From positions 1 through 64,000 of the forward strand of contig NZ_AUDQ01000010.1 in assembly GCF_000425545.1 (NCBI RefSeq): a stretch of 64,000 bases of DNA, given 5' to 3'. The notes under the pieces are model-generated. The model was not told the DNA's origin. It saw nothing but the letters and a program-made list of their open reading frames with translations, and searched no databases. The number at the start of each line of letters is the position of its first letter. Position 1 is the stretch's first letter. The DNA comes from Sporosarcina ureae DSM 2281. Its GTDB lineage: Bacteria; Bacillota; Bacilli; Bacillales_A; Planococcaceae. Position numbers and translations under genes: made by a program. Shown here in pieces: positions 1 through 64,000 of the stretch.

Positions 1-313
1 CACCCTCTCAGGTCGGCTACGCATCGTCGCCTTGGTGAGCCATTACCCCACCAACTAGCTAATGCGCCGCGGGCCCATCCTTCAGTGACAGCGAGATGCC
101 GTCTTTCAACATTCCCTCATGCGAGAGAATGGATTATTCGGTATTAGCCCCGGTTTCCCGGAGTTATCCCCATCTGAAGGGCAGGTTGCCCACGTGTTAC
201 TCACCCGTCCGCCGCTAACTGAAGGAAGCAAGCTTCCAACAGTTCGCTCGACTTGCATGTATTAGGCATGCCGCCAGCGTTCGTCCTGAGCCAGGATCAA
301 ACTCTCCATAATA
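1..313 (-). rRNA. 16S rRNA, 5' part (cut by window edge)
   Basis: The reverse strand carries the start of a bacterial 16S rRNA. The universal 27F site lies at 286-305, and the conserved 5' domain continues to base 1. The mature 5' end is placed near 313, eight bases before the AGAGTTTGAT motif, by analogy with Bacillus. Only about 313 of roughly 1,550 nt are present; the rest of the operon lies beyond base 1. It is transcribed away from pbuG in the same direction, behind its own promoter. Confidence 0.97.
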
Positions 314-595
314 CTGGTAGACGATATGCCGCGGATTGCGTCGTCAGTTTCACTCGCTCAATCGGTCACGTACCTGAGTACGCTCCCTCTTTCGCTCGAT
401 CACTTCCTAACACTCCACAACATCTCGTCAACCAGTTACATGAAAAATCGATTAGCTCGAGTTTCATTTGCTGGCATCAATTAAGATACTCATTTTTGTT
501 TGTGTCATCGTTAGATGCACAAACTGTATTCCGTTAACGTTTTGCTGTTCAGTTTTCAAGGTTCATGTCGCAGTCGCTTTCTTGACTGTTCTATT
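314..595 (-). other. rrn leader region
   Basis: This is the transcribed leader between the rRNA promoter and 16S. It contains CCTTGAAAACTGAACA (546-561, reverse strand), a motif commonly seen next to rRNA genes in Bacillus operons and involved in processing and antitermination stems. Open frames in this stretch are by-products of stable RNA sequence and are not called. Confidence 0.7.
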
Positions 596-624
596 ACTAT
601 ATCAGACGCATTTTAAACTGTCAA
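596..624 (-). promoter_or_regulatory. rRNA operon promoter (SigA)
   Basis: On the reverse strand there is TTGACA (619-624), a 17-nt spacer and TATAGT (596-601). This is a near-consensus vegetative promoter, as expected for an rrn operon, roughly 285 nt upstream of mature 16S. Confidence 0.85.
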
Positions 625-711
625 CAACTTTAGACAACTTTTTTCAATTTCTTCTTCCTTTCTTTTAGATTCGATACTATTAACGCTTTTAAAGGGATGC
701 TTAAATAATAG

Positions 712-745
712 TAAAACCGCTTCCCTATTGGCTCAGGAAGCGGTC
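712..745 (-). terminator. pbuG terminator
   Basis: The inverted repeat ACCGCTTCC / GGAAGCGGT (716-744) is followed on the minus strand by TTTT. It lies directly after the pbuG stop and separates pbuG from the rRNA promoter. Confidence 0.8.
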
Positions 746-750
746 TGGTG

Positions 751-2085
751 TTATTTGATATAGATGAAATACAAAATGAAGATTACAAAGAGCCCGTACA
801 TAATTGGATGAATTTCTTTTCTTCTACCGCTTACTAGCATCGTAATAGGATAGAAAACGAAACCGATTGCGATACCTGTTGCGATACTGTACGTCAACGG
901 CATGGCGATAATCGTAAAGAATGCTGGAACTGCGATCTCGAAACGAGTCCACTCTATGTTTCCTAATGTCGACACCATTAATACCCCTACGATAATCAAA
1001 GCAGGAGCCGTAACTGCTGGTGTAATGACTAGTAGTAAAGGAGAGAAGAACATTGCTAGTAAAAACAGCAAGGCGGTTACAATAGAAGCAAAGCCTGTTT
1101 TGGCACCCGCCGCAACACCTGCAGTGGATTCAATATAAGAAGTGGTAGTGGATGTCCCCATTACTGCTCCTGTTACGGTTGCCAAGGAATCCGCAAGTAA
1201 TGCTTTGCCAGCACGCGGCAGACGGTCTTCCTTCATTAGACCTGCTTGTGTAGCTACTGCAACTAGTGTTCCAGCTGTATCGAAGAAGTCTACGAATAGG
1301 AATGTGATGACGATCACGAGAAATTGTGTTGTCATCAATGACCCTGGGTCGTTAAGGATCGCATCAAAAGCTGCACCAAACGTGGGAGCGACTGACGGAA
1401 TTTTATCTACCACCTTGTGCGGCACGTCTATTAAACTGACCGCCATACCTAAAGCCGTGGTCATAATCATTCCGTAGAAAATAGCACCTTTGATCTTCCT
1501 TACCATCATAATAATCGTGATGACTAATCCAAAGATCGTAAGCAATGTAGGACCAGCCGTTAAATCACCTAGACCTACTAACGTATTTTCATCCGCCACA
1601 ATAATCTTGGCATTTTGCAGACCTAGGAATGTAATGAACAAACCTATACCTGCACCTACCGCAAACTTCAGTTGTGCCGGTATTGCATTGATGATCATTT
1701 CACGTAACCCAGTTAATGAAAGAACAATAAAGATTAATCCTGAGAATAACACTCCAGTCAAACCTGTTTGCCATGGTATACCATACGTAAGCACTACGGT
1801 GAAAGCGAAGAATGCGTTTAATCCCATGCCTGGCGCTAAGCCAATCGGATATCTGGCTATTAAACCCATAAAGAGTGTTCCAACAGCAGCTGCGAGTGCA
1901 GTGGCAACAAATACAGCACCTTTATCCATACGCATGGAATCAGGCAGGTCAGGTACAACGTCCAAAGATAACATGATTGGATTTACCGCTAAAATATAGG
2001 CCATGGCTAAAAACGTAGTAATTCCACCGATGATTTCGCGACGATAATTGGTGCCAAGCTTATCAAACTCAAAGTATTTTTTCAT
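751..2085 (-). CDS. pbuG: Guanine/hypoxanthine permease PbuG (NCS2/AzgA-like)
   Basis: A 444-residue polytopic membrane protein that imports guanine and hypoxanthine for purine salvage. The N-terminus resembles Bacillus PbuG (MKKYFEFDKLGTNYRREI), followed by the ITTFLAMAYILAVNP and GLAPGMGLNAFFAF segments typical of the AzgA-like branch of nucleobase transporters. I chose the ATG at 2083-2085 because AAGGAAGG lies about 6 nt upstream. The in-frame ATG at 2104-2106 sits on the edge of the leader terminator and has no ribosome site. A purine riboswitch and terminator precede the gene, so expression should fall when guanine is plentiful. The neighbour guaA upstream matches the B. subtilis order. 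Confidence 0.95.
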   Translation of the reverse strand: MKKYFEFDKLGTNYRREIIGGITTFLAMAYILAVNPIMLSLDVVPDLPDSMRMDKGAVFVATALAAAVGTLFMGLIARYPIGLAPGMGLNAFFAFTVVLTYGIPWQTGLTGVLFSGLIFIVLSLTGLREMIINAIPAQLKFAVGAGIGLFITFLGLQNAKIIVADENTLVGLGDLTAGPTLLTIFGLVITIIMMVRKIKGAIFYGMIMTTALGMAVSLIDVPHKVVDKIPSVAPTFGAAFDAILNDPGSLMTTQFLVIVITFLFVDFFDTAGTLVAVATQAGLMKEDRLPRAGKALLADSLATVTGAVMGTSTTTSYIESTAGVAAGAKTGFASIVTALLFLLAMFFSPLLLVITPAVTAPALIIVGVLMVSTLGNIEWTRFEIAVPAFFTIIAMPLTYSIATGIAIGFVFYPITMLVSGRRKEIHPIMYGLFVIFILYFIYIK

Positions 2086-2111
2086 TGTGACCTTCCTTAC
2101 TCTCATTATGT

Positions 2112-2148
2112 AAAAAGAGGCACGCGAAATAAATTCGCATGCCTCTTC
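2112..2148 (-). terminator. Riboswitch expression-platform terminator (pbuG leader)
   Basis: A 12-bp stem (GAGGCATGCGAA / TTCGCGTGCCTC, one G-T pair) is followed on the minus strand by TTTTT. It lies between the purine aptamer and the pbuG start and should form when ligand is bound. Confidence 0.85.
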
Positions 2149-2179
2149 TTTAATCCAATAGAAAATACATTTCTATTTT

Positions 2180-2250
2180 GAATCGTAGTCGAAACATTTA
2201 CGGTGTTTCGGTAGAGACTTCCAGGCCTTATTCCCAGCGTTATACGATCA
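2180..2250 (-). promoter_or_regulatory. Purine riboswitch, guanine class
   Basis: The reverse strand contains the purine aptamer core: CGTATAA at the P1/J1-2 junction, a GGCCTGGAAGTCTCTACC segment, then ACACCGTAAATGT and CGACTACG closing P1. The 3' junction reads GACTA rather than GATTA, meaning a C at the ligand-pairing position, which in this family specifies guanine/hypoxanthine. P1 pairs GATCGTA with TACGATT. It controls pbuG through the terminator at 2112-2148. Confidence 0.95.
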
Positions 2251-2266
2251 TATTCTGTTGTTTAAC

Positions 2267-3820
2267 TTATTCCCATTCAATAGTGCCTGGTGGTTTCGCT
2301 GTAATATCATATACAACACGATTGACTTGATCCACTTCAGTTGTAATTCGAGTACTAATTTTTTCTAGTACATCGAAAGGTATACGAGCCCAGTCTGCCG
2401 TCATACCATCTACTGAATGAACCGCTCTTATACCTATCGCATAGTCGTAAGAACGTTGTTCGTTACGAACACCTACACTACGGATATTCGGTAATACTGC
2501 GAAATATTGCCAGATTGAACGATCGAGTCCAGCTTTTGCGATTTCATCACGTAAAATAAAGTCTGCATCGCGAACGATTTCAAGCTTATCTTCCGTAATT
2601 TCCCCAAGCACACGAACTCCAAGTCCCGGACCTGGGAATGGTTGACGGTTAACAATTTCTTCAGGCAATCCAAGTTCCGCACCTACCGCACGTACTTCAT
2701 CTTTAAATAATGCACGTAATGGTTCGATTAACTCGAAGTCCATATCTTCAGGCAAACCGCCCACATTATGGTGAGATTTAATAGTTGCAGAAGTTGCTGT
2801 TCCACTTTCAATGATATCTGCATAAATCGTACCTTGTGCTAAATATTTGATGCCGTCTAGTTTAGCAGATTCTTCATCAAATACGTAAATAAATTCATTG
2901 CCGATAATCTTACGTTTTTGTTCAGGATCTGTAACACCTTCGAGCTTATTTAAGAAGCGTTCGCGTGCATCTACTTTAATGAAGTGCATACTGAACTGTT
3001 CACTGAAAGTCTTAACTACACTTTCAACTTCGCCTTTACGAAGCAATCCGTGGTCAACAAAAATACATGTCAACTGATCTCCTATTGCACGGTCAATCAA
3101 AGCAGCTACGACTGATGAGTCAACCCCGCCACTTAGCGCGCAAAGTACTTTACGATCGCCAACCGTTGAGCGGATCTTCTCTACTTCTATCTCAATGAAA
3201 CGATCCATTGTCCAATCGCCTGAAGCTTTACAGATTTCAAAAACAAAGTTACGCAAGAAGTCTTTCCCGTTTTCCGAACGATAATCTTCTGGATGGAATT
3301 GAATCGCATAGATTTGTTGTTCATCGTTTGAAATAGCTGCAATATTACCAGCAGAATCTTTTGCAGATGCAGTAAACCCTTCAGGTAATTCGACAATGTC
3401 AGCGCTGTGACTAACCCAGACGTTTTGATTGTCAGTCTGACCAGCAAATAATGTAGACGTCGTATCCACTGTCAACGTTTCTTCTTTGCTTTCACCGCCT
3501 GCATTCTTTTCTACCTTACCGCCTAAATGATCAACGATTACTTGAGCTCCGTAACTGATGCCCAATACAGGAATACCTAATTCAAATATTGCTGGATTGA
3601 TATCATGCGCTTTCGCGTCTCCAACAGATGCTGCACCGCCGGAAAGTACAATACCGACTGGATTCATTTTTTTAATTTCCTCAATTGTCGTTGTATGTGC
3701 GTGTAACTCACTATACACACCAAATTCGCGGATTGTACGCGTGAAGAGCTGATTATACTTACTGCCGTAATCGAGAACTACAACTTTTTCTTGTCCGGCT
3801 AACACAGGAGCATTTGACAA
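2267..3820 (-). CDS. guaA: GMP synthase with altered glutaminase active site
   Basis: A 517-residue protein of the GuaA family, which converts XMP to GMP using ATP and ammonia. The C-terminal two-thirds looks intact: ATP-PPase P-loop SGGVDSS (230-236), [11 protein letters not shown] and a complete C-terminal dimerisation domain ending TIEWE. The N-terminal class I glutamine amidotransferase domain is unusual. Where the family has GICYG, this protein has GISYG, with Ser89 in place of the nucleophilic Cys. SGGP is SGGA and MSHGD is VSHSA. FHPE (His176, Glu178) is kept. The start is TTG at 3818-3820, with AGGTGG 5 nt upstream. I infer ammonia-dependent activity. The order yebA-guaA-pbuG matches B. 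subtilis. Confidence 0.93.
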
Positions 3821-3868
3821 CTAATCCACCTCTTCCAATTTTTTAATACCATTTCACGCCTCAACTAC

Positions 3869-3907
3869 AAAAGACGCGTTAGAAAGTCAACTTTCCACGC
3901 GTCTTTT
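3869..3907 (-). terminator. Hairpin terminator between yebA and guaA
   Basis: AAAAGACGCGT and ACGCGTCTTTT form a stem around a 17-nt centre. A T-run follows on either strand. It ends the yeaC-yeaD-yebA transcript, or acts as a partial barrier before guaA. Confidence 0.75.
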
Positions 3908-4024
3908 CCATCAAAGAATCCAGGTACTGCTATTCAATGATAGCTGACGTTCGTTAGTGCAAGATATGTCGAGGACATTTCAAGCATCATCCACTCTATA
4001 TTTTACGCATATTTCGCTAAAAAA

Positions 4025-6193
4025 TCAACATGTTGTACTAATAATTAAATCTTCCCACACTTTATTCAACTTATCCCATTCTTGCGTCTCCCAGTCATTC
4101 CCGTATATTCCTGTTTCATACGCATTGGTTAAGACGGCCATACGATCTCCGCCGTACCGCTCGTCTACGAGTTTCGCATAGTTGGAAAGCGTCATCGCGG
4201 TATCTTTTGGCAGTCCGGTCCGAGCTAATTGTTGTAATAACTGTGTGAATTGCTGTTCAAATTTCGCGCGACCGTTTGGCAGTTTCCTGAGTTGTTTTAT
4301 ACGCCATTTCGGTAGCCAATTGCTTCTTTTACTATAGACAATTAAACTTGCTCCTACAATTAACACAAACAATGATACATAAATCCACCATTGACTGAAC
4401 AACCATACATATTTTTGTTTGAATGCGTCGAAGGCAGGCGAACCTTTTGTTTTCTTAGGAAGTTCTTTCTCTTTTTCCACTTCCGGTTTCACAGTTTTTT
4501 TAATTTCCTCTTCTTCAGAACTTTCATTCGGAATATCGAATTCGATCTCTGTTGGATGTGTAAAACCTAGTGTCGGCTCAAACGGCATCCATCCAATTTC
4601 GGGAATGTATACTTCTACCCACGAATGAGCCTCATCATTCGTCACGCGATAGACACTTTTCCCAGATGCTTTATATGCCATTTCTCCTGGCGCAAATCCT
4701 TTCACCCAGCGCGTTGGTATATCTACGGACCTGAGCATGACCGCCATGGAGGTGGAGAAGTTATCACAATAGCCCTTTTTCGTGTCGAATAGAAACTGAT
4801 CTACATAATCCTGTTCTTCATCAGGCACCGGAACATTTTGCGTTTCATAAACAAAACCGTTCTTTTTGAAGTATTGCTCTATGGCTTTCACTTTGTCATA
4901 GACGGCCGTTTCGTTTTCTGTAATCGATAAAGCCAGTTCCTTCACGCGTTCCGGTAATTCTTCCGGTAGTTGGACATAGCTATTCAAATCCTCCGGAACC
5001 GTCTCATAGTTCACCATCTCTGTTTTCTGCAAATCTGACAGGATGTATGTAGGTTCAACAAACTCCATTTCATACTGTTCAATTTTCTCTTGTAGACCCA
5101 TCAACAAATATAGTCGGTTCGTCGTCATCTCATGCATAAGATTCAAACCTTCAGGCGAGGAAATCTTCGTCGTGCCATAAGGAGTAGCAAGAAATGGAAG
5201 TGGTTCAGCGAAATCCAGTGTAGCATGCAAGACTTCCCCTTCTGCGGGATTATTCCATAGATCTTCGCCTGTATCCAGCAGCTCCTTATCTGACTCTTTA
5301 TCCTGTATCCAGCCCTTTGAAGTATATGTATCTTTCGTTTCAATACGCCAATATTGCCGTTCGTCCACGGATGCTTCAAACACCAATTGATTGTTTTGGA
5401 CGAAAGCTCCACCCAGTTGCGTATCATCGGGGTCATAACCCGCTCTGGCTTGTCCGTTGTCAGATACGTTATCCTCCGCTCCACTCAACGATAGTAAGAA
5501 CGGTACAGGATCTGGCCATGCAGGAGGATATACCGGTGCATTTCTTGATAGCAATCCGATAGATACAACAATCAGTACCACTGGCAATGAAAGCAAAAGC
5601 AATCTCTTAGGACGAAGTGACAATCCTTCATCACCCGATAATTTAATTATTGTAAGGCAACCTACAATTACTAAGCCTACTATCATAATTCTCACTATAG
5701 ACGAAGTAGCGTCATATGGAGTGAACGTATCCAAAAGTGCTACAAATATTATTGTAAAACCAAAGAACATCATCATACTACGTCGCACTTCAATCCAGTG
5801 ACGAAGTAAATAAGCGATCATCCAAACTAGCACAAACAACAATAACGTACGGAATAAATTCGATAATTCCCCGAGATTACCTTGGAATAGCAACAGGACA
5901 TTCTGTTGGACATCTTGCAAAATATAGCCTGTCACAGCTATAGAGATCCATAGTTTATTAAAATACATATAATGAATAGCCCATACTACATATAGAATCT
6001 GGACCGTTCCACTGATCCACCATGGCAGTTGCAGTAAAGTCAATGCAAAAAAGAGTACTAGATAGATGATGAATAGAGATGGATGTCCAAAATCCGTCAA
6101 ATCCACAATCGGGATAAACCACTCCCACAGCAAAACGGAACTGAGCGCATATAAAAACAACAGCACTTTCCAATCCAACTTTGATCTCTTCAT
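4025..6193 (-). CDS. yebA: Membrane transglutaminase-like protein YebA
   Basis: A 722-residue protein with about five hydrophobic segments in the first 220 residues, a large extracytoplasmic region, a transglutaminase-core domain and one C-terminal membrane helix followed by a DUF4129-like cytoplasmic tail. The Cys-His part of the catalytic triad is visible in KKGYCDNFSTSMAVML and DEAHSWVEVYIPEIGW. It matches B. subtilis YebA in order and size. The start overlaps the yeaD stop (6190-6193), so translation is probably coupled. MoxR/DUF58/transglutaminase trios recur together in bacteria. The substrate is unknown, probably an envelope protein. Confidence 0.9.
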   Translation of the reverse strand: MKRSKLDWKVLLFLYALSSVLLWEWFIPIVDLTDFGHPSLFIIYLVLFFALTLLQLPWWISGTVQILYVVWAIHYMYFNKLWISIAVTGYILQDVQQNVLLLFQGNLGELSNLFRTLLLFVLVWMIAYLLRHWIEVRRSMMMFFGFTIIFVALLDTFTPYDATSSIVRIMIVGLVIVGCLTIIKLSGDEGLSLRPKRLLLLSLPVVLIVVSIGLLSRNAPVYPPAWPDPVPFLLSLSGAEDNVSDNGQARAGYDPDDTQLGGAFVQNNQLVFEASVDERQYWRIETKDTYTSKGWIQDKESDKELLDTGEDLWNNPAEGEVLHATLDFAEPLPFLATPYGTTKISSPEGLNLMHEMTTNRLYLLMGLQEKIEQYEMEFVEPTYILSDLQKTEMVNYETVPEDLNSYVQLPEELPERVKELALSITENETAVYDKVKAIEQYFKKNGFVYETQNVPVPDEEQDYVDQFLFDTKKGYCDNFSTSMAVMLRSVDIPTRWVKGFAPGEMAYKASGKSVYRVTNDEAHSWVEVYIPEIGWMPFEPTLGFTHPTEIEFDIPNESSEEEEIKKTVKPEVEKEKELPKKTKGSPAFDAFKQKYVWLFSQWWIYVSLFVLIVGASLIVYSKRSNWLPKWRIKQLRKLPNGRAKFEQQFTQLLQQLARTGLPKDTAMTLSNYAKLVDERYGGDRMAVLTNAYETGIYGNDWETQEWDKLNKVWEDLIISTTC

Positions 6194-7368
6194 AAATTCA
6201 CCGTCTTTCTCGACATTGATAAACGATCAGACGGATAAATCATTTTCACCGTAATACCAAGCGATTTCACTTGATTAACATTAGCTTCTAGAGATTTTTT
6301 GTTCGTTTCATCTGTTATGAGCACAAAACAAACTATTGTGGATGCATCATGAGTACATGTCAACACGCTACGGACAAACTCCATGCGAAGATTTCCTGTA
6401 ATAAGCAATAACGCATCTCCAGATATTTCTTTCTCTATCGGCAATCTTACCTTTTGTGTGTCTTCAGGTTGGATTTTCGCAAGATGTACTAATGCTTGTC
6501 TCGTCTGACCTGCGGATTGTATCGATGGAAACACTTTCGGCTGGTCACTCGCTGTGATCAGGGTCAACTTGGCATGATTCTCTCTGGCGGATACAACAAT
6601 CGATGCAGCAAACTCCACTGCATCTTCAAATGTTTCCGATATTCCGCAATCCAGCAACAACGTATGTTGCTCCGAACGCTGTTCATCAAATTCTTTTGTC
6701 ATTAATTTCGAAGTACGTGCAAATGATTTCCAATGAATCCAAGACATCCGGTCCCCTGGCGCATATTCCCTGATGCTAGATGGGGTAGTTGCATCCTTCG
6801 CTAGCATGAAAGCTGAGAGTTGCTGCCCTTCGCTCGTCCCATTAGATGCTGATTCATACACTAAATCGGTTACGCTCGGATAGACTAAAAAATGATTTTG
6901 TATAACAAATACTTTTCTTTTACGAATCCAATTAAAAAAATCCACTATTTGCACTTCTACTGTCGGCAATGTGTATTCGCCACGCTGAACATCCTTTAGC
7001 AAATAGGTGTGCTCATATGTTCTCCGAAATCCTAAGAGCATAATTTTCCGTTCAATCTTTTCGCGCTTAGCGTGAACTCGTCTATCCATTAGAATTACAT
7101 ATAGTAGAGGGAAAGGGAAGTTCCTTTTTAAAACCACCCGAATGGAGACCTGTCCACTCCTAGATACATGTCGATCTTCAATATATCGTGCAACGGTTAG
7201 ATCTCGTAACGGATACAAGTAGAGAAGCACGGAGTATGTCACAAATGGAATCAACATATAGAAAATGAACCAGCTAACGAAGCCCCCTTGAAATTTTGCG
7301 AAGACGTAAGCAACTGTACCAATGGCTACGACACTCGCGAATCGCCCAAATGATTGCAATGCCTTCAT
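6190..7368 (-). CDS. yeaD: DUF58 protein YeaD
   Basis: A 392-residue protein with two N-terminal membrane helices, a beta-rich segment and the DUF58 signature IREYAPGDRMSWIHWKSFARTSKL, followed by a von Willebrand A-like fold containing LLLDCG. DUF58 proteins are usually encoded beside MoxR AAA+ ATPases and are thought to be their partners. Here the gene overlaps both neighbours by 4 bp (yeaC 7365-7368; yebA 6190-6193), which indicates one transcript. No enzymatic role is known. Confidence 0.9.
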   Translation of the reverse strand: MKALQSFGRFASVVAIGTVAYVFAKFQGGFVSWFIFYMLIPFVTYSVLLYLYPLRDLTVARYIEDRHVSRSGQVSIRVVLKRNFPFPLLYVILMDRRVHAKREKIERKIMLLGFRRTYEHTYLLKDVQRGEYTLPTVEVQIVDFFNWIRKRKVFVIQNHFLVYPSVTDLVYESASNGTSEGQQLSAFMLAKDATTPSSIREYAPGDRMSWIHWKSFARTSKLMTKEFDEQRSEQHTLLLDCGISETFEDAVEFAASIVVSARENHAKLTLITASDQPKVFPSIQSAGQTRQALVHLAKIQPEDTQKVRLPIEKEISGDALLLITGNLRMEFVRSVLTCTHDASTIVCFVLITDETNKKSLEANVNQVKSLGITVKMIYPSDRLSMSRKTVNL

Positions 7369-8315
7369 AGAGTAGTAGACCTGCGCATTACCGGAACCGG
7401 CTGACGCTCGAGGATCCGACTAACAATTTCCTCCGCATCAATTCCTTCGTATTTCGCTTCAGGACGCAAAATCATCCGATGCGAAAATGCAAACGACGCC
7501 AAATATTGTACATCATCCGGCAAGACAAACGTGCGCCCTTTTATGAACGCGTAAGCTTGGCAAGCTTTCATTAATGCCATTGAACCTCGTGGACTTACGC
7601 CTAAAGAAACAGACTCATGATGGCGGGTTGCATCCGCACAATCCACAATATAAGAAACAATCGTATCGTCTACTGTCACTTCTCGCACATTACGCTGTAA
7701 CTCCAATAATTCATCCACTGTCAGAATGGCATCGATTTTCTCAATCGGTGTTTGCCGTTCCGCTCTTTTCAATAACTCCATCTCTTGCTGCTTTGTCGGA
7801 TACCCCATTTTCAACTTGAAAATAAAACGATCAAGCTGTGCTTCCGGTAGAGGGTAGGTCCCTTCATATTCCACAGGGTTTTGTGTCGCCATCACGAAAA
7901 ATGGTTCCGGCAATTGAATAGTCGTTCCATCTACTGTAATCGATGCCTCTTCCATACCTTCCAATAATGCAGCCTGTGTTTTGGGTGATGTTCGGTTGAT
8001 TTCATCAGCCAATACGATATTACCAATCAAAGGTCCCGGACGAAATTCAAATTGCATTGTCTGTGGATTATAGATGGACACGCCTGAAACATCAGAAGGT
8101 AATAGGTCAGGTGTGAATTGGATCCGCTTAAACTTCGCACCAATTGATGTCGCCAACGCTCTCACTAGCATCGTCTTTCCAACACCTGGTACGTCTTCCA
8201 GTAATACGTGACCGCCAGCTAATAATGCCGTCATACTTAACTCCGCTATATCCCGTTTTCCAACAATAACTTTTTCAATATTGTCCAATACTCGTTCGAT
8301 CCATTCTGAATGCAT
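7365..8315 (-). CDS. yeaC: MoxR-family AAA+ ATPase YeaC
   Basis: A 316-residue AAA+ protein. Walker A is GVPGVGKTML, Walker B is IVLADEINRTSP, sensor 1 is FVMATQNPVEYEGTYPLPEAQLDRF, and the C-terminal lid has LGVSPRGSMAL. MoxR ATPases are thought to act as chaperones that mature or insert partner proteins. The partner here is presumably YeaD and/or YebA, encoded immediately downstream with 4-bp overlaps. It is the first gene of the operon and is separated from nadE by a terminator. Confidence 0.95.
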   Translation of the reverse strand: MHSEWIERVLDNIEKVIVGKRDIAELSMTALLAGGHVLLEDVPGVGKTMLVRALATSIGAKFKRIQFTPDLLPSDVSGVSIYNPQTMQFEFRPGPLIGNIVLADEINRTSPKTQAALLEGMEEASITVDGTTIQLPEPFFVMATQNPVEYEGTYPLPEAQLDRFIFKLKMGYPTKQQEMELLKRAERQTPIEKIDAILTVDELLELQRNVREVTVDDTIVSYIVDCADATRHHESVSLGVSPRGSMALMKACQAYAFIKGRTFVLPDDVQYLASFAFSHRMILRPEAKYEGIDAEEIVSRILERQPVPVMRRSTTL

Positions 8316-8397
8316 AGTTATTCTCTCCCGTCACGAACTGAATCCGTCTTATTATATGAAACTATCATACCTGAAACGCATAACCTCGACAAACAGA

Positions 8398-8438
8398 AAA
8401 AAACTGCCGACCCTTTGACGCACAAAAGGTCGGCAGAT
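8398..8438 (-). terminator. nadE terminator
   Basis: The stem CTGCCGACC / GGTCGGCAG (8404-8436) is followed on the minus strand by six T residues. It lies immediately after the nadE stop. Confidence 0.88.
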
Positions 8439-8439
8439 T

Positions 8440-9264
8440 TCATTTCCAAAATTCATCAAATACCGTGATAGGCAAATGGCGTTTATGCGCTGATTTCAAA
8501 TAATGCCCTTCTATTTGCTTTCGCGCCTCATCCGATACTTCTTTTCCTTCCAGATAGTCATCAATTTCATCATACGTCACACCTAATGCTACCTCATCCG
8601 GAATGGCAGGTTTATTGTCTTCCAAATCAGCCGTAGGGATTTTATTGTATAAATGTGGTGGGCAATCTAGCGCTTCTAATAGTTGTTTTCCTTGGCGTTT
8701 ATTCAATCGGTAGATCGGCATAAGATCCGCTGCGCCATCACCAAACTTTGTATAAAATCCAGTAATTGCTTCAGCTGCGTGATCTGAACCTAGAACGACA
8801 GAGTGATGGATGGCTGCTACGGAATATTGTGCTTTCATACGTTCGCGCGCTTTTTCATTTCCTTTATCAAAATCAGAAATGTGGAGACCCGCTTTGTTCA
8901 TAGCTCGCTCACTGGCATCCACCGCTTCTTTAATATCGACTGAATAAACGATTGACGGCTTAATAAAACGCAATGCATCTTGGCAATCGTCTTCGTCAAA
9001 CTGCACACCGTATGGTAAACGAAGAGCATAGAAGCGGTACTTTTCTTTCCCTTCTTCTTCATTCAGCTCGTCAATCGCCATCTGCGCCAACTTGCCGACT
9101 AATGTAGAGTCTTGACCACCGGAAATACCTAATGTGAACCCTTGTAAAAAGGTATTTTTTTTCAAATATGCTTTCATAAAGTCAATGGAAGTCCGGATCT
9201 CTTGCTGCGGGTCGATTTCCGGCTTCGTACATAATGCTTGGATAATTTCTTGCTGCAATGTCAA
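8440..9264 (-). CDS. nadE: NH3-dependent NAD+ synthetase
   Basis: A 274-residue enzyme that converts deamido-NAD to NAD+ with ATP and ammonia, the last step of NAD synthesis. [11 protein letters not shown] is the PP-loop of the N-type ATP pyrophosphatase fold, and [28 protein letters not shown] is the conserved deamido-NAD and ATP site. There is no glutaminase domain, so it is the ammonia-using form. I chose TTG at 9262-9264 over the upstream ATG at 9312: the protein then begins MTLQQEII like Bacillus NadE, and the gap to the pncB stop becomes 16 nt instead of a 32-nt overlap. It is co-transcribed with pncB. Confidence 0.95.
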
Positions 9265-9280
9265 CGCTCCCACTTCCTTT

Positions 9281-10750
9281 TCAATGTTTGGTATAGTTCT
9301 CGACCATTTCATGCACTTCTTCTATATTACGTCTCTTATTGTCCCAACACTTCTGACTAAGATCAACAGGATATTCTTCAGGATTTAACGAACGCTGATA
9401 TTCCTCCCATAGTAGAGAAAGATTTCGTTGTGCAAATTCACGGATTTCATACACTGGAGGATTTTTATAAATAACGGTTCCATTCTGAATCACATGCTCG
9501 TGCAAGTTTACTGCTTCAAAATTCGTCACAAACTTTGAGATAAATGTATGCACAGGGTGGAACATTTTGAGGCGTTCTTCCTTTGTCGGATCCTCATCAT
9601 GCATCGTAATATAATCGCCTTCCGCTTTACCATTTTCGAGGTCAATAATTCGATAGAGCTTTTTACGGCCAGGTGTCGTTACTTTCTCTACGTTAGCTGA
9701 AATTTTAATCGTATCTTGCATTTCCCCATCATCGCTTTCAATGGAGACAATTTTATAGACAGCTCCAAGCGCCGGTTGATCATATGCCGTAATCAGCTTT
9801 GTTCCAATACCCCAAATGTCGACTTGAGCTCCTTGAGCTTTCAAGTTCAAAATCGTGTACTCATCCAAATCATTGGATACAACGATTTTCGCATCCGGGA
9901 AACCTGCTTCGTCTAGCATTCGGCGAGTTTCTTTTGACAAGAACGCAATATCTCCACTGTCCAAGCGTACACCGATGAAATTAATGCTGTCTCCAAGCTC
10001 TTTTGCTACTTTGATAGCTGTCGGAACGCCAATCTTTAATGTATTATACGTATCCACTAAGAAGACGCAGTCTTTGTGACGTTGTGCGTAAACTTTGAAT
10101 GCTGTGTACTCATCTTTATAGGCTTGAACAAACGAATGTGCATGCGTTCCAGAAACAGTTAGTCCGAAACGTTTTCCTGCACGTACGTTACTCGTGGACT
10201 CCACGCCACCAATGACCGCTGCACGCGCGCCCCAAACTGCGGCATCCATTTCGTGCGCGCGTCGGCTCCCGAATTCCATCACAATGTCATCTTTTACTAC
10301 TTGCTTGATACGGCTAGCTTTTGTGCTGATCAATGTCTGGTAGTTAACAATATTTAGCAATGCTGTTTCGATCAACTGCGCTTCAATCAGGTTCGCTTCA
10401 ATACGAATGATCGGTTCATTCGCGAAAACGAGTTCTCCTTCTTTCATGGAGTAAACGTCTCCAGTGAAACGGACGCCTTTCAAATAATCGAGGAAGTCAT
10501 TCGCAAACCCAAGCTCTTCTCGTAAATAATCTAGATCGCTTTCTGTGAATGAAAACTCCTCAAGATACTTCAGTACATGTTCAAGGCCAGCAAATATCGC
10601 ATAACCGTTACCGAATGGAATTTTTCTGAAATACACTTCAAATACGGCTTTCCGTTCATGAATGCCGTCCGCCCAATACGATTCGGCCATATTGATTTGA
10701 TATAGGTCTGTGTGTAACGCTAAGCTGTCGTCTTTGTATGATGAAGTCAT
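9281..10750 (-). CDS. pncB: Nicotinate phosphoribosyltransferase
   Basis: A 489-residue enzyme that makes nicotinate mononucleotide from nicotinate and PRPP, the entry step of NAD salvage. Family motifs include [15 protein letters not shown] at the N-terminus, [44 protein letters not shown] and [12 protein letters not shown]. The ATG at 10748-10750 is preceded by AAGGAG with good spacing. A longer frame to 10786 would begin inside the likely -10 box, so it is rejected. The gene is followed by nadE, a two-gene NAD salvage operon. Confidence 0.96.
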
Positions 10751-10784
10751 AGTCGTCTCCTTCTTCCGCTGCAATAATATTGTC

Positions 10785-10790
10785 ATTATA
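10785..10790 (-). promoter_or_regulatory. Likely pncB -10 box
   Basis: TATAAT lies on the minus strand 35 nt upstream of the pncB ATG. The nearest -35 candidate, TTGCTG, is 19 nt further upstream, so spacing is not ideal. Confidence 0.5.
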
Positions 10791-11018
10791 CACTATTTCC
10801 CCTATTTCTCAGCAAAGTAATCATTAACTGGTGAATCGATTTCAGAAATATAACTTTTCAAGGTTAGCAAAGAAAAGTTCATGAAAGAAATATGAACACG
10901 GAGGAAACGTGGATGGACGTTCTAAGCGGACCTTTTCCTTAGAGCGTAGCTCACCAAATATAGTGACATTGAACTATATTCTCCCAATGCTTTGATCTTT
11001 CTACTGCATCAAAAGAAA
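10791..11018. other. Non-coding interval with several small hairpins
   Basis: I find no gene here. The stretch contains three short inverted repeats: TCTAAG/CTTAGA near 10920-10943, AATATAGT/ACTATATT near 10957-10980, and TTTGAT/ATCAAA near 10991-11013. A nine-codon frame beginning at 10914 has a GGAGG site in front. Function is unknown. Confidence 0.4.
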
Positions 11019-11062
11019 GACAGAAGACAGATTCCGATTAATTTCGGAATTTGTTTTCTGTC
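11011..11062 (-). terminator. lutABC terminator (19-bp stem)
   Basis: A continuous 19-bp stem with two G-T pairs (11019-11037 with 11044-11062) and a six-base loop. On the minus strand it is followed by the T-rich tail TTTCTTTT. It lies about 80 nt after the lutC stop. Confidence 0.75.
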
Positions 11063-11140
11063 ACATATAATTATTCTCTGTGAAACTTGGTTCTGGTTTA
11101 GCTACCCACTTTCTAAACGAAAAGAGTCGTCACTTCATTT

Positions 11141-11857
11141 TTAACAATCTTCTATAACAATATACGTCGCTTTGACCGGGCCATGCACACCAATGACGAG
11201 GTTCATTTCGATGTCGGCGGAGTTACTTGGACCTGTGATGAAGTTGATGCAGGACGGGACTTGCTGGCCATTGTTTAATTTATCTCGAATCATATCTGAC
11301 GCTTGGGTAATTCTTGGGACTAGCGTGCTTTTAGGAATTAACGCAATATAATGCGTTGGGAGCAAGCTGACGGAACGACCTTTGTCTGCACTACTGAAGA
11401 GTACGACCGTGCCGGACTCTGCGAGGGTCATGTCGCTGAATGTGATACCGATATTCGCTTGTTCAGCCAATTCGATATTCTTCACTCCAATTGAAGGATC
11501 CCAGCTATTGACTTCAATCTGTTCTAACGGCCACTTTGTCTCTAGTAGGTCCGATAATTCATATTCCTCAAAACGTTCGTCTCTCCATAGAGATAGCGGT
11601 CCGCCACCGTAAGCTTTTACGACTTCATCCAGCACAACCGACAACGATTCTTTTGTCGTTTCCACGATATCTGTATGAATTCGCTCGCATTGTACACGTA
11701 ATACTTCGAGTAATTCATCTATTGAAGCATCCGCTAACACTGTGCGTTGAGGCTGATGTTTCCAGATCGGTTTTTCTACTTTCTCTTTGGGTTCTCGACC
11801 TAGTTGTGTCGCGATGGTTTGTAGAAATGTGGCGCGGTTTTGAATTGATCCTACCAT
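11141..11857 (-). CDS. lutC: L-lactate utilisation protein LutC (LUD domain)
   Basis: A 238-residue LUD-domain protein (formerly DUF162), third component of the LutABC complex that oxidises L-lactate to pyruvate. Motifs include IGITFSDMTLAESGTVVLFSS and INFITGPSNSADIEMNLVIGVHGP, both typical of LutC/YkgG. The start ATG lies 2 nt after the lutB stop. LutC is a non-haem, non-flavin subunit whose exact chemistry is not settled. It is the last gene of lutABC. Confidence 0.95.
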   Translation of the reverse strand: MVGSIQNRATFLQTIATQLGREPKEKVEKPIWKHQPQRTVLADASIDELLEVLRVQCERIHTDIVETTKESLSVVLDEVVKAYGGGPLSLWRDERFEEYELSDLLETKWPLEQIEVNSWDPSIGVKNIELAEQANIGITFSDMTLAESGTVVLFSSADKGRSVSLLPTHYIALIPKSTLVPRITQASDMIRDKLNNGQQVPSCINFITGPSNSADIEMNLVIGVHGPVKATYIVIEDC

Positions 11858-11859
11858 GC

Positions 11860-13281
11860 TTATTTGCCCCCTTCCTGATCATAGAACCAGTCACGGAAAC
11901 GCGTATTTCCGACAGCCGGGAACTCCCGTAAATCTGTCCAGTCTTTCAGTGGTCCCGGACCTTTTGAAATTCGGTCATTTTTCGTCAATGGTTTCATCGC
12001 AGTAGATGCTACCTTTGATCCCATAGAGTACAACGGATTGGAAGAAGCACCGATCCCAAATGCTTTCATTGCCAGTCTTTCGGAAATAGGTGATCGACCT
12101 TCTTCTTCCACAATAATGCGTCGATGTGTATGAAGTAGTTCGTGAAGAGGGATTTTCACCGGACAAGCATCCGTGCACGCTCCGCAAAGCGTGGAAGCAA
12201 AAGGCAACTCCTTGAAATCGTCGTAACCTCCAAGCAATGGCGATAGCACAGCACCGATCGGGCCTGAATAAATGGAGCCGTATGAGTGTCCGCCAATATG
12301 ACGATAAACAGGACACACGTTGACACACGCAGCACATCGGATACATTGCAACACCGACTGAAATTCTGTCCCTAAAATTTCAGAACGACCATTGTCGACG
12401 ATAACTAAATGAAATTCTTCAGGACCATCTACGTCCCCTTCATCTCTAGGACCTGTTAACGCCGTGACATAACTCGTCAATTTTTGACCTACTGCACTTC
12501 GTGTCAATAAGCTGACCAGTACTTCGAATTCTTCAAAGGAAGGTACTACCCGCTCCATCCCCATTACCGTAATTTGTGTTTTAGGCAACGCAGAGACTAG
12601 TCGTGCATTCCCTTCATTCGTCACGAGGCTAATTGAGCCCGTTTCAGCTATCGCAAAATTGCAGCCAGTAACACCTATGTCTGCATCCAAGAATTCTTGA
12701 CGCAGTTTTTCACGTGCATGCAAAGCTAATTCTTCAGGTTTAGAAGTATTTTGATAATCTAACTTCTGCTCAAAAACTTCACGAATTTGTTCTCTGTTTT
12801 TATGAAGTGCTGGTGCTACAATATGTGAGGGTGGATCATGATCATCTACTTGAAGGATATACTCGCCTAAGTCTGTCTCTATGACTTCGCATCCAGCTTC
12901 TTCTAGAACGGCATTTAGATTGATTTCTTCTGTTACCATGGATTTCGACTTCACTACTTTTTTGCCATCTTTTTTCTTGATGACATCCCGAACATAATCA
13001 CTCGCTTCTTCAGCTGTCTTCGCAAAAAACACATGACCACCACGTTGTGCAACATTTTCACTTAGCTGATATAAATAGTAATCCAAGTTTTCAAGAACAT
13101 GCTGACGAATTTCTTCTCCGTGTGAACGCCATTCTTCCCAACTACCTAACTCTTCTGCAGCGTCTAGTCTTCTGCCATGCAAACGTTCTTGTGCACTCGC
13201 CACTGCCTGTCTCATGAAATCATCTGAAATATTATCCTTTGTTCGATCTGTAAAGTTTTTCTTGCTGAACTTCATCGCCAT
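11860..13281 (-). CDS. lutB: L-lactate utilisation iron-sulfur protein LutB
   Basis: A 473-residue protein with an N-terminal LUD domain (about 60-290), a ferredoxin-like region with two 4Fe-4S motifs ([19 protein letters not shown] and [13 protein letters not shown]) and a C-terminal DUF3390-type tail. It transfers electrons from L-lactate with LutA and LutC. The ATG at 13279-13281 is preferred because GAGGTG lies 6 nt upstream; the annotated frame can be extended to GTG at 13290. It is 25 nt downstream of lutA. Confidence 0.95.
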
Positions 13282-13305
13282 TGCTATCACCTCACTTTTT
13301 TTAAT

Positions 13306-14025
13306 TTACTCGTGATTATTCAATACTTGTGCGATATGCATAACCCTGATCGGCTTGCCCATACGCTCTGCACGCCCTCCAATATTCATGAGGCAACCAC
13401 AGTCCGCCCCAATTAAATAATCTGCCTCTGTCGCCATGGCACTATCGACCTTCTCATCTACCATCTGTTCAGAGATATCTCCCATCTTAACGGAGAATGT
13501 TCCGCCAAATCCGCAGCAATTATGCGCATTGGGTAAAGGGATCATTTCCAGTCCTTCCACTTGATTCAAAAGCTTTCTCGGTTCTGCACTAGCGCCTAGT
13601 AATCTCGTCATATGGCAAGACGGATGATACGTCGCTTTTCCTTTCAATTTTGCTCCTACGTTTTCCACTTGCAATACATTCACAAGGAACTGAGTGAACT
13701 CATACGTTTTATCTGCCAGCTCCTGTGCTCTTTGTAACCAATTGTGATCATCTTTGAATACATCAGGATACAATTTAAACATGGTCGCACAAGATCCTGA
13801 AGGTGTGACAACATACTCCGCATTTTCAAATGTCTTAATCATATTCTTCATTGCTGATTTTGAATTTTCTACGTAACCGCTGTTATAAGCAGGCTGTCCA
13901 CAGCATACTTGTCCTTTTGGAAACGATAATTCACAGCCTTGTCTCTCTAATACTTCAACCATGTCTTTACCGGCTTCTGCATAGAACATGTCAACAAGAC
14001 ACGTTATAAATAAGCTTACTTTCAT
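13306..14025 (-). CDS. lutA: L-lactate utilisation protein LutA (CCG domains)
   Basis: A 239-residue protein with two cysteine-rich CCG domains as found in heterodisulfide reductase subunit B and glycolate oxidase GlpC. The first has [11 protein letters not shown] and the second has [11 protein letters not shown] with [13 protein letters not shown]. It is the first gene of lutABC and has an AAGGAG site in front. Promoter and palindromes lie at 14068-14129, and lutR is encoded upstream on the same strand. Confidence 0.95.
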
Positions 14026-14067
14026 CTCACTTCACTCCTTCACTAGGACCCCCCGCGCAATCGACAG

Positions 14068-14080
14068 GTCATCAGATGAC
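14068..14080. promoter_or_regulatory. Palindromic operator, probable LutR site
   Basis: GTCATCAGATGAC is a perfect 6-1-6 palindrome, placed at about the expected transcription start of lutABC. LutR is a FadR-family GntR regulator, and such regulators bind short palindromes of this kind. Binding here is inferred. Confidence 0.65.
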
Positions 14081-14088
14081 TAACATTT

Positions 14089-14129
14089 TACATAGCATAC
14101 TACAATGCTCTGTCAATTGACAGAGCATT
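14089..14129 (-). promoter_or_regulatory. lutABC promoter embedded in a 26-bp palindrome
   Basis: A perfect, loopless 26-bp inverted repeat spans 14104-14129 (half-site AATGCTCTGTCAA). Its second half supplies a consensus -35, TTGACA (14111-14116, minus strand). A weak -10, TATGTA (14089-14094), follows after 16 nt. The palindrome could be a second operator. Confidence 0.6.
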
Positions 14130-14143
14130 CATATATTTGGCTA

Positions 14144-14177
14144 TAAAAAAATTCACTCAAAATAAAATGAGTGAATA
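14144..14177 (-). terminator. lutR terminator
   Basis: The stem ATTCACTCA / TGAGTGAAT (14151-14176) is followed on the minus strand by a T-run. It begins just past the lutR stop and insulates lutR from lutABC. Confidence 0.85.
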
Positions 14178-14180
14178 ATA

Positions 14181-14903
14181 TTATTCTTTTACTGACTTCC
14201 AATGATTTATTAGAACAGACTCCACATTCAGAAGATGGGCTTGCATAGTACTTGATGCAATTTCTGGTTGCTGTGATTTAATCGCTAAAAATATGGCCTC
14301 ATGCTCATCATGCAAACGCTCTACTGTCGCAGTCTCCGAATATAGGCAAATACGACGCGTCTCTCTCATCGATTCACTCATCAGTCCCGCAACTTGGCTC
14401 AACAAGTTTACCAACAACGGATTTTTTGTTGCTTCTGCGATTGCAAAATGAAAGTCCAAATCCGCTTTTTCACCTAGCAAAATATCCCCGGCATGCTTTT
14501 TCATTTCATTGAGTGCTGTTTTCATCTTTTCCAAATCGTATAGTGTACGGGATTCTGCTGCATTCGCAGCGGCTCCGGTCTCAACTATTTTCCTCACAGC
14601 TAATAAATATTGAATATCCTGTTGATTCATGAGCATGGCACTCTGTAACGGGAAGATCATATCGACGGGTGAGAATTCCTTGACATAAGTCCCCTCTCCC
14701 TGTCGCATTTCAATAAGCCCTCTAGCACGTAATGTTGATAAGGCCTCGCGAATTGTTGATCTGCCAACAGTAAAGTTTTCAGCCAGCTGCTGCACAGAAT
14801 CCAATTTATCACCTGGCTTTAACTCTCCGGACTGAATGGAATCCAATAAACTATCCGCCACTTCTTCATATATTTTCTTCGGTTTAATTTGCTTATATTT
14901 CAT
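14181..14903 (-). CDS. lutR: GntR/FadR-family regulator LutR
   Basis: A 240-residue repressor. The N-terminal winged helix-turn-helix has IYEEVADSLLDSIQSGELKPGDKL and VGRSTIREALSTLRARGLIEMRQGEGTYV. The C-terminal FCD domain has DLDFHFAIAEATKNPLL and the acidic/His metal site LHDEHEAIF. It resembles B. subtilis LutR, which represses lutABC and is relieved by L-lactate. The ATG at 14901-14903 has GGAG 8 nt upstream; a GTG at 14912 overlaps the ogt stop (GTGA) but lacks a spaced ribosome site. It probably belongs to the SMR-SMR-ogt-lutR transcript. Confidence 0.9.
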   Translation of the reverse strand: MKYKQIKPKKIYEEVADSLLDSIQSGELKPGDKLDSVQQLAENFTVGRSTIREALSTLRARGLIEMRQGEGTYVKEFSPVDMIFPLQSAMLMNQQDIQYLLAVRKIVETGAAANAAESRTLYDLEKMKTALNEMKKHAGDILLGEKADLDFHFAIAEATKNPLLVNLLSQVAGLMSESMRETRRICLYSETATVERLHDEHEAIFLAIKSQQPEIASSTMQAHLLNVESVLINHWKSVKE

Positions 14904-14908
14904 GTTGC

Positions 14909-15436
14909 TCACTCCGTCCTATCACTTATCAAGCGCGATTTCTCCAGTTGTAGCAGGTTCCTTTTATGCTCTTTCCCATCTCGATAGCCTGACAATCCTC
15001 CACTTTTTGCAATCACACGGTGACAAGGCACCACGATCAATACAGGATTCTTGCCTATTGCAGATGCTACAGCGCGAACAGCTGATGCTTTCCCTATTTG
15101 TTCTGCAATTTCTGAATAGGTTACGACTTCACCATAGGGTATTCTGTGTAGCATTTCCCATACTTGCAGTTGAAATGGTGTCCCCTTTAAATCAAGAGAC
15201 AGCGCTAAAAGATCGTTAGTCCTCCCCGAAAAATACCCTTTGAGCTGATTGCTATAGACTTCAAGCTTTGCTTCGTCTTCCTTTACTCCTTCATTATCAA
15301 ATCGCTTAGCCCAATCCTTCAGTTGTTCTAAACTATTTTCGGCTAGCCCCACGTAGCAAAGTCCCTTTTCTGTAGCAGCTAGTATTACTGACCACCCGTC
15401 GAAATTAAATCGTGTCCAATAAACCAGTGTGTCCAC
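14909..15436 (-). CDS. ogt: Methylated-DNA-protein cysteine methyltransferase
   Basis: A 175-residue suicide enzyme that removes O6-alkyl groups from guanine. The acceptor cysteine is in PCHRV, preceded by VWEMLHRIPYGEVVTYSEIA and the helix-turn-helix arginine-finger region SAVRAVASAIGKNP. There is no Ada N-terminal regulatory domain. The called start is GTG at 15434-15436, whose ribosome site is unusually close, so the exact start is uncertain. The stop overlaps the GTG codon upstream of lutR. Confidence 0.93.
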   Translation of the reverse strand: MDTLVYWTRFNFDGWSVILAATEKGLCYVGLAENSLEQLKDWAKRFDNEGVKEDEAKLEVYSNQLKGYFSGRTNDLLALSLDLKGTPFQLQVWEMLHRIPYGEVVTYSEIAEQIGKASAVRAVASAIGKNPVLIVVPCHRVIAKSGGLSGYRDGKEHKRNLLQLEKSRLISDRTE

Positions 15437-15441
15437 TCCCT

Positions 15442-15756
15442 TTATCCGAATAATTTTAAGCCAACAGCACCGAGAATAATGAGCGATAAAAAGAAAAGGC
15501 GTTTGACGCTAGCAGATTCTTTGAATATTAATATCCCCATCAATACAGCTCCAGCTGCTCCTAAACCGGTCCATACTGCGTAGGCTGTACTCATCTGAAT
15601 TTCACGCATAGCAAGAGACAGGAAAACAAAGCCGAAACCAAATATCCCGACAATGAGTAACAATCTTTTAATAGAACGTTTTTGTAAATAGTAATTGATG
15701 CTTACCACACCAAAAATCTCGCCGAGACTGGCAATAGCCAAGTACACCCAAGCCAT
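15442..15756 (-). CDS. SMR efflux subunit, second of a pair
   Basis: A 104-residue four-helix small multidrug resistance protein. Glu13 in the first helix (MAWVYLAIASLGEIFG) is the expected proton/substrate carboxylate. The partner gene at 15759-16094 is also SMR, and paired SMR genes (YkkCD, EbrAB) form heterodimers. Substrate cannot be told from sequence; candidates are quaternary cations or guanidine-type compounds. No ykkC-type guanidine riboswitch was recognised upstream of the pair. Confidence 0.88.
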   Translation of the reverse strand: MAWVYLAIASLGEIFGVVSINYYLQKRSIKRLLLIVGIFGFGFVFLSLAMREIQMSTAYAVWTGLGAAGAVLMGILIFKESASVKRLFFLSLIILGAVGLKLFG

Positions 15757-15758
15757 CG

Positions 15759-16094
15759 TCAGCCACCTCCTTCAGTATCTACTTGTTCATCTGTAGTCAA
15801 CTTGATGCCAACTACCCCGATGACAATTAATCCGATAAAGGTCAGCGTAACCCATGTGAAACCTGCTTGAAAGACGAATATATCCACCAAAAGGATTGCC
15901 GCGGCTCCCGACCCGGTAAAGACTGCATACACCGTGCCTGAAGGTAATTTTTCGCATGCCTTGATAATGAAATAAAAGCTTAATACAATGGCCACACCTG
16001 TTCCAGTCCATTGAATTGCCGTTACAGAGTAACGTAGACCGACTACCCAGAAAATCTCTATAACAGCCGCTAGGGCGACATAACTCCAAGCCAA
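15759..16094 (-). CDS. SMR efflux subunit, first of a pair
   Basis: A 111-residue SMR protein with four predicted membrane helices, Glu13 in helix 1 (MAWSYVALAAVIEIFW) and a charged C-terminal extension. It lies 2 nt upstream of the second SMR gene and is first in the series SMR-SMR-ogt-lutR. The promoter must lie between 16094 and the divergent S-box leader of metI. Heterodimeric pumping is inferred from the pairing. Confidence 0.88.
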   Translation of the reverse strand: MAWSYVALAAVIEIFWVVGLRYSVTAIQWTGTGVAIVLSFYFIIKACEKLPSGTVYAVFTGSGAAAILLVDIFVFQAGFTWVTLTFIGLIVIGVVGIKLTTDEQVDTEGGG

Positions 16095-16251
16095 AATAAA
16101 TATCTCCTTTCTGTCATGAATAGCTCTATAAGTATAGCAAATCTTTTGCTATAACAAAAAATCAGCCGATGACGATAAAAGGAAGCTTGCTTCTAGTATA
16201 TCCGCATGATAGAATAAATCCGTCAACAGTTTTTCCTATATTGTGAATATT

Positions 16252-16350
16252 CTTATCGAGAGAGACGGAGGGATAGGCCCAGCGATGTCTCAGCAACCAG
16301 CCTCAGGCACGGTGCTAATTCCAAGGGTGACACCACCTTGAAGATGAGAA
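16252..16350 (+). promoter_or_regulatory. SAM-I (S-box) riboswitch
   Basis: Canonical S-box elements appear in order: CTTATCGAGAGAG, GGAGGGATAGGCCC, GATGTCTCAGCAACC, CACGGTGCTAATTCCAA and AAGATGAGAA closing P1 with CTTATC. It precedes metI and should switch transcription off when S-adenosylmethionine is abundant. Confidence 0.97.
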
Positions 16351-16369
16351 TACTGTATACACTTGTATG

Positions 16370-16408
16370 TTCGAGGGCCTATTCGAAAAGAAGAGGTTCT
16401 TTTTTATT
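16370..16408 (+). terminator. S-box expression-platform terminator
   Basis: AGGGCCT pairs with AGGTTCT through G-T pairs, and TTTTTT follows (16400-16405). It lies between the SAM aptamer and the metI start. Confidence 0.65.
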
Positions 16409-16430
16409 TTGCTGGGGGGGATGGATAATC

Positions 16431-17561
16431 ATGACAAACAATGGATTAGAAACCAGATTAGTACAACTCGGGAACCACAGTGATGAGAAAACCGGAGCAG
16501 TCAATACGCCTATTTACTTGTCTACAGCGTACCACCATGAAGGTCTAGGGAAATCGACGGGATATGATTACACACGAACAAAAAATCCTACGCGTTCTAT
16601 CTTAGAGGATGGTATCGCAAACTTGGAATCCGGTGATCAAGGATTTGCGTGCAGTTCCGGAATGGCAGCCATTCAACTGATTTTATCCTTATTTAAGACA
16701 GGTTCAGAACTACTGGCACCTGAAGACTTATATGGCGGCACCTATCGTTTATTTAATCAATATGAAGAGACGTACAATGTTAAGACGCGATACTTATCGT
16801 TCGATGATGTTTCAGAAGTCGAGCAAGCGATTACTGATCGCACAAAAGCAATCTTCTTAGAAACGCCAACAAATCCATTAATGCAAAATATAGCAATTAG
16901 GACGTATGCTGAATTGGCGAAAAAGCATGGCTTATTGCTAATTGTCGATAATACATTCCTAACACCCTATTTCCAGCGACCTATTGAAGAAGGCGCAGAT
17001 ATCGTCATTCATAGCGCAACGAAATATATCGGTGGACATAATGACGTACTAGCAGGTTTAGTCGTCGCAAAGGGTGAGGAATTATGCGAACGTCTATTTA
17101 CTAACCATAATGCGATTGGCGCTACATTGTCCCCTCTTGATTCATGGCTTGTCGTACGTGGTCTGAAAACATTACATTTACGCATGAAACAGCATGACGC
17201 AAATGCAAAAGCGATGGTATCTTATTTAGAACAAGAACCTCTCATTGTCGACGTGCTCTACGCTGGAATCGGTGGTATGTTGTCATTCCGAGTACAGAAT
17301 AGTGAATGGGTAGGACCATTCCTTGAAAACATGAACCTCATTTCATTCGCCGAGAGTTTGGGCGGTGTGGAAAGCTTCATCACGTATCCGACTACACAGA
17401 CGCATATGGATATCCCATTAGAAGAACGTAATCGCCGTGGGGTGGATGATCGTCTGCTACGTTTCTCGGTCGGCGTAGAAGATGTAGAAGATTTAATTGC
17501 TGATGTGAAACAAGCGCTTTATGCTGCAAAGGAAGTAGTAGAAGGCGTAAAAGTTCAATAA
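16431..17561 (+). CDS. metI: Cystathionine gamma-synthase / O-acetylhomoserine thiolyase MetI
   Basis: A 376-residue PLP enzyme of the Cys/Met metabolism family. It matches B. subtilis MetI along its length: YLSTAYHHEGLGKSTGYDYTRTKNPTR, FACSSGMAAIQ, the PLP lysine motif IHSATKYIGGHNDVLAG and SLGGVESFITYP. It builds cystathionine, or homocysteine directly, from an acyl-homoserine. The start is ATG at 16431. Frames further upstream run through the riboswitch and are not coding. Bacillus usually pairs metI with metC; no metC follows here. Confidence 0.95.
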   Translation: MTNNGLETRLVQLGNHSDEKTGAVNTPIYLSTAYHHEGLGKSTGYDYTRTKNPTRSILEDGIANLESGDQGFACSSGMAAIQLILSLFKTGSELLAPEDLYGGTYRLFNQYEETYNVKTRYLSFDDVSEVEQAITDRTKAIFLETPTNPLMQNIAIRTYAELAKKHGLLLIVDNTFLTPYFQRPIEEGADIVIHSATKYIGGHNDVLAGLVVAKGEELCERLFTNHNAIGATLSPLDSWLVVRGLKTLHLRMKQHDANAKAMVSYLEQEPLIVDVLYAGIGGMLSFRVQNSEWVGPFLENMNLISFAESLGGVESFITYPTTQTHMDIPLEERNRRGVDDRLLRFSVGVEDVEDLIADVKQALYAAKEVVEGVKVQ

Positions 17562-17574
17562 TATGAAACAGCAC

Positions 17575-17618
17575 AACTCGAACCGTCAGTACAACCCTGA
17601 CAGTTCGAGTTTTTTTAC
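17575..17618 (+). terminator. metI terminator
   Basis: The stem AACTCGAAC / GTTCGAGTT, with an inner CGTCAG/CTGACA extension, is followed by a T-run. It is 14 nt after the metI stop. Confidence 0.9.
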
Positions 17619-17663
17619 AATCAAAACAAAAGCTATTCCCTTCAATAGTTAGACGTTAAAGTA

Positions 17664-17669
17664 TATAAT
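17664..17669 (+). promoter_or_regulatory. Likely -10 box of the SDR gene
   Basis: Perfect TATAAT lies 43 nt upstream of the TTG start. The -35 at 17-nt spacing (TTCAAT) is weak. Confidence 0.5.
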
Positions 17670-17706
17670 GATATAAGAACGCAAGAATAAATTGGAGGCG
17701 ATTTTG

Positions 17707-18468
17707 TTGAAACGATTAGAAAACAAAGTAGCAGTAGTAACTGGCGCAGGGTCTGGAATTGGCCGAGAAATTGCCGAACTATATGCGCGTGAAGGTGCAA
17801 AACTCATCATCGCAGATATGAATATGGAAGGTGCAGAAGAAACTGTCCAGACAATCAAAAATGCTGGCGGTGAAGCGCTAGCAGTTAAAACCAACGTAAC
17901 AGTTGAGGAAGACATACAAAAAATGATTGATACAGCAGTCGAGCAATTCGGTACACTTGATATTCTAGTGAACAATGCCGGTATTATGGACAATATGTAC
18001 TCTGCGGCTACAGTGCCGGATGAAGTATGGGATAAAGTATTAGCAATCAACACAACAGGTGTGATGCGTGCAACTCGTAAAGCATTAGCTATCTTCGAAG
18101 AGAAAAAAGCAGGTGTTATTGTCAACATGGCTTCTATTTCAGCGGTAACAGGTGGTCGGGGCGGACTGGCCTACACTGCATCAAAACACGCCGTTGCAGG
18201 GATGACAAAAAGCGTTGCTTCTCAATACGGTCCGTTAAACATCCGCTGTAACGCAATTGCCCCAGCACAAATCCCAACTAATATTACAAACAGCTTGACT
18301 CAACCAGATGCATTCGGCATGAAGCAAGCACTAAGAGGCGTAAACATGATGAGCCGTCCTGGAACAAAGGAAGAAATCGCAAACATTGCGCTATTCCTTG
18401 CATCAGATGAATCCTCTTATGTTAACGGTGTCATCATGGAAGCTGACAATGGATGGTCTGCATATTGA
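17707..18468 (+). CDS. Short-chain dehydrogenase/reductase
   Basis: A 253-residue classical SDR. The NAD(P) site is VTGAGSGIGREIAE, NNAG is present, and the catalytic Ser-Tyr-Lys triad appears as MASISAV and YTASKHAV. ADMNMEG after beta-2 has an Asp at the site that usually favours NAD(H). The C-terminus has ASDESSYVNGVIMEADNGW. I chose TTG at 17707 because GGAGG (17694-17698) sits 8 nt upstream; earlier in-frame TTG codons overlap that site. It is monocistronic, ending at a strong terminator. Substrate unknown. Confidence 0.92.
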   Translation: MKRLENKVAVVTGAGSGIGREIAELYAREGAKLIIADMNMEGAEETVQTIKNAGGEALAVKTNVTVEEDIQKMIDTAVEQFGTLDILVNNAGIMDNMYSAATVPDEVWDKVLAINTTGVMRATRKALAIFEEKKAGVIVNMASISAVTGGRGGLAYTASKHAVAGMTKSVASQYGPLNIRCNAIAPAQIPTNITNSLTQPDAFGMKQALRGVNMMSRPGTKEEIANIALFLASDESSYVNGVIMEADNGWSAY

Positions 18469-18516
18469 GATTTAATCTCTCGTAGAAATAAGACTTGGAA
18501 ATATTTGATTACATCC

Positions 18517-18556
18517 ATACAAAAAAGCATCCAAAATTTTGGATGCTTTTTTGTAT
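18517..18556. terminator. Bidirectional terminator, 40-bp perfect palindrome
   Basis: The first half ATACAAAAAAGCATCCAAAA is repeated exactly inverted. A-runs on one side and T-runs on the other make it work for both the SDR gene (+) and the convergent small gene at 18556-18738 (-). Confidence 0.92.
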
Positions 18557-18738
18557 TAGTGAGCTTGATGCCATTTTTTCTTTTCACTTGCATAGACGAC
18601 CGCTGCCGGTGCTGCGATAAACGCAAGTGCCGCCATTCCGGCGAACATACCTGTCAGTTCTTTACTTCCAAAGGAAAATCCAGCTGCTGCACCTAATGCA
18701 ATCCCTGCTAATACCGCCAACGCAACAATCTTATACAT
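18556..18738 (-). CDS. Small membrane protein, unknown
   Basis: A 60-residue protein not recognised from a named family. It begins MYKIVALAVLAGIALGAAAGF, has two hydrophobic, Ala/Gly-rich segments and ends in the charged tail ASEKKKWHQAH, so it is probably a two-helix membrane protein. The ATG at 18736-18738 was chosen over one 21 nt upstream because AAAGGTCGGGG precedes it. The promoter region overlaps two tandem Fur-like boxes (18814-18851), so iron control is possible. Its stop codon abuts the shared terminator. Confidence 0.65.
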   Translation of the reverse strand: MYKIVALAVLAGIALGAAAGFSFGSKELTGMFAGMAALAFIAAPAAVVYASEKKKWHQAH

Positions 18739-18800
18739 GTTAGATCCCCGACCTTTCATTTGTAAGACGCGATCGTCTTTCCGATTTATTCGTTGCTTTT

Positions 18801-18829
18801 AGCATACTCTCATTGAGAACCTTTTTCAA
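18801..18829 (-). promoter_or_regulatory. Promoter of the 60-residue membrane protein gene
   Basis: TTGAAA (18824-18829, minus strand), a 17-nt spacer and TATGCT (18801-18806). The -35 and spacer overlap the first Fur-like box. Confidence 0.6.
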
Positions 18830-18851
18830 GTACAATTGAGAATCTTTTTCA
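18814..18851. promoter_or_regulatory. Tandem Fur-like boxes
   Basis: Two copies of ATTGAGAANCTTTTTCAA lie 23 bp apart (cores 18814-18828 and 18837-18851). The second core, TGAGAATCTTTTTCA, matches 12 of 15 positions of the 7-1-7 Fur consensus TGATAATNATTATCA. Binding by Fur is inferred. Confidence 0.5.
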
Positions 18852-18912
18852 ACGGGTGTTAAAATGTATGATTATCGTATGTTGTAAGCAGCGGTTTAAT
18901 GTGCAGAAGACA

Positions 18913-18945
18913 CAAAAAAACGTCAAGGCTTTTACACCTTGACGA
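18913..18945 (-). terminator. Terminator of the YfkM-like gene
   Basis: The stem CGTCAAGG / CCTTGACG is followed on the minus strand by TTTTTTT, 13 nt past the stop. Confidence 0.9.
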
Positions 18946-18957
18946 TCGAAGTATTTA

Positions 18958-19473
18958 TTATTTTTCTAAAATTTTTAGTGATTCGCGATTAAAAGCTGGA
19001 ATATCGTCAGGTGTACGGCTTGTTACAAGTTGGTTCTGACAGACTACTACTTCTTTGTCTGCGTATTTTGCACCTGCATATTCCATATCTACACGAATGG
19101 ACGTATATCCTGTTGCATCTCGCCCTTCAAGCTCTTTCGCTGTAATGAGCAATTGTGGACCATGACAAATTGCGAATACAGGTTTTTTTGCATCCATAAA
19201 TTCTTTGACAAATTTCACAAAACGATCATCTGCACGTAAAATGTCCGGTGAAAATCCGCCTGGAATAAATAACGCGTCATAATCTGACGATTTAGCGTCA
19301 GCAATTGCTTTATCAATTCCCACTTTTGTATTTTCTTTCATACCCGTTACTTCTGTTCCTGCTTCCGCACCAATCACTTCTACTTCGTGTCCAGCTTCCT
19401 TATACGCGGCAGCCGGTTTCATATATTCTGAGTCCTCAAACATATCACCAAGTACTGTTGCAATTTTAGCCAT
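18958..19473 (-). CDS. yfkM: DJ-1/PfpI-family general stress protein (YfkM-like)
   Basis: A 171-residue DJ-1/PfpI superfamily protein. The nucleophile elbow is FAICHGPQLL, with a conserved acidic residue early in the chain (MFEDSEYMKPA). Family members act as deglycases, proteases or glyoxalases; B. subtilis YfkM is a general stress protein. ATG at 19471-19473 is preferred over GTG 12 nt upstream, because the AGGAG site would abut the GTG. A sigma-B-like promoter is seen upstream at 19511-19536, which fits a stress role. Confidence 0.9.
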   Translation of the reverse strand: MAKIATVLGDMFEDSEYMKPAAAYKEAGHEVEVIGAEAGTEVTGMKENTKVGIDKAIADAKSSDYDALFIPGGFSPDILRADDRFVKFVKEFMDAKKPVFAICHGPQLLITAKELEGRDATGYTSIRVDMEYAGAKYADKEVVVCQNQLVTSRTPDDIPAFNRESLKILEK

Positions 19474-19510
19474 AATGCTTACCACTCCTTATGTGATGTT
19501 CTGTAAATAC

Positions 19511-19536
19511 TATTCCACATTATAAAGAGTCTAAAC
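19511..19536 (-). promoter_or_regulatory. Sigma-B-like promoter of the yfkM-like gene
   Basis: On the minus strand, GTTTAG (19531-19536), a 14-nt spacer and GGAATA (19511-19516). The sigma-B consensus is GTTTAA-N12-15-GGGTAT/GGGAAT. The -10 deviates at one or two positions. Confidence 0.5.
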
Positions 19537-19641
19537 ATCATCACCTGTGATCTAGTTATTCTATAATTAGTTATTGGATATATTTGTTGCTAAATGGAAT
19601 TCCTCCCTATCCGTATAATTCTGTCTGCATTAGGGTTACTA

Positions 19642-19701
19642 TATAATAGTGCTGCATGTAGACAAGCCCCTCTTAAAAACATGAATAGGAATGTTTTTAA
19701 G
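19642..19701 (+). promoter_or_regulatory. Promoter and leader hairpin of the HD-domain gene
   Basis: TATAAT at 19642-19647 is a probable -10 without a good -35. It is followed by an 11-bp perfect stem, CTTAAAAACAT / ATGTTTTTAAG (19672-19701), with an 8-nt loop and no T-run. The hairpin lies in the 5' leader and may affect mRNA stability. Confidence 0.4.
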
Positions 19702-19732
19702 CCGTAAATACTAAATAAAGGTGATGAATGCT

Positions 19733-20374
19733 GTGGGAGTACACCAATACTTTAAAAGCTTATCTGATTTAGAACTAATTATTCGTTGTCCTGGAAAGTT
19801 CAAATTTCAGGAGCATTCTGTCGCTAGCCATTCATTTAAAGTAACAAAAATTGCTCAGTTCCTCGGGACAGTTGAAGAGGAATCTGGACAGAATGTGAAT
19901 TGGAAAAGCCTATATGAAAAGGCTTTGAACCATGATTACGCAGAACTATTTACAGGGGATATTAAGACACCTGTAAAATACGCTTCGAAAGAATTGAAAA
20001 AACTATTCGGTGAAGTAGAAGAAGAAATGACAAGAAGTTTTATAGAAAAAGAATTTCCTACTGAGTTTCAAGCTATATATTTGGAGCGGTTAAAAGAAGG
20101 AAAGGATGAAACATTGGAGGGGCGCATTTTATCCGTTGCTGATAAAGTTGATTTGCTTTATGAATCATTTGGCGAGATCCAAAAGGATAACCCAGAGCCA
20201 TTGTTTATAGAAATCTATGAAGAAGCATTAAGAACCATACTAATTTATCAAGATATGAACTGTGTAGAATACTTTCTAAAACATATACTTACAGATATGC
20301 TCAGTGAACGATTCACTGAGCATGATGAATTAACTGGCATTACTGTACGTATCATCGAAGAACGGGGAAATTAA
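19733..20374 (+). CDS. YfbR-like HD-domain phosphohydrolase
   Basis: A 213-residue HD-superfamily protein resembling 5'-deoxynucleotidase YfbR. The metal ligands are visible: H in EHSVASHSFKV, the HD pair in ALNHDYAELFTGDIKTPVKY, and D in ILSVADKVDLLYESFGEI. YfbR removes phosphate from deoxyribonucleoside 5'-monophosphates; the same activity is likely but not certain here. GTG at 19733 is chosen because AGGTGA lies 7-8 nt upstream. It is not obviously in an operon. Confidence 0.85.
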   Translation: MGVHQYFKSLSDLELIIRCPGKFKFQEHSVASHSFKVTKIAQFLGTVEEESGQNVNWKSLYEKALNHDYAELFTGDIKTPVKYASKELKKLFGEVEEEMTRSFIEKEFPTEFQAIYLERLKEGKDETLEGRILSVADKVDLLYESFGEIQKDNPEPLFIEIYEEALRTILIYQDMNCVEYFLKHILTDMLSERFTEHDELTGITVRIIEERGN

Positions 20375-20608
20375 TAGACATTGACAAGCGAATAATGAAA
20401 TTCTGATTTTCTGCCATTTTAATTTGAATGACACTTCTATGATGCTTTTAATCAAAACTGCGAATACGTTAATTGTGGCTCTAGCTTGCCCTCGCTTGTT
20501 GCGCAATTCAATATCGCGTACAGGGTTCTCTCGGGAATCGAACATCCCAATAAACTCTGTACGAGCGTAATTGAAACAGGCGTAATATGTGTCAAAATCA
20601 CTAGCTTT
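20330..20608 (-). pseudogene. Decayed reading frame of unknown origin
   Basis: The minus strand is open without a start from about 20608 and continues through ARTEFIGMFDSRENPVRDIELRNKR-type sequence to 20330, where it overlaps the 3' end of the HD-domain gene. The upstream part has a stop at 20609-20611 and no ribosome site. It looks like the 3' remnant of a gene, perhaps from a mobile element, but I cannot name the family. It could also be a chance open frame. Confidence 0.25.
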
Positions 20609-20669
20609 TTAACTTAACCAGCAAAAACTATAAGTCCACCATTTTTATAGCATCATGCAGAGTTTTTAA

Positions 20670-20903
20670 CTAAAAGAATATTCCGACTATAACTAGTATA
20701 GCAATAATAATTCCACCAATTTGTCCGATGACTGCAGATGAAACGATGGGTTTCTTTTGAAATATATCAATTAGCTCAATATCTTCACGAAGCTGTTTTA
20801 CTTCTTTACGAAGTTCATCCACTTCCTGATTCAGCGTACTGATTTCCCGTGTCTGTTTTGTAACCAATTGTTGTTTTTCCGAGTTGTTTTCATGCTGTTC
20901 CAT
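20670..20903 (-). CDS. Small coiled-coil membrane-anchored protein
   Basis: A 77-residue protein with residues 15-50 as a heptad-rich coiled coil (REISTLNQEVDELRKEVKQL) and a C-terminal membrane helix (IGGIIIAILVIVGIFF), so it should be tail-anchored with a cytoplasmic coil. An AGGAG site precedes the ATG at 20901-20903. No family was recognised. Small proteins of this design often act as oligomerising adaptors, but no partner is indicated. Confidence 0.65.
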   Translation of the reverse strand: MEQHENNSEKQQLVTKQTREISTLNQEVDELRKEVKQLREDIELIDIFQKKPIVSSAVIGQIGGIIIAILVIVGIFF

Positions 20904-21215
20904 ACATGATCACTCCTGTCTTTTCATTTCTATACGTTCTAACATACGTTTTAGTTTCAATAAATAGAAGAACTTTCCATTGCATTTTAGCTTTTACAGG
21001 TGTAATATAAATCTACAAGCTGTATTGTTCGTATGACATTAAGTTTTAACCTTTAAGCTGTAAAAGGGAGTTTATTACGAAACGGAAATGGCATGCTGGA
21101 TTCCTTATAGCAATCCAGACATACAGGAACGTTTTCCGCAAACACCCACTTTGAGGAGTGGTGGTTTAAAACTTTCTATGACTAAGTACGGCAAACACGG
21201 CTTACATAAACAGAG
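20904..21215. other. Non-coding interval
   Basis: No supported gene. It is AT-rich, with a short repeat CCACT/AGTGG near 21149-21164. A 57-codon frame from 21092 lacks a ribosome site and runs through the terminator at 21216, so it is not called. The strong terminator with no gene in front leaves room for a small RNA on the + strand. Confidence 0.4.
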
Positions 21216-21248
21216 AAAAAACCTTCCATACTTGTATGGAAGGTTTTT
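21216..21248. terminator. Bidirectional terminator with no assigned gene
   Basis: The stem AAAAACCTTCCATAC / GTATGGAAGGTTTTT has A- and T-runs at both ends. No coding gene reaches it directly from either side. Confidence 0.85.
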
Positions 21249-21295
21249 GTTTTGTATGTAAAATGATTAAACAAGGAGAAGCCAACTCATTGCAA

Positions 21296-21330
21296 ACAAA
21301 AACACCCTCATAATAGCGGAAGGTGTTTTA
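21296..21330 (-). terminator. Terminator of the Cys-rich protein gene
   Basis: The stem AAACACC / GGTGTTT is followed on the minus strand by TTTGTTTGC, about 16 nt after the stop at 21346. Confidence 0.75.
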
Positions 21331-21345
21331 ACTGTATATACGAAA

Positions 21346-21669
21346 TTAAGCTACATTGCGACAAGCTTCTGCACATTTGCGGCATGCTTCAGCGCACTGC
21401 TTACAGTGATCATGATCGTGTTTGCCACATTCTTCTGCACACTGCTCACAAATTTCCGCACAAAGTTGCAAGATTTTATCGGTAAATGGACTTTGTCGAG
21501 TAATCGACTGGATTGCATATGAACAAATGTCTGCACACTCTCGATCGAGTCGAATACAGTCCGACATCATACGCACATCTTCTTCTTTTAGACACGCGTC
21601 AAAACAATGGTTACACGCCTTTATACAATCCTCTAATACCGCTAGTACATCTGCATATTTTTGATTCAT
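21346..21669 (-). CDS. Cys-rich four-helix-bundle copper-binding protein
   Basis: A 107-residue protein with 16 cysteines spaced mostly as CxxxC/CxxC on predicted amphipathic helices (CIKACNHCFDAC, CAEICEQCAEEC, CAEACRKCAEAC) and a HDHDH stretch. This pattern is that of the DUF326/YhjQ group related to cytosolic copper-storage proteins (Csp3), which hold many Cu(I) ions inside a helical bundle. There is no signal peptide, so it acts in the cytosol. Copper storage is family-based inference. It is monocistronic with a terminator. Confidence 0.85.
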   Translation of the reverse strand: MNQKYADVLAVLEDCIKACNHCFDACLKEEDVRMMSDCIRLDRECADICSYAIQSITRQSPFTDKILQLCAEICEQCAEECGKHDHDHCKQCAEACRKCAEACRNVA

Positions 21670-21748
21670 ATGATCGCCTCCAAAAGTATTTCCCTTACTC
21701 TTCCCTGCTATTTCTGAACTTAAACCAATAGAACTGTTTGCTTATTCA

Positions 21749-21778
21749 TTGAAAGCATTTTCATTTCTCCGTTATACT
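21749..21778 (+). promoter_or_regulatory. Promoter of the hmoB-like gene
   Basis: TTGAAA (21749-21754) and TATACT (21773-21778) are separated by 18 nt. A short inverted repeat, TGAAA/TTTCA, overlaps the -35, but it does not fit the Fur consensus well. Confidence 0.55.
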
Positions 21779-21818
21779 GTGTTGTAATCAACAAAATAGA
21801 AAAGATGAGGTGTTTGAA

Positions 21819-22304
21819 ATGAAACTATTTAAATGGACAGGCCCACTAGAAGATGCAGGTAACTTACCAGAAGAAGCGCGTGCGTCATTAATGAATAATG
21901 ATGAAGAAGTGCTTGTGCTACAAGAGGCCAAAACGACAACTCTCAACAACGCCGTCGAATACGATATTTTGGATCAAAGCGGAGATTTACCATCTGGTCG
22001 TTTTGCTGTATTAAACAATATTCCTGTAACTGAAGAAGGAAGAGAAACTTTTGAACAGCGCTTTAATAACCGTGCACGTCTAATAGAAGCAGAACCAGGA
22101 TTCGTGGCGATTCGCGTCTTGCGACCAGTACACTCTGGTACATATGTGATTTTGACAATGTGGGAAGACGAAGAATCCTTCAAAAACTGGCAAGAGTCAC
22201 AGGCTTACGGAAAAGCGCATGCGAAACGCGGTACTCAAGATGGCGTCGATCAGCGACCTAATATTTTTTCAGGACCTTCTTTTGTCACAACATATAAAAA
22301 ATAA
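21819..22304 (+). CDS. hmoB: HmoB-like haem-degrading monooxygenase
   Basis: A 161-residue protein with a C-terminal antibiotic-biosynthesis-monooxygenase (ABM) fold: NNIPVTEEGRETFEQRFNNRARLIEAEPGFVAIRVLRP followed by WEDEESFKNWQ. It resembles B. subtilis HmoB (YhgC), which opens haem to release iron or protects against haem toxicity. The N-terminal 60 residues are a second, more divergent region, as in HmoB. The start is ATG at 21819 with GAGGTG 6 nt upstream. DUF3231 follows 66 nt later and may be co-transcribed. Confidence 0.85.
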   Translation: MKLFKWTGPLEDAGNLPEEARASLMNNDEEVLVLQEAKTTTLNNAVEYDILDQSGDLPSGRFAVLNNIPVTEEGRETFEQRFNNRARLIEAEPGFVAIRVLRPVHSGTYVILTMWEDEESFKNWQESQAYGKAHAKRGTQDGVDQRPNIFSGPSFVTTYKK

Positions 22305-22370
22305 GTATAAATAAACGATATCTGTAAAGACTACTCTTGAAGTGAAAACAATGATGAGGAGTGTGTTTTT

Positions 22371-22868
22371 ATGGGTATTTTAGATGGCAATCCAAAAGAT
22401 CAGCCTATGCATTACGGAGAAATCACAGCTATATGGGCTTTCATGGGTGCAAATAACGGTCTAATCAGCGGATATGAAGCATTCGTTAACCACGCGGAAG
22501 ATACGGATCTCATTAGTCTGCTTGAAGATGCAATTAAAACTATGAAAGCGGAGAACAAAGATTTCGGCAAAGTGCTGAAAGCAAATGGCATCACACCGCC
22601 ACCTGCACTTCCTGAAAGACCAAAAGCAAATGCTGAGGACATTCCTGCGGGCGCACGCTTTATGGACCCCGAAATTAGTGGAGCTATATCCATTAATGTT
22701 GGACAAGGACTCGTTTCATGTAGTATGGCAATGGGACAATGTCTACGTGAAGACGTGGCAGCAATGTTTGCAAAGTGTCATATGGAGAAAGTAGCATTCG
22801 GTGCCAAATTACTGAGCTTAAATAAATCAAAAGGTTGGATTTTCCCACCACCATTGCATTTGCAATAA
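22371..22868 (+). CDS. DUF3231 protein
   Basis: A 165-residue protein resembling one repeat of the DUF3231 family, which is common in Bacillales and often occurs as a two-repeat protein of about 330 residues. Predicted helical, with conserved MHYGEITAIWAFMGANNGLISGYEAFVNHAED and an internal GQGLVSCSMAMGQCLREDVAAMFAKC segment. It may have a ferritin-like helical bundle fold. Function unknown. A clear AGGAG site precedes the ATG. Confidence 0.82.
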   Translation: MGILDGNPKDQPMHYGEITAIWAFMGANNGLISGYEAFVNHAEDTDLISLLEDAIKTMKAENKDFGKVLKANGITPPPALPERPKANAEDIPAGARFMDPEISGAISINVGQGLVSCSMAMGQCLREDVAAMFAKCHMEKVAFGAKLLSLNKSKGWIFPPPLHLQ

Positions 22869-22986
22869 TCACCACAAAACTTCGCCAAGCGTATATCGCT
22901 GGTGAAGTTTTTTCTTATCATGAATAGAATCTGTAGTTGTGCTCATCCTAACTTGGCCAAAGAAATTCATCTAAAAGGTAGGAAGG

Positions 22987-23163
22987 ATGCGGATTCTCAT
23001 GAAGAAACGAAAGCCTGAAAGAAAACAACAAGATAGACCTGTACAGCTAGAACAACCCCAGCGGCTGGATAGTATGGAGTTCGGTGAGGAGTTTACCTTC
23101 GATCAGAAACGCCAGCAACCAGCTAACTTAGACCATCAAGAGCGACGCAATCATAGAAAGTAA
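22987..23163 (+). CDS. Small basic/glutamine-rich protein, unknown
   Basis: A 58-residue frame (or 54 from ATG 22999) that begins MRILMKKRKPERKQQ, is rich in Arg, Lys and Gln, and contains MEFGEEFTFDQKR. AAAGGT lies 7 nt before ATG 22987. The frame ends just before the terminator shared with the germination operon. No family recognised; predicted soluble and probably disordered. The placement between a ribosome site and a terminator is the main support. Confidence 0.6.
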   Translation: MRILMKKRKPERKQQDRPVQLEQPQRLDSMEFGEEFTFDQKRQQPANLDHQERRNHRK

Positions 23164-23188
23164 AAAGAACTTTCATAAAAATTAGTAG

Positions 23189-23227
23189 AAAAACGTCATC
23201 CGATACTGTGATGGATGACGTTTTTCT
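23189..23227. terminator. Bidirectional terminator
   Basis: The stem AAAAACGTCATCC / GGATGACGTTTTT serves the small + gene and the convergent germination operon. Confidence 0.9.
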
Positions 23228-23232
23228 AGTAA

Positions 23233-24357
23233 TTATTCTATCGATCCTGTTCCCTGTAGTTTGACGTCTACAGTAACTTTAAACTCTATATCAGGGTATG
23301 CTTTTTGCCACGTAGTAAATATATCTTCTGTATGCAATCGGGTAGCTCGGTAACGTAAGCCAAAACCAAAAGGATCCAGATTTTCCTCTTGCATTTTAGT
23401 TAGAAAGTGCATGACCCTTTGTTTCACATCTTTTGAGGCCAAGCTATTATAGTCATCCAATTTAGCAATAGATAAATCTTTATTGGCTTCACCTATCGTT
23501 CCTTTCATCACAATGTGCATATCTATCGCACGTGGCGCTCCACTTCCTTTACTCGGTACAAATTGATACGTCATTTTACTTTGGCTAAAGTTCAATAATA
23601 ATTTAAGGCTTCCTTCTTTGACTAGATAGGTAAATCCAGTTGAATCTTTCAATAAAGAATTAAAATACTTCGTTTCAATAGTAGATAGAACAGCCGGATC
23701 CTCTCTACCGTCAACTACTACGGAATTATTTACTATTAGTTCATCGCCTCCTGCATTTGTCTCAATCAATGGCAGAACAGGATTAATACCATCTGCAAGG
23801 ATGTCTCTACGCAATTGAAACAGATAAGTCGTCACAACATATGGGCTATCATTCGCCGTTGCTCCAAAAAAGTTGATTAAAGCAACTGATGCCGGCGCTT
23901 CAGTATTTGGCTCTACTTTTAAAATCGTTTCGGCAGAAGGCCTGGCCCCTGCAACATACGCGATTAATTGAATATCACCGCGTCGAATAAAATAATCCAT
24001 GAATGATTGCATATCATCCCTAAGAAGTTTTTCATGAACAATAATTGTTTTCATGTGACCTAGTTCCAATACTTTGTCTACATGTGTTTCCAGCATGCGA
24101 ATCGCTTCGCCTATTGATTGTCCTTCGCGTGAAAGATAAGCAAAACTCGGCCTCTCAGAATCCTTAATCGCCCCAAACGGTAAAGCAACTTTTAATGTTA
24201 CTTTGTATCCGTTCTCTACATTTTCGGCAGGATCAATCCCAATCGCAGACACAAAAAGGCGTTTATCAATATCTTTGAACGCACAGCCATATTGAAGCAA
24301 AACACCACTCATGCATAAAACCACCATAAACCACTTACTCATTGAGAGGAATTTCAA
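23233..24357 (-). CDS. Spore germination lipoprotein, GerC subunit (Ger(x)C)
   Basis: A 374-residue lipoprotein of the Ger(x)C family, part of a nutrient germinant receptor in the spore inner membrane. The signal peptide ends LLQYGC, with Cys25 as the lipidated residue. The N-terminal domain has SAIGIDPAENVENGYKVTLKVALP and the C-terminal domain has LTKMQEENLDPFGFGLRYRATRLH, both typical. The start overlaps the GerB stop (24354-24357). Such operons are normally expressed in the forespore under sigma-G; I could not identify a convincing sigma-G promoter. Confidence 0.93.
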   Translation of the reverse strand: MKFLSMSKWFMVVLCMSGVLLQYGCAFKDIDKRLFVSAIGIDPAENVENGYKVTLKVALPFGAIKDSERPSFAYLSREGQSIGEAIRMLETHVDKVLELGHMKTIIVHEKLLRDDMQSFMDYFIRRGDIQLIAYVAGARPSAETILKVEPNTEAPASVALINFFGATANDSPYVVTTYLFQLRRDILADGINPVLPLIETNAGGDELIVNNSVVVDGREDPAVLSTIETKYFNSLLKDSTGFTYLVKEGSLKLLLNFSQSKMTYQFVPSKGSGAPRAIDMHIVMKGTIGEANKDLSIAKLDDYNSLASKDVKQRVMHFLTKMQEENLDPFGFGLRYRATRLHTEDIFTTWQKAYPDIEFKVTVDVKLQGTGSIE

Positions 24358-25451
24358 GACTTCGCCCTCCTATTTACTACAAGCATTAGACTTATCAGAG
24401 CAGTCATCACAATTGGAATAAAGTTAAAGTAATACCTACTAAAAAGAAACAGATCGTACTCGGTCACTTTTAATGTTGTATAGATCGCTATGGACCAAAA
24501 TACTACAACCATTATTACAAGACTAATTTTTTCACGCCATTTTATTTTCAATTGTTCTATATCAAATGCACTTTGAAATAATTTACAAGCAACATGCCAA
24601 TGAATTGTAATATTTAAAAAGGCAATTGCCAAGAATAGTAGCAAAAAGATAAATATTACACGCTCAATTACCCCGAACTTCATTCGAATAGAATCACTGG
24701 TCAGAATCCATGGGTACAGGGTACTTTCTACTTGATCAAATCCTAATACTCCAATTGGAATAAAATAGGTAGTGAAAAGTGCAAAAGCGCCCAGTATGAA
24801 CACAATTAAAGCTTGTTTAATACCGAAAGTCATTTTTTTCTTAAGGAGCGAATTGAAAATAATGATATCAAAAGTTCCTGCGAATAAATAAGTCGTAGTA
24901 GAAAACACTGTATAGTCTGGCGGATTATCGATAAAAGTCATCGCAATTGCCACATGATCCCAGCTGACCTGTTCAGCAAAATAGAGTTTTACTACGTAAT
25001 ATGCTGCAGCAGGAACCGCCAAAACAAACACCAATTCAAGTGTAAATAATATATTTCGACTCTGCATAATTATTCCAAAAGTGATCACCGGAATGAACAT
25101 CGCAATGACTAAATAAACAGACATCTCTGGCGTTAAAAATCGCAATAGAATATCTATATAAGTAATCAGCGTCTGAAGGCCTGATACATACCAAATTACT
25201 CCTAAGATGATTAATACTGGGATAGTAATCCATTTCGATAGATATAAAGATAAAATTTGCGGTAAGCTCTTCCCTGGAAACGCTTTAAAAGAAGTGATCA
25301 ATGCCCAGTTCATAAATACGCCAAAAAATAACGCAATGATCATCGTGATAATTGCCCCTTCTTCACTTTTAGCGAAAAAGATTCTTGGGCTAGCAGCAAT
25401 GAGGTTAGCAATCATATTGGATATGAGTAAAAAATAAACAAAGCGGCTCAT
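24354..25451 (-). CDS. Spore germination permease-like GerB subunit
   Basis: A 365-residue integral membrane protein with about ten hydrophobic helices, of the GerAB family (APC transporter fold). In this receptor class the B subunit forms the germinant-binding pocket. It overlaps genes on both sides by 4 bp (24354-24357 and 25448-25451), indicating translational coupling. Germinant identity cannot be read from sequence. Confidence 0.92.
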   Translation of the reverse strand: MSRFVYFLLISNMIANLIAASPRIFFAKSEEGAIITMIIALFFGVFMNWALITSFKAFPGKSLPQILSLYLSKWITIPVLIILGVIWYVSGLQTLITYIDILLRFLTPEMSVYLVIAMFIPVITFGIIMQSRNILFTLELVFVLAVPAAAYYVVKLYFAEQVSWDHVAIAMTFIDNPPDYTVFSTTTYLFAGTFDIIIFNSLLKKKMTFGIKQALIVFILGAFALFTTYFIPIGVLGFDQVESTLYPWILTSDSIRMKFGVIERVIFIFLLLFLAIAFLNITIHWHVACKLFQSAFDIEQLKIKWREKISLVIMVVVFWSIAIYTTLKVTEYDLFLFSRYYFNFIPIVMTALISLMLVVNRRAKS

Positions 25452-26863
25452 GAATCATCCGCCTTCAATTCTTCTTGTCTATTTTTCCAAAACATCCGTA
25501 AATACGGCTCACTGAAACTGTCTTTGTTCACCAAATACAACAACAAACCCAGCATTCCGAGTACCATACCTGCTAGACCAAATGCCGTCGTATATAACAA
25601 TAGTAAAAAACGGCAGACCCGGACAGCATAATTCATTTCACTTATCGGGATAACAAAGGTGGAGATCGCTACAAGGGAGACGACGATGACCATGATGTTT
25701 GATGTCAATGCAGCCTCTACTGCTGCAGTTCCAAGTATAAGTCCCCCAACTGTTGTAGCCGTAGCGCTGATACTATTTGGCAACCGCATACTAGCTTCCG
25801 TCAGCAGTTCAATAAAGATCAACATGAAAAACACTTCAATAAATGAGGGATACGGAACGCCAATCCTGCTCGCAGCCACCGTCAAGGCAAGCTCTGTCCT
25901 GAGGACTTCCGGTGTATAGGAAGTAACCCCAACATATATAGATGGCAGCATAATACATGTAAACAATCCTGCATATCGAAGAAACCGGATTAACGATACT
26001 ACCCAAAAGGAGTAATACGCATCTTCCATCGAAAGCATAAAATCAAAAAACGTTGTAGGTGCAATAATTGCATGAGGGCTTCCATCTACTAAAATAATAA
26101 CTTTTCCAACCGCCATATTATGAAGTATACGATCCGGTCGCTCAGTCAGAAGACTGGTTGGAAACAAGCTGTATTTTTTATTATTCATGTAATACTGTAA
26201 GTCTGAACTTCCCTGAACTAGTTCTACCTCTAAGGTGAGAATACGTTTTCTGATTATCTTCAATAGTTGGGGTTTTACTCTTTCTTCATCATAAATTAAC
26301 GCAATATCACGATTCGAAGCATCTTCCAATTGCATTGGTTCAATAATTAAGGACGGCTTATGATAACGTTGCCGAATTACGTTAATATTCGTCTCAATAC
26401 TCTCACTCAGTCCAAGTTGGGGACCATGAATGGTAGGTTCCATAATGGCTTCTTGCACCGCATTGGCTGCTACTATCTTTAACTCAAGTAACGTTATTTG
26501 CTTGTCGATCATGACAAATACATTACCCTTCGTTATTTCTATAAGAACCTCTTCATCCCCAGTTGGCATCTTGGTTTCATAAGGTAATGACTGAATATAC
26601 TCTGCAAAATTCTGTTCGGCTGACATCTCATAGAAAGGTTTCACCACAATTTCTTGTAGTTGCATCATATCCACTACACTTTTCAAATACAAAAGGTGCA
26701 CTACTCGATCTCTACTTTTCAAGGTTTTTTTCACTATATCCGCGGTTGGTTCCAGTCGTGTAGCCAAACGTGTAAAGTATGCAGGTGGCTCTATATGACA
26801 TGTTGCTTCATCCATACTCATCACTACTTTCTGATCAAACAAGTTATTTGTTAGTTTGTCCAA
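25448..26863 (-). CDS. Spore germination protein GerA subunit
   Basis: A 471-residue GerAA/GerKA-type protein. A soluble N-terminal domain (about 1-270) contains VILVDGSPHAIIAPTTFFDFM at its end, followed by about five membrane helices including MLPSIYVGVTSYTPEVLRTELALTVAASRIGVPYPSFIEV and EASMRLPNSISATATTVGGLILG. GerAA subunits assemble into an ion channel that starts germination. The start is read as TTG at 26861-26863 with AAGGA very close; the internal ATG 45 nt later is possible. It is the first gene of gerA-B-C. Confidence 0.92.
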   Translation of the reverse strand: MDKLTNNLFDQKVVMSMDEATCHIEPPAYFTRLATRLEPTADIVKKTLKSRDRVVHLLYLKSVVDMMQLQEIVVKPFYEMSAEQNFAEYIQSLPYETKMPTGDEEVLIEITKGNVFVMIDKQITLLELKIVAANAVQEAIMEPTIHGPQLGLSESIETNINVIRQRYHKPSLIIEPMQLEDASNRDIALIYDEERVKPQLLKIIRKRILTLEVELVQGSSDLQYYMNNKKYSLFPTSLLTERPDRILHNMAVGKVIILVDGSPHAIIAPTTFFDFMLSMEDAYYSFWVVSLIRFLRYAGLFTCIMLPSIYVGVTSYTPEVLRTELALTVAASRIGVPYPSFIEVFFMLIFIELLTEASMRLPNSISATATTVGGLILGTAAVEAALTSNIMVIVVSLVAISTFVIPISEMNYAVRVCRFLLLLYTTAFGLAGMVLGMLGLLLYLVNKDSFSEPYLRMFWKNRQEELKADDS

Positions 26864-26999
26864 TCCTTGGAAATTTAATCATAAGAGTGTAGAAATACTC
26901 TTCTTCATTTAAATCCTTAAATAGTGTTTTATGAGATCAAATATAGGTTATGATGTAAAGAGGACTACATTTTTTAAAGCTACGAGAGGAGGAATCGCT

Positions 27000-27212
27000 A
27001 TGAACTTAGCCGCAATTGGAGTACCTGGCTTAATTATTATTTTAGTGATTATTTTAATTTTGTTCGGACCCCGTAAATTACCCGAAATTGGTTCGGCAGT
27101 AGGAAAAACGTTGTCTGAATTCAAGAAATCGGCAAAAGACATTATGGATGATGATGATGAGCCCAAGAAAATAGAAGTGCAAAAAGTAGAAACGAAAGAA
27201 CAAGTGAAATAA
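27000..27212 (+). CDS. tatA: Twin-arginine translocase subunit TatA
   Basis: A 70-residue protein with one N-terminal membrane helix ([24 protein letters not shown]), an amphipathic helix beginning at the [10 protein letters not shown] hinge, and an acidic/lysine-rich tail. TatA forms the protein-conducting oligomer for folded exports. ATG at 27000 is preceded by GAGGAGG; the longer frame is not used. No tatC lies in the window. At least one likely Tat substrate is encoded at 52567-53400. Confidence 0.95.
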
Positions 27213-27222
27213 AAATCTATAC

Positions 27223-27257
27223 AAAAAATCCAATCACGTATGTGATTGGATTTTTAC
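27223..27257 (+). terminator. tatA terminator
   Basis: The stem AAAAATCCAATCA / TGATTGGATTTTT begins about 10 nt after the stop. It also has an A-run on the other side and could serve the convergent LysR gene. Confidence 0.9.
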
Positions 27258-27299
27258 GTATTATGGTCTTTACCTACAGTCACAATCGCACCATATGGA

Positions 27300-28205
27300 T
27301 TACTGCCAGTCATGGGTAATGTCGGTACGTATAGAATCTACTAACTCCCAAAAATGAGACGTCGCTTTAGAAACTCGTTCACCCTTCGTCTTAATCATGA
27401 CTGGCTCAACACGGAAATCAAATTGCTTTAATTCATAGATTTTTAATTGTTCCATTGGTACCGCATAAGCTACTCGTGGAATAATAGAAAAGCCTAAACC
27501 TTTACTAACCATTGCAATTACGGTGGTCAGATCTTTGCTCTCCATTACAATGTCTGGAATAGTATGTGCTTCTTGAAAAGCTTTTAGGATGTTTTCATAA
27601 TACGAATGGCCTTCCATTGCAGCAAGCATAATAAAAGGATGCTCGGCAAGATCTTGAAATGTAACAAGCTCGGATGAAAAAACATCTCCCCAGCTCCGCG
27701 GACACACTACCACATATTCCTGTTGTTTTAACGCCAATACATCACAGTGTGCACTATGTTCCAGTCGCAATAACAAAGCGACCTCAATTTCTTTATGATC
27801 CAGCTTCCTCAGCAATTCTTCGGAATTCCCTTTTTCAATGCTGATTTTGACATTCGGAAACAGTTTACGATATATGCTGACGTAGTCAACGAGCAGATTC
27901 AAGCAGGCAGACGAAACACCAATACGTAATGTTCCTGCACTACCTTTTTCAATTTCCTCGATTTGTCTCTTAACGTCCTCCATGCTAAGTAGTGATTTTT
28001 TTGCATATCGATACAGGATATGACCTGTTTCTGTCAGCTCCCATTTTTTTCGATAGCGATGAATCAACGTTGTACCAAGTTCCATCTCAAGCCTCTTCAA
28101 TTGTTGACTAAGTGGTGGCTGAGCTATGTGCAGAATAAGTGCAGCTTTCGAAATACTTTCTTGATCTACAATTTCCTTGAAATAATGAAGCTGTTTAATC
28201 TCCAT
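27300..28205 (-). CDS. LysR-family transcription regulator
   Basis: A 301-residue LysR-type regulator. The N-terminal winged helix is MEIKQLHYFKEIVDQESISKAALILHIAQPPLSQQLKRLEMELG, and the C-terminal substrate-binding domain has GTLRIGVSSACLNLLVDYV and ATVIAMVSKGLGFSIIPRVA-like sequence. ATG at 28203-28205 has GGAG 8 nt upstream. It is transcribed divergently from the membrane protein at 28328, its likely target in the usual LysR arrangement. The 120-bp gap is AT-rich, with a dyad ATAT-ATTATTT-ATAT near 28255-28270. Confidence 0.92.
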   Translation of the reverse strand: MEIKQLHYFKEIVDQESISKAALILHIAQPPLSQQLKRLEMELGTTLIHRYRKKWELTETGHILYRYAKKSLLSMEDVKRQIEEIEKGSAGTLRIGVSSACLNLLVDYVSIYRKLFPNVKISIEKGNSEELLRKLDHKEIEVALLLRLEHSAHCDVLALKQQEYVVVCPRSWGDVFSSELVTFQDLAEHPFIMLAAMEGHSYYENILKAFQEAHTIPDIVMESKDLTTVIAMVSKGLGFSIIPRVAYAVPMEQLKIYELKQFDFRVEPVMIKTKGERVSKATSHFWELVDSIRTDITHDWQ

Positions 28206-28327
28206 GGTTCTCACTCCGTTATACACTATTTCATATGTCGTCTTTCACTATTATATATTATTTATATCTCACTTTACATGATAAAATTAATTGTGTTAGA
28301 TAACGAAAGCAGAGGTCCTTCTTCCAT

Positions 28328-29029
28328 ATGAATACTATTTCCAAACGACTTACCCTGTATGTAATAGGGTTATTTTTATTATCACTAGGCGTTAGCTTCT
28401 CTATACAGGCTAACCTTGGAGTTTCTCCTGTTTCATCATTAGCTTACGCTATCTCCCTCACATCCGGATTAACGATAGGGATAACGACAATACTTGCAAA
28501 TATTTTATTTGTTTTCGCACAGATTCTTTTGAATAAAAAACGTGTTGGATTACGTGAATTCGTTGTTCAGTTAGTTATCGTATTCCTATTTGGTGTTTTT
28601 ATGGATTTGACATTGGCCATCGTACAATTACTTCCTGCTCCTGAAACACTAGTAGGTAAGTATTTATTTTTATTGATAAGTTTTTATATTATATCAGCTG
28701 GATTGTTAGCCTATTTTTCAGCGGAATTGCCCTTAATGCCTTACGATGCACTGACGTATGTTGTAAGCGACCAATTTAAGATGAAATTCGGCAAAGCGAA
28801 AATCACTAGTGATTTGGTAAACGTCTCACTTGCGGGTATCGTCTGTTTAGTGTTTATTCAATCACTTGGGGCCATCGGTATAGGAACTATACTCGCCGCA
28901 TATTTTATTGGGAAAATTCTTGGCAAGATCATGCCGCGTTTTCAGCCACTACTACAGAGTTGGGTATACAAAGGTAAAGATGTTGTAACGGTCAAAGAAA
29001 AAGAGGTAGTTGACCCTATTCAGCAATAA
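28328..29029 (+). CDS. YczE/YyaS-type membrane protein
   Basis: A 233-residue protein with about five or six hydrophobic helices, resembling the YczE/YyaS/YitT group of inner-membrane proteins (LGVSFSIQANLGVSPVSSLAYAIS; GTILAAYFIGKILGK near the C-terminus). The biochemical role is unknown; B. subtilis YczE is needed for surfactin production. It is divergent from a LysR gene that may control it. Confidence 0.8.
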   Translation: MNTISKRLTLYVIGLFLLSLGVSFSIQANLGVSPVSSLAYAISLTSGLTIGITTILANILFVFAQILLNKKRVGLREFVVQLVIVFLFGVFMDLTLAIVQLLPAPETLVGKYLFLLISFYIISAGLLAYFSAELPLMPYDALTYVVSDQFKMKFGKAKITSDLVNVSLAGIVCLVFIQSLGAIGIGTILAAYFIGKILGKIMPRFQPLLQSWVYKGKDVVTVKEKEVVDPIQQ

Positions 29030-29045
29030 TTTTATATAAACAAAA

Positions 29046-29122
29046 GGAGATGCTGAAAGTCGTAACAAAACGGCTTCGGCATCTCCTATTCATTTCAACA
29101 TCAGTAGCTTAGCTTTGAAATG
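29046..29122 (+). terminator. Double hairpin after the YczE-like gene
   Basis: A 12-bp stem (GGAGATGCTGAA / TTCGGCATCTCC, one wobble pair) is followed by a second repeat, CATTTCAA / TTGAAATG (29091-29122). Neither has a strong T-run, so termination strength is uncertain. Confidence 0.5.
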
Positions 29123-29172
29123 AATGCTGTTTTCACTATTTACTGTTAGCCCAATAATCCCTCATAACTAAT

Positions 29173-29955
29173 TTAGTTCTTAAACACCAATTTAAACGTC
29201 TCACAAACTACCGGCATTTCATGATGAAAATCTTGATGAACTTCCTTTAATTCTTTTATGAAAAACTCTTCGTGAACTTCTTGCCAATAACGCAATGAAC
29301 GATCACCTTCACCTTCCAAATACGCATGCTCTTCTGTCACTTTATCAAAAGGCACTACTTTTACTGAAACAGTCTCCACGACTGCGACTGCCATTCCCTT
29401 GCCGTCAAGAATGATATTATGAAGACCTACCATCGGTAATGGTTCACCTTCTAATTCATAGAGTCTATAGTTAGATGAAGTCGCTGTTTTAGTTCCCTTC
29501 ACTACTAATTCTGCAAGTTCATCCGCCATTTGTTTCGAATTTCCGAAAGACCATGCTTCGTAATGTTCAGGTGCATCGGGATGAACATTCTTAAATTCTT
29601 CCCACATCCGTTGAATTGACTCGTTACTAATATATTCTTTCCATGCGGTTATTCCGCCTTCCAATACCGTAACATCGTAATCTCTACTAGAAAGGATATT
29701 TGCACATTTAGTTGCAGAATTTCCTGTTGTACATGTAATAATCATTTCTCTATCTTTCGTTAACTGTGGATTCACTTTCTCTACTTCGTCTTCTAACGCA
29801 AAGATTTCCGTTTTCGGCATGTTTATATCTTCTACCGTGTTAGCTTCGATATGAAAATGGTTATATTTGTCCTCAGCACGTACATCTACAAGTACAAGTG
29901 CTTCCTCGGCTTTTATTTTCCTGAACAATTCCTCTGCAGTAATCGTTTTAACCAT
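29173..29955 (-). CDS. Rhodanese-ASCH domain fusion protein
   Basis: A 260-residue protein with two separate modules. Residues 1-108 are a rhodanese domain: LVDVRAEDKYNHFHIEANTVEDINMP, the active-site loop CTTGNSA with Cys75, and LEGGITAWKE. Residues 117-258 are an ASCH domain: EAWSFGNSKQMADELAELVVKGTKTATSS, VPFDKVTEEHAYLEGEGDRSL and YWQEVHEEFF. ASCH domains have a PUA-like fold; the homologue YqfB hydrolyses N4-acetylcytidine. I do not know a described protein with this pairing. A sulfur-transfer and modified-nucleoside role is only a guess. A 7-7-7 inverted repeat overlaps the promoter. Confidence 0.85.
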   Translation of the reverse strand: MVKTITAEELFRKIKAEEALVLVDVRAEDKYNHFHIEANTVEDINMPKTEIFALEDEVEKVNPQLTKDREMIITCTTGNSATKCANILSSRDYDVTVLEGGITAWKEYISNESIQRMWEEFKNVHPDAPEHYEAWSFGNSKQMADELAELVVKGTKTATSSNYRLYELEGEPLPMVGLHNIILDGKGMAVAVVETVSVKVVPFDKVTEEHAYLEGEGDRSLRYWQEVHEEFFIKELKEVHQDFHHEMPVVCETFKLVFKN

Positions 29956-29979
29956 AAACGAATCATCTCCTTGCTTCTA

Positions 29980-30000
29980 CTATAATACCTCTCATTATAG
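29980..30000. promoter_or_regulatory. Inverted repeat over the rhodanese-ASCH promoter
   Basis: CTATAAT-ACCTCTC-ATTATAG is a perfect 7-7-7 repeat, about 25 nt upstream of the start. Both arms can be read as -10 elements on the minus strand, so a repressor here would block transcription. The regulator is unknown. Confidence 0.4.
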
Positions 30001-30153
30001 CTGTAACTAACTATATTTTGATACGTGAAGCTATTTATGTAGTTAATTATATTTTATAACAATAAAAAGATAGGTATCCTCCAAGAAAATTAATTAGAGA
30101 ACGTCCTATCTATTCGTAGTATGTAACAAAGTATTGAGTTTTATACATCTTTT

Positions 30154-30192
30154 ATAAAAATACTCAGTCAAACGTAGTTGACTGAGTATTTT
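30154..30192 (-). terminator. Acyl-CoA thioesterase terminator
   Basis: The stem AAATACTCAGTCAA / TTGACTGAGTATTT overlaps the stop codon region, and a T-rich tail follows on the minus strand. Confidence 0.85.
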
Positions 30193-30727
30193 ATGCATTG
30201 ACTTGTGCCGGATCATGCCATGGATAGTTATTCGTTAATACTGAGGCCAAATCTTTACTTTGCTGTTTACGCATGATACGAATTTCCGCTCGCTGTGGTG
30301 CAGTTTCATGTAAATATATTTCTTCTTCTGTTTCAGGAATAACACGTGGAACCGTTAGTGGCTTTTTATTTTCATCCAATGCAACAAATGTTAACAATGA
30401 GGTGGCCGCAATTTTACAACTACCAGTTGCCAAATCCTCCGCAATAACTTTCACAAATATTTCCATGGAAGATTTTCCAGTCCATGTCACATATGACTCA
30501 AAGCAGACTGAATCGGAAGGACGGATTGGATACAGAAAGTCAACGGAATCCATAGATGCCGTAACACAATCTGCTCTGCTGTGCCGAGCTGCTGAAATCG
30601 ATGCAATTTGATCAATATCGCTCATTAAACGTCCGCCAAACAATGTATTATGGTTGTTGACATCATTTGGAAATACCCTGCTCGTTCGTACGACCCTTGA
30701 TTCCCGACACTGCTTTTCTAGTTTCAT
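30191..30727 (-). CDS. Acyl-CoA thioesterase (hotdog fold, YkhA-like)
   Basis: A 178-residue single hotdog-domain protein that hydrolyses acyl-CoA. Motifs include VFPNDVNNHNTLFGGRLMSDIDQIASISAARHS, where the Asn/Asp of NHNTLFGG belongs to the active site, and VDFLYPIRPSDSVCFESYVTWTGKSSMEIFVKV. ATG at 30725-30727 is preferred, with GGAGGAGG about 11 nt upstream; a TTG start 33 nt earlier would place that site inside the gene. It is a single-gene transcript. Confidence 0.93.
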   Translation of the reverse strand: MKLEKQCRESRVVRTSRVFPNDVNNHNTLFGGRLMSDIDQIASISAARHSRADCVTASMDSVDFLYPIRPSDSVCFESYVTWTGKSSMEIFVKVIAEDLATGSCKIAATSLLTFVALDENKKPLTVPRVIPETEEEIYLHETAPQRAEIRIMRKQQSKDLASVLTNNYPWHDPAQVNA

Positions 30728-30872
30728 TGTAAATATGGCCTCCTCCAAGATGTGAACCAAATTACTCTATGAGTAATTTGAAAAATTAAAATATTCCCTT
30801 TTTGTATATCATCTAAATATACTCTTCGTTCACATAACTGTCAACAATGAAATCTAATTCATGCCTTTTGAC

Positions 30873-31694
30873 TCACTGCTTAATACTATCATGCAGTAAT
30901 GGAATATCTTTTTCCTTTAGTAAACCTACCTTGATTAAGCCTTTCATAATACCATCATCTGAACAAGATGCAGTGATGAAATCTGCTACCTCTTTTAATT
31001 CCGGTATGGCATTCTCCATAGCTACCCCGATACCTACTGTCTCGATCATTTGCATGTCATTCGCACCATCTCCAAATGCATAGCTGTTTTCAATAGGTAT
31101 ATTCATGTGTTCTAGCATTTTTTGAATACCAATCGCCTTGGAAGCCCCTTCTGGCAACATATCCACCGAGTTTTCATCCCATCTTATAAAGGAATAATCC
31201 TTGAATAACTCCATGTACTTTTCCGTTTCCTTAGGAGTGGAGTAAATTTGTACTTGATTCACGTCAGAGTGAGAATATACTTCAGAATCTACAGGGGGAT
31301 AAGGTATTTTTAAACGTGCTGTTCCCTCTTGAACAAGTGGATGTTCTTTTACGTTCGTTACGAATGACTCAAACGTGGAGTATGTCAATCCATGCCCTTG
31401 TTTATGTGCATAATCGGTAAGTTGTTGTATAACCTCAGGCTTCATAGGATTCGAGTAGATTATCTCTCCATCCAATACCACATGCTGTCCATTCATGGAA
31501 ATATAGGAATCAAACGATAGTTCTTCTAGTAACCATTTGAACATAAGTGGTGCCCTACCAGTACAAATAACAGTGTATATGCCTTTTTCCCGCAATGCCG
31601 CGAGTGATTGTTTCGTCGAGTCTAAAATTGTTTTGTCATGATTCATTAATGTTCCATCTAAATCAAAGAACACGATCTTTTGATCTTGATTCAT
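30873..31694 (-). CDS. HAD-family phosphatase, Cof/YwpJ type
   Basis: A 273-residue HAD hydrolase of the Cof subgroup. Motif I is FFDLDGTLMN with the nucleophile Asp, motif II is VICTGRA, motif III Lys lies in EGASKAIGIQKML, and motif IV is AFGDGANDMQMIETVGIGVAMENA. A large C2 cap lies between motifs II and III. These enzymes dephosphorylate sugar phosphates or flavin-type cofactors; the substrate is not predictable. ATG at 31692-31694 has GGGG about 8 nt upstream. Confidence 0.93.
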   Translation of the reverse strand: MNQDQKIVFFDLDGTLMNHDKTILDSTKQSLAALREKGIYTVICTGRAPLMFKWLLEELSFDSYISMNGQHVVLDGEIIYSNPMKPEVIQQLTDYAHKQGHGLTYSTFESFVTNVKEHPLVQEGTARLKIPYPPVDSEVYSHSDVNQVQIYSTPKETEKYMELFKDYSFIRWDENSVDMLPEGASKAIGIQKMLEHMNIPIENSYAFGDGANDMQMIETVGIGVAMENAIPELKEVADFITASCSDDGIMKGLIKVGLLKEKDIPLLHDSIKQ

Positions 31695-31919
31695 TTTACA
31701 TACCCCTTTCATTACTCGTTGTCTACCATGTATTCTATCAACAACCCATCACATATGCTGTGAAGTTGCTTGAAAATTCAATATGCGATCACTAAAAACA
31801 ACAAACTGTATTTGATATTTTCGTGATGGCACGTTATTCTTTTTGTAGAACGCATTTTTTATTAAAAATAGGCGGAGGGTATTTAATAAATATCTTTGAA
31901 GATGGGCATCGACAGGTAG

Positions 31920-32281
31920 ATTGATCAATCCTTTAACACAAGATGCTTGTGCATTTTACGCTAATCACTCTGTATTGGAAGAGTTTGCAGGTGTTGTGTA
32001 TGAAGAGGATGAAGGAGTAAAAGTCGCAAATACATTAGCGGATGATAAAGCGGTCTTCATGAAAAACCATGTCCCCTTAACGGTTGATGCTATTGCACTT
32101 TGGTTTAGTAGGCTCGAACGTTCATGCCAGGTTCACTTAAGCCGCCGGCATTGTAAGTCCTATTCCTCCAGAGCATGCCGAAAGCACTCCAAAACAAGTA
32201 GGTAGGGATATTGACGGTTAGCAAAATTTCAACCCACTATGGGAAAAAATCATACGCGAAGAGCCCGACCTTTTGAATTGA
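31920..32281 (+). pseudogene. Class II aldolase/adducin-family pseudogene
   Basis: Translated segments match the C-terminal half of class II aldolase-like proteins: LTQDACAFYANHSVLEEFAGVVYEEDEG, DDKAVFMKNHVPLTVD, WFSRLERSCQVHL, then after a frame change near 32141 AGIVSPIPPEHAESTPKQVGRD, a stop at 32219-32221, and finally NFNPLWEKIIREEPDLLN. The N-terminal half with the metal-binding HSHP-type motifs is missing. At least one frameshift, one in-frame stop and an N-terminal deletion show the gene is dead. Confidence 0.85.
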
Positions 32282-32329
32282 TTTCCGTACGTTAACAATC
32301 ATTGTATACCATAGAGAGAGGAGAATCGT

Positions 32330-33076
32330 ATGTACTCAGACACATTCATTCGTGGAATGCGTTTAAAGCGTGATCAAGTTCCTTCATTTGAAGAGTATCC
32401 TTTTCATTTGCCAAGTATCAACACGCTAACTGAGCTAGTTTTGCATCCGAACGTGACATTTTTTGTCGGAGAGAATGGTATGGGGAAGTCGACATTACTT
32501 GAGGCTATTGCCGTTGCCTTTGGTTTCAATCCTGAAGGTGGTTCACTAAACTTCAACTTTTCTACTTATAATTCCCATTCCGTATTGGATGAATATATTA
32601 CGCTCATCAAAGGCGTCATACGACCGACCGATGGATTCTTTTTGCGTGCTGAAACTTTCTACAATTTAGCAACGACAATTGAAGAGCTAGATCGTGCACC
32701 TGGTCCTAGCCCTAGGATTATAGATGGCTTTGGGGGGACTTCATTGCATGAACAGTCCCATGGCGAATCATTTTGGGCAACATTCATTCATCGCTTTAGA
32801 GGGAATGGCATTTATTTACTGGATGAGCCAGAAGCAGCTTTATCACCAATGCGTCAACTATCCATGTTAAGCAGGATCCACGATTTAGTTGGTGAAGGCT
32901 CACAGTTCATGATTGCAACGCACTCCCCACTTCTACTATCTTATCCAGGTGCAAAAATCATCGAATTTACTGATGAAGGTGCGCAAGAAACGACACTAGA
33001 AGAAACAAGTCATTACCAAATTATGAAGCAGTTTTTTGATGATAAGGACCGTATGTTACATTATTTGCTAAAATAA
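32330..33076 (+). CDS. Stand-alone AAA/ABC-type ATPase
   Basis: A 248-residue predicted ATPase of the SMC/ABC-like class. Walker A is FVGENGMGKSTLLEAIA, the signature-like region is LHEQSHGESFWATF, Walker B is GIYLLDEPEAALSP, and the H-loop is MIATHSPLLLSYPGAKI. No membrane or binding partner is encoded next door. Similar stand-alone ATPases are widespread in Bacillales with no assigned role. A good GAGAGGAG site precedes the ATG, and a strong terminator follows. Confidence 0.88.
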   Translation: MYSDTFIRGMRLKRDQVPSFEEYPFHLPSINTLTELVLHPNVTFFVGENGMGKSTLLEAIAVAFGFNPEGGSLNFNFSTYNSHSVLDEYITLIKGVIRPTDGFFLRAETFYNLATTIEELDRAPGPSPRIIDGFGGTSLHEQSHGESFWATFIHRFRGNGIYLLDEPEAALSPMRQLSMLSRIHDLVGEGSQFMIATHSPLLLSYPGAKIIEFTDEGAQETTLEETSHYQIMKQFFDDKDRMLHYLLK

Positions 33077-33088
33077 ATGAATAGGATG

Positions 33089-33124
33089 AAAAAGCGATTA
33101 TTTCCGCGGAAATAATCGCTTTTT
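33089..33124. terminator. Bidirectional terminator, 36-bp perfect palindrome
   Basis: The half-site AAAAAGCGATTATTTCCG is exactly inverted. It lies between the convergent ATPase gene and the small gene at 33129-33275. Confidence 0.92.
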
Positions 33125-33128
33125 AACT

Positions 33129-33275
33129 TTATTTATTTTCCTTTTTCACTTGTTCCCTTGCATCTTTCTTTATTTCTTCTACCTGTTCTTCTGCTTTTTT
33201 TGCTGCATCATTAGCTACTTTTGCTGAACTCTTATCATGATCATCATTAGGTGTATCTGCATAACTCTTTGTCAT
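33129..33275 (-). CDS. Small charged helical protein, unknown
   Basis: A 48-residue frame, too short for most gene finders. It starts MTKSYADTPNDDHDK and continues as an Ala/Lys/Glu-rich helix (AANDAAKKAEEQ-type heptads) ending KKENK. GGGAG lies about 8-9 nt before the ATG and a strong terminator follows the stop, which is the main support. No family recognised; the composition resembles small stress-type hydrophilic proteins. Confidence 0.6.
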   Translation of the reverse strand: MTKSYADTPNDDHDKSSAKVANDAAKKAEEQVEEIKKDAREQVKKENK

Positions 33276-33403
33276 TTTCCACACTCCCGTCTAATTTATA
33301 TAACTTTATTATTCCCAAGAACTGCGAAATAAAAACACGCATTTTAAATTCCTCGTTTTTTCATGATACAATGAGGGTAAAACTTAAGAAAGGTGGACTA
33401 CTT

Positions 33404-33595
33404 GTGTCGAAGAAATTGGCTATGTATCTGTCCATGCTTGTAATCGGCTTTACATTTTTATTTTTAGCGATTTTTCTCGATTTACCTGAAAAATTGAAGT
33501 GGTTATTTTTAGCGATCGCAATCATATTAAATGTTACATGTGCGATAGCTGCGATGAGAATTGGCTTAAATGAGATGAAACCTAGTAAAAAATAA
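33404..33595 (+). CDS. Small two-helix membrane protein
   Basis: A 63-residue protein with two hydrophobic helices (MYLSMLVIGFTFLFLAIFL and WLFLAIAIILNVTCAIAAM). The start is GTG at 33404, with AAAGGTGG 7 nt upstream. It lies 30 nt ahead of the UbiB-like kinase gene, so the two are probably co-transcribed. No named family recognised. Confidence 0.65.
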   Translation: MSKKLAMYLSMLVIGFTFLFLAIFLDLPEKLKWLFLAIAIILNVTCAIAAMRIGLNEMKPSKK

Positions 33596-33625
33596 TTATG
33601 TATGTTGCAGAAAGAAGGACTGCCT

Positions 33626-35248
33626 ATGAAGCGTTCTACTGGCTATCGTATTATACGTATCGTCTGGATGGCGGTCGTGTTTTTTATTCAAGTACTATTA
33701 TTCCAGAAACGTCATCGAGGTAATTTCACACCTGCTGTCGCCGAAAAATGGAACACGCTTGTTACCAATCAAGCAAAAATCTATAAAAAGACAGCTCTTG
33801 AGTTAGGTGGATTACTCGTCAAACTAGGGCAGTTCCTTTCTACACGTGCAGATATCATGCCCGCATCATTCATTGAGGAGTTAGAGGGTCTGACTGATCA
33901 AGTAACACCGGTCCCTTCAGAAATGGCATTACAATTACTAGATGATGAATGGGATAAACCGCATAGCGAGTACTTACGAGATATCTCGTCAAAGCCTGTC
34001 GCATCCGCGTCTATCGGCGAAGTATACAAGGCAGTACTACATAATGGATCAGAAGTTGCTATTAAAATCCAACGCCCTGACATTGAACGGATTTTGCGCG
34101 CGGATTTTAAAGCGGTACGAATTGTGATTTGGCTTGCGAAAAAGTGGTCTTCATTGAGTAAACAAATCGATTTGAATGTACTTTATCAAGAAATGGCAGA
34201 CGTTATCGGGGCAGAATTGAATTTTGTCGAAGAGATGAGAAACGGACGAGGTTTTGCCGAACGCTTCCCGAATATGACAGGAGTAAAATTCCCCGTCTAC
34301 TATGATGAGTATACGACTCGAAAAGTGCTTGTAATGGAATGGATTGAAGGTGCTAAAATAACCGATCTTGCGTTTCTTGAAAAGCATCATATCGATCGCA
34401 AAGATTTATCTAATCGGCTCTTCCGTTTATTTTTAGAACAAATCCTTGAAGGAGGTCAGTTCCACGCTGATCCCCATGGCGGTAATATTCTCATACGTTC
34501 AGACGGTACGCTCGTATTGATTGATTTCGGTATGGTAGTAAATATTACAAAAGAAGATGCGGATGCGATGTTTGTCGTTACAGAAGGTGTAATTTTAAAA
34601 CAATACGATCGTGTGATTGACGGTCTCGAAACTTTGAACTTTTTACTCCCTCATGCAAACCGTAAAGTGTTGGCAAAAGCAATTGAGAAAGTTGTTAAAG
34701 CATATGAAACGAATGACTTATATGACGTGAATAGTATGGTTGTAGAAAATCTTCTACAAGATCTGCAAGTCATTGTCCGAACACAACCTGTGCAAATGCC
34801 TGCTGAATTTGCATTTTTAGGTCGTGCAGTCTCTGTTTTTGTCGGTGTGCTATATATACTAGATCCCGAAATAGATCTGCTCGCTATTACACGCCCCCGT
34901 TTAGTTGAATGGGCCAAGAAAAAAAGTAAAGAGAAGAACCCTTTCACGAATAGAAAAGAGTACCAACGCACAGTATTAGCTGGCCTGGGACAGATTCGCA
35001 GTTTCGGTCCAAAAATCTCTTCGTTTTTGGAGCAACCTGTATTGATCCATACGTATCTCAAACAACGAGATATAGATCAACGTACATTTCAAGTGAAGAT
35101 GCAAAACCGTCTATTCGCTGGAATTATCGCGGTTGGATCTTTCTCAACACTAGCCTATAGCTTGATAGATTCCTATACCGAACTGGCAATTGGGTCAGGT
35201 ATTATACTGCTAATTTCATTTTGGAGATATCGTCGGTTAGGAAAATAA
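33626..35248 (+). CDS. UbiB/ABC1/ADCK-family atypical kinase
   Basis: A 540-residue protein of the UbiB family. KxGQ motif: LGGLLVKLGQFLSTRADIMPASFIEEL. Ala-rich nucleotide loop: ASASIGEVYKAVLHNGSEVAIKIQRP. Catalytic and metal motifs: HADPHGGNILI and LIDFGM. Two C-terminal hydrophobic helices suggest membrane attachment. UbiB proteins support isoprenoid quinone synthesis in other bacteria; in menaquinone-using Bacillales the role is unclear. I chose ATG at 33626, with AAGGA 6 nt upstream, over the earlier ATG at 33602. Confidence 0.93.
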   Translation: MKRSTGYRIIRIVWMAVVFFIQVLLFQKRHRGNFTPAVAEKWNTLVTNQAKIYKKTALELGGLLVKLGQFLSTRADIMPASFIEELEGLTDQVTPVPSEMALQLLDDEWDKPHSEYLRDISSKPVASASIGEVYKAVLHNGSEVAIKIQRPDIERILRADFKAVRIVIWLAKKWSSLSKQIDLNVLYQEMADVIGAELNFVEEMRNGRGFAERFPNMTGVKFPVYYDEYTTRKVLVMEWIEGAKITDLAFLEKHHIDRKDLSNRLFRLFLEQILEGGQFHADPHGGNILIRSDGTLVLIDFGMVVNITKEDADAMFVVTEGVILKQYDRVIDGLETLNFLLPHANRKVLAKAIEKVVKAYETNDLYDVNSMVVENLLQDLQVIVRTQPVQMPAEFAFLGRAVSVFVGVLYILDPEIDLLAITRPRLVEWAKKKSKEKNPFTNRKEYQRTVLAGLGQIRSFGPKISSFLEQPVLIHTYLKQRDIDQRTFQVKMQNRLFAGIIAVGSFSTLAYSLIDSYTELAIGSGIILLISFWRYRRLGK

Positions 35249-35281
35249 AAAATCAGAGGCTCGGTAGCCTCTGATTTTTAT
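35247..35281. terminator. Bidirectional terminator
   Basis: The stem AAAAATCAGAGGCT / AGCCTCTGATTTTT with a CGGT loop, between the convergent UbiB and YcxB-like genes. Confidence 0.92.
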
Positions 35282-35794
35282 TTACGCTTTAATCCGCTGT
35301 TGAACGTAAGTCTTTAGCCCATCAACGGAGTATACACCTCGCTTCGGAATAATGTATGCACTCACCGTACTCGTATATATATAGAAATAATCCGGGTCTT
35401 CTATTAGCTGCTTCACACCAGCCCATTGTACCTTTGTTTCACCAACTGCTGTCTGATCTGCTATGCCTGTCTTATTCAGCTTCATAAAATGTTCTCCAAC
35501 AAGCCCTTCATTCTTACCGCCTTTAAGCATCTTGCTCACTTGTCGTGTAATATGAAAGTAAAAATATTTAGGATAAAAAATTACCCATAATATCGCAGTT
35601 AGCCCAAACGTAACAAATAACGGACCTTTCGCCATATCCGTAAAAACAGTTAAAAAATATGCAAACAGTAAAAATATTAGCGGCGATATATACCGCTGCC
35701 ATTGCAATGAATTTTTACCGACTTTAGAATTCTTCACATGATATAAATTAAACGCTATCACATCTTGTTCCGTTAATTCATAGTGGATTTCCAT
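35282..35794 (-). CDS. YcxB-like membrane protein
   Basis: A 170-residue protein. Residues 30-85 hold two membrane helices and the C-terminal part (ETKVQWAGVKQLIEDPDYFYIYTS; AYIIPKRGV) is the YcxB-like domain, a PH-like fold. Function unknown. Its start overlaps the phosphatase gene at 35778-35794, so the two are translated from one message. Confidence 0.82.
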   Translation of the reverse strand: MEIHYELTEQDVIAFNLYHVKNSKVGKNSLQWQRYISPLIFLLFAYFLTVFTDMAKGPLFVTFGLTAILWVIFYPKYFYFHITRQVSKMLKGGKNEGLVGEHFMKLNKTGIADQTAVGETKVQWAGVKQLIEDPDYFYIYTSTVSAYIIPKRGVYSVDGLKTYVQQRIKA

Positions 35795-36368
35795 TTAGTC
35801 CTCCCGTTACGTGTAGTGTGTCATTTAACAGCAAGCAACTTTTCTTTTCTATATTGATTATAGTCAATGAAGCGTTATCGATCTTGACTGTATATTTTTC
35901 ATCTTCCATCAAAGCCACAATCACCCGTTTTATAAAACTACCATGACTTACGACGAGTAGACGTTGATTAGGATTCTCCTGGACCTGTTCATTCACAAAT
36001 TCAAGACCTCGGGCCACAACATTTTCTCCCGTCTCGAACTGCAAATCTAGTTCTCTCCACTGAGGCCCCCACTTCTGCTGTCGTTCTTGCTCCGTCGTTC
36101 CTTCGATCAAACCGCCACTTCGCTCGCGCAGTCGATCGTCTTCCACAACTTCAATCCCCGATTGAGCGGCAATTAAATCTGCGGTCTGTCTAGCACGTGT
36201 CATAGGGCTAGTAAATATGAGGTCCCAATTCTCATCCGCCAAGCGCAATGCCAGCTTCTTTACAGTCTCTATACCTTCTTCGTCCAACGGAATATTCGAA
36301 CTCCCTTGTGCACGTCCTTCTTTATTCCATGCAGTCACACCATGCCGGACAAAACCAATAATCGTCAA
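35778..36368 (-). CDS. Histidine phosphatase-family protein
   Basis: A 196-residue histidine phosphatase (phosphoglycerate mutase-like). The phosphohistidine motif is FVRHGVTAWN, followed by SPMTRARQTA and the second His in VVSHGSFIKRVI. Such enzymes remove phosphate from small metabolites; the substrate is unknown. It overlaps the YcxB-like gene by 17 bp and lies 11 nt downstream of the MFS pump gene. Confidence 0.92.
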   Translation of the reverse strand: MTIIGFVRHGVTAWNKEGRAQGSSNIPLDEEGIETVKKLALRLADENWDLIFTSPMTRARQTADLIAAQSGIEVVEDDRLRERSGGLIEGTTEQERQQKWGPQWRELDLQFETGENVVARGLEFVNEQVQENPNQRLLVVSHGSFIKRVIVALMEDEKYTVKIDNASLTIINIEKKSCLLLNDTLHVTGGLNGNPL

Positions 36369-36379
36369 TTCAATTCCCC

Positions 36380-37552
36380 CTAGATATTAGGCCTGAAAGA
36401 TGGCGTTCGTTTAATCCATAGATAATTCAATACTGCGCCAAGTAATAATACAAATGCTCCGAAATAAAACGGATAATCGACATCTACATCAAATAACGCT
36501 CCACCGATGATTGGACCGAAGACATTTCCGATACTCGTGAACATCGAGTTCATGCCACCAACAAATCCTTGTTCATTTCCCGCAATTTTCGACAAATAAG
36601 AAGTCGCTGCCGGTCGTATCAAGTCAAACCCTACAAAAATAATCATTGTAACAGCCAGTACGGAAAAGTAACTTTGCACGAACGTTGTCAGAAAAACTAA
36701 AATGGATGAAAAGATTAAACAAAAAAAGATCAGACGTTTCTCTCCTATCGTTCTCGCAAGCTTGTCGAATAACACTACTTGCGCGACTGCTCCGACCAGA
36801 CCGCCTCCTGTAATGATGATTGCAATGTCTTTCGGCGTGAATCCAAACTTATGATCAACGAATAAGCTGAAAATCGATTCAAATGAAGCGAGGCCAAAAG
36901 ATAAAATCAATATAATAATAAAGACGATAAAATAATGACGTGCAAAAATCCGCTTCAACCCAGGTTTAGTTACATCCTCCGCTACCGCTTCTTGATAACG
37001 TTCTGGTTCACGTAATGCAATAAAGGAAAAGATCGCCGCAAACAAAGCCAATCCTCCAGCAAAGAAGAAAGGAACCCGAGTACCATGTGTCGCTAAAAAT
37101 CCGCCAACCCCTGGACCTAATATAAATCCGGTAGATATGGCAGCAGACATAAAACCTAATGCCTTAGAACGAGTTTCCATCGTGGTGATATCTGCAATAA
37201 AGGCAGTAACAGCCGGCATAATGAAAGCCGCACTAATCCCACCTAAAATCCGGGATGCAAATAGTACGGGCAATGTCTGTCCAATCCCAAACAAGAATTC
37301 AGAAGAACTAAAAATGATCAAACCTACGACAATCATCTTTTTTCGACCAAAGGTATCTACCCATCTTCCTGATAGTGGTGAAATAAGCAGTTGGGCCATC
37401 GCAAAAGTCGCGACCATATAACCAACCACCGTACCCGATATATGTAATTCATTCATTAATCTTGGCATGACAGGTATGACTAATCCGATTCCTAAAAATG
37501 CGATCAGTAAATTGGTTAGTAGCAGACCTAACGTGATGGATTCTTTTTTCAT
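36380..37552 (-). CDS. MFS multidrug efflux transporter (NorA/Bmr-like)
   Basis: A 390-residue 12-helix major facilitator of the DHA1 drug/proton antiporter branch. Motif A is SGRWVDTFGRKKMIVVG, motif B-like is ASRILGGISAAFIMPAVTAFIADIT, and motif C is ISTGFILGPGVGGFLA. It resembles NorA and Bmr. An AGGAGAG site precedes the ATG. It is first of a three-gene transcript with the phosphatase and YcxB-like genes. Substrates cannot be predicted. Confidence 0.9.
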   Translation of the reverse strand: MKKESITLGLLLTNLLIAFLGIGLVIPVMPRLMNELHISGTVVGYMVATFAMAQLLISPLSGRWVDTFGRKKMIVVGLIIFSSSEFLFGIGQTLPVLFASRILGGISAAFIMPAVTAFIADITTMETRSKALGFMSAAISTGFILGPGVGGFLATHGTRVPFFFAGGLALFAAIFSFIALREPERYQEAVAEDVTKPGLKRIFARHYFIVFIIILILSFGLASFESIFSLFVDHKFGFTPKDIAIIITGGGLVGAVAQVVLFDKLARTIGEKRLIFFCLIFSSILVFLTTFVQSYFSVLAVTMIIFVGFDLIRPAATSYLSKIAGNEQGFVGGMNSMFTSIGNVFGPIIGGALFDVDVDYPFYFGAFVLLLGAVLNYLWIKRTPSFRPNI

Positions 37553-37648
37553 GTACTCTCTCCTACGCTCATTCTAAGTTGATATTGGAATATCATAGCA
37601 ACCACCGATTGAAGTTACAAGAAGAAAACTTCCAGTATTTCACTGATT

Positions 37649-38266
37649 TCACCACTTTAATATCATGAACTGCCGAATGAGTTGCTGACGTGCATTTTCA
37701 GGTAATGGCCAACTTTCAATTTCAGTCACAATTTGATCACGCGTGCCAAAACCTTTGACAAATCCATTCAATCTTGCCGCAAATGTCGAATTGATAAGCG
37801 ACTCCTCAGAAGGATATAGCCAATATAACTTATCCAAGACATTCGGATAACGCTTCAAATAATATTTCTGATGGCGGTCTTCAGCTAAAGTAAAATGACC
37901 TACAGGGGTAATTTCCGTTTCAATTGGTTCACCAAGCTCTTTCTCCATTTCACTTTTTACTAAATCGATTATCAGTTTTTGTTGTTGGTTATGAAAGCGC
38001 AATGATGAGACATACTGTTGCCCTTTGTATTGATCACGATTCGGATAGTGATTACGCCAAAAATGAAGAAGTATTTCTTCATAAGAAATACTTGTAGGAT
38101 CATAATCGATTTCCACCGTTTCAGTATGATCTTCTATCGTCTTATAGGTTGGCGCCACTGTAGTCCCACCTGTGTAACCTACTCGTGTTCTTATGACGCC
38201 TTGCAAGCTACCAAAGCGTGCTTCAGGACCCCAAAAACATCCCATTCCAAATGTTGCGATTTCCAA
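37649..38266 (-). CDS. msrA: Peptide methionine sulfoxide reductase MsrA
   Basis: A 205-residue MsrA that reduces methionine-S-sulfoxide. The active-site motif is GCFWGPEARF, with RVGYTGG and YDPTSISYEEILLHFWRNHYP following, and YYLKRYPNVLDKLYWLYP at the C-terminus. No partner MsrB is fused or adjacent. The start is ambiguous: the called TTG (38264-38266) directly abuts an AGGAGG, leaving no normal spacing, while the next codon at ideal spacing is ATC. The protein family agrees with an N-terminus in this region. Confidence 0.92.
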   Translation of the reverse strand: MEIATFGMGCFWGPEARFGSLQGVIRTRVGYTGGTTVAPTYKTIEDHTETVEIDYDPTSISYEEILLHFWRNHYPNRDQYKGQQYVSSLRFHNQQQKLIIDLVKSEMEKELGEPIETEITPVGHFTLAEDRHQKYYLKRYPNVLDKLYWLYPSEESLINSTFAARLNGFVKGFGTRDQIVTEIESWPLPENARQQLIRQFMILKW

Positions 38267-38363
38267 CCTCCTGTTCTTCGTTAGCTCTTTATCAATTTCA
38301 GTAGTAGTTAGCAGAACGATTCACCCCTTTATGTTAATTGTACTATAACCAAAATATAATGAT

Positions 38364-38397
38364 AAAAAACAGAGTCCATTTTAAAAAGGACTCTGCA
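38364..38397 (-). terminator. GNAT gene terminator
   Basis: The stem CAGAGTCC / GGACTCTG is followed on the minus strand by TTTTTTATC. Confidence 0.88.
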
Positions 38398-38406
38398 CGA
38401 AACGTT

Positions 38407-38961
38407 TCACGATTTTTTACACTTCTTCCACTCATCTTCTAACATTCCATATACGATTAAATCATGATAATGATCATATAAAAACTCTCCGTCGCGAATA
38501 ACTCCCTCTCTCTTAAATCCTAATCGCTCAGGAACTGCCTGACTTTTTGTATTCCCCATGGCACATCGGATTTCTACGCGATGTAGATCATATTCTTCAA
38601 ATGCATAGTCTACTAGGGAAGACACTACTGAAGTCATAATGCCTTTTCCCTGATATTCATGCGCCAGCCAATAACCAATACTCGTTTGTCTATTTGTATA
38701 GTTTACTGTATGGAATCCTGCAAAACCTGCCAGATGTCCCTTGTACATAATACCTGCCTGGAAACCATCCTCATCAGCGAATTGTTGTAACCACGCATGA
38801 ATGATTGGACCATACTGATCCACTTCCGTCATAGAATCCACCCACGGTAACCACTCGCGTAAGTGTTCCCTTGATCCATCCACAACAGCGAATAATTCTT
38901 CTGCGTCTTTCTGTCCCACTAATCTTAATGAAATATCCTCTGTTACTTGATGCTCAAACAT
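38407..38961 (-). CDS. RimJ/RimL-type GNAT acetyltransferase
   Basis: A 184-residue GNAT-fold protein of the ribosomal-protein N-acetyltransferase type. The acetyl-CoA loop is WLAHEYQGKGIMTSVVSSLVDYAF, with RVEIRCAMGNTKSQAVPERLGFKREGV and a C-terminal DLIVYGMLEDEW. It is similar to YdaF/RimL-like proteins, which may modify ribosomal proteins or small molecules. It is monocistronic with its own terminator. Confidence 0.9.
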   Translation of the reverse strand: MFEHQVTEDISLRLVGQKDAEELFAVVDGSREHLREWLPWVDSMTEVDQYGPIIHAWLQQFADEDGFQAGIMYKGHLAGFAGFHTVNYTNRQTSIGYWLAHEYQGKGIMTSVVSSLVDYAFEEYDLHRVEIRCAMGNTKSQAVPERLGFKREGVIRDGEFLYDHYHDLIVYGMLEDEWKKCKKS

Positions 38962-39009
38962 AGCATAGCTCCTTTAATTGAAGTTATTTTAGTACCTAGT
39001 CCATTCGCT

Positions 39010-39657
39010 TTATTCATCACGAATATCTAATCCCAACATGGAAGCAAATTGAATTGCTTGTAAAGAAGATACGATACAACCATCCAATTCCTTCATAGAT
39101 ACTGTTATGCTCTTAAATTCTGAAGTGTTGATTTCCACGCCTTTTAGAGGTGTCTCGTCAAAACTTGCAGAATCCAAATTACAGTTTATGAAATACGTAT
39201 GTTTCAGTTTACAATCGAAGAAATCTGCATCTCTCACTTGGCAGTTCTCGAAACACACTCTTTCCCATCTTGCATGGACAAATGCAGAGAGACTGCAAAT
39301 ACACTCCTCAAATAACACATCCGTAAATCTGGCATTCGTGAAATTGACACCAAGCATTTTACAATTATGAAAACTCACTCGATGTATACTTATACCCGTC
39401 AAGTCTGCATTGGAAAAATCGCAATTTTCAAATCGAACATCTGTAGCAAATAGCTCTGGTAGAAAAGCACCTTGAAAACTAGAATTCTTAATGAGCATGC
39501 TTGTTAATTGTGCATGTTCTATTGTTTGCCCATCTATTCGTGAATCGATAATACTTGCATTTTGTAGAGATGAATCCTCCTCGTGAAGTAAGTCTTGTAA
39601 CTGCACCGGCGTTAAACGATCGGGTATTTTAGGTTGATGTATTTTCACGCTTCGCAC
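39010..39657 (-). CDS. Pentapeptide-repeat protein
   Basis: A 215-residue protein. From about residue 33 to 175 it carries repeats of the A(D/N)LXX type, for example FENCDFSNADLTG, CKMLGVNFTNARFTDVLFEEC and CQVRDADFFDCKL, which fold as a right-handed quadrilateral beta-helix. Some such proteins (MfpA/Qnr) mimic DNA and protect gyrase; others have unknown roles. Nothing here allows a specific role. It is divergent from the DinB-like gene. Confidence 0.88.
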   Translation of the reverse strand: MRSVKIHQPKIPDRLTPVQLQDLLHEEDSSLQNASIIDSRIDGQTIEHAQLTSMLIKNSSFQGAFLPELFATDVRFENCDFSNADLTGISIHRVSFHNCKMLGVNFTNARFTDVLFEECICSLSAFVHARWERVCFENCQVRDADFFDCKLKHTYFINCNLDSASFDETPLKGVEINTSEFKSITVSMKELDGCIVSSLQAIQFASMLGLDIRDE

Positions 39658-39729
39658 TCCTTTTCTTCAAGCTTTTATAAAAGATTTATTGTCTAGTCAA
39701 TGATACTATTATAAAAAGGGGTGACGACT

Positions 39730-40218
39730 ATGGAAATTAATGATCAAGCACGCAAAGAGCTTTTAGCACAAGTAGAACACCTATCGGATGAAGTGATTAA
39801 TCAGAAACCATCTGAAGATAGATGGTCCATTAAACAAATCTTAGAACATCTGTATTTAATGGAAGGTAGCGTCGCTAAAACTATTCAAACTAAGCTTTCT
39901 GACGAAGACCAAAACATTACTACAGATAAGCCGATTCAATTAACTGTTGATCGTTCTAGAAAAGTAGATGCACCCGATTTTGTGATACCAACTACAGAAT
40001 TTTCTACTCTCCACGACTTGAAATGTAAGCTCAAAGCTACTCATTCGACTTTACACGGTGTAGCCGAAAACACGTCGGAAGATCAACTAGCAGTAAAGTC
40101 TTATCCACACCCTGTTTTTGGCGAAATGAGCCTTACGCAGTGGATTCCATTCGTCGGCTACCACGAACTCCGCCATATTGAACAAATTAAAGATGTAAAA
40201 GAACAACTCGGTATCTGA
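39730..40218 (+). CDS. DinB-superfamily protein
   Basis: A 162-residue four-helix DinB/YfiT-like protein. The metal-binding histidines expected of the fold appear as ILEHLYLMEGSV and GYHELRHIEQI. These are metal-dependent enzymes, often thiol-linked transferases, with mostly unknown substrates. ATG at 39730 has AGGGGTG 7 nt upstream. It is followed by a terminator shared with the photoreceptor gene. Confidence 0.88.
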   Translation: MEINDQARKELLAQVEHLSDEVINQKPSEDRWSIKQILEHLYLMEGSVAKTIQTKLSDEDQNITTDKPIQLTVDRSRKVDAPDFVIPTTEFSTLHDLKCKLKATHSTLHGVAENTSEDQLAVKSYPHPVFGEMSLTQWIPFVGYHELRHIEQIKDVKEQLGI

Positions 40219-40262
40219 TAAAGACCTCTACTCTAACTTTTCGTTAGGGTAGAGGTCTTTTC
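40219..40262. terminator. Bidirectional terminator
   Basis: The stem AAAGACCTCTAC / GTAGAGGTCTTT, between the convergent DinB-like and LOV-STAS genes. Confidence 0.88.
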
Positions 40263-40263
40263 T

Positions 40264-41046
40264 CTATCGCTGAATATAGTGAATTGCTTGCTGTATACTT
40301 GAAAAAGTTTTTAATTTTTGTTGAGGATCTTTAGCTGCTGCTAATTTATGTGCAAGTTCTGGCGAGATGCCTGTAATATAAAGTTGACACCCTATAAGCG
40401 TCAGTACTTGCTGTATTTCCAACAACCGATCAATTGAAGTCCCTTGTTGCCAGTATAAACCTGTTATATCAATCATTACATGATCTACTTCATTCGAGTG
40501 AACATAGTCACTCAATTTTGTAATTAATAGATTAAAACGTTCTTCCGTCATTTGACCAATTAATGACACGGCCGCCAAATCATCATAAATTCTCATAATA
40601 GGTAACATTAGCTGTTCTATTTCATGGTCTTTTGTATGTAGCTCTTCTATTTGTCTGTATTGTACTGAAACATCAGTTTGCGTACTAATATAATAGGGTA
40701 CTCCGTCAATTATAATTGGACGGATACTAAGTCGATTCCAAAATAATGTTCCGTCTTTTTTATAGTTTTTCAAAACGACTGTGATAGGCACTCTTTCAGA
40801 AACAGCTTTTCTGATCTTCGATACTGCAGTTGGATCTGTATCTTTGCCTTGAAGAAACCTACAATTACGCCCAAGTGTTTCTTCTTGAGTATACCCCGTC
40901 ATCGTTTCGAATGTTTTGTTAGCAAAAATTATCGGATTATCCTCTTGCGAAGCATCTGTTATTAGTGCTCCAACTCTACTACCATTAATGACTGCTTCCA
41001 TCAATTGTCTTTGAACAGTCTCCGTCAATTTCTTTATTTCAAACAC
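40264..41046 (-). CDS. ytvA: Blue-light photoreceptor YtvA-like (LOV-STAS)
   Basis: A 260-residue protein with an N-terminal LOV domain (about 20-130) and a C-terminal STAS domain (about 150-258). The flavin-adduct motif GRNCRFLQG contains Cys62, and EDNPIIFANKTFETMTGY, NYKKDGTLFWNRLSI and the Gln of STQTDVS are all conserved. B. subtilis YtvA senses blue light and feeds the stressosome that activates sigma-B. The start is GTG at 41044-41046, with a weak ribosome site, and gives the same Cys62 numbering as B. subtilis. A sigma-B-like promoter elsewhere in the window fits. Confidence 0.93.
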   Translation of the reverse strand: MFEIKKLTETVQRQLMEAVINGSRVGALITDASQEDNPIIFANKTFETMTGYTQEETLGRNCRFLQGKDTDPTAVSKIRKAVSERVPITVVLKNYKKDGTLFWNRLSIRPIIIDGVPYYISTQTDVSVQYRQIEELHTKDHEIEQLMLPIMRIYDDLAAVSLIGQMTEERFNLLITKLSDYVHSNEVDHVMIDITGLYWQQGTSIDRLLEIQQVLTLIGCQLYITGISPELAHKLAAAKDPQQKLKTFSSIQQAIHYIQR

Positions 41047-41142
41047 ACCCTATCGATTCAAATGGTATTTATTATTTCCATACTAGCACAATGTTCGAGG
41101 AAACGTACAAATTATCAGGTAAACTGTTGGATTGAATTAGTT

Positions 41143-41183
41143 AAAAAGAAAATCCCCCTGACAACCATAGAGTCAGAAGGATC
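41143..41183 (-). terminator. opp operon terminator
   Basis: An 11-bp stem with two G-T pairs (ATCCTTCTGAC / GTCAGGGGGAT) is followed on the minus strand by a T-rich tail. It begins just after the oppF stop. Confidence 0.85.
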
Positions 41184-41188
41184 TTATC

Positions 41189-42124
41189 TTATACACGTGT
41201 AGCTTGCATCTCGGCGAGTTCTTTCTCTGAACATAATACAAAGTGTTCAGGAGCAATTTCATGAAATTCCACTTTTTCGTCAGGACCATATTGATGGTCC
41301 TTCGGATTATACGGATGGCGCACACGGGAACGTTCATAAATAGGATCGGGTAAAGGAATTGCTGACAGCAAAGATTTTGTATAAGCGTGCATGGGGTTTC
41401 GATATAACTCATCCGCTGGAGCCATCTCCACCAGTTTACCGAAATACATTACGCCAATACGATCGGAAATGTATTTTACCATCGATAGATCATGAGCGAT
41501 GAATAAATACGTCAGCCCTTTTTCTTCCTGCAGTTCTTTCAACAAGTTGACGACTTGCGCTTGAATGGAAACATCCAGCGCTGAGATCGGCTCATCCGCA
41601 ATGATGAATTCGGGATCTACAGCTAATGCACGTGCAATTCCGATACGCTGACGCTGACCGCCTGAGAACTCATGCGGGTAACGCTCAGCATGCTCACGGT
41701 TCAAACCAACAGTCTCAAGCAAGTCAATTACTCTTTGTTTACGCTCCGTTTTACCTTTTACTAAACCATGTATATCTAATCCTTCTGCAATAATATCCAA
41801 AACTTTCATACGTGGATTCAAAGAAGCATAAGGATCTTGGAAGATCATTTGCATCTTTCTATTCAATTCATGATTTTCCTTTTTACTTTTTGGCGCGTGT
41901 ACATCGACCCCATTGTAGAGAACTTGACCTGCTGTCGCATCATATAATCGGATTATTGTACGACCTGTTGTGGATTTACCACAACCTGACTCGCCTACTA
42001 AACCGAATGTTTCTCCGCGCTTAATAGTGAAGCTAATATCATCAATCGCACGAACCTCAGTAGATTTCCCTGCATTAAAATATTGTTTAAGGTTACGCAC
42101 TTCAATTAAATTGTCTGACATCAC
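41189..42124 (-). CDS. oppF: Oligopeptide ABC transporter ATPase OppF
   Basis: A 311-residue ATPase. Walker A is GLVGESGCGKSTTGR, the signature is FSGGQRQRIGIARALAVDPEFIIADEP, the D-loop is SALD, and the His switch is FIAHDLSMV. It pairs with OppD to power oligopeptide import. The C-terminal extension (SRVRHPYNPKDHQYGPDEKVEF and the following segment) is typical of OppF. It overlaps oppD by 4 bp. Confidence 0.95.
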   Translation of the reverse strand: MMSDNLIEVRNLKQYFNAGKSTEVRAIDDISFTIKRGETFGLVGESGCGKSTTGRTIIRLYDATAGQVLYNGVDVHAPKSKKENHELNRKMQMIFQDPYASLNPRMKVLDIIAEGLDIHGLVKGKTERKQRVIDLLETVGLNREHAERYPHEFSGGQRQRIGIARALAVDPEFIIADEPISALDVSIQAQVVNLLKELQEEKGLTYLFIAHDLSMVKYISDRIGVMYFGKLVEMAPADELYRNPMHAYTKSLLSAIPLPDPIYERSRVRHPYNPKDHQYGPDEKVEFHEIAPEHFVLCSEKELAEMQATRV

Positions 42125-43185
42125 ACAGTACCTCCCGTCTGATCAACATAGTACCGGCTACCTTTAAATGTTTTCATACGTTCAATAATAAGGGCAGGCG
42201 GTTCAACCTGTGGTGCTTGCGGGTGCAATAACCATGTCGCTGCGTAATGTGTATCGCTCACTTTGAAGAAAGGAGGCTGACGCTCCATATCGATCTTCAT
42301 TGCATATTCACTACGCAAAGCGAACGCATCCCCTTTTGGTGGATTTAATAAATCAGGCGGTGTACCTGGAATCGCATATAGCTTTTGATCTTCTAAATCC
42401 ATAGATGGCATGGAGCTTAGTAAGCCCCATGTATATGGATGCTGTGGATTATAGAAGATTTCATCTACTGTACCGATTTCAACGATTCGGCCACCATACA
42501 TAACCGCCACTCGGTCGGCGACGTTTGCTACTACACCGAGGTCATGCGTGATAAATATGATAGACGTATCAGTCTTCTTCTGGATGTCTTTCATCAGTTC
42601 GAGAATCTGCGCTTGTATCGTGACATCCAGTGCTGTGGTCGGCTCATCCGCAATCAATACTTTCGGATTACATGCAAGCGCAATCGCAATAACGATTCGC
42701 TGACGCTGTCCACCAGAAAATTGGTGAGGGTACATCTTGTAACGATTTTCGGCATTCGGTATACCGACCAAATTCAATAGTTCAATCGTCTGCTTACGCG
42801 CTTGTGATTTATTCAGCTTTTGGTGTTTTAAGATTGGCTCCATGATTTGTCTTCCAATTGTCATAGTTGGATTTAACGAAGTCATCGGATCCTGGAAGAT
42901 CATCGAAATATCTTTCCCACGAATCTTTTGCATATCTTTTTCAGGAATTTTCGTTAGATCTTTTCCTTCAAATAGAATTTGACCATTCTTATATTCAGCA
43001 CTTGATTTAGGCAGGAGTCGCATGATTGATTTCGTCGTTACAGATTTACCCGATCCTGACTCACCTACAACAGCGAGCGTCTCTCCTTTATGCAAATCAA
43101 AGTTTACGCCACGAATCGCTTTCACTTCACCTGCAAATGTGTGGAAGGAAAGCTCGAGGTCTTTTACTTCTAATACTTTTGTCAA
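42121..43185 (-). CDS. oppD: Oligopeptide ABC transporter ATPase OppD
   Basis: A 354-residue ATPase. Walker A is AVVGESGSGKSVTTKS, the signature is FSGGQRQRIVIAIALACNPKVLIADEPTTALD, and the His switch is FITHDLGVV. The C-terminal oligopeptide domain contains IPGTPPDLLNPPKGDAFALR. It lies 15 nt downstream of oppC. Confidence 0.95.
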   Translation of the reverse strand: MTKVLEVKDLELSFHTFAGEVKAIRGVNFDLHKGETLAVVGESGSGKSVTTKSIMRLLPKSSAEYKNGQILFEGKDLTKIPEKDMQKIRGKDISMIFQDPMTSLNPTMTIGRQIMEPILKHQKLNKSQARKQTIELLNLVGIPNAENRYKMYPHQFSGGQRQRIVIAIALACNPKVLIADEPTTALDVTIQAQILELMKDIQKKTDTSIIFITHDLGVVANVADRVAVMYGGRIVEIGTVDEIFYNPQHPYTWGLLSSMPSMDLEDQKLYAIPGTPPDLLNPPKGDAFALRSEYAMKIDMERQPPFFKVSDTHYAATWLLHPQAPQVEPPALIIERMKTFKGSRYYVDQTGGTV

Positions 43186-43200
43186 CTTGCTCTCCTCCTC

Positions 43201-44226
43201 TTAATCTTTCATTTTAGGATCTAATGCATCGCGTAGTCCGTCACCTATTAAGTTAAATGCAATCATAAGAACACTGATGACAATGGCTGGGAACAATAGA
43301 ACGTATGGTTGATTCTCCATCACTTTGTATCCGTCATTGATCAATGTACCTAATGAAGCAGCTGGTGGCTGGAGTCCGATTCCGATAAAGCTTAAGAACG
43401 CTTCAAAGAAAATAGCATTTGGAATGGTGAACATCGTATTGATGATGATAATCCCCAGCATGTTCGGCAATAAGTGTTTCGTAATGATTTTTCCATCCTT
43501 GGCGCCTAAAGTACGTGAAGCCAATACGAATTCCTGTGATTTATATTTCAATGTCTGTGCACGTACAATACGCGACATCCCGATCCAACCAGTTATGATG
43601 ATCGCGACAATGATAGCGGCTATCCCGGGGTCCATAATCATAATCATCAAAATAACGACAATTAGCGTAGGAATACCGATTAAAATCTCAACAACCCGTT
43701 GCATGATGTCATCTGTCCGTCCACCAAAGTATCCGGAAATCCCTCCGTATGCAACACCTATAACCATATCAATGGCTGCAGCTACGAATGCAATGAATAG
43801 CGATACACGAGTTCCTTCCCAAAGTCTTGTAAACAAGTCTCGACCCAGTCCATCCGTACCGAACCAATAATATTCATCCACTTTTTTCATTTCATATAAA
43901 TTGACTGTCTTCCCTGCCAGCTTACCATCTCCATCAAAAAGCCCTGTAGCTTCAATGCCAGGAATTTTCGGCGGTAAGTTTGCATGGCGTAAGTTTTGCG
44001 CGTCACCCGCATGTCCATTTAAAAGTGGACCGATGAGTGCCATGAGTATAACTAATAAAAGTATGACCATACTGACAATAGCCGCTTTATTTTTACGTAG
44101 ACCTAACCATGCATCTTGCCAGAAACTTAAACTTGGCTTCTCTATTCGTTCTGCCTGATCCGCGTCGATAGTAATCCGTTCAAAATCTTGTGGGGTTAAT
44201 TTTTCTTGTTCGATTTCATTGCGCAT
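43201..44226 (-). CDS. oppC: Oligopeptide ABC permease OppC
   Basis: A 341-residue permease. N-terminal cytoplasmic segment, then LGLRKNKAAIVSMVILLLVILMALIGP, an extracytoplasmic loop, and the binding-protein-dependent permease core with FGTDGLGRDLFTRLWEGTRVSLFI and the EAA loop ASRTLGAKDGKIITKHLLPNMLG. It forms the channel with OppB. The start touches the oppB stop. Confidence 0.95.
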   Translation of the reverse strand: MRNEIEQEKLTPQDFERITIDADQAERIEKPSLSFWQDAWLGLRKNKAAIVSMVILLLVILMALIGPLLNGHAGDAQNLRHANLPPKIPGIEATGLFDGDGKLAGKTVNLYEMKKVDEYYWFGTDGLGRDLFTRLWEGTRVSLFIAFVAAAIDMVIGVAYGGISGYFGGRTDDIMQRVVEILIGIPTLIVVILMIMIMDPGIAAIIVAIIITGWIGMSRIVRAQTLKYKSQEFVLASRTLGAKDGKIITKHLLPNMLGIIIINTMFTIPNAIFFEAFLSFIGIGLQPPAASLGTLINDGYKVMENQPYVLLFPAIVISVLMIAFNLIGDGLRDALDPKMKD

Positions 44227-45158
44227 TATCCTTTACCTCCAGACACACGGATACGCGGATCGATAACTCCGTATAAAATATCCACTATAAAAATAACCAA
44301 AATGAGGAAAGCAGAGAACAATAATGTCGTACCCATGATTGTGGCATGGTCATTCGTCATGATCGACGAAACGAATTGCTCACCTATTCCTGGAATAGCA
44401 AAAATTTGTTCTACAACGAGTGAACCTGTTACCAAACCAGCTGCGAGTGGTCCGAGAACTGTGATCAAAGGTATTAATGCATTTCGGAAAGCGTGTTTGA
44501 AAGCAATTTCAAAACCATTGGCACCTTTTGCTTTAGCCAAAATAATGTAATCTGAATTCAATACTTCTATCATCTCAGTCCGTATGAAGCGCGCGGATAG
44601 CGCAAGCGGCCCCATAGCGAGTGCAAGCGATGGCAGGACACTAGATTTCCAACCATCATTCCATAAACCGACTGGTAATAGATGCCATTCTGAAGCGATC
44701 CAATACTGTAGCAATGATGCAAATACAAAGGATGGAATGGAAATACCGAGTATCGCTAAAAAGGTGCTTCCGTAATCCCAAAATGTATTATGCTTTAAAG
44801 CGGCAAGCATACCTAGTAGGATTCCGACAATAGTCCCGAAGACCATCGCTTGCGCTCCCAAGATTAAAGAAGGTTTTAATCTCGTAGCCAATAAATCGTT
44901 GACACTTTTGCCTTTAAATACGAAAGATGTTCCCAAATCACCTTTTGCCAGGTTTTTCATATAGATTGCATATTGCACAGGCTTAGGCTTATCGATTCCA
45001 TACTTCTTTTCAACAATCGCTTTCTGTGTATCATTCAATTTGTTGTAAGAAGCGATCGGTGAACCTGGCAAAGTTTGCATGAGGAAAAAAGAGGCCGTTG
45101 CAATTAAAAACAGCGTTATGAACATATATACTATGCGTTTTCCAATATACTTAACCAC
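44226..45158 (-). CDS. oppB: Oligopeptide ABC permease OppB
   Basis: A 310-residue permease with six predicted helices. It begins MVKYIGKRIVYMFITLFLIATASFFLMQTLPGSP and has the EAA loop LAKAKGANGFEIAFKHAFRNALIPLITVLGP. It pairs with OppC. It is preceded by a hairpin terminator in the oppA-oppB gap, probably giving more OppA than membrane subunits. Confidence 0.95.
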   Translation of the reverse strand: MVKYIGKRIVYMFITLFLIATASFFLMQTLPGSPIASYNKLNDTQKAIVEKKYGIDKPKPVQYAIYMKNLAKGDLGTSFVFKGKSVNDLLATRLKPSLILGAQAMVFGTIVGILLGMLAALKHNTFWDYGSTFLAILGISIPSFVFASLLQYWIASEWHLLPVGLWNDGWKSSVLPSLALAMGPLALSARFIRTEMIEVLNSDYIILAKAKGANGFEIAFKHAFRNALIPLITVLGPLAAGLVTGSLVVEQIFAIPGIGEQFVSSIMTNDHATIMGTTLLFSAFLILVIFIVDILYGVIDPRIRVSGGKG

Positions 45159-45257
45159 GGTACGTTACACCTCCAAAAAAGTTTCTTACTTGCTATGCAA
45201 GTAACCACGTGACATTTTTCAACAAGAAATTAAATATTCTAACTATTCACTGTTACT

Positions 45258-45296
45258 AAAAAGAGAGTATATGGATAGTGATCCCATATACTCTCC
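45258..45296 (-). terminator. Intra-operon terminator between oppA and oppB
   Basis: The 12-bp stem GAGAGTATATGG / CCATATACTCTC is followed by TTTTT on the minus strand. Partial read-through would lower oppBCDF relative to oppA. Confidence 0.85.
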
Positions 45297-45328
45297 CCTA
45301 TGAAACTTGAATCCTTACAACATTGCGA

Positions 45329-47065
45329 TTATTTACCTGAGATATATGCCCACTTGTAGCTATAGTCTGCGCCAAACGGATGATCTACTAAGCCTTTAAA
45401 GTGAGGCTTGTGTAAAAAGATCAAACCACGCTGATAAATTGGTGCAATTGCAGCATCCTCATCAAGTAGAATTTTTTCAGCTTTTGCAAATGCTTCATAA
45501 CGCTCTTTAGGTTTAAGAGCTAATTCTCCTTTTGAATCTTCAATCAATTTATCGTACTCAGGGTTAGAGTAAGACATTAAGTTGTTCGTACCATCTGTTA
45601 CGAATAGGTCCAAGAATGAAATCGGATCTTGGAAGTCTGGTCCCCAACCTGAAACTTGAATATCATAATCCTGGTTTCTATCTAAATCCAAACGTACAGA
45701 GAATGGTACTTCTTTTAATGAAATTGTAAGTCCCTCTAGGTTACCTTCTAATTGGGACTTAAAGTACTCGTCCATTTTCTTAGAAAGCTCAGTGTCTCCA
45801 CCAAGAATTTCAAGATCAAGAGATTCAACACCTAGTTCTTCAAGACCTTTTTTCCAGTGATCTTGTGCTTCTTCCACGTTGTACTCCAAGTGGTCACCGC
45901 TCAACTCACGGAAATCTTTTTCGTTTTCATCAAATGTAAAGTTTGTAGGTACTAGGAAGTTTGCAGGTAATGAACCGTTAGCTAATACTACATCAGCCAT
46001 ATCTTCCTTCTCAAATGATTTAGCGATAGCTTTACGGATGTTCTCGTTCGCAAGTGGCGTTTCTTTTCCATCACGCTCTTGGTTAAACTTAAAGTAGAAA
46101 ACTGATGTTTCTGGCTGAATAACAGCTTCTTCATCATCACGATATTGCATAGCTAAGTCGCCAGAAACTCCTGCGCGATCTAACTTGCCATCTTGATATA
46201 GCTTTACAGCAGTCGCAGAATCTTTAACAACGTTTACATGAATTTCATTAAGTTTTACGTTTTCTGCATCCCAGTAATGTTCATTCTTAACATAAGTCCA
46301 GCTATCGCTCGTTCCATCCCAATTAGTTAAAACGAATGGTCCATTTGAAAGAAGGCTATCAGAGTTTGTAGCGTATGCATCTGCCTTAGAAGTTACGAAC
46401 TCTTCTTTAAGCGGATAGAATGTTCCGAATGACATAAGTGACAAGAAATAAGGTACTGGACGTTCAAGTGTTACTTCAAATGTCTTTTCATCTACAGCTT
46501 TAACGCCAAGCTCAGAAACTTTCATTTTTTCTTCAGAGATTGCTGTCGCGTTTTTCACTACACCAGACATCATGAATGGTCCGTAAGGTGAACCCGTCGC
46601 TGGGTCAATTGCACGCTGCCATGCATATACGAAATCATCTGCTGTTACAGGTGTTTCATCAGCCCACATAGCGTCGCGAAGTTTGAATGTATAAGTCAAT
46701 CCATCTTCACTAACTTCTGCTTCTTCAGCAGCCATTGCAGGTTCTGCAATATTTTCTTGGTTTAAACGATATAAACCTTCGTTGATGTTGTTTAATACGT
46801 TGAAGCCTACCTGATCTTCTACGATTGATGAGTCAACAGATGGAATAGCTGCAGATTCAGCTAAGTATAGTACTTGCTCAGCATCTGGCTCCCCTTCTTC
46901 GTCTTTGGCATGCTGTTTTTCTTCTGGTTCTTCAGTTGCCGCATCCTTGTCCTTGTCGTCCCCGTCTGCTGGCTTTTCTTCGTCTTTCGAACCGCCACAT
47001 GCAGCTAAGAACATACTTAGCACTAATGTTAGTGCCATCAATAAAAGCCACTTATTGTTCTTCAA
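45329..47065 (-). CDS. oppA: Oligopeptide-binding lipoprotein OppA
   Basis: A 578-residue peptide-binding lipoprotein (SBP family 5). The signal peptide ends MFLAAC, with lipidated Cys23, followed by a long acidic linker rich in Asp, Glu and Lys. Family motifs: LRDAMWADETPVTADDFVYAWQRAIDP and QDYDIQVSGWGPDFQDPISFLDLF. It captures oligopeptides outside the membrane for OppBCDF. A SigA promoter whose -35 overlaps a perfect cre site lies upstream at 47110-47146, so carbon catabolite control is likely. Confidence 0.95.
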   Translation of the reverse strand: MKNNKWLLLMALTLVLSMFLAACGGSKDEEKPADGDDKDKDAATEEPEEKQHAKDEEGEPDAEQVLYLAESAAIPSVDSSIVEDQVGFNVLNNINEGLYRLNQENIAEPAMAAEEAEVSEDGLTYTFKLRDAMWADETPVTADDFVYAWQRAIDPATGSPYGPFMMSGVVKNATAISEEKMKVSELGVKAVDEKTFEVTLERPVPYFLSLMSFGTFYPLKEEFVTSKADAYATNSDSLLSNGPFVLTNWDGTSDSWTYVKNEHYWDAENVKLNEIHVNVVKDSATAVKLYQDGKLDRAGVSGDLAMQYRDDEEAVIQPETSVFYFKFNQERDGKETPLANENIRKAIAKSFEKEDMADVVLANGSLPANFLVPTNFTFDENEKDFRELSGDHLEYNVEEAQDHWKKGLEELGVESLDLEILGGDTELSKKMDEYFKSQLEGNLEGLTISLKEVPFSVRLDLDRNQDYDIQVSGWGPDFQDPISFLDLFVTDGTNNLMSYSNPEYDKLIEDSKGELALKPKERYEAFAKAEKILLDEDAAIAPIYQRGLIFLHKPHFKGLVDHPFGADYSYKWAYISGK

Positions 47066-47109
47066 ATTGTTGACCTCCCCTTTGGTGTTTTTGAAGTACT
47101 AGCTTTTTA

Positions 47110-47138
47110 ATTATACAAGAAAAACTTATAAATGTAAA
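47110..47138 (-). promoter_or_regulatory. oppA promoter
   Basis: On the minus strand, TTTACA (47133-47138), a 17-nt spacer and perfect TATAAT (47110-47115), about 45 nt before the oppA ATG. Confidence 0.8.
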
Positions 47139-47146
47139 CGCTAACA
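47133..47146. promoter_or_regulatory. cre site (CcpA) over the oppA -35
   Basis: TGTAAACGCTAACA matches the cre consensus TGWAANCGNTNWCA at every defined position. Because it covers the -35, CcpA bound here should block RNA polymerase and repress the operon when preferred sugars are present. Confidence 0.8.
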
Positions 47147-47255
47147 ATATTATTATCTTAATTTTAAACTATTATAGAAGATTCTACACATTCTGACTCG
47201 TATATTGTATGATAGACAGTAGTTCCAAACTTTATATATGAAAAGAAGGATTTCT

Positions 47256-47600
47256 ATGAAACGTAATATTATTGTATTTCTCATATCTCAATTGATAATT
47301 GTTATTTCTGTCTATTCAGTATACGGTAAAATCTCACTACTCGGCTATATTAATGCTTCCTTTTTCGTTAGTGGGTTCCTGCTATTTATTGGTGGGGTTG
47401 TGTTTGTAGTCCGAACTGGCTTTTTTGACTTTTTTATGAAGAGTTCGCGCAAAGTATTTGCTAGAAAAGGTCAAAGAGAGGCAATCGAATCAATGCGTGC
47501 ACCATCCGAAGTACTGTCGGCGAGCCCCGCTTGGGTGTTTCTTGCAGGGATGCCAACCTTCATTTTAATGTTGGTGGCGCTTGTTTTATACTATCTGTAA
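47256..47600 (+). CDS. DUF3899 membrane protein
   Basis: A 114-residue protein with three predicted helices and the conserved GGVVFVVRTGFFDFF segment of DUF3899. Function unknown. ATG at 47256 has AGAAGG 6 nt upstream; an earlier ATG at 47238 overlaps that site. Divergent from oppA, convergent with the YusW-like gene. Confidence 0.8.
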   Translation: MKRNIIVFLISQLIIVISVYSVYGKISLLGYINASFFVSGFLLFIGGVVFVVRTGFFDFFMKSSRKVFARKGQREAIESMRAPSEVLSASPAWVFLAGMPTFILMLVALVLYYL

Positions 47601-47642
47601 AAAATCTCGGCACTTCCTTTAAAGGAAATGCCGAGATTTTTA
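47599..47642. terminator. Bidirectional terminator
   Basis: The stem AAAAATCTCGGCA / TGCCGAGATTTTT, with an inner TTCC/GGAA pairing, between convergent genes. Confidence 0.9.
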
Positions 47643-47708
47643 GTTTACTGATATAGTTTATTCCAAGGATACTGAGTCTTTCCATCTTCCATCTTTGATA
47701 TGTCGTAA

Positions 47709-48266
47709 TTATTTACGATCTTCTACCTCAAGCTTACTACCGTCATTGAATTTGATTTCCACTTCGAATTTTTCATAATCCGCTTGAAGATTAAAAGCTT
47801 TTAGTATGCGATCAATTGCTTCTTGTTGTGAACTGTCTTTTGTCACATCTAGATTTTCCACTTTTGAATAGACATCATCAAATGCTTCCTGACCTTTCAA
47901 ATAGATTTCATTTAGTTCATCTTCTACTTTGGCTTTAATTGGTTCATTTTGATCTTGTTCAATTTCCGCTTCATACTCTTTGTCTTTCCCGTATGAAACA
48001 TCTAATTCGATTTCTTTAAATGAAAGCTTATCCATTTCAGCTTGCATATCTCCTGTCGTAGAGTCAGTCGAGGAATCTGTAGTAGTATCCGGTACAGCTT
48101 CATCAGTATTTTGATTCGTACCATCAGTAGCCGGCTCTAGCGGTTGCTCCGCCGGTGGATTAACTGCATTAGAATTTTCTTTTGTTTTATCATCTGTCGC
48201 ATTCGTTCCACATCCGGCCAATGCTAGCGCTATGACTGATGCTCCTGTTATTACTAAACGTTTCAT
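47709..48266 (-). CDS. YusW-like lipoprotein
   Basis: A 185-residue lipoprotein. The signal peptide ends LALAGC (Cys19), then comes a Thr/Asp/Ser-rich linker (about 20-75), then a YusW-like domain containing FKEIELDVSYGKDKEYEAEI and KAFNLQADYEKFEVEIKFNDGSKLEV. Anchored outside the cell membrane. Function unknown. A clear AGGAGG-like site precedes the ATG. Confidence 0.82.
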   Translation of the reverse strand: MKRLVITGASVIALALAGCGTNATDDKTKENSNAVNPPAEQPLEPATDGTNQNTDEAVPDTTTDSSTDSTTGDMQAEMDKLSFKEIELDVSYGKDKEYEAEIEQDQNEPIKAKVEDELNEIYLKGQEAFDDVYSKVENLDVTKDSSQQEAIDRILKAFNLQADYEKFEVEIKFNDGSKLEVEDRK

Positions 48267-48382
48267 AAAAACATTCCTCCCAATAGACGTTATTACTTTT
48301 AATGGTTCCCTGTTTTGCTACTTTCTAAACGGTTAATTTCATTTAATGAAGGGTATGTTGGTAAGTAAAGGAGTGAAATCAA

Positions 48383-49276
48383 ATGAACAATCAGAATCCA
48401 ATAACGGCTATCGAAGCAATTGATTCAATTGAATCAACGTTCCATACAGAAAACAATTTACGACGTGCGCATTCGACCGGAGTCGCATTTGATGCAATTT
48501 TCCAACCATCCGGGGCGGCTGTTCCATGGACAACTGCCGCTCATCTACAGAAAACGGAAGTTCCTGCTGTTGTACGGTTTTCTCACAGTTCTACAAACCC
48601 AAATCCAAATGAACGGTTGAGCCCAGTTAAAGGTATGGCCGTGCGCTTTCAATTACCTAATAATACATACACAAATTTGACAATGGTCAATGTACCGATA
48701 TTCATCAGTAAAACTCCAGAAGCCTTTATTCGTCTGATACAGGCATTCGATTCAAACAGTACGTGGTCACAACGAATAGATGCACTTATGCATAATACAG
48801 AGTACAAAACATTTGGTACCATTTTGAAAGAACTGAAACCGTTTCGTAATTTTGAGTCCCTTCATTACTATTCTATCCATGCTTATTTTTTGAAGAACGC
48901 TGATCTAGAGAGGCAAGCTGTTCGATTTGAATGGCAACCTCTTACACAAAATGATGATGCTACTAGCAATTCTATGGAAAACGAACTCATTCATAAAGTC
49001 CAACAAGGACCTCCTGTACGTTTTCGCTTACTTATGCAATTAGCTGAACGAGGGGATGCAACCGCTGATCCTACCATCGCCTGGCCTGATGATCGAAAGT
49101 TAATTGAAGCAGGAATCCTTACATTGCACTCACTTCGTACAGATAACGCAGAGTCCATTGTGTTTGATCCAACAGTTACTATAAAAGGTATAGAATGCAG
49201 TGACGACCCCGTATTACACTTTCGTTCGGCCGCGTACAATGAATCCGCCAAGCGACGCGGTGTTATTAAAGCTTAG
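48383..49276 (+). CDS. Small catalase-family haem peroxidase
   Basis: A 297-residue protein with only the core beta-barrel of the catalase fold, much shorter than the 480-plus residues of true catalases. Distal-side His is in RRAHSTGVAF, VVRFSHSS and GMAVRFQLPNN follow, and the presumed axial Tyr is in FRSAAYNESAKRRG near the C-terminus. Proteins of this class act as peroxidases on organic or lipid peroxides rather than as fast catalases. No signal peptide. Monocistronic. Confidence 0.88.
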   Translation: MNNQNPITAIEAIDSIESTFHTENNLRRAHSTGVAFDAIFQPSGAAVPWTTAAHLQKTEVPAVVRFSHSSTNPNPNERLSPVKGMAVRFQLPNNTYTNLTMVNVPIFISKTPEAFIRLIQAFDSNSTWSQRIDALMHNTEYKTFGTILKELKPFRNFESLHYYSIHAYFLKNADLERQAVRFEWQPLTQNDDATSNSMENELIHKVQQGPPVRFRLLMQLAERGDATADPTIAWPDDRKLIEAGILTLHSLRTDNAESIVFDPTVTIKGIECSDDPVLHFRSAAYNESAKRRGVIKA

Positions 49277-49594
49277 TAATAAATTACCAGATTAACATCA
49301 TACGAACAACAACAATATAGTCTTATTATTACTATTTTCACTAAATAAATTACATTATTAAGGGGGACTTGTTTTTGTTTTTTTCCTAGAAAGACTATAA
49401 TTATTTAGAAAATCAAGCACTTACTCTGTTACTATCACCAAGTCATCATAAACTTGATTTTTTCATTATGTTTTTGTTAAACTGATAAGGTGTCAATTCA
49501 AAGGACGAGCCAATTTCACCATCCTATATTATTAAGAACGTGCTAGCTAAGCTGGCAGAAGGGGTTGACTACTTACTACAAGGAGCTGATGTGT
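49277..49594. other. Non-coding interval
   Basis: AT-rich gap between the mini-catalase and the NCS1 permease. It contains a possible catalase-gene terminator (AAAATCAAG at 49409 and CTTGATTTTTT at 49453, with a long loop). No gene is supported. Confidence 0.4.
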
Positions 49595-51001
49595 ATGACA
49601 ACGGAAGAAGAAAAAGTACTGAGTACTATGGAAGATGATGAAATAGAAAAGGATTACTCCTTAGATCGTGTACCTTTAGAAGACCGTAATAAAAGTTGGC
49701 TGAGCATTACGAATATCACATTCGGAATCGCAACTGCCATCTTTTATTTCCAAATGGGTAGCGTCATGGCTTTGCAATTCGGTGCACCAAACGCTATCGT
49801 ATCGGCTATTTACGCCATCATAGTAGCTGGTTTGCTTGGTACCGTAATTGCGTACTTATCCGCAAAATCAGGCATGAACGTTAACCTTTTATCACGGAGT
49901 GGCGGATTTGGCTATATTGGCTCATCGCTAACTTCATTGATATACGCCTCAAACTTCATTATGTATTGCGCGTTTGAAGGGTTAATTCTCGTATCTGCAG
50001 TTCATTATTTTACGCCTGACTTTCCTAAGTGGATTTTGATTGTTATTTTCGGGACTCTTGTTATTCCACTGAACTGGTTCGGAATCGAGCAGCTGGACAA
50101 ACTTCAAAAATGGTCCATGCCAGTATTTATGATATTCCTAGTTGCAGCCATTGTCGTATCGTTCATTAAACCGGCTGTTTATACAGGATCTGTCTTCTCT
50201 TATATGCCCGAAGGTGTTCAGTTTGGAGGAACGGCATTATTGTTCTGTATCGGGATGCATAATGGAATTATGGGACTGACCGCTCTACTCGCTTCAGACT
50301 ATGCTCGTTTCCTAAAACCATCTGATCGAAAGTTCGGTTCAATTGCAATCGGTTTCATTCCGCAGATTTTCTGTTATGGAGTAATGGGCGGACTTGGTAT
50401 TTGGTTCGGTGTTCGATTCTTGGAAAAAGATCCAGGCGTATACATCGTCCTATTGCTGGGAATCGGTGGCGCATTGTTTACAATGCTGACGCAGTTACGA
50501 ATTAACGTAACCAATATTTACAGTAGTTCCCTATCGCTTTCGAATTTCTTTGAGAATGTGTTCCGATTCACGCCTGGCCGCAGGTTCTGGGTAGTAATCT
50601 CAGCTACAAGTGCGATCTTACTGATGCTCGGTGGAATTGTGGATCATCTAGATACTGTCATGACATTCCAAGGTGTGTTTCTATTTTCGTGGGCTGCCAT
50701 TCTTGTGACGGATGCATTGGTTGTCAAAAAGTGGCTGAAGATAGGGCCAACTTATTACGTTTCAAGACAAGAATATTTGTATAAATGGAATCCTGTCGGT
50801 GTCGCTTCATTACTGATAGCCAGTGCATTTGGTGCCATCGCGGCATCTGGTTATCTGGGCGTATTCCTACAATCCACAGCCGCATTTGTCGCTTCCATAC
50901 TAGCCGCGATATTGACAGTAGTAATCGCTATATATACTAAAGGTAAATATTACTTAGTACGCGAACCAAATGATATTACAGCGGATGATAAATTAGGGTA
51001 A
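49595..51001 (+). CDS. NCS1-family purine/cytosine permease-like transporter
   Basis: A 468-residue 12-helix transporter resembling cytosine/purine permeases (LDRVPLEDRNKSWLSITNITFGIATAIFYFQMGSVMALQFGA; CIGMHNGIMGLTALLASDYARFLKP; TQLRINVTNIYSSSLSLSNFFE). Likely substrate a nucleobase, hydantoin or related compound. ATG at 49595 has AAGGAG 9 nt upstream, so the 10-residue longer frame is not used. It has no catabolic gene neighbours. Confidence 0.9.
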   Translation: MTTEEEKVLSTMEDDEIEKDYSLDRVPLEDRNKSWLSITNITFGIATAIFYFQMGSVMALQFGAPNAIVSAIYAIIVAGLLGTVIAYLSAKSGMNVNLLSRSGGFGYIGSSLTSLIYASNFIMYCAFEGLILVSAVHYFTPDFPKWILIVIFGTLVIPLNWFGIEQLDKLQKWSMPVFMIFLVAAIVVSFIKPAVYTGSVFSYMPEGVQFGGTALLFCIGMHNGIMGLTALLASDYARFLKPSDRKFGSIAIGFIPQIFCYGVMGGLGIWFGVRFLEKDPGVYIVLLLGIGGALFTMLTQLRINVTNIYSSSLSLSNFFENVFRFTPGRRFWVVISATSAILLMLGGIVDHLDTVMTFQGVFLFSWAAILVTDALVVKKWLKIGPTYYVSRQEYLYKWNPVGVASLLIASAFGAIAASGYLGVFLQSTAAFVASILAAILTVVIAIYTKGKYYLVREPNDITADDKLG

Positions 51002-51015
51002 TAATGAGTTACTCT

Positions 51016-51052
51016 TAAAAACAGGACTTCTGAACAGAAGTCCTGTTTTTAT
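51016..51052 (+). terminator. NCS1 permease terminator
   Basis: The stem AAAAACAGGACTTCTG / CAGAAGTCCTGTTTTT with a tight loop, just after the stop. Confidence 0.92.
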
Positions 51053-51167
51053 TTCAGGTTAATAAAACAACATAACAGTTATACGCAAAGAGAAATGGAC
51101 TATGCTAGCGCTGCTGGTAAGCAAGAGCGTGTAGCTATAGAAACTAGTAATTTTTCTAAAGGTGACA

Positions 51168-51203
51168 TAAAGAAAAGCCGTCTCGTTAAGGAGACGGCTT
51201 TAT
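51168..51203 (-). terminator. Flavin reductase gene terminator
   Basis: The stem AAAGCCGTCTC / GAGACGGCTTT, with T-rich sequence on the minus-strand side. Confidence 0.85.
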
Positions 51204-51226
51204 ATATAGGCCTATATGCTTCAAAT

Positions 51227-51739
51227 TTACGCTTTGTCATCTTGTTGGTAGAAAACAGGTGGCACAGACCCAAACACTCTACGGTGATACAACATAGGGT
51301 CTTTATTTTTCTCCACTTGCAGATCTACTACTTCACCAATAATGATCGTGTGATCTCCTGCTTCAATCGTTTGGAACGTCTTACACTCAAACACACCAAA
51401 TGCATCTTCAATAATTGGTACGCCATTATCCGACATTTCCCATTCACATGTAGAGAAACGATCTTCTACACGGCTCGCGAATGTATTACAAAGCTCTTTT
51501 TGATCTCCTGCAAGTACGTGTACAGCAAATTTACCGCCTTCCGTGAATGCTTTAATAGAAGAAACTCTATGATCAATAGACCATAAAAGAAGCATTGGAT
51601 CCAAGGATACAGAGGCGAACGAGTTTACTGTCAGTCCAACTGGTGTGCCATCTTCAGTTACTGCAGTAACGACTGTTACACCAGTTGGATAATTCCCCAT
51701 AATTTCTTTGAACAAATTTTGTTGTTCTTCTTTTTTCAT
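51227..51739 (-). CDS. Flavin reductase-family protein (DIM6/NTAB)
   Basis: A 170-residue FMN-binding split-barrel protein. Motifs: NYPTGVTVVTAVTEDGTPVGLTVNSFASVSLDPMLLLWSIDHRV and GDHTIIIGEVVDLQVEKNKDPMLYHRR. Members reduce FMN or FAD with NAD(P)H, usually for a partner monooxygenase such as HpaB. No monooxygenase partner is encoded in the window, so the physiological role is open. Confidence 0.9.
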   Translation of the reverse strand: MKKEEQQNLFKEIMGNYPTGVTVVTAVTEDGTPVGLTVNSFASVSLDPMLLLWSIDHRVSSIKAFTEGGKFAVHVLAGDQKELCNTFASRVEDRFSTCEWEMSDNGVPIIEDAFGVFECKTFQTIEAGDHTIIIGEVVDLQVEKNKDPMLYHRRVFGSVPPVFYQQDDKA

Positions 51740-52034
51740 GAAATATTCTCTCCTTTATAAATAAGCCCATTTGAGTAACAGATCTAGTCCATCACTATGT
51801 GAGTTAGGCATGTCTATATCCATCATAGCACTTTCAACACCATTCTTCAGTTTTCTCCTCTTGTTATATAGTTTTCTTATAGTTTATGTACCTTTACAAC
51901 TGTTTGCTATCTCTCTCGCTAATTTTGTTATCAGTACTAAAGAATCACTTCTAGTTTTATATGTTTACAAAATATAAATAGGGATATTATTAGTATATGA
52001 ACGATTATCAAACATCTAGAGGAGGATATTTATA

Positions 52035-52337
52035 ATGGATTTAAATAAGCTAAAGAAAAATAATTTATTAAAAGTGGGAGCAGCTGCAATTCTTTCTGTT
52101 GGTGTCCTTAGCGCTTGTGGAGACGATGATCCAGTTATCGATGAGAATGACGATGTTGAAGTAGATCAACCAGCAGATGTTACTCCAAATGAAGATGTAG
52201 ATGTGAATGAACCAGCAGATGATACTACTAACGACGACGTAGATGTGGATGAGCCAGCAGATGATACTACAAACGACGACGTAGATGTAGATGAGCCAGA
52301 AGTAGATATGGAACAAGATGCTGAAGAGAAAAACTAA
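52035..52337 (+). CDS. Small acidic repeat lipoprotein
   Basis: A 100-residue lipoprotein. The signal peptide ends VGVLSAC (Cys28). The mature part is extremely acidic and built from three 14-residue repeats of the type PADDTTNDDVDVDE, ending EQDAEEKN. Probably an unstructured, negatively charged surface tether. GAGGAGG precedes the ATG. It is upstream of the dehydrogenase pair, but a terminator lies between, so it need not be co-transcribed. No family recognised. Confidence 0.7.
   Translation: MDLNKLKKNNLLKVGAAAILSVGVLSACGDDDPVIDENDDVEVDQPADVTPNEDVDVNEPADDTTNDDVDVDEPADDTTNDDVDVDEPEVDMEQDAEEKN
52170..52295 (+). repeat. Three tandem 42-bp repeats in a lipoprotein gene
   Basis: Units at 52170-52211, 52212-52253 and 52254-52295. 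The last two differ at only two positions; the first is more diverged. Each encodes 14 residues. Confidence 0.9.
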
Positions 52338-52365
52338 TTAAAATAAATCAATAGTAAAAACGTGA

Positions 52366-52405
52366 AGCCCCTGAAATCGCTTAAGTAATTTCAGGGGCTT
52401 TTTAT
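52366..52405 (+). terminator. Lipoprotein gene terminator
   Basis: The stem AGCCCCTGAAAT / ATTTCAGGGGCT is followed by TTTTTATT. Confidence 0.9.
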
Positions 52406-52566
52406 TCCACAATATTTATTCGGAATATTCAATTATTTAATGAACTACATTATTTCAATCTACAAAAACTCTTTATTATGTATAAACTCTACACATTCAA
52501 CACAATATGATACGTAGTAGTGCATTGGTAAAATTTGAAAGTCGTATGTACAAGGAGGAGAACAAA

Positions 52567-53400
52567 GTGACAGAACCTAGACAACCTGAGGATACACAAA
52601 AAGGGATCAGTCGTAGAAATTTCATGAAGAATACCGGCTTATTGGCTGGAGGTTTAGTTGGCGGATCATTATTCGGTGGCTTATTGACTAATCAGCTCCA
52701 AAAACCAGGCGAACCTACAGACTCAGGGAAAGAAGTCGGCCATTTACTCGAAGCTCGGACTTTTTTCAGTAATGGCGAGGACTTTCTTATCCTATCCGCT
52801 GCTACTGAAAGGATATTTCCGAAAGATGATTTAGGCCCCGGTGCTATCGAACTTGGTGTACCTTACTTTATCGATCGACAACTTGCCGGCGAATGGGGTA
52901 TGAACGGAAAAGAATATATGAAAGGGCCGTTTTTACAGACAGGTACCGTAGATGCATATGAAAGCCAAGCAGACACGAACCAAGACACAGGTCCAAACGC
53001 CGATACGCAAGTACCTACACCAGCCGTCAGATATCAAACTCCTATGACAAGAGGAGATATCTTCCTAGAAGGTGTACATGCATTAGAAAAAACGGCACAA
53101 GAGAAATTCGAAACAAATTTCCCTAAGCTAGAGCCGGAGCAACAAGATGAAATTTTGCAGATGTTCGACGATGGAAAAGCGAAGATGAACGGTGTCGCTT
53201 CGACAACGTTCTTTAATCTGCTATTACAAACAACTATTGAAGGTGCGTATGCTGATCCGGTCTATGGTGGGAACCGCAATATGGAAGGCTGGAGGATGAA
53301 GGAGTTCCCTGGTCCACGTATGAGCTATACAGCAGATATCGAAAAAGAGGACTTCATCGTAATGAAGCCTGAAAGCTTACGGAATTACCAAGGACACTGA
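52567..53400 (+). CDS. Tat-exported gluconate 2-dehydrogenase subunit 3-like protein
   Basis: A 277-residue protein with a twin-arginine signal, SRRNFMKNTGLLAGGLVGGSLFGGLL (Arg16-Arg17), then the gluconate 2-dehydrogenase small-subunit domain: LILSAATERIFPKDDLGPGAIELGVPYFIDRQLAG and FFNLLLQTTIEGAYADPVYGGNRNMEGWRMKEFPGPRM. The GTG at 52567 has AAGGAGGAG upstream and is preferred over a start at 52507. The small subunit probably carries the catalytic subunit through the Tat pore, since the latter has no signal. The gap to the next gene is 17 nt. Confidence 0.9.
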   Translation: MTEPRQPEDTQKGISRRNFMKNTGLLAGGLVGGSLFGGLLTNQLQKPGEPTDSGKEVGHLLEARTFFSNGEDFLILSAATERIFPKDDLGPGAIELGVPYFIDRQLAGEWGMNGKEYMKGPFLQTGTVDAYESQADTNQDTGPNADTQVPTPAVRYQTPMTRGDIFLEGVHALEKTAQEKFETNFPKLEPEQQDEILQMFDDGKAKMNGVASTTFFNLLLQTTIEGAYADPVYGGNRNMEGWRMKEFPGPRMSYTADIEKEDFIVMKPESLRNYQGH

Positions 53401-53417
53401 TAACAGGAGGAACTCAT

Positions 53418-55163
53418 ATGGCGAAAAAACTAAAAAAAGTAGATGTAGTCGTAGTAGGAAGTGGTTGGGCAGGTGGTGTAGTTTCTGCCGAGCTAGCGAA
53501 AGCTGGCTATCAGGTAGTAACGCTGGAACGGGGTAAAAAGCAGGACCGACAAGATTATATAGGTGTTAAAGATGAATTACGTTATACAGATCGTTACGAG
53601 ATGATGCAAAATCTATCACCTGAAACGATTACATCACGGGTGAAACTGGAAGACACCGCTCTTCCCGTCCGCACAAGAGCAGAAATGATGGCTGGGACTG
53701 ATTTAGGTGGGGGTAGTGTGCACTGGGCAGGTGCTACATATCGCTGGAGAGCTATCGACTTTGAATTACGTTCCAAGACCATTGAACGGTATGGCAAGGA
53801 AAAAATTCCTGAGGGCATGACGATCCAAGACTGGGGTATTACGTATGATGAGATGGAGCCTTATTACGATAAATGGGAGAAAACTGCCGGAATTTCAGGT
53901 GAGCCTGATCCGCTTGGCGACAAGCGTTCAAATGATTACCCTAACCCTCCTATGCTAGCATCACCTGCCGTGAAACTGTTTAAAGAAACAACGGAGAGAA
54001 TGGGTTATCATCCATTCCAAGTCGCTTCCGGTAACTTATCACAAGCCTACACCAATCCGGACGGTGAAAAATTAAATGCTTGTATGTTCTGCTCTTATTG
54101 TACGATGTATGGCTGTGATTTCACGGCTAAATCGGATCCATTGGCTACAGTTATTCCGACTGCGCGCAAATCTGGAAACTGCGAAATTCGTACCAATTCT
54201 TTAGTGCGTCGTGTACTGCATAAAGACGGTAAAGCAACCGGTGTAATGTTTACTGATACACGGACAGGTATTGAATATGAACAACCAGCAGACGTTGTTG
54301 TATTAGGGGCATTTTCATTCACCAACAATCGCTTGTTGATGCTGTCAAAAATTGGGACACCATATGATCCAACAACACGCAAAGGAACCATTGGACGTAA
54401 CTTTAATGGGCAATTCAATATCACATTCCTTGGGGCAAGAGGATTCTTTGAAAAGAAGAAGTTCAACCTCTACATGGGTGCAGGTGCGCTTGGTGGTACT
54501 TTGAGTGACTTTGCCGGTGATAACTTTGACCACTCTAATGTAGATTTCATCAATGGTGGCGGTATCGAATTACGTCAATATGGCGATGGGGCTATTGCAT
54601 CAAACCACGTCCCAAGTGGCACGCCGAAATGGGGACCTGAGTTCAAGAAAAAATCGATCCATTATGCGAATCGCTCGCTAGTAGCATGGTATACTCCAGC
54701 TGTTATGTCATGGTGGCATAATTACGTGGATCTAGATCCAACATACAAAGATGAATACGGAGATCCCCTATTACGTATTACAAATCGTTACACAGATCAT
54801 GATCGGAACATGGCCAAATTCGGAATTGAAAAGTGTAGTGAAATCATGAAAGAAATGGGCGCTGATATCGTCGATGAAGATGAAGTGCCTGAAGAGTTCG
54901 ATCATATATATTCGGGTGGTCACTATGCGGGCGGAATTATTATGGGGGCCGACCCTGAAACATCCGCAGTGAATAACTACCTTCAAATGTGGGAAATGGA
55001 TAACCTATTCGTAGTGGGCGGTTCAGCATTCCCTCAATTCGGAGGACATCACCCCACTTCAACAATCGGCGCGTTGGCATATCGTGCTGCTGAAGGCGTA
55101 GAGAAGTATTTAAAAGAAGGCGGCCAGCTTGCAGAAGCCAAGCAAGAAACATTAAACGCATAA
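53418..55163 (+). CDS. GMC-family dehydrogenase, FAD subunit (gluconate/glucose dehydrogenase type)
   Basis: A 581-residue GMC oxidoreductase. FAD-binding motif VVVGSGWAGGVVSAEL (GSGWAG at 14-19), GTDLGGGSVHWAGATYRWR, and a C-terminal active-site region GGSAFPQFGGHHPTSTIGALA with histidines. An unusual C-x2-C-x2-C-x4-C motif occurs at Cys222, 225, 228 and 233; related FAD-glucose dehydrogenases carry a 3Fe-4S cluster in a similar Cys region. It probably oxidises a sugar or sugar acid on the outer membrane face together with the Tat-signal subunit. A cytochrome c subunit is missing nearby. Confidence 0.9.
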   Translation: MAKKLKKVDVVVVGSGWAGGVVSAELAKAGYQVVTLERGKKQDRQDYIGVKDELRYTDRYEMMQNLSPETITSRVKLEDTALPVRTRAEMMAGTDLGGGSVHWAGATYRWRAIDFELRSKTIERYGKEKIPEGMTIQDWGITYDEMEPYYDKWEKTAGISGEPDPLGDKRSNDYPNPPMLASPAVKLFKETTERMGYHPFQVASGNLSQAYTNPDGEKLNACMFCSYCTMYGCDFTAKSDPLATVIPTARKSGNCEIRTNSLVRRVLHKDGKATGVMFTDTRTGIEYEQPADVVVLGAFSFTNNRLLMLSKIGTPYDPTTRKGTIGRNFNGQFNITFLGARGFFEKKKFNLYMGAGALGGTLSDFAGDNFDHSNVDFINGGGIELRQYGDGAIASNHVPSGTPKWGPEFKKKSIHYANRSLVAWYTPAVMSWWHNYVDLDPTYKDEYGDPLLRITNRYTDHDRNMAKFGIEKCSEIMKEMGADIVDEDEVPEEFDHIYSGGHYAGGIIMGADPETSAVNNYLQMWEMDNLFVVGGSAFPQFGGHHPTSTIGALAYRAAEGVEKYLKEGGQLAEAKQETLNA

Positions 55164-55342
55164 TGAGCCAGGCAGTCCGAAAGATGCCGTTGCTTTTGTT
55201 CTACGCTTTCCATAGTTTACGTAGTATGTAAAAATTAGTACATTTCATAAATTAACGGGGTTGTTGCATAAACCTCTTACCGTCGAAGACTTACGTAATA
55301 ACCATCTGAAGTATATAGCAAGGCTCATCCATCCCAGACGCT
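55164..55342. other. Non-coding interval
   Basis: No gene is supported. It contains no recognisable promoter or RNA apart from the terminator that follows. Confidence 0.4.
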
Positions 55343-55393
55343 AAAGAAAAGCTCGGATCGGCAGTGTAATACCGCCAATCCGAGCTTTTCTTT
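55343..55393. terminator. Bidirectional terminator
   Basis: A 16-bp perfect stem, AAAGAAAAGCTCGGAT and its inverse, between convergent genes. Confidence 0.9.
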
Positions 55394-56828
55394 ATCGCAC
55401 ATTAGAAACAACAATGCCTAATCGACCACGTTCAATAGCACTCAACTTATACATATGCTGGCGGAAACAAGACATGACAAACGTGTGCATATTGGCTTGT
55501 GTGACGTAATAGACAAACCATGGTATAGATGGTAAATAGTCATGAATCGCAATGATTACTTCATTCGATCCTGGAATCTTTCGGAACTCCATTCTGCCGC
55601 GTTCATTGGAATCAGGATCCATTAATAGGCCGCCCGTTATATAGTAAAGTGAGCGATCTTTTGTACTACGATCTGCAGAATAACTTAACTCGAGCAATGT
55701 CCGATTACCGAGGAAACCGATTCGGCAATTTAACTGGTCGTCTACGTCGGTTTTCACCCAAGGATTCAAGAGCGTAGAAAGCCATTTTACGTAATAACGT
55801 GCAGTTTCATCCGCAGTCCAGTTATAAGGTAATTCAATTCTTTGCACTGAACGAACATCTTGCTTAAGCGGCCCCATTGTTGGCTTCTTCTTTGACACTT
55901 CTTTTTCTTTCAATTCCGCCTCCAGTGCTTCTCTTGCAGCTTGAATGAACGGGATTTCTCCATCACTAATCCCTTCCATGTAACGCTCGGAATGGACGAC
56001 CATTGGATGTTTCAAACTCTCCACTAACGGATACACAATCTCTTTTGGTGTTTGTGTAACTAAACGTAACCAGAGCCTCGACAGACTTAAGGAGAAGAAT
56101 GGCACATCTAACATTTTTGATCGCGTTCCCGCTACTTCAGCAGTCTTCACCATCATCGACTTATACGTCATGACTTCGGGGCCGCCTATATCCATAGATC
56201 GTTGCGCGGGTTCAAAGTCCAATATTAATGAGCTTAATGATTTTATCACATCATCCAGTGCTACAGGCTGTGTATTAGAGCGTGTCCACTTAGGTAAAAT
56301 CATTACTGGAAGCCTTCTAACTAGCTTTGATAAAATCGGGAAAGAAGAACCTTTTGGACCGACAATTAGCCCTGCACGTAATGCGGTAACAGGAACGTTA
56401 TATGAGCGTAAAATCCGTTCTACTTCTAAACGGCTTTTCAAATGGCGTGATAAATCTTTTTCATCTTCATCGGGGCTAATTCCGCCCAAATAAACAATTT
56501 GTTTAATTCCTTGTTTTTTAGCTGCCTGCGCAAAGTTATCCGCTAAAATAACATCCATATCTTCAAAAGTACCTTGAGATAATTTCGCTGATTTTAGCAT
56601 AGAATGTACGAGATATACCGCAATGTCCGCACCAGCCAAGCTCTTCTCAGCATCTTTCATAGAAAACAGATCACAAGACCGCCACTCAACGTCTTTCGTA
56701 TTCTCCCGCCGATCTCCATTTCGTGACAGACCAATAACTTTTGCTTTTCCTTTTAGCTTTTTCAATAAATTATTGCTTATATATCCACTAGCACCCGCAA
56801 CGGCTACAACCAATTTCCCTTCTCCCAT
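55392..56828 (-). CDS. Atypical SDR with DUF2867 domain
   Basis: A 478-residue protein. The N-terminal half is an NAD(P)-binding extended/atypical SDR (VAVAGASGYISNNLLKKL; YLVHSMLKSA; IVYLGGISPDE; VTALRAGLIVGPKGSSF). The C-terminal part, from about residue 325, is a DUF2867 (START-like) domain with YVKWLSTLLNPWVKTDVDDQLNCRIGFLG. Similar two-domain proteins occur in many Bacillales; function unknown. Divergent from the TetR gene, and an 11-mer shared with the TetR downstream region sits at its promoter. Confidence 0.85.
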   Translation of the reverse strand: MGEGKLVVAVAGASGYISNNLLKKLKGKAKVIGLSRNGDRRENTKDVEWRSCDLFSMKDAEKSLAGADIAVYLVHSMLKSAKLSQGTFEDMDVILADNFAQAAKKQGIKQIVYLGGISPDEDEKDLSRHLKSRLEVERILRSYNVPVTALRAGLIVGPKGSSFPILSKLVRRLPVMILPKWTRSNTQPVALDDVIKSLSSLILDFEPAQRSMDIGGPEVMTYKSMMVKTAEVAGTRSKMLDVPFFSLSLSRLWLRLVTQTPKEIVYPLVESLKHPMVVHSERYMEGISDGEIPFIQAAREALEAELKEKEVSKKKPTMGPLKQDVRSVQRIELPYNWTADETARYYVKWLSTLLNPWVKTDVDDQLNCRIGFLGNRTLLELSYSADRSTKDRSLYYITGGLLMDPDSNERGRMEFRKIPGSNEVIIAIHDYLPSIPWFVYYVTQANMHTFVMSCFRQHMYKLSAIERGRLGIVVSNVR

Positions 56829-56855
56829 ACAACTCCCACCCTCTCTCGTACGTGT

Positions 56856-56866
56856 ACAGTAAAACT
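56856..56866. promoter_or_regulatory. ACAGTAAAACT element, copy 1
   Basis: This 11-mer lies just upstream of the SDR/DUF2867 gene. An inverted identical copy lies at 57611-57621 in front of the GNAT-MATE genes. Candidate regulator site. Confidence 0.35.
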
Positions 56867-56968
56867 ACCCTGTATAAGGAGTTTATAAGCCTATATAATT
56901 AAATAATATTGTTTTTAAGTAGCGGTCTTTGCTTTTTATATTAAAAGTACTTATACTAGATAAGAACG

Positions 56969-57000
56969 ATGAAAACTGTATATGTTTTTTTAGTTTTCAT
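56969..57000. promoter_or_regulatory. Inverted repeat in front of the TetR gene
   Basis: ATGAAAACT and AGTTTTCAT are perfectly inverted, 14 nt apart, about 29 nt before the TetR start. Candidate autoregulatory operator. Confidence 0.45.
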
Positions 57001-57028
57001 TCGGTATATACGGATAGGGGTACGATAA

Positions 57029-57589
57029 ATGAAAGCACGTATTATGAAAGCTTTCCTCGAAGAAGTTCATGAAAAAAGTATGAAGTTTACGATGGATGAT
57101 CTAGCCAAAAGACTAGGTATCAGCAAACGGACATTATACGAACACTTTTCTTCGAAAACGGAAATTTTAGATGCGATGATCGACTCGACATTACAGGAGT
57201 TCGACGAAAAAACCGATATCATTATGAAAGACGATGAACTACATCTTGTCGATAAGATTAAGAAAGTCATTACGGTCATACCGAAATACAATGACTTTTA
57301 TAACTGGCAAATACTTGATCAAATGAGAAAAACACATCCCCAACAATGGGAGCGAGTACACGCTGCACTTCATGAATGGGATGAACTTCGTGAATTAATT
57401 GAACAAGGAATTCATGAAGGGATCATTGCAGATCAAAACGTAGAGTTACTTATGAAGTTGATTATAGATGCGACCAACTCTACACTTGATCGAAAGTTTT
57501 TCTACGAAAATCGTATGACGGTAACCGAAGCATTGGATTCCATTGTTGATATCCTGTTGTTCGGATTTATTAAGAAAAGTGATGACTAA
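57029..57589 (+). CDS. TetR-family repressor
   Basis: A 186-residue TetR-type regulator. Helix-turn-helix: FTMDDLAKRLGISKRTLYEHFSSKTEILDAMID. The C-terminal ligand domain is variable. It is divergent from the SDR/DUF2867 gene and upstream of GNAT and MATE genes in the same direction, so likely targets are itself, the efflux genes and perhaps the SDR. AGGGG lies 8 nt before the ATG. Confidence 0.92.
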   Translation: MKARIMKAFLEEVHEKSMKFTMDDLAKRLGISKRTLYEHFSSKTEILDAMIDSTLQEFDEKTDIIMKDDELHLVDKIKKVITVIPKYNDFYNWQILDQMRKTHPQQWERVHAALHEWDELRELIEQGIHEGIIADQNVELLMKLIIDATNSTLDRKFFYENRMTVTEALDSIVDILLFGFIKKSDD

Positions 57590-57610
57590 ATAAACTAATA
57601 AAACAAAAGA

Positions 57611-57621
57611 AGTTTTACTGT
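57611..57621. promoter_or_regulatory. ACAGTAAAACT element, copy 2 (inverted)
   Basis: AGTTTTACTGT lies 30 nt before the GNAT start and is the exact reverse complement of the element at 56856-56866. Confidence 0.35.
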
Positions 57622-57651
57622 TTTACAAAAAAATGAAAGCGAGATGGAATT

Positions 57652-58116
57652 ATGAGCCTCCACGCATGTGAGGTAACGAATGAAAATTGGCAGGATGTTG
57701 CCTATTTATCCGTACACGAAAACCAAAAGAACTTTATTGAAAGCAATTCATTTTCACTAGCACAATCTCAATTCGAACCAGAATGGAAGTCCATTGGATT
57801 ATATGATGGAGAGGAATTAGTCGGCTATGCTATGCATGGACGTGAAGCAGATGGAGACGTATGGCTTGATCGCTTTATGATAGATCAGCATCACCAAGGC
57901 AAAGGTTATGCTAGCAGATTTCTTAAACTTCTACTTACGAGAATGGAAGAAAAGTATCAATGCAACAAGATATATTTAAGTATTTATCCAAGTAATAAAG
58001 CCGCACAGCATTTATATGAAAAATTCGGTTTTAAGTTAAATGGTAAAATTGATGATGTAGGTGAATTCCCTTGTCTCATCATGGAACTTGATCTTCAAAG
58101 GAGCCCTGTGCAATGA
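57652..58116 (+). CDS. GNAT acetyltransferase (PaiA/BltD-like)
   Basis: A 154-residue GNAT protein. Acetyl-CoA loop: DRFMIDQHHQGKGYASRFLKLLLTRM; C-terminal LSIYPSNKAAQHLYEKFGFKLNGKI. Resembles spermine/spermidine acetyltransferases such as BltD, which in B. subtilis is paired with an efflux pump. Here the MATE pump gene overlaps by 4 bp (ATGA), a comparable pairing. Substrate is inferred. Confidence 0.88.
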   Translation: MSLHACEVTNENWQDVAYLSVHENQKNFIESNSFSLAQSQFEPEWKSIGLYDGEELVGYAMHGREADGDVWLDRFMIDQHHQGKGYASRFLKLLLTRMEEKYQCNKIYLSIYPSNKAAQHLYEKFGFKLNGKIDDVGEFPCLIMELDLQRSPVQ

Positions 58117-59459
58117 GTTCTTCTTCACCCAAGTTCAATAAATTGGATACTGAGCCAGTAGGACGTATCTTTTTACGTTATTTAATACCGTCAACTGTCG
58201 GTATGTTGCTGATGGCAATCAATATTGTGGCGGATGGTATCATGGTCGGTAATCGATTGGGTGCAGAAGCATTGGCGGGAGTCGGAATTTCGGCTCCCGT
58301 TTATACCATCTTTTTTGCTATTTCTTTATGGATTGGTATAGGTGCCGCCACAAAATACTCGATGGCAATGGGTGCTAAAGATGTGCTTAAAGCTCGTTCG
58401 ATTTTCACGCATGCAATCATTTCCATTTTCTTATTCACCATTATATTAGGCTTAACCGCCTTTATTTTTAGAGATTCGCTAGCATACGCACTTGGAGCGA
58501 ATACCACTACATTTCCTTATGTATCGCAATATTTATTTGTGATTTTACTGTTTGGCTTTATCTTTACTATAGAAAATACATTTAGTATTTTCGTGCGTAA
58601 CGATGGAGCACCGAACCTTTCGATGGCTGGGTTAATTGTGACGTCGGTCGTCAACATCATCTTGAATTATGTGTTCTTATTCATTTTGGATTACGGTGTT
58701 GCCGGTGCTGCAACCGCTACAATTATCGCTTCCTTTATGGGCATGTTAGTACTGCTCGCCCACTTCTTTAAGAAGAATAATAACTTAAAATTGATTCGCT
58801 TAAAGTTCAATAAAAAGCTGTTCCTAGCCATTCTTTTCATCGGATTCCCGAGCTTCCTTTCCGAGTTGGGAATTTCCTTCTTTACCATTACACATAATAT
58901 TGCGTTCGAACGGATGGCCGGTACAGAAGGTGTTGCGGCATTCTCTATTTTGAACTATGTGCACAGTGTCATGCTTATGCTATTCCTCGGGATGGGTGGT
59001 GCGATTCAGCCGCTGATCAGTTATTATCAAGGCTCTGGTAACCGGATAAGGATGAAGGAAACCATTAAAAAGGCCACTCTCACAGTCGTCATCGCGGGTG
59101 CTGTGTTCTTCCTTGTCGGACAGTTTGCAGCAGGCCCTATCGTGTCTATTTTCGGAGACTTCCCGCAAGCTGTCAGAGATTTAGCTACTACTGGAATTAA
59201 TCTATTCTTCTTTGCCTATTTGTTCACAGGTACGAACTTTGTCATGATGACTTATTATCAATCTGTCGGCAATGTACGGATGGCCACTTGGATCACCGCT
59301 TCACGCGAAATCATTGTCATGTTGATTTTCTTGATGATCTTGCCACGCATCTTCGGATTGAATGGTATTTGGTTATCCATTCCCGCTTCTGAGCTTGTCG
59401 TATTTATTGGCGTGTATTTATACCAAAGGAACGCTACTCGACATTCGTTAATCGGCTAG
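58113..59459 (+). CDS. MATE-family efflux transporter
   Basis: A 448-residue 12-helix MATE protein: RIFLRYLIPSTVGMLLMAINIVADGIMVG at the start, FSIFVRNDGAPNLSMAGLIVTSVVNIILNYVFLF in the middle, and MMTYYQSVGNVRMATWITASREI. It exports drugs or cationic metabolites by Na+ or H+ antiport. It is last in the TetR-GNAT-MATE cluster and translationally coupled to GNAT. Confidence 0.93.
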   Translation: MSSSSPKFNKLDTEPVGRIFLRYLIPSTVGMLLMAINIVADGIMVGNRLGAEALAGVGISAPVYTIFFAISLWIGIGAATKYSMAMGAKDVLKARSIFTHAIISIFLFTIILGLTAFIFRDSLAYALGANTTTFPYVSQYLFVILLFGFIFTIENTFSIFVRNDGAPNLSMAGLIVTSVVNIILNYVFLFILDYGVAGAATATIIASFMGMLVLLAHFFKKNNNLKLIRLKFNKKLFLAILFIGFPSFLSELGISFFTITHNIAFERMAGTEGVAAFSILNYVHSVMLMLFLGMGGAIQPLISYYQGSGNRIRMKETIKKATLTVVIAGAVFFLVGQFAAGPIVSIFGDFPQAVRDLATTGINLFFFAYLFTGTNFVMMTYYQSVGNVRMATWITASREIIVMLIFLMILPRIFGLNGIWLSIPASELVVFIGVYLYQRNATRHSLIG

Positions 59460-59589
59460 GCACTGGTCTATAGAACGGTACGGAAACATAAATCATTGTT
59501 CTAAGCAGCGCGTTCCATAGAATTAGTGTGAGTACGTGTTGTAGTAGAGAATGTTGCACTATTTTTGTTCCTTTCATCAATAAGAGTGC

Positions 59590-59595
59590 TATACT
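59590..59595 (+). promoter_or_regulatory. Likely -10 box of the cobalamin leader RNA
   Basis: TATACT lies about 20 nt upstream of the aptamer. No strong -35 is present at 16-18 nt; TTGTTC is at 19 nt. Confidence 0.45.
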
Positions 59596-59611
59596 GAAAG
59601 AGCAACTGAAT

Positions 59612-59800
59612 ATCGTGTTAGAGATAGGTGCGTTTATTTTTCTTAAACGCTTAAAAGGGAAATTGGTGAAAAACCGATGCTGTCCCGCAACTGTGAGTTG
59701 GAGTATAATTCGTTACCACTGTTTCACCGTAAGGGAAATGGGAAGGTGAATTATACGTTGAAGACGAGCCAGGAGACCTGCCTAGATCAGTACACACCAA
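59612..59800 (+). promoter_or_regulatory. Cobalamin riboswitch
   Basis: The conserved B12 core is present in order: TAGGTGCGTTTA, TTAAAAGGGAAATTGGTG, ATGCTGTCCCGCAACTGTGA and GAGCCAGGAGACCTGCC. No recognisable B12 or cobalt gene lies downstream: only a 48-codon frame, a terminator and a 73-residue protein gene before a convergent ABC operon. It normally turns expression off when adenosylcobalamin is bound. Confidence 0.95.
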
Positions 59801-59826
59801 TACCCTACGCGGATAGGAGGTGTCAA

Positions 59827-59973
59827 GTGCGGCTTATGAAAAATCATACACAAGCCGACGTACGAAAAAACGGAATCAGGACATTCATTAGGTGGCTTCG
59901 ATATAGTTTCTATCGATCCAGCATATGTGTATTTCCTGCCGAACCGTTTAATTCGTCACGGCTTCCCACTTAA
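59827..59973 (+). CDS. Possible 48-residue leader peptide
   Basis: The frame starts at GTG (59827) with AGGAGG exactly 6 nt upstream, and ends right before the terminator stem. The product is basic (RLMKNHTQADVRKNGIR and onward). No family was recognised. It could be a leader peptide, a gene fragment, or chance. The ideal ribosome site is the only support. Confidence 0.3.
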   Translation: MRLMKNHTQADVRKNGIRTFIRWLRYSFYRSSICVFPAEPFNSSRLPT

Positions 59974-60009
59974 CATCCTTCCAGGTATTTACCGGAAGGA
60001 TGTTTTTTA
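59972..60009 (+). terminator. Terminator after the cobalamin riboswitch
   Basis: The stem AACATCCTTCC / GGAAGGATGTT is followed by TTTTTTAT. It is about 170 nt past the aptamer and probably forms the off state. Confidence 0.9.
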
Positions 60010-60049
60010 TGTCAACGAATCCATACAAACACGATGAGGAGAATGAATT

Positions 60050-60271
60050 ATGCACAATCAAACAATTGATGATTTTACAAACTTATTAAAGGACACATTG
60101 ATGTCGGATCGAGTGAGCACTCACTCTACTCCCCTTCCTATACTAGTGGAAAATGTAAAGAAACAAATTGCTGAAGACACTTCAAATGACTCTGCAGAAA
60201 AAAGTAAACAACTAGCTAATTTAGATAAAGCATATCAAATCGTAGTTGCTGAATTAGTAGGTAGTAACTAA
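60050..60271 (+). CDS. Small soluble protein behind the cobalamin riboswitch
   Basis: A 73-residue hydrophilic helical protein (MHNQTIDDFTNLLKDTL; LVENVKKQIAEDTSND; LANLDKAYQIVVAEL). No family recognised. GAGGAG precedes the ATG. It is the only gene that read-through of the riboswitch terminator could express, and it ends at its own terminator. Its helical composition resembles anti-sigma-factor or FlgM-like small proteins, but I do not claim it is one. Confidence 0.65.
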   Translation: MHNQTIDDFTNLLKDTLMSDRVSTHSTPLPILVENVKKQIAEDTSNDSAEKSKQLANLDKAYQIVVAELVGSN

Positions 60272-60278
60272 TTCGCAA

Positions 60279-60316
60279 TAAAACACCCCTGACCTTGCAG
60301 TGTCAGGGGTGTTACT
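60279..60316. terminator. Bidirectional terminator
   Basis: The stem AACACCCCTGAC / GTCAGGGGTGTT, between the 73-residue gene and the convergent ABC permease gene. Confidence 0.9.
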
Positions 60317-60319
60317 GCG

Positions 60320-62263
60320 TTATAAAGAATCTTTAATCACACGCTTATAATTCAATACGGAAAGCAAGCCAAATATAGAATAAAGCGCTGTGTATATGAA
60401 CATCACAATAATCGTGGGCGCCAGCATTTCAGTACCGAATAAGAACCAGCCGGATTTCACCGCGAAATAGCTGTGGAAGAGACCAACGACTAACGGAATA
60501 CCGAAATTAAATAACTGCTTTCGTTGAACCCCTTTTAGCAAATCAGTTTGTGTATAGCCGAGTTTACGAAGAATAGTGTAGTTCGATTTTTCATCTTCAC
60601 TTTCGTCCATTTGTTTAAAGTATAAGATGCAGCCAGAAGTGACAAGGAAAGCGAGGCCGAGGAATCCCACGATGAACATGATCATGCCTGCACCTTGCAT
60701 TTGTTTCGTTCTTTCCTCAAATTTCGATTCATGCCCTGCCCAGTCGTTTACTCCCAACACATTAAATAGTTCATTCGCTTTTTCTAGATCATTCTCATTC
60801 TCGATATCCACTCCATGATACTTAGTGAATTCCGATGTTATGGAAGGATCTTTATCTTCATTCATTTTCCTAAATACTTGATCATCCACTACCGCGACAA
60901 CGAAAGCATAGGTCACACGCGTTGGGAGGATAGCTGTTTTTTCTATTCCTTTCAGTGTTAGATCATACATATGCTCTTTGCCTCGAAATACAATTTGCTG
61001 ATCCGCTTGAAATTTCATGAAGTTTTCCGTCAAGCTATCGAAGTTAACAAAGAGCACTTCCTTTTCTGCTACGTCTATCTCCGGTAATCCTTTATCACTA
61101 ATAACGATCATTTCTGTATCGGTATAACTTATATCTTGACTATCCCCACCGGCAATAGATAGTACTCTCGATAAATCAACAGGTGTATTCAATAGATCGA
61201 TAGCTGTCTCTGTATAGGCGATGCCTTTACTTTCAAGCGCCTGTGTAAATTCCGTTGCACGCGTAGTATCAGGAATAGTAAAGTCGGCCGGAATAGTTCG
61301 CTCTACTGACTTCTCTACTGAGTAATACGAAATATAACTTAACGAAAGTAACGCGATAGATAGCGCAGATACCGATGTAATAATCATTAATAGAAAAGAA
61401 TTCGATTTCATTCGAAACATAATTGAAGAGAGAGACAGCACGTCGTTAACGTTCAGATATCCTCCTTTACGTTTACGAATCAGGTTAAAGATAAAGCTAA
61501 CGGAGCCTTTATAGAACAAATACGTTCCCATGACAACAGAAGCTAGTATGATGATCATCACCAGAAATAGCTGATCGCCTAGGAACACACTACTAAATAA
61601 TCGGGATGATAAATAATAGCCGAATACAATGAGTAGAATACCGGACACACCGACAACCGCCTGGAATACTGTCATCTTTTTGACCCGCTGTTGCGTCACG
61701 GTTGTTACACGGAACAAAGATAATATACTTTGTCGTTTAATGAATAGCGCATTCATGATCAAAATAAATATAAAGATTACCGCAAATACGATCAGCGTTT
61801 GAAGTAATGCCGCGGAAGAGAAACGTAAAGTTGCAACATCCGTTACACCAGTGACCTTAAATAGAATGAGCATGAGTAATCGTGACATCGAAAACCCTAA
61901 GAGTATCCCTATAACGAGAGAGCCGATATATAACACGAAATTCTCTACACTTAAAATACGGAAAACGGTTCCTTTCGTCATCCCGATCAATTGGAATAAT
62001 CCAATCTCCTTACTGCGTCGCTTAATAAATAGATTGTTAGCATATAGCAAGAATACAGACACGATAACAATTAGAAATACTGAACCTGTTTTAATAGCTG
62101 CAGCACCTTTCACTCCTCCTGTTGCATCGTCCAATGCTGGATCAAATTGCAGCGTTACAAATGAAAAGTACAAGCCTACGCTAAAAACTAAAGCAAAGAT
62201 ATACACATAATAATGCTTGATATTTTTCTTGATATTGCGGAAAATCAGTTGATTAAGCGTCAT
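60320..62263 (-). CDS. BceB/YxdM-type ABC permease
   Basis: A 647-residue FtsX-like permease of the peptide-resistance type (BceAB, YxdLM). There are ten predicted helices, with a large extracytoplasmic domain between helices 7 and 8 (about 330-540) that in this family senses antimicrobial peptides. N-terminus [38 protein letters not shown] at 62261-62263, overlapping the ATPase stop by 11 bp. A longer frame from 62305 is not used. Confers resistance or signals peptide presence to the adjacent kinase. Confidence 0.92.
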
Positions 62264-63014
62264 GTTGCACACCACCCAACACACCTTGCGTTTTGATGAT
62301 GTCATTAAAAAATTTGTTACGCGTTTGGTCTCCTTTATTCAGTTGCGTGTAGATTTGTCCATCTTTGATGAACACTACACGTTCACTAAAACTTGCGGCG
62401 AGAGGATCATGAGTAACCATGACGATAGAGGCATTTCTCTTCATATTGAGATCACTTAGTTTGTTCAACAAATCGGATGCTGCTTTTGAGTCAAGAGCGC
62501 CTGTTGGTTCATCCGCAAAAATGATGCTTGGATCATGGATAAATGCTCGTGCCGCGGACGTTCTTTGCTTTTGACCACCTGAAATTTCATTTGGATATTT
62601 AGTAGCAATTTCGGTAATACCCAATTCATCCGCCACTGCAAGGAATTTTTCATTGGCTAGTTTTCTTGATACTTTCTGCACCGATAGTGGAAGTAGTATG
62701 TTTTCTTTTACTGTTAACGTATCGAGTAGGTTATAGTCCTGAAAGATGAAGCCTAAATGACGTTTTCGGAATTCCGCCATTTGCTTTTCTTTCATATCGT
62801 TGAGGTTCTGCCCTTCTATGCTGATCGTTCCCTGGCTAACCCGATCAATGGATGAAAGAACGTTCAGTAGAGTAGTTTTCCCCGATCCCGATGCCCCCAT
62901 GATGCTGACGAATTCACCTTTTTGTACTTCAAGGTCCAACGCGCGTAACACTTCCTGTTTATTGAATTTATTGCCATATGTTTTATAGATTTTCGTTGCT
63001 TGTAAAATTACCAT
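62253..63014 (-). CDS. BceA/YxdL-type ABC ATPase
   Basis: A 253-residue ATPase. Walker [18 protein letters not shown], signature [15 protein letters not shown], Walker [22 protein letters not shown]-loop [24 protein letters not shown] at 63012-63014 has AAGGAG 8 nt upstream. It drives the BceB-type permease encoded immediately downstream. Confidence 0.95.
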
Positions 63015-63084
63015 ATCCATCACTCCTTGTGTATTCTATCTTAATCAATGTACAAATTTTTCTCCTGTCTTTGATATGACAATT

Positions 63085-63120
63085 AGAAAAAGCATGTGAC
63101 GATACTGTCACATGCTTTTA
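63085..63120 (-). terminator. Terminator between histidine kinase and ABC genes
   Basis: The stem AAAAGCATGTGAC / GTCACATGCTTTT overlaps the kinase stop region. It probably separates the regulatory pair from the transporter genes, which would then need their own promoter. Confidence 0.85.
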
Positions 63121-64000
63121 CATACGCGCTATACGAACCATTTCGTTTTCTTTTGCAAAAATCAACGACAACCGCGTACCTTCCCCTACTGCTGACTCTA
63201 CTTCCATCGTAATTAGGAGGGATTCTGCTACTTGTTTTGCTAAATACAGCCCCATTCCTGTAGCCGCATGATTTTGATGGTTTGCTGTTCCAGTGAAACC
63301 CTTATCGAATATACGAGACAAGTCTCTTGGCGCGATACCCTGCCCAAAGTCTTCGATCGATAACGTGGTGATCCCACCCTTGCTAGTACACCGGATACGT
63401 ATGTCCGAATCCTCACTGTATTTCACCGCATTCGATAGCAATTGCCTTAGAATGAAGCCAAGCCATTTTGCATCGGTCAATACTTTTTCTGCTTCCAATG
63501 ATACATTAAAACCAATCCGCTTTTGCATACACCATTGCTTTAACGATTTTATCTCCTGAAATAACAACTTTTGTACATCGACCTTTTCAATATATAAATC
63601 ATTCTGGATAAATGGGATACGCTTTTGATGTAGTTGCTGGTCGAGTAACAAATGGATGCGAAGCCACTCGTACATCAACTGTGATCGAAGCACAGGATCT
63701 TCTGTTCGTTCGATCATTAATTGCAGCGTTGTCAGTGGTGTTTTCACTTCATGTATCCAATTCAACATGTCATCTTTCTCTTGCTCTAAACTGATTTGCA
63801 ATTCATCCAACTGTTTTTTAAACACTTGAATTTGTCCGGAAATTCTTTCGGAAGAAATGGCTTCGAAAGGACTGGTAGCTTCAGGTATTGCAGTAAGATC
63901 GAACGACGGTTCTAACTTTTCTAAGCTTTTATAAAATCTCGTTTCTATTCCATAACGCATGACTATAAATATAACAAAAGACAAACAAGATATGAATGTT
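63118..64000 (-). CDS. BceS/YxdK-type sensor histidine kinase, 5' end cut
   Basis: The last 294 codons or so of an intramembrane-sensing histidine kinase. H-box MLNWIHEVKTPLTTLQLM, N-box LRQLLSNAVKYS, G-boxes EDFGQGIAPRDLSRIFDKGFTG and TGMGLYLAKQVAESL. The frame runs off the window end within the second of the short N-terminal membrane helices, so about 40 residues are missing. BceS-type kinases lack a large sensor domain and detect peptides through the partner ABC transporter, here at 60320-63014. The response regulator gene is expected beyond base 64000. Confidence 0.92.
   Translation of the reverse strand, partial: TFISCLSFVIFIVMRYGIETRFYKSLEKLEPSFDLTAIPEATSPFEAISSERISGQIQVFKKQLDELQISLEQEKDDMLNWIHEVKTPLTTLQLMIERTEDPVLRSQLMYEWLRIHLLLDQQLHQKRIPFIQNDLYIEKVDVQKLLFQEIKSLKQWCMQKRIGFNVSLEAEKVLTDAKWLGFILRQLLSNAVKYSEDSDIRIRCTSKGGITTLSIEDFGQGIAPRDLSRIFDKGFTGTANHQNHAATGMGLYLAKQVAESLLITMEVESAVGEGTRLSLIFAKENEMVRIARM

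Follow-up and report, generated by a model that had tools for sequence, protein, structure and literature searches.

According to standard teaching, nucleotide synthesis usually draws its nitrogen from glutamine by way of ammonia channels. Bacterial NadE enzymes without a glutaminase domain build their amide from free ammonia, and the engineered variants C269S and C269G of Escherichia coli CarA lose glutamine-dependent but not NH3-dependent activity. In GMP synthase (GuaA), the ATP-PPase module is described as working without the glutaminase (GATase) domain and as accepting external ammonia in vitro, and enzymes composed of two subunits exist (PMC10526850). The C89A/C113A variant of Plasmodium falciparum GMPS is reported to have no activity with glutamine and to retain activity with NH4Cl (PMC9312489). 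In human CPS1, as described, Ser294 replaces the cysteine and glutamine is unusable; the ancestral class-I glutaminase-like domain of the vertebrate enzyme is inactive but retained, and ammonia comes from the environment (PMC4655335).

The genus Sporosarcina has been connected with ammonia through the physiology of Sporosarcina pasteurii. For this species glutamine synthetase (GS) and GOGAT activity are described as absent and ammonia as mandatory, with urea able to replace it; strain DSM33 grew without glutamine, which others are described as requiring (PMC7775470). Washed cells are reported not to grow in TSB without urea, a need that the authors put down to alkaline pH and ATP generation, not to amidotransferases (PMC6979283).

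The GMP Synthase of Sporosarcina ureae Lacks Its Glutaminase Nucleophile

We analyzed a window of 64,000 nucleotides from Sporosarcina ureae DSM 2281 (assembly GCF_000425545.1, contig NZ_AUDQ01000010.1). It contains the following features.

2267..3820, minus strand: guaA, two-domain GMP synthase, 517 amino acids plus stop, TTG start (NCBIfam NF000848, 750 bits)
3236..3781, minus strand: class-I GATase domain of GuaA, nucleophile lost, predicted still to be folded (PF00117; pLDDT ~90 in most blocks)
3632..3643, minus strand: SGGA, residues 60-63 (SGGP in intact relatives)
3554..3556, minus strand: codon 89, AGT for Ser where the catalytic Cys is expected (sequence and alignment to PDB 7sbc)
3401..3415, minus strand: VSHSA, residues 136-140 (MSH[GST]D in intact relatives)
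3287..3295, minus strand: HPE, residual catalytic His176 and Glu178
2270..3208, minus strand: ATP-PPase and dimerisation part of GuaA (residues 205-517), under strong conservation (SGGVDSS in 68/68 genomes; dN/dS ~0.02)
2166..2267, minus strand: purine riboswitch in the interval separating guaA from the permease gene (Rfam RF00167, 79.4 bits)
751..2106, minus strand: xanthine/uracil-permease-family gene downstream of guaA (PF00860)
8440..9312, minus strand: nadE, ammonia-type synthetase with a NAD_synthase domain only and no glutaminase domain (PF02540 only)
16250-16350, plus strand: SAM riboswitch (Rfam match)
21014-21207, plus strand: 6S RNA (Rfam match)
59609-59799, plus strand: cobalamin riboswitch (Rfam match)
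1-312, minus strand: beginning of a 16S rRNA gene, truncated at the window boundary (Rfam match)

At 3554-3556 the plus strand reads ACT and the coding strand AGT, which encodes Ser89 within the motif GISYG, part of a ten-residue stretch. Alignment to a solved GMP synthase (PDB 7sbc) places this serine at the cysteine of GICYG. The first-pass annotation, made from the DNA letters, had claimed exactly this replacement, and it was right. The Cys-His-Glu triad is thus incomplete, but His176 and Glu178 are present (QFHPED), and the motif drift to SGGA and VSHSA is as first described. The N-terminal class-I GATase domain is recognizable by profile (PF00117, 130.7 bits) and by fold, and both the PP-loop ATP-PPase and the GMP_synt_C dimerisation domain are present. 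The ATP-PPase part, which had been called intact, indeed contains SGGVDSS and is under strong purifying selection. A lost nucleophile next to a conserved synthetase domain would be expected of a CPS1-like, ammonia-specific enzyme, and GuaA displays both. The first-pass annotation had asked whether a second guaA exists; a domain search of the S. ureae assembly (3,318,653 bases in 35 contigs) returned no second GMP_synt_C protein and no second or split guaA.

An AlphaFold model of GuaA, built from 38 aligned sequences, retains the GATase part, with pLDDT values of ~90 in most ten-residue blocks between residues 11 and 200 and two blocks at 67 and 77. The model matches GMP synthases over their full length (TM by query length is 0.82-0.86, comparing E. 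coli 1gpm and Acinetobacter baumannii 7sbc), and suggests that the GATase domain probably still folds. S. ureae GuaA shares the full-length fold, the domain order and the ATP-PPase motifs with these two enzymes but differs from them by the absent catalytic cysteine and by relaxed constraint on the GATase domain. The P. falciparum C89A and C89A/C113A mutants likewise have the cysteine removed; those mutants are engineered, whereas the Sporosarcina enzyme is natural. NadE of S. ureae also does without a glutaminase domain, but belongs to another family and carries no decayed class-I GATase.

The Cysteine Is Absent from GuaA in Most Sporosarcina Genomes

The closest named guaA loci are from Sporosarcina (GuaA is 92% identical in an S. 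ureae MAG and 95% in Sporosarcina sp. P2), and all 68 Sporosarcina genomes contain a guaA match. The catalytic cysteine is absent from 56 of these and present in 12; residue 89 is Ser in 25, Gly in 13, Asn in 9, Ala in 3, Glu in 3, Asp in 2 and a gap in 1. The loss is hence shared among relatives, as the first-pass annotation had proposed to check. It had also argued against a sequencing error, which we can rule out by the same serine in the five closest relatives (GuaA 95-97% identical), by the absence of the cysteine across the genus and by parallel losses in other enzymes (see below). Ser89 is encoded by AGY in 14 genomes and by TCN in 11, and therefore arose more than once or via another residue.

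Other parts of the glutaminase are affected as well. Most of residues 95-171, the glutaminase core, is missing from 16 of the 68 proteins, all of which are also Cys-less. Cys, His176 and Glu178 occur together in 10/68, and Cys89, His138, His176 and Glu178 together in none (0/68). The ATP-PPase motif SGGVDSS is found in 68/68 genomes and the string KRKIIG in 55/68. As controls, all four catalytic residues are intact in 44/44 rows from other Bacilli, 30 of which are best-scoring family loci and hence no random sample, and in 75/75 named non-Sporosarcina loci from several phyla, read by tblastn (eight loci, L086-L093, are shared by the two sets).

In full-length GuaA proteins that have lost the cysteine, dN/dS is 0.114 for the GATase and 0.021 for the ATP-PPase domain (79 pairs). 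The corresponding values are 0.059 and 0.039 for 30 family loci from other genera (166 pairs), and 0.107 and 0.033 for Sporosarcina proteins that keep the cysteine (4 pairs only). By these estimates the Cys-less GATase domain is evolving faster, yet it is constrained, and a dN/dS far below 1 argues that it still does something. Protein distances give a similar picture: the ratio of GATase to the other domain in GuaA is 3.64 in the genus, 2.91 in the Cys keepers and 1.95 in others. In Sporosarcina it amounts to 3.11 for PyrG and 1.15 for CarA, versus 1.35 and 0.61 in outgroups (6 outgroup pairs only in each case).

We mapped the changes on a tree (69 rows) built from the ATP-PPase domain of GuaA and the synthetase domain of PyrG, in which support is under 80 for 19 of 64 inner branches. 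The tree requires at least 3 changes for the GuaA cysteine, 17 for residue 89 itself and 11 for the presence of GS. In this tree a long branch (0.45) leads to one clade of ten genomes (G002, G006, G009, G014, G030, G226, G236, G245, G250 and G251), in which most of the GuaA glutaminase core is lost. The PyrG of this clade resembles S. ureae PyrG about as closely as that of other relatives does, and the GuaA part of these genomes may be adapting.

Nucleophiles Are Also Lost from CarA, PyrG and PurQ

The nucleophile motif reads GIGLGHQ in S. ureae CarA and GISLGLQ in PyrG, and in PurQ both the cysteine and the histidine are gone (GVGNGFH and MPLPER). A CarA match is present in 46 of 68 Sporosarcina genomes, with Gly at the nucleophile position in 46/46. 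In the other 22 the search detected no CarA at E ≤ 1e-25; they would either use CarB alone with ammonia or have lost carbamoyl phosphate synthesis. Gly at this position was engineered in E. coli CarA C269G, as was Ser in C269S, but is the natural state in Sporosarcina; PDB entry 1c30, which we take to be the C269S variant, has Ser at the aligned position. PyrG is found in 68/68 genomes and never has the cysteine (Gly in 34, Ser in 32 and Ala in 3 of 69 rows; the 75% complete genome G025 contributes two pieces, both non-Cys). In outgroups the cysteine is present in 4/4 PyrG and 4/4 CarA proteins.

For PurQ and PurF we read 20 of the 68 Sporosarcina genomes; the searches for GlmS and for PF00117 matches likewise covered 20. 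PurQ carries Gly for Cys and Leu for His in 19/20 genomes and is intact in the remaining one (G024) and in 6/6 outgroups. In S. ureae, purQ and purF lie in a row of open pur genes (locus L294), whose order we take to be purE-K-S-Q-L-F-M-N (PurQ and PurF are assigned by annotation models). The genes purB and purC, which in Bacillus subtilis lie between purK and purS, are absent from this run.

The losses extend to a neighbouring genus, g40, for which one or two genomes were read per enzyme. PurQ has Gly and Leu in 2/2 g40 genomes (G208, G209), and G208 has Gly in CarA, Gly in PyrG and Ser in GuaA. In a tree of PurL, 19 Sporosarcina proteins form one clade with those of G208 and G209 (SH-aLRT 100), which is compatible with a position of g40 beside or inside Sporosarcina. 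PurL of G024 groups with an outgroup (SH-aLRT 99), and the intact PurQ of this genome was therefore probably acquired along with a pur operon of foreign origin. At this locus (L389) the intact PurQ adjoins a PurL grouping with that of another genus, and the G024 genome is without urease; a return to glutamine through gene transfer is possible.

PabA/TrpG-like proteins were told apart by size and score. Among the matches listed, a strong PF00117 match of TrpG/PabA size occurs in 1/20 Sporosarcina genomes (G236), versus one or two in each of 9/9 family members outside Sporosarcina and g40. The G236 protein (L207:1483-2085), the only one of these that was itself read, is an intact GATase with GVCLGHQ and HPES.

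Class-II Amidotransferases, Glutamine Synthetase and Urease

The class-II enzymes behave differently. The PurF cysteine is present in 20/20 Sporosarcina genomes read. Of the 20 genomes searched for GlmS, 11 have no full-length enzyme, including S. ureae, where the sole match is PurF; in the nine that do have it, its cysteine is present. Retention of the cysteine in PurF and GlmS indicates that glutamine is not wholly abandoned. NagB running in reverse with ammonia is a candidate source of glucosamine-6-phosphate in the GlmS-less genomes.

GS (PF00120) is missing from 27/68 Sporosarcina genomes but from only 2/193 other family members (Fisher p = 5e-16, uncorrected for descent); glnA is present in S. 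ureae. For 7 of the 27, and for both genomes outside the genus, identity was derived by subtracting the genomes with a match. One genome (G018) has only weak GS pieces (best E 3.3e-7) and is counted among the 41/68 with a GS match, and as lacking intact GS (28/68) in the comparisons with urease and with the GuaA cysteine. Urease alpha (E ≤ 1e-20) is found in 53/68 Sporosarcina genomes, S. ureae included, versus 36/193 other family members (p = 3e-18, uncorrected for descent). The PyrG proteins of the 15 genomes without urease, and their CarA proteins where present, are equally Cys-less, which rules out urease as a strict cause of the cysteine losses. The earlier proposal that ammonia dependence would suit an ureolytic lifestyle thus agrees with the urease of S. 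ureae itself, but ureolysis is not strictly required. Urease is found in 26 of 28 genomes without intact GS and in 27 of 40 with GS (p = 0.017, uncorrected), and the association is non-significant in 7 independent tree pairs; the link is suggestive only. Of the 12 genomes in which the GuaA cysteine is present, 10 lack intact GS, the opposite of a simple link.

These data bear on the order of events. GS could have been lost first, and the GATases could then have decayed for want of glutamine. The number of genomes missing GS would fit this sequence, as would the report of S. pasteurii lacking GS activity (PMC7775470). The losses in CarA, PyrG and PurQ, however, span nearly the whole genus and reach the neighbouring one, whereas GS absence is scattered and looks recent: its presence changes 11 times on the tree, GS is present in S. 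ureae (G000), G001 and G029 but absent from their close relatives G023 and G240, and G018 has weak pieces. We thus judge GS loss an unlikely first cause.

Other Sources of Ammonia and Other Fates of GuaA

A PF00117 search of the S. ureae genome gave five matches, all of which were read: CarA and PyrG (both Cys-less), GuaA, a DJ-1/PfpI protein (window positions 18958-19485) and a protein that we take to be gamma-glutamyl-hydrolase-like. The last two still have their cysteine, in AICHGPQ and GICRGYQ, respectively; a general loss of cysteine from GATase-like folds is ruled out. The search found no separate active GATase subunit of the archaeal two-subunit type. Supply of ammonia to GuaA in trans by such a subunit, for which two-subunit GMP synthases offer a precedent (PMC10526850), is very unlikely given this inventory and the fused GATase domain that S. 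ureae GuaA still contains.

We give still less credence to Ser89 acting as a working nucleophile in slow glutamine hydrolysis. In GuaA the cysteine is most often replaced by Ser (25/68), which is frequent in PyrG too, and S. ureae GuaA retains His176 and Glu178, but other species have Gly, Ala, Asn, Asp or Glu at this position, the domain core is mostly lost in 16/68 genomes, CarA and PurQ have Gly, and human CPS1 with Ser is described as unable to use glutamine (PMC4655335). Equally improbable is that de novo GMP synthesis is obsolete, with purines salvaged and guaA decaying as a whole: next to guaA lie a permease gene (xanthine/uracil family) and a purine riboswitch, but the ATP-PPase domain of GuaA has a dN/dS of ~0.02 and the motif in 68/68 genomes, and S. 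ureae retains its row of open pur genes, purQ and purF among them.

DISCUSSION

Taken together, our sequence comparisons define nucleophile losses in several amidotransferases, retention of the GuaA synthetase part under purifying selection, a genus-wide spread of these losses and a scattered absence of GS. Judged from these sequences and by analogy with characterized enzymes, it is highly probable that the class-I amidotransferases of this lineage have switched from glutamine to free ammonia and that GuaA of S. ureae is functional as a GMP synthase, with ammonia as its only nitrogen source. The first-pass annotation had suggested that GuaA may depend on free ammonia; the sequences support this, and the suggestion was too modest, as the nucleophiles of PyrG, CarA and PurQ are lost too. 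We infer that GuaA, PyrG, CarAB and PurLQ of S. ureae all take NH3 from the cytoplasm.

In such a GMP synthase the ATP-PPase domain would make adenyl-XMP, which would be attacked directly by cytoplasmic free NH3. The GATase domain would not hydrolyze glutamine and may persist as a structural or interdomain part. Losses in CarA, PurQ and PyrG affect nearly every genome read as well as g40, and are by our inference the oldest, followed by those in GuaA and finally by the loss of GS. Class-I glutaminase function would have been given up early, in Sporosarcina and the neighbouring genus, in CarA, PurQ and probably PyrG, with the synthetase partner being kept and separate PabA/TrpG-like subunits mostly dropped. 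GuaA would have followed later and several times, in some lineages with a deletion that took out the greater part of the domain core. High internal NH3/NH4+, from urea hydrolysis and an alkaline niche, may have made the glutamine detour, which costs one ATP per nitrogen, unnecessary. With glutamine no longer the main nitrogen donor, GS would have become dispensable and been repeatedly lost.

Each single enzyme is of a known kind, namely a natural ammonia-specific amidotransferase such as CPS1. CPS1 is one enzyme in one pathway, whereas in Sporosarcina several unlinked enzymes are concerned across a bacterial genus, and a search of the open-access literature returned no report of such a joint, lineage-wide occurrence in bacteria. 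Several unlinked class-I amidotransferases in one genus, which have given up glutamine chemistry but retain their synthetase halves, offer a natural test of the purpose of the ammonia channel and of the glutaminase domain. Curated annotation models call S. ureae GuaA, CarA and PyrG 'glutamine-hydrolyzing', with scores above their cut-offs; metabolic models built from such annotation probably contain the wrong reaction for these three enzymes.

We further consider it likely, if with less assurance than the switch itself, that an early change from glutamine to free ammonia in nearly all class-I amidotransfer (to carbamoyl phosphate, FGAM, CTP and GMP, and in the PabA/TrpG steps of such of those pathways as remain) made GS and GlmS dispensable and is a molecular reason why S. 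pasteurii and its relatives require ammonia. Such a switch fits the lack of GS and GOGAT activity reported for S. pasteurii (PMC7775470). It may help to explain why Sporosarcina (Bacillus) pasteurii, a main biocement organism, has long been reported to require ammonia.
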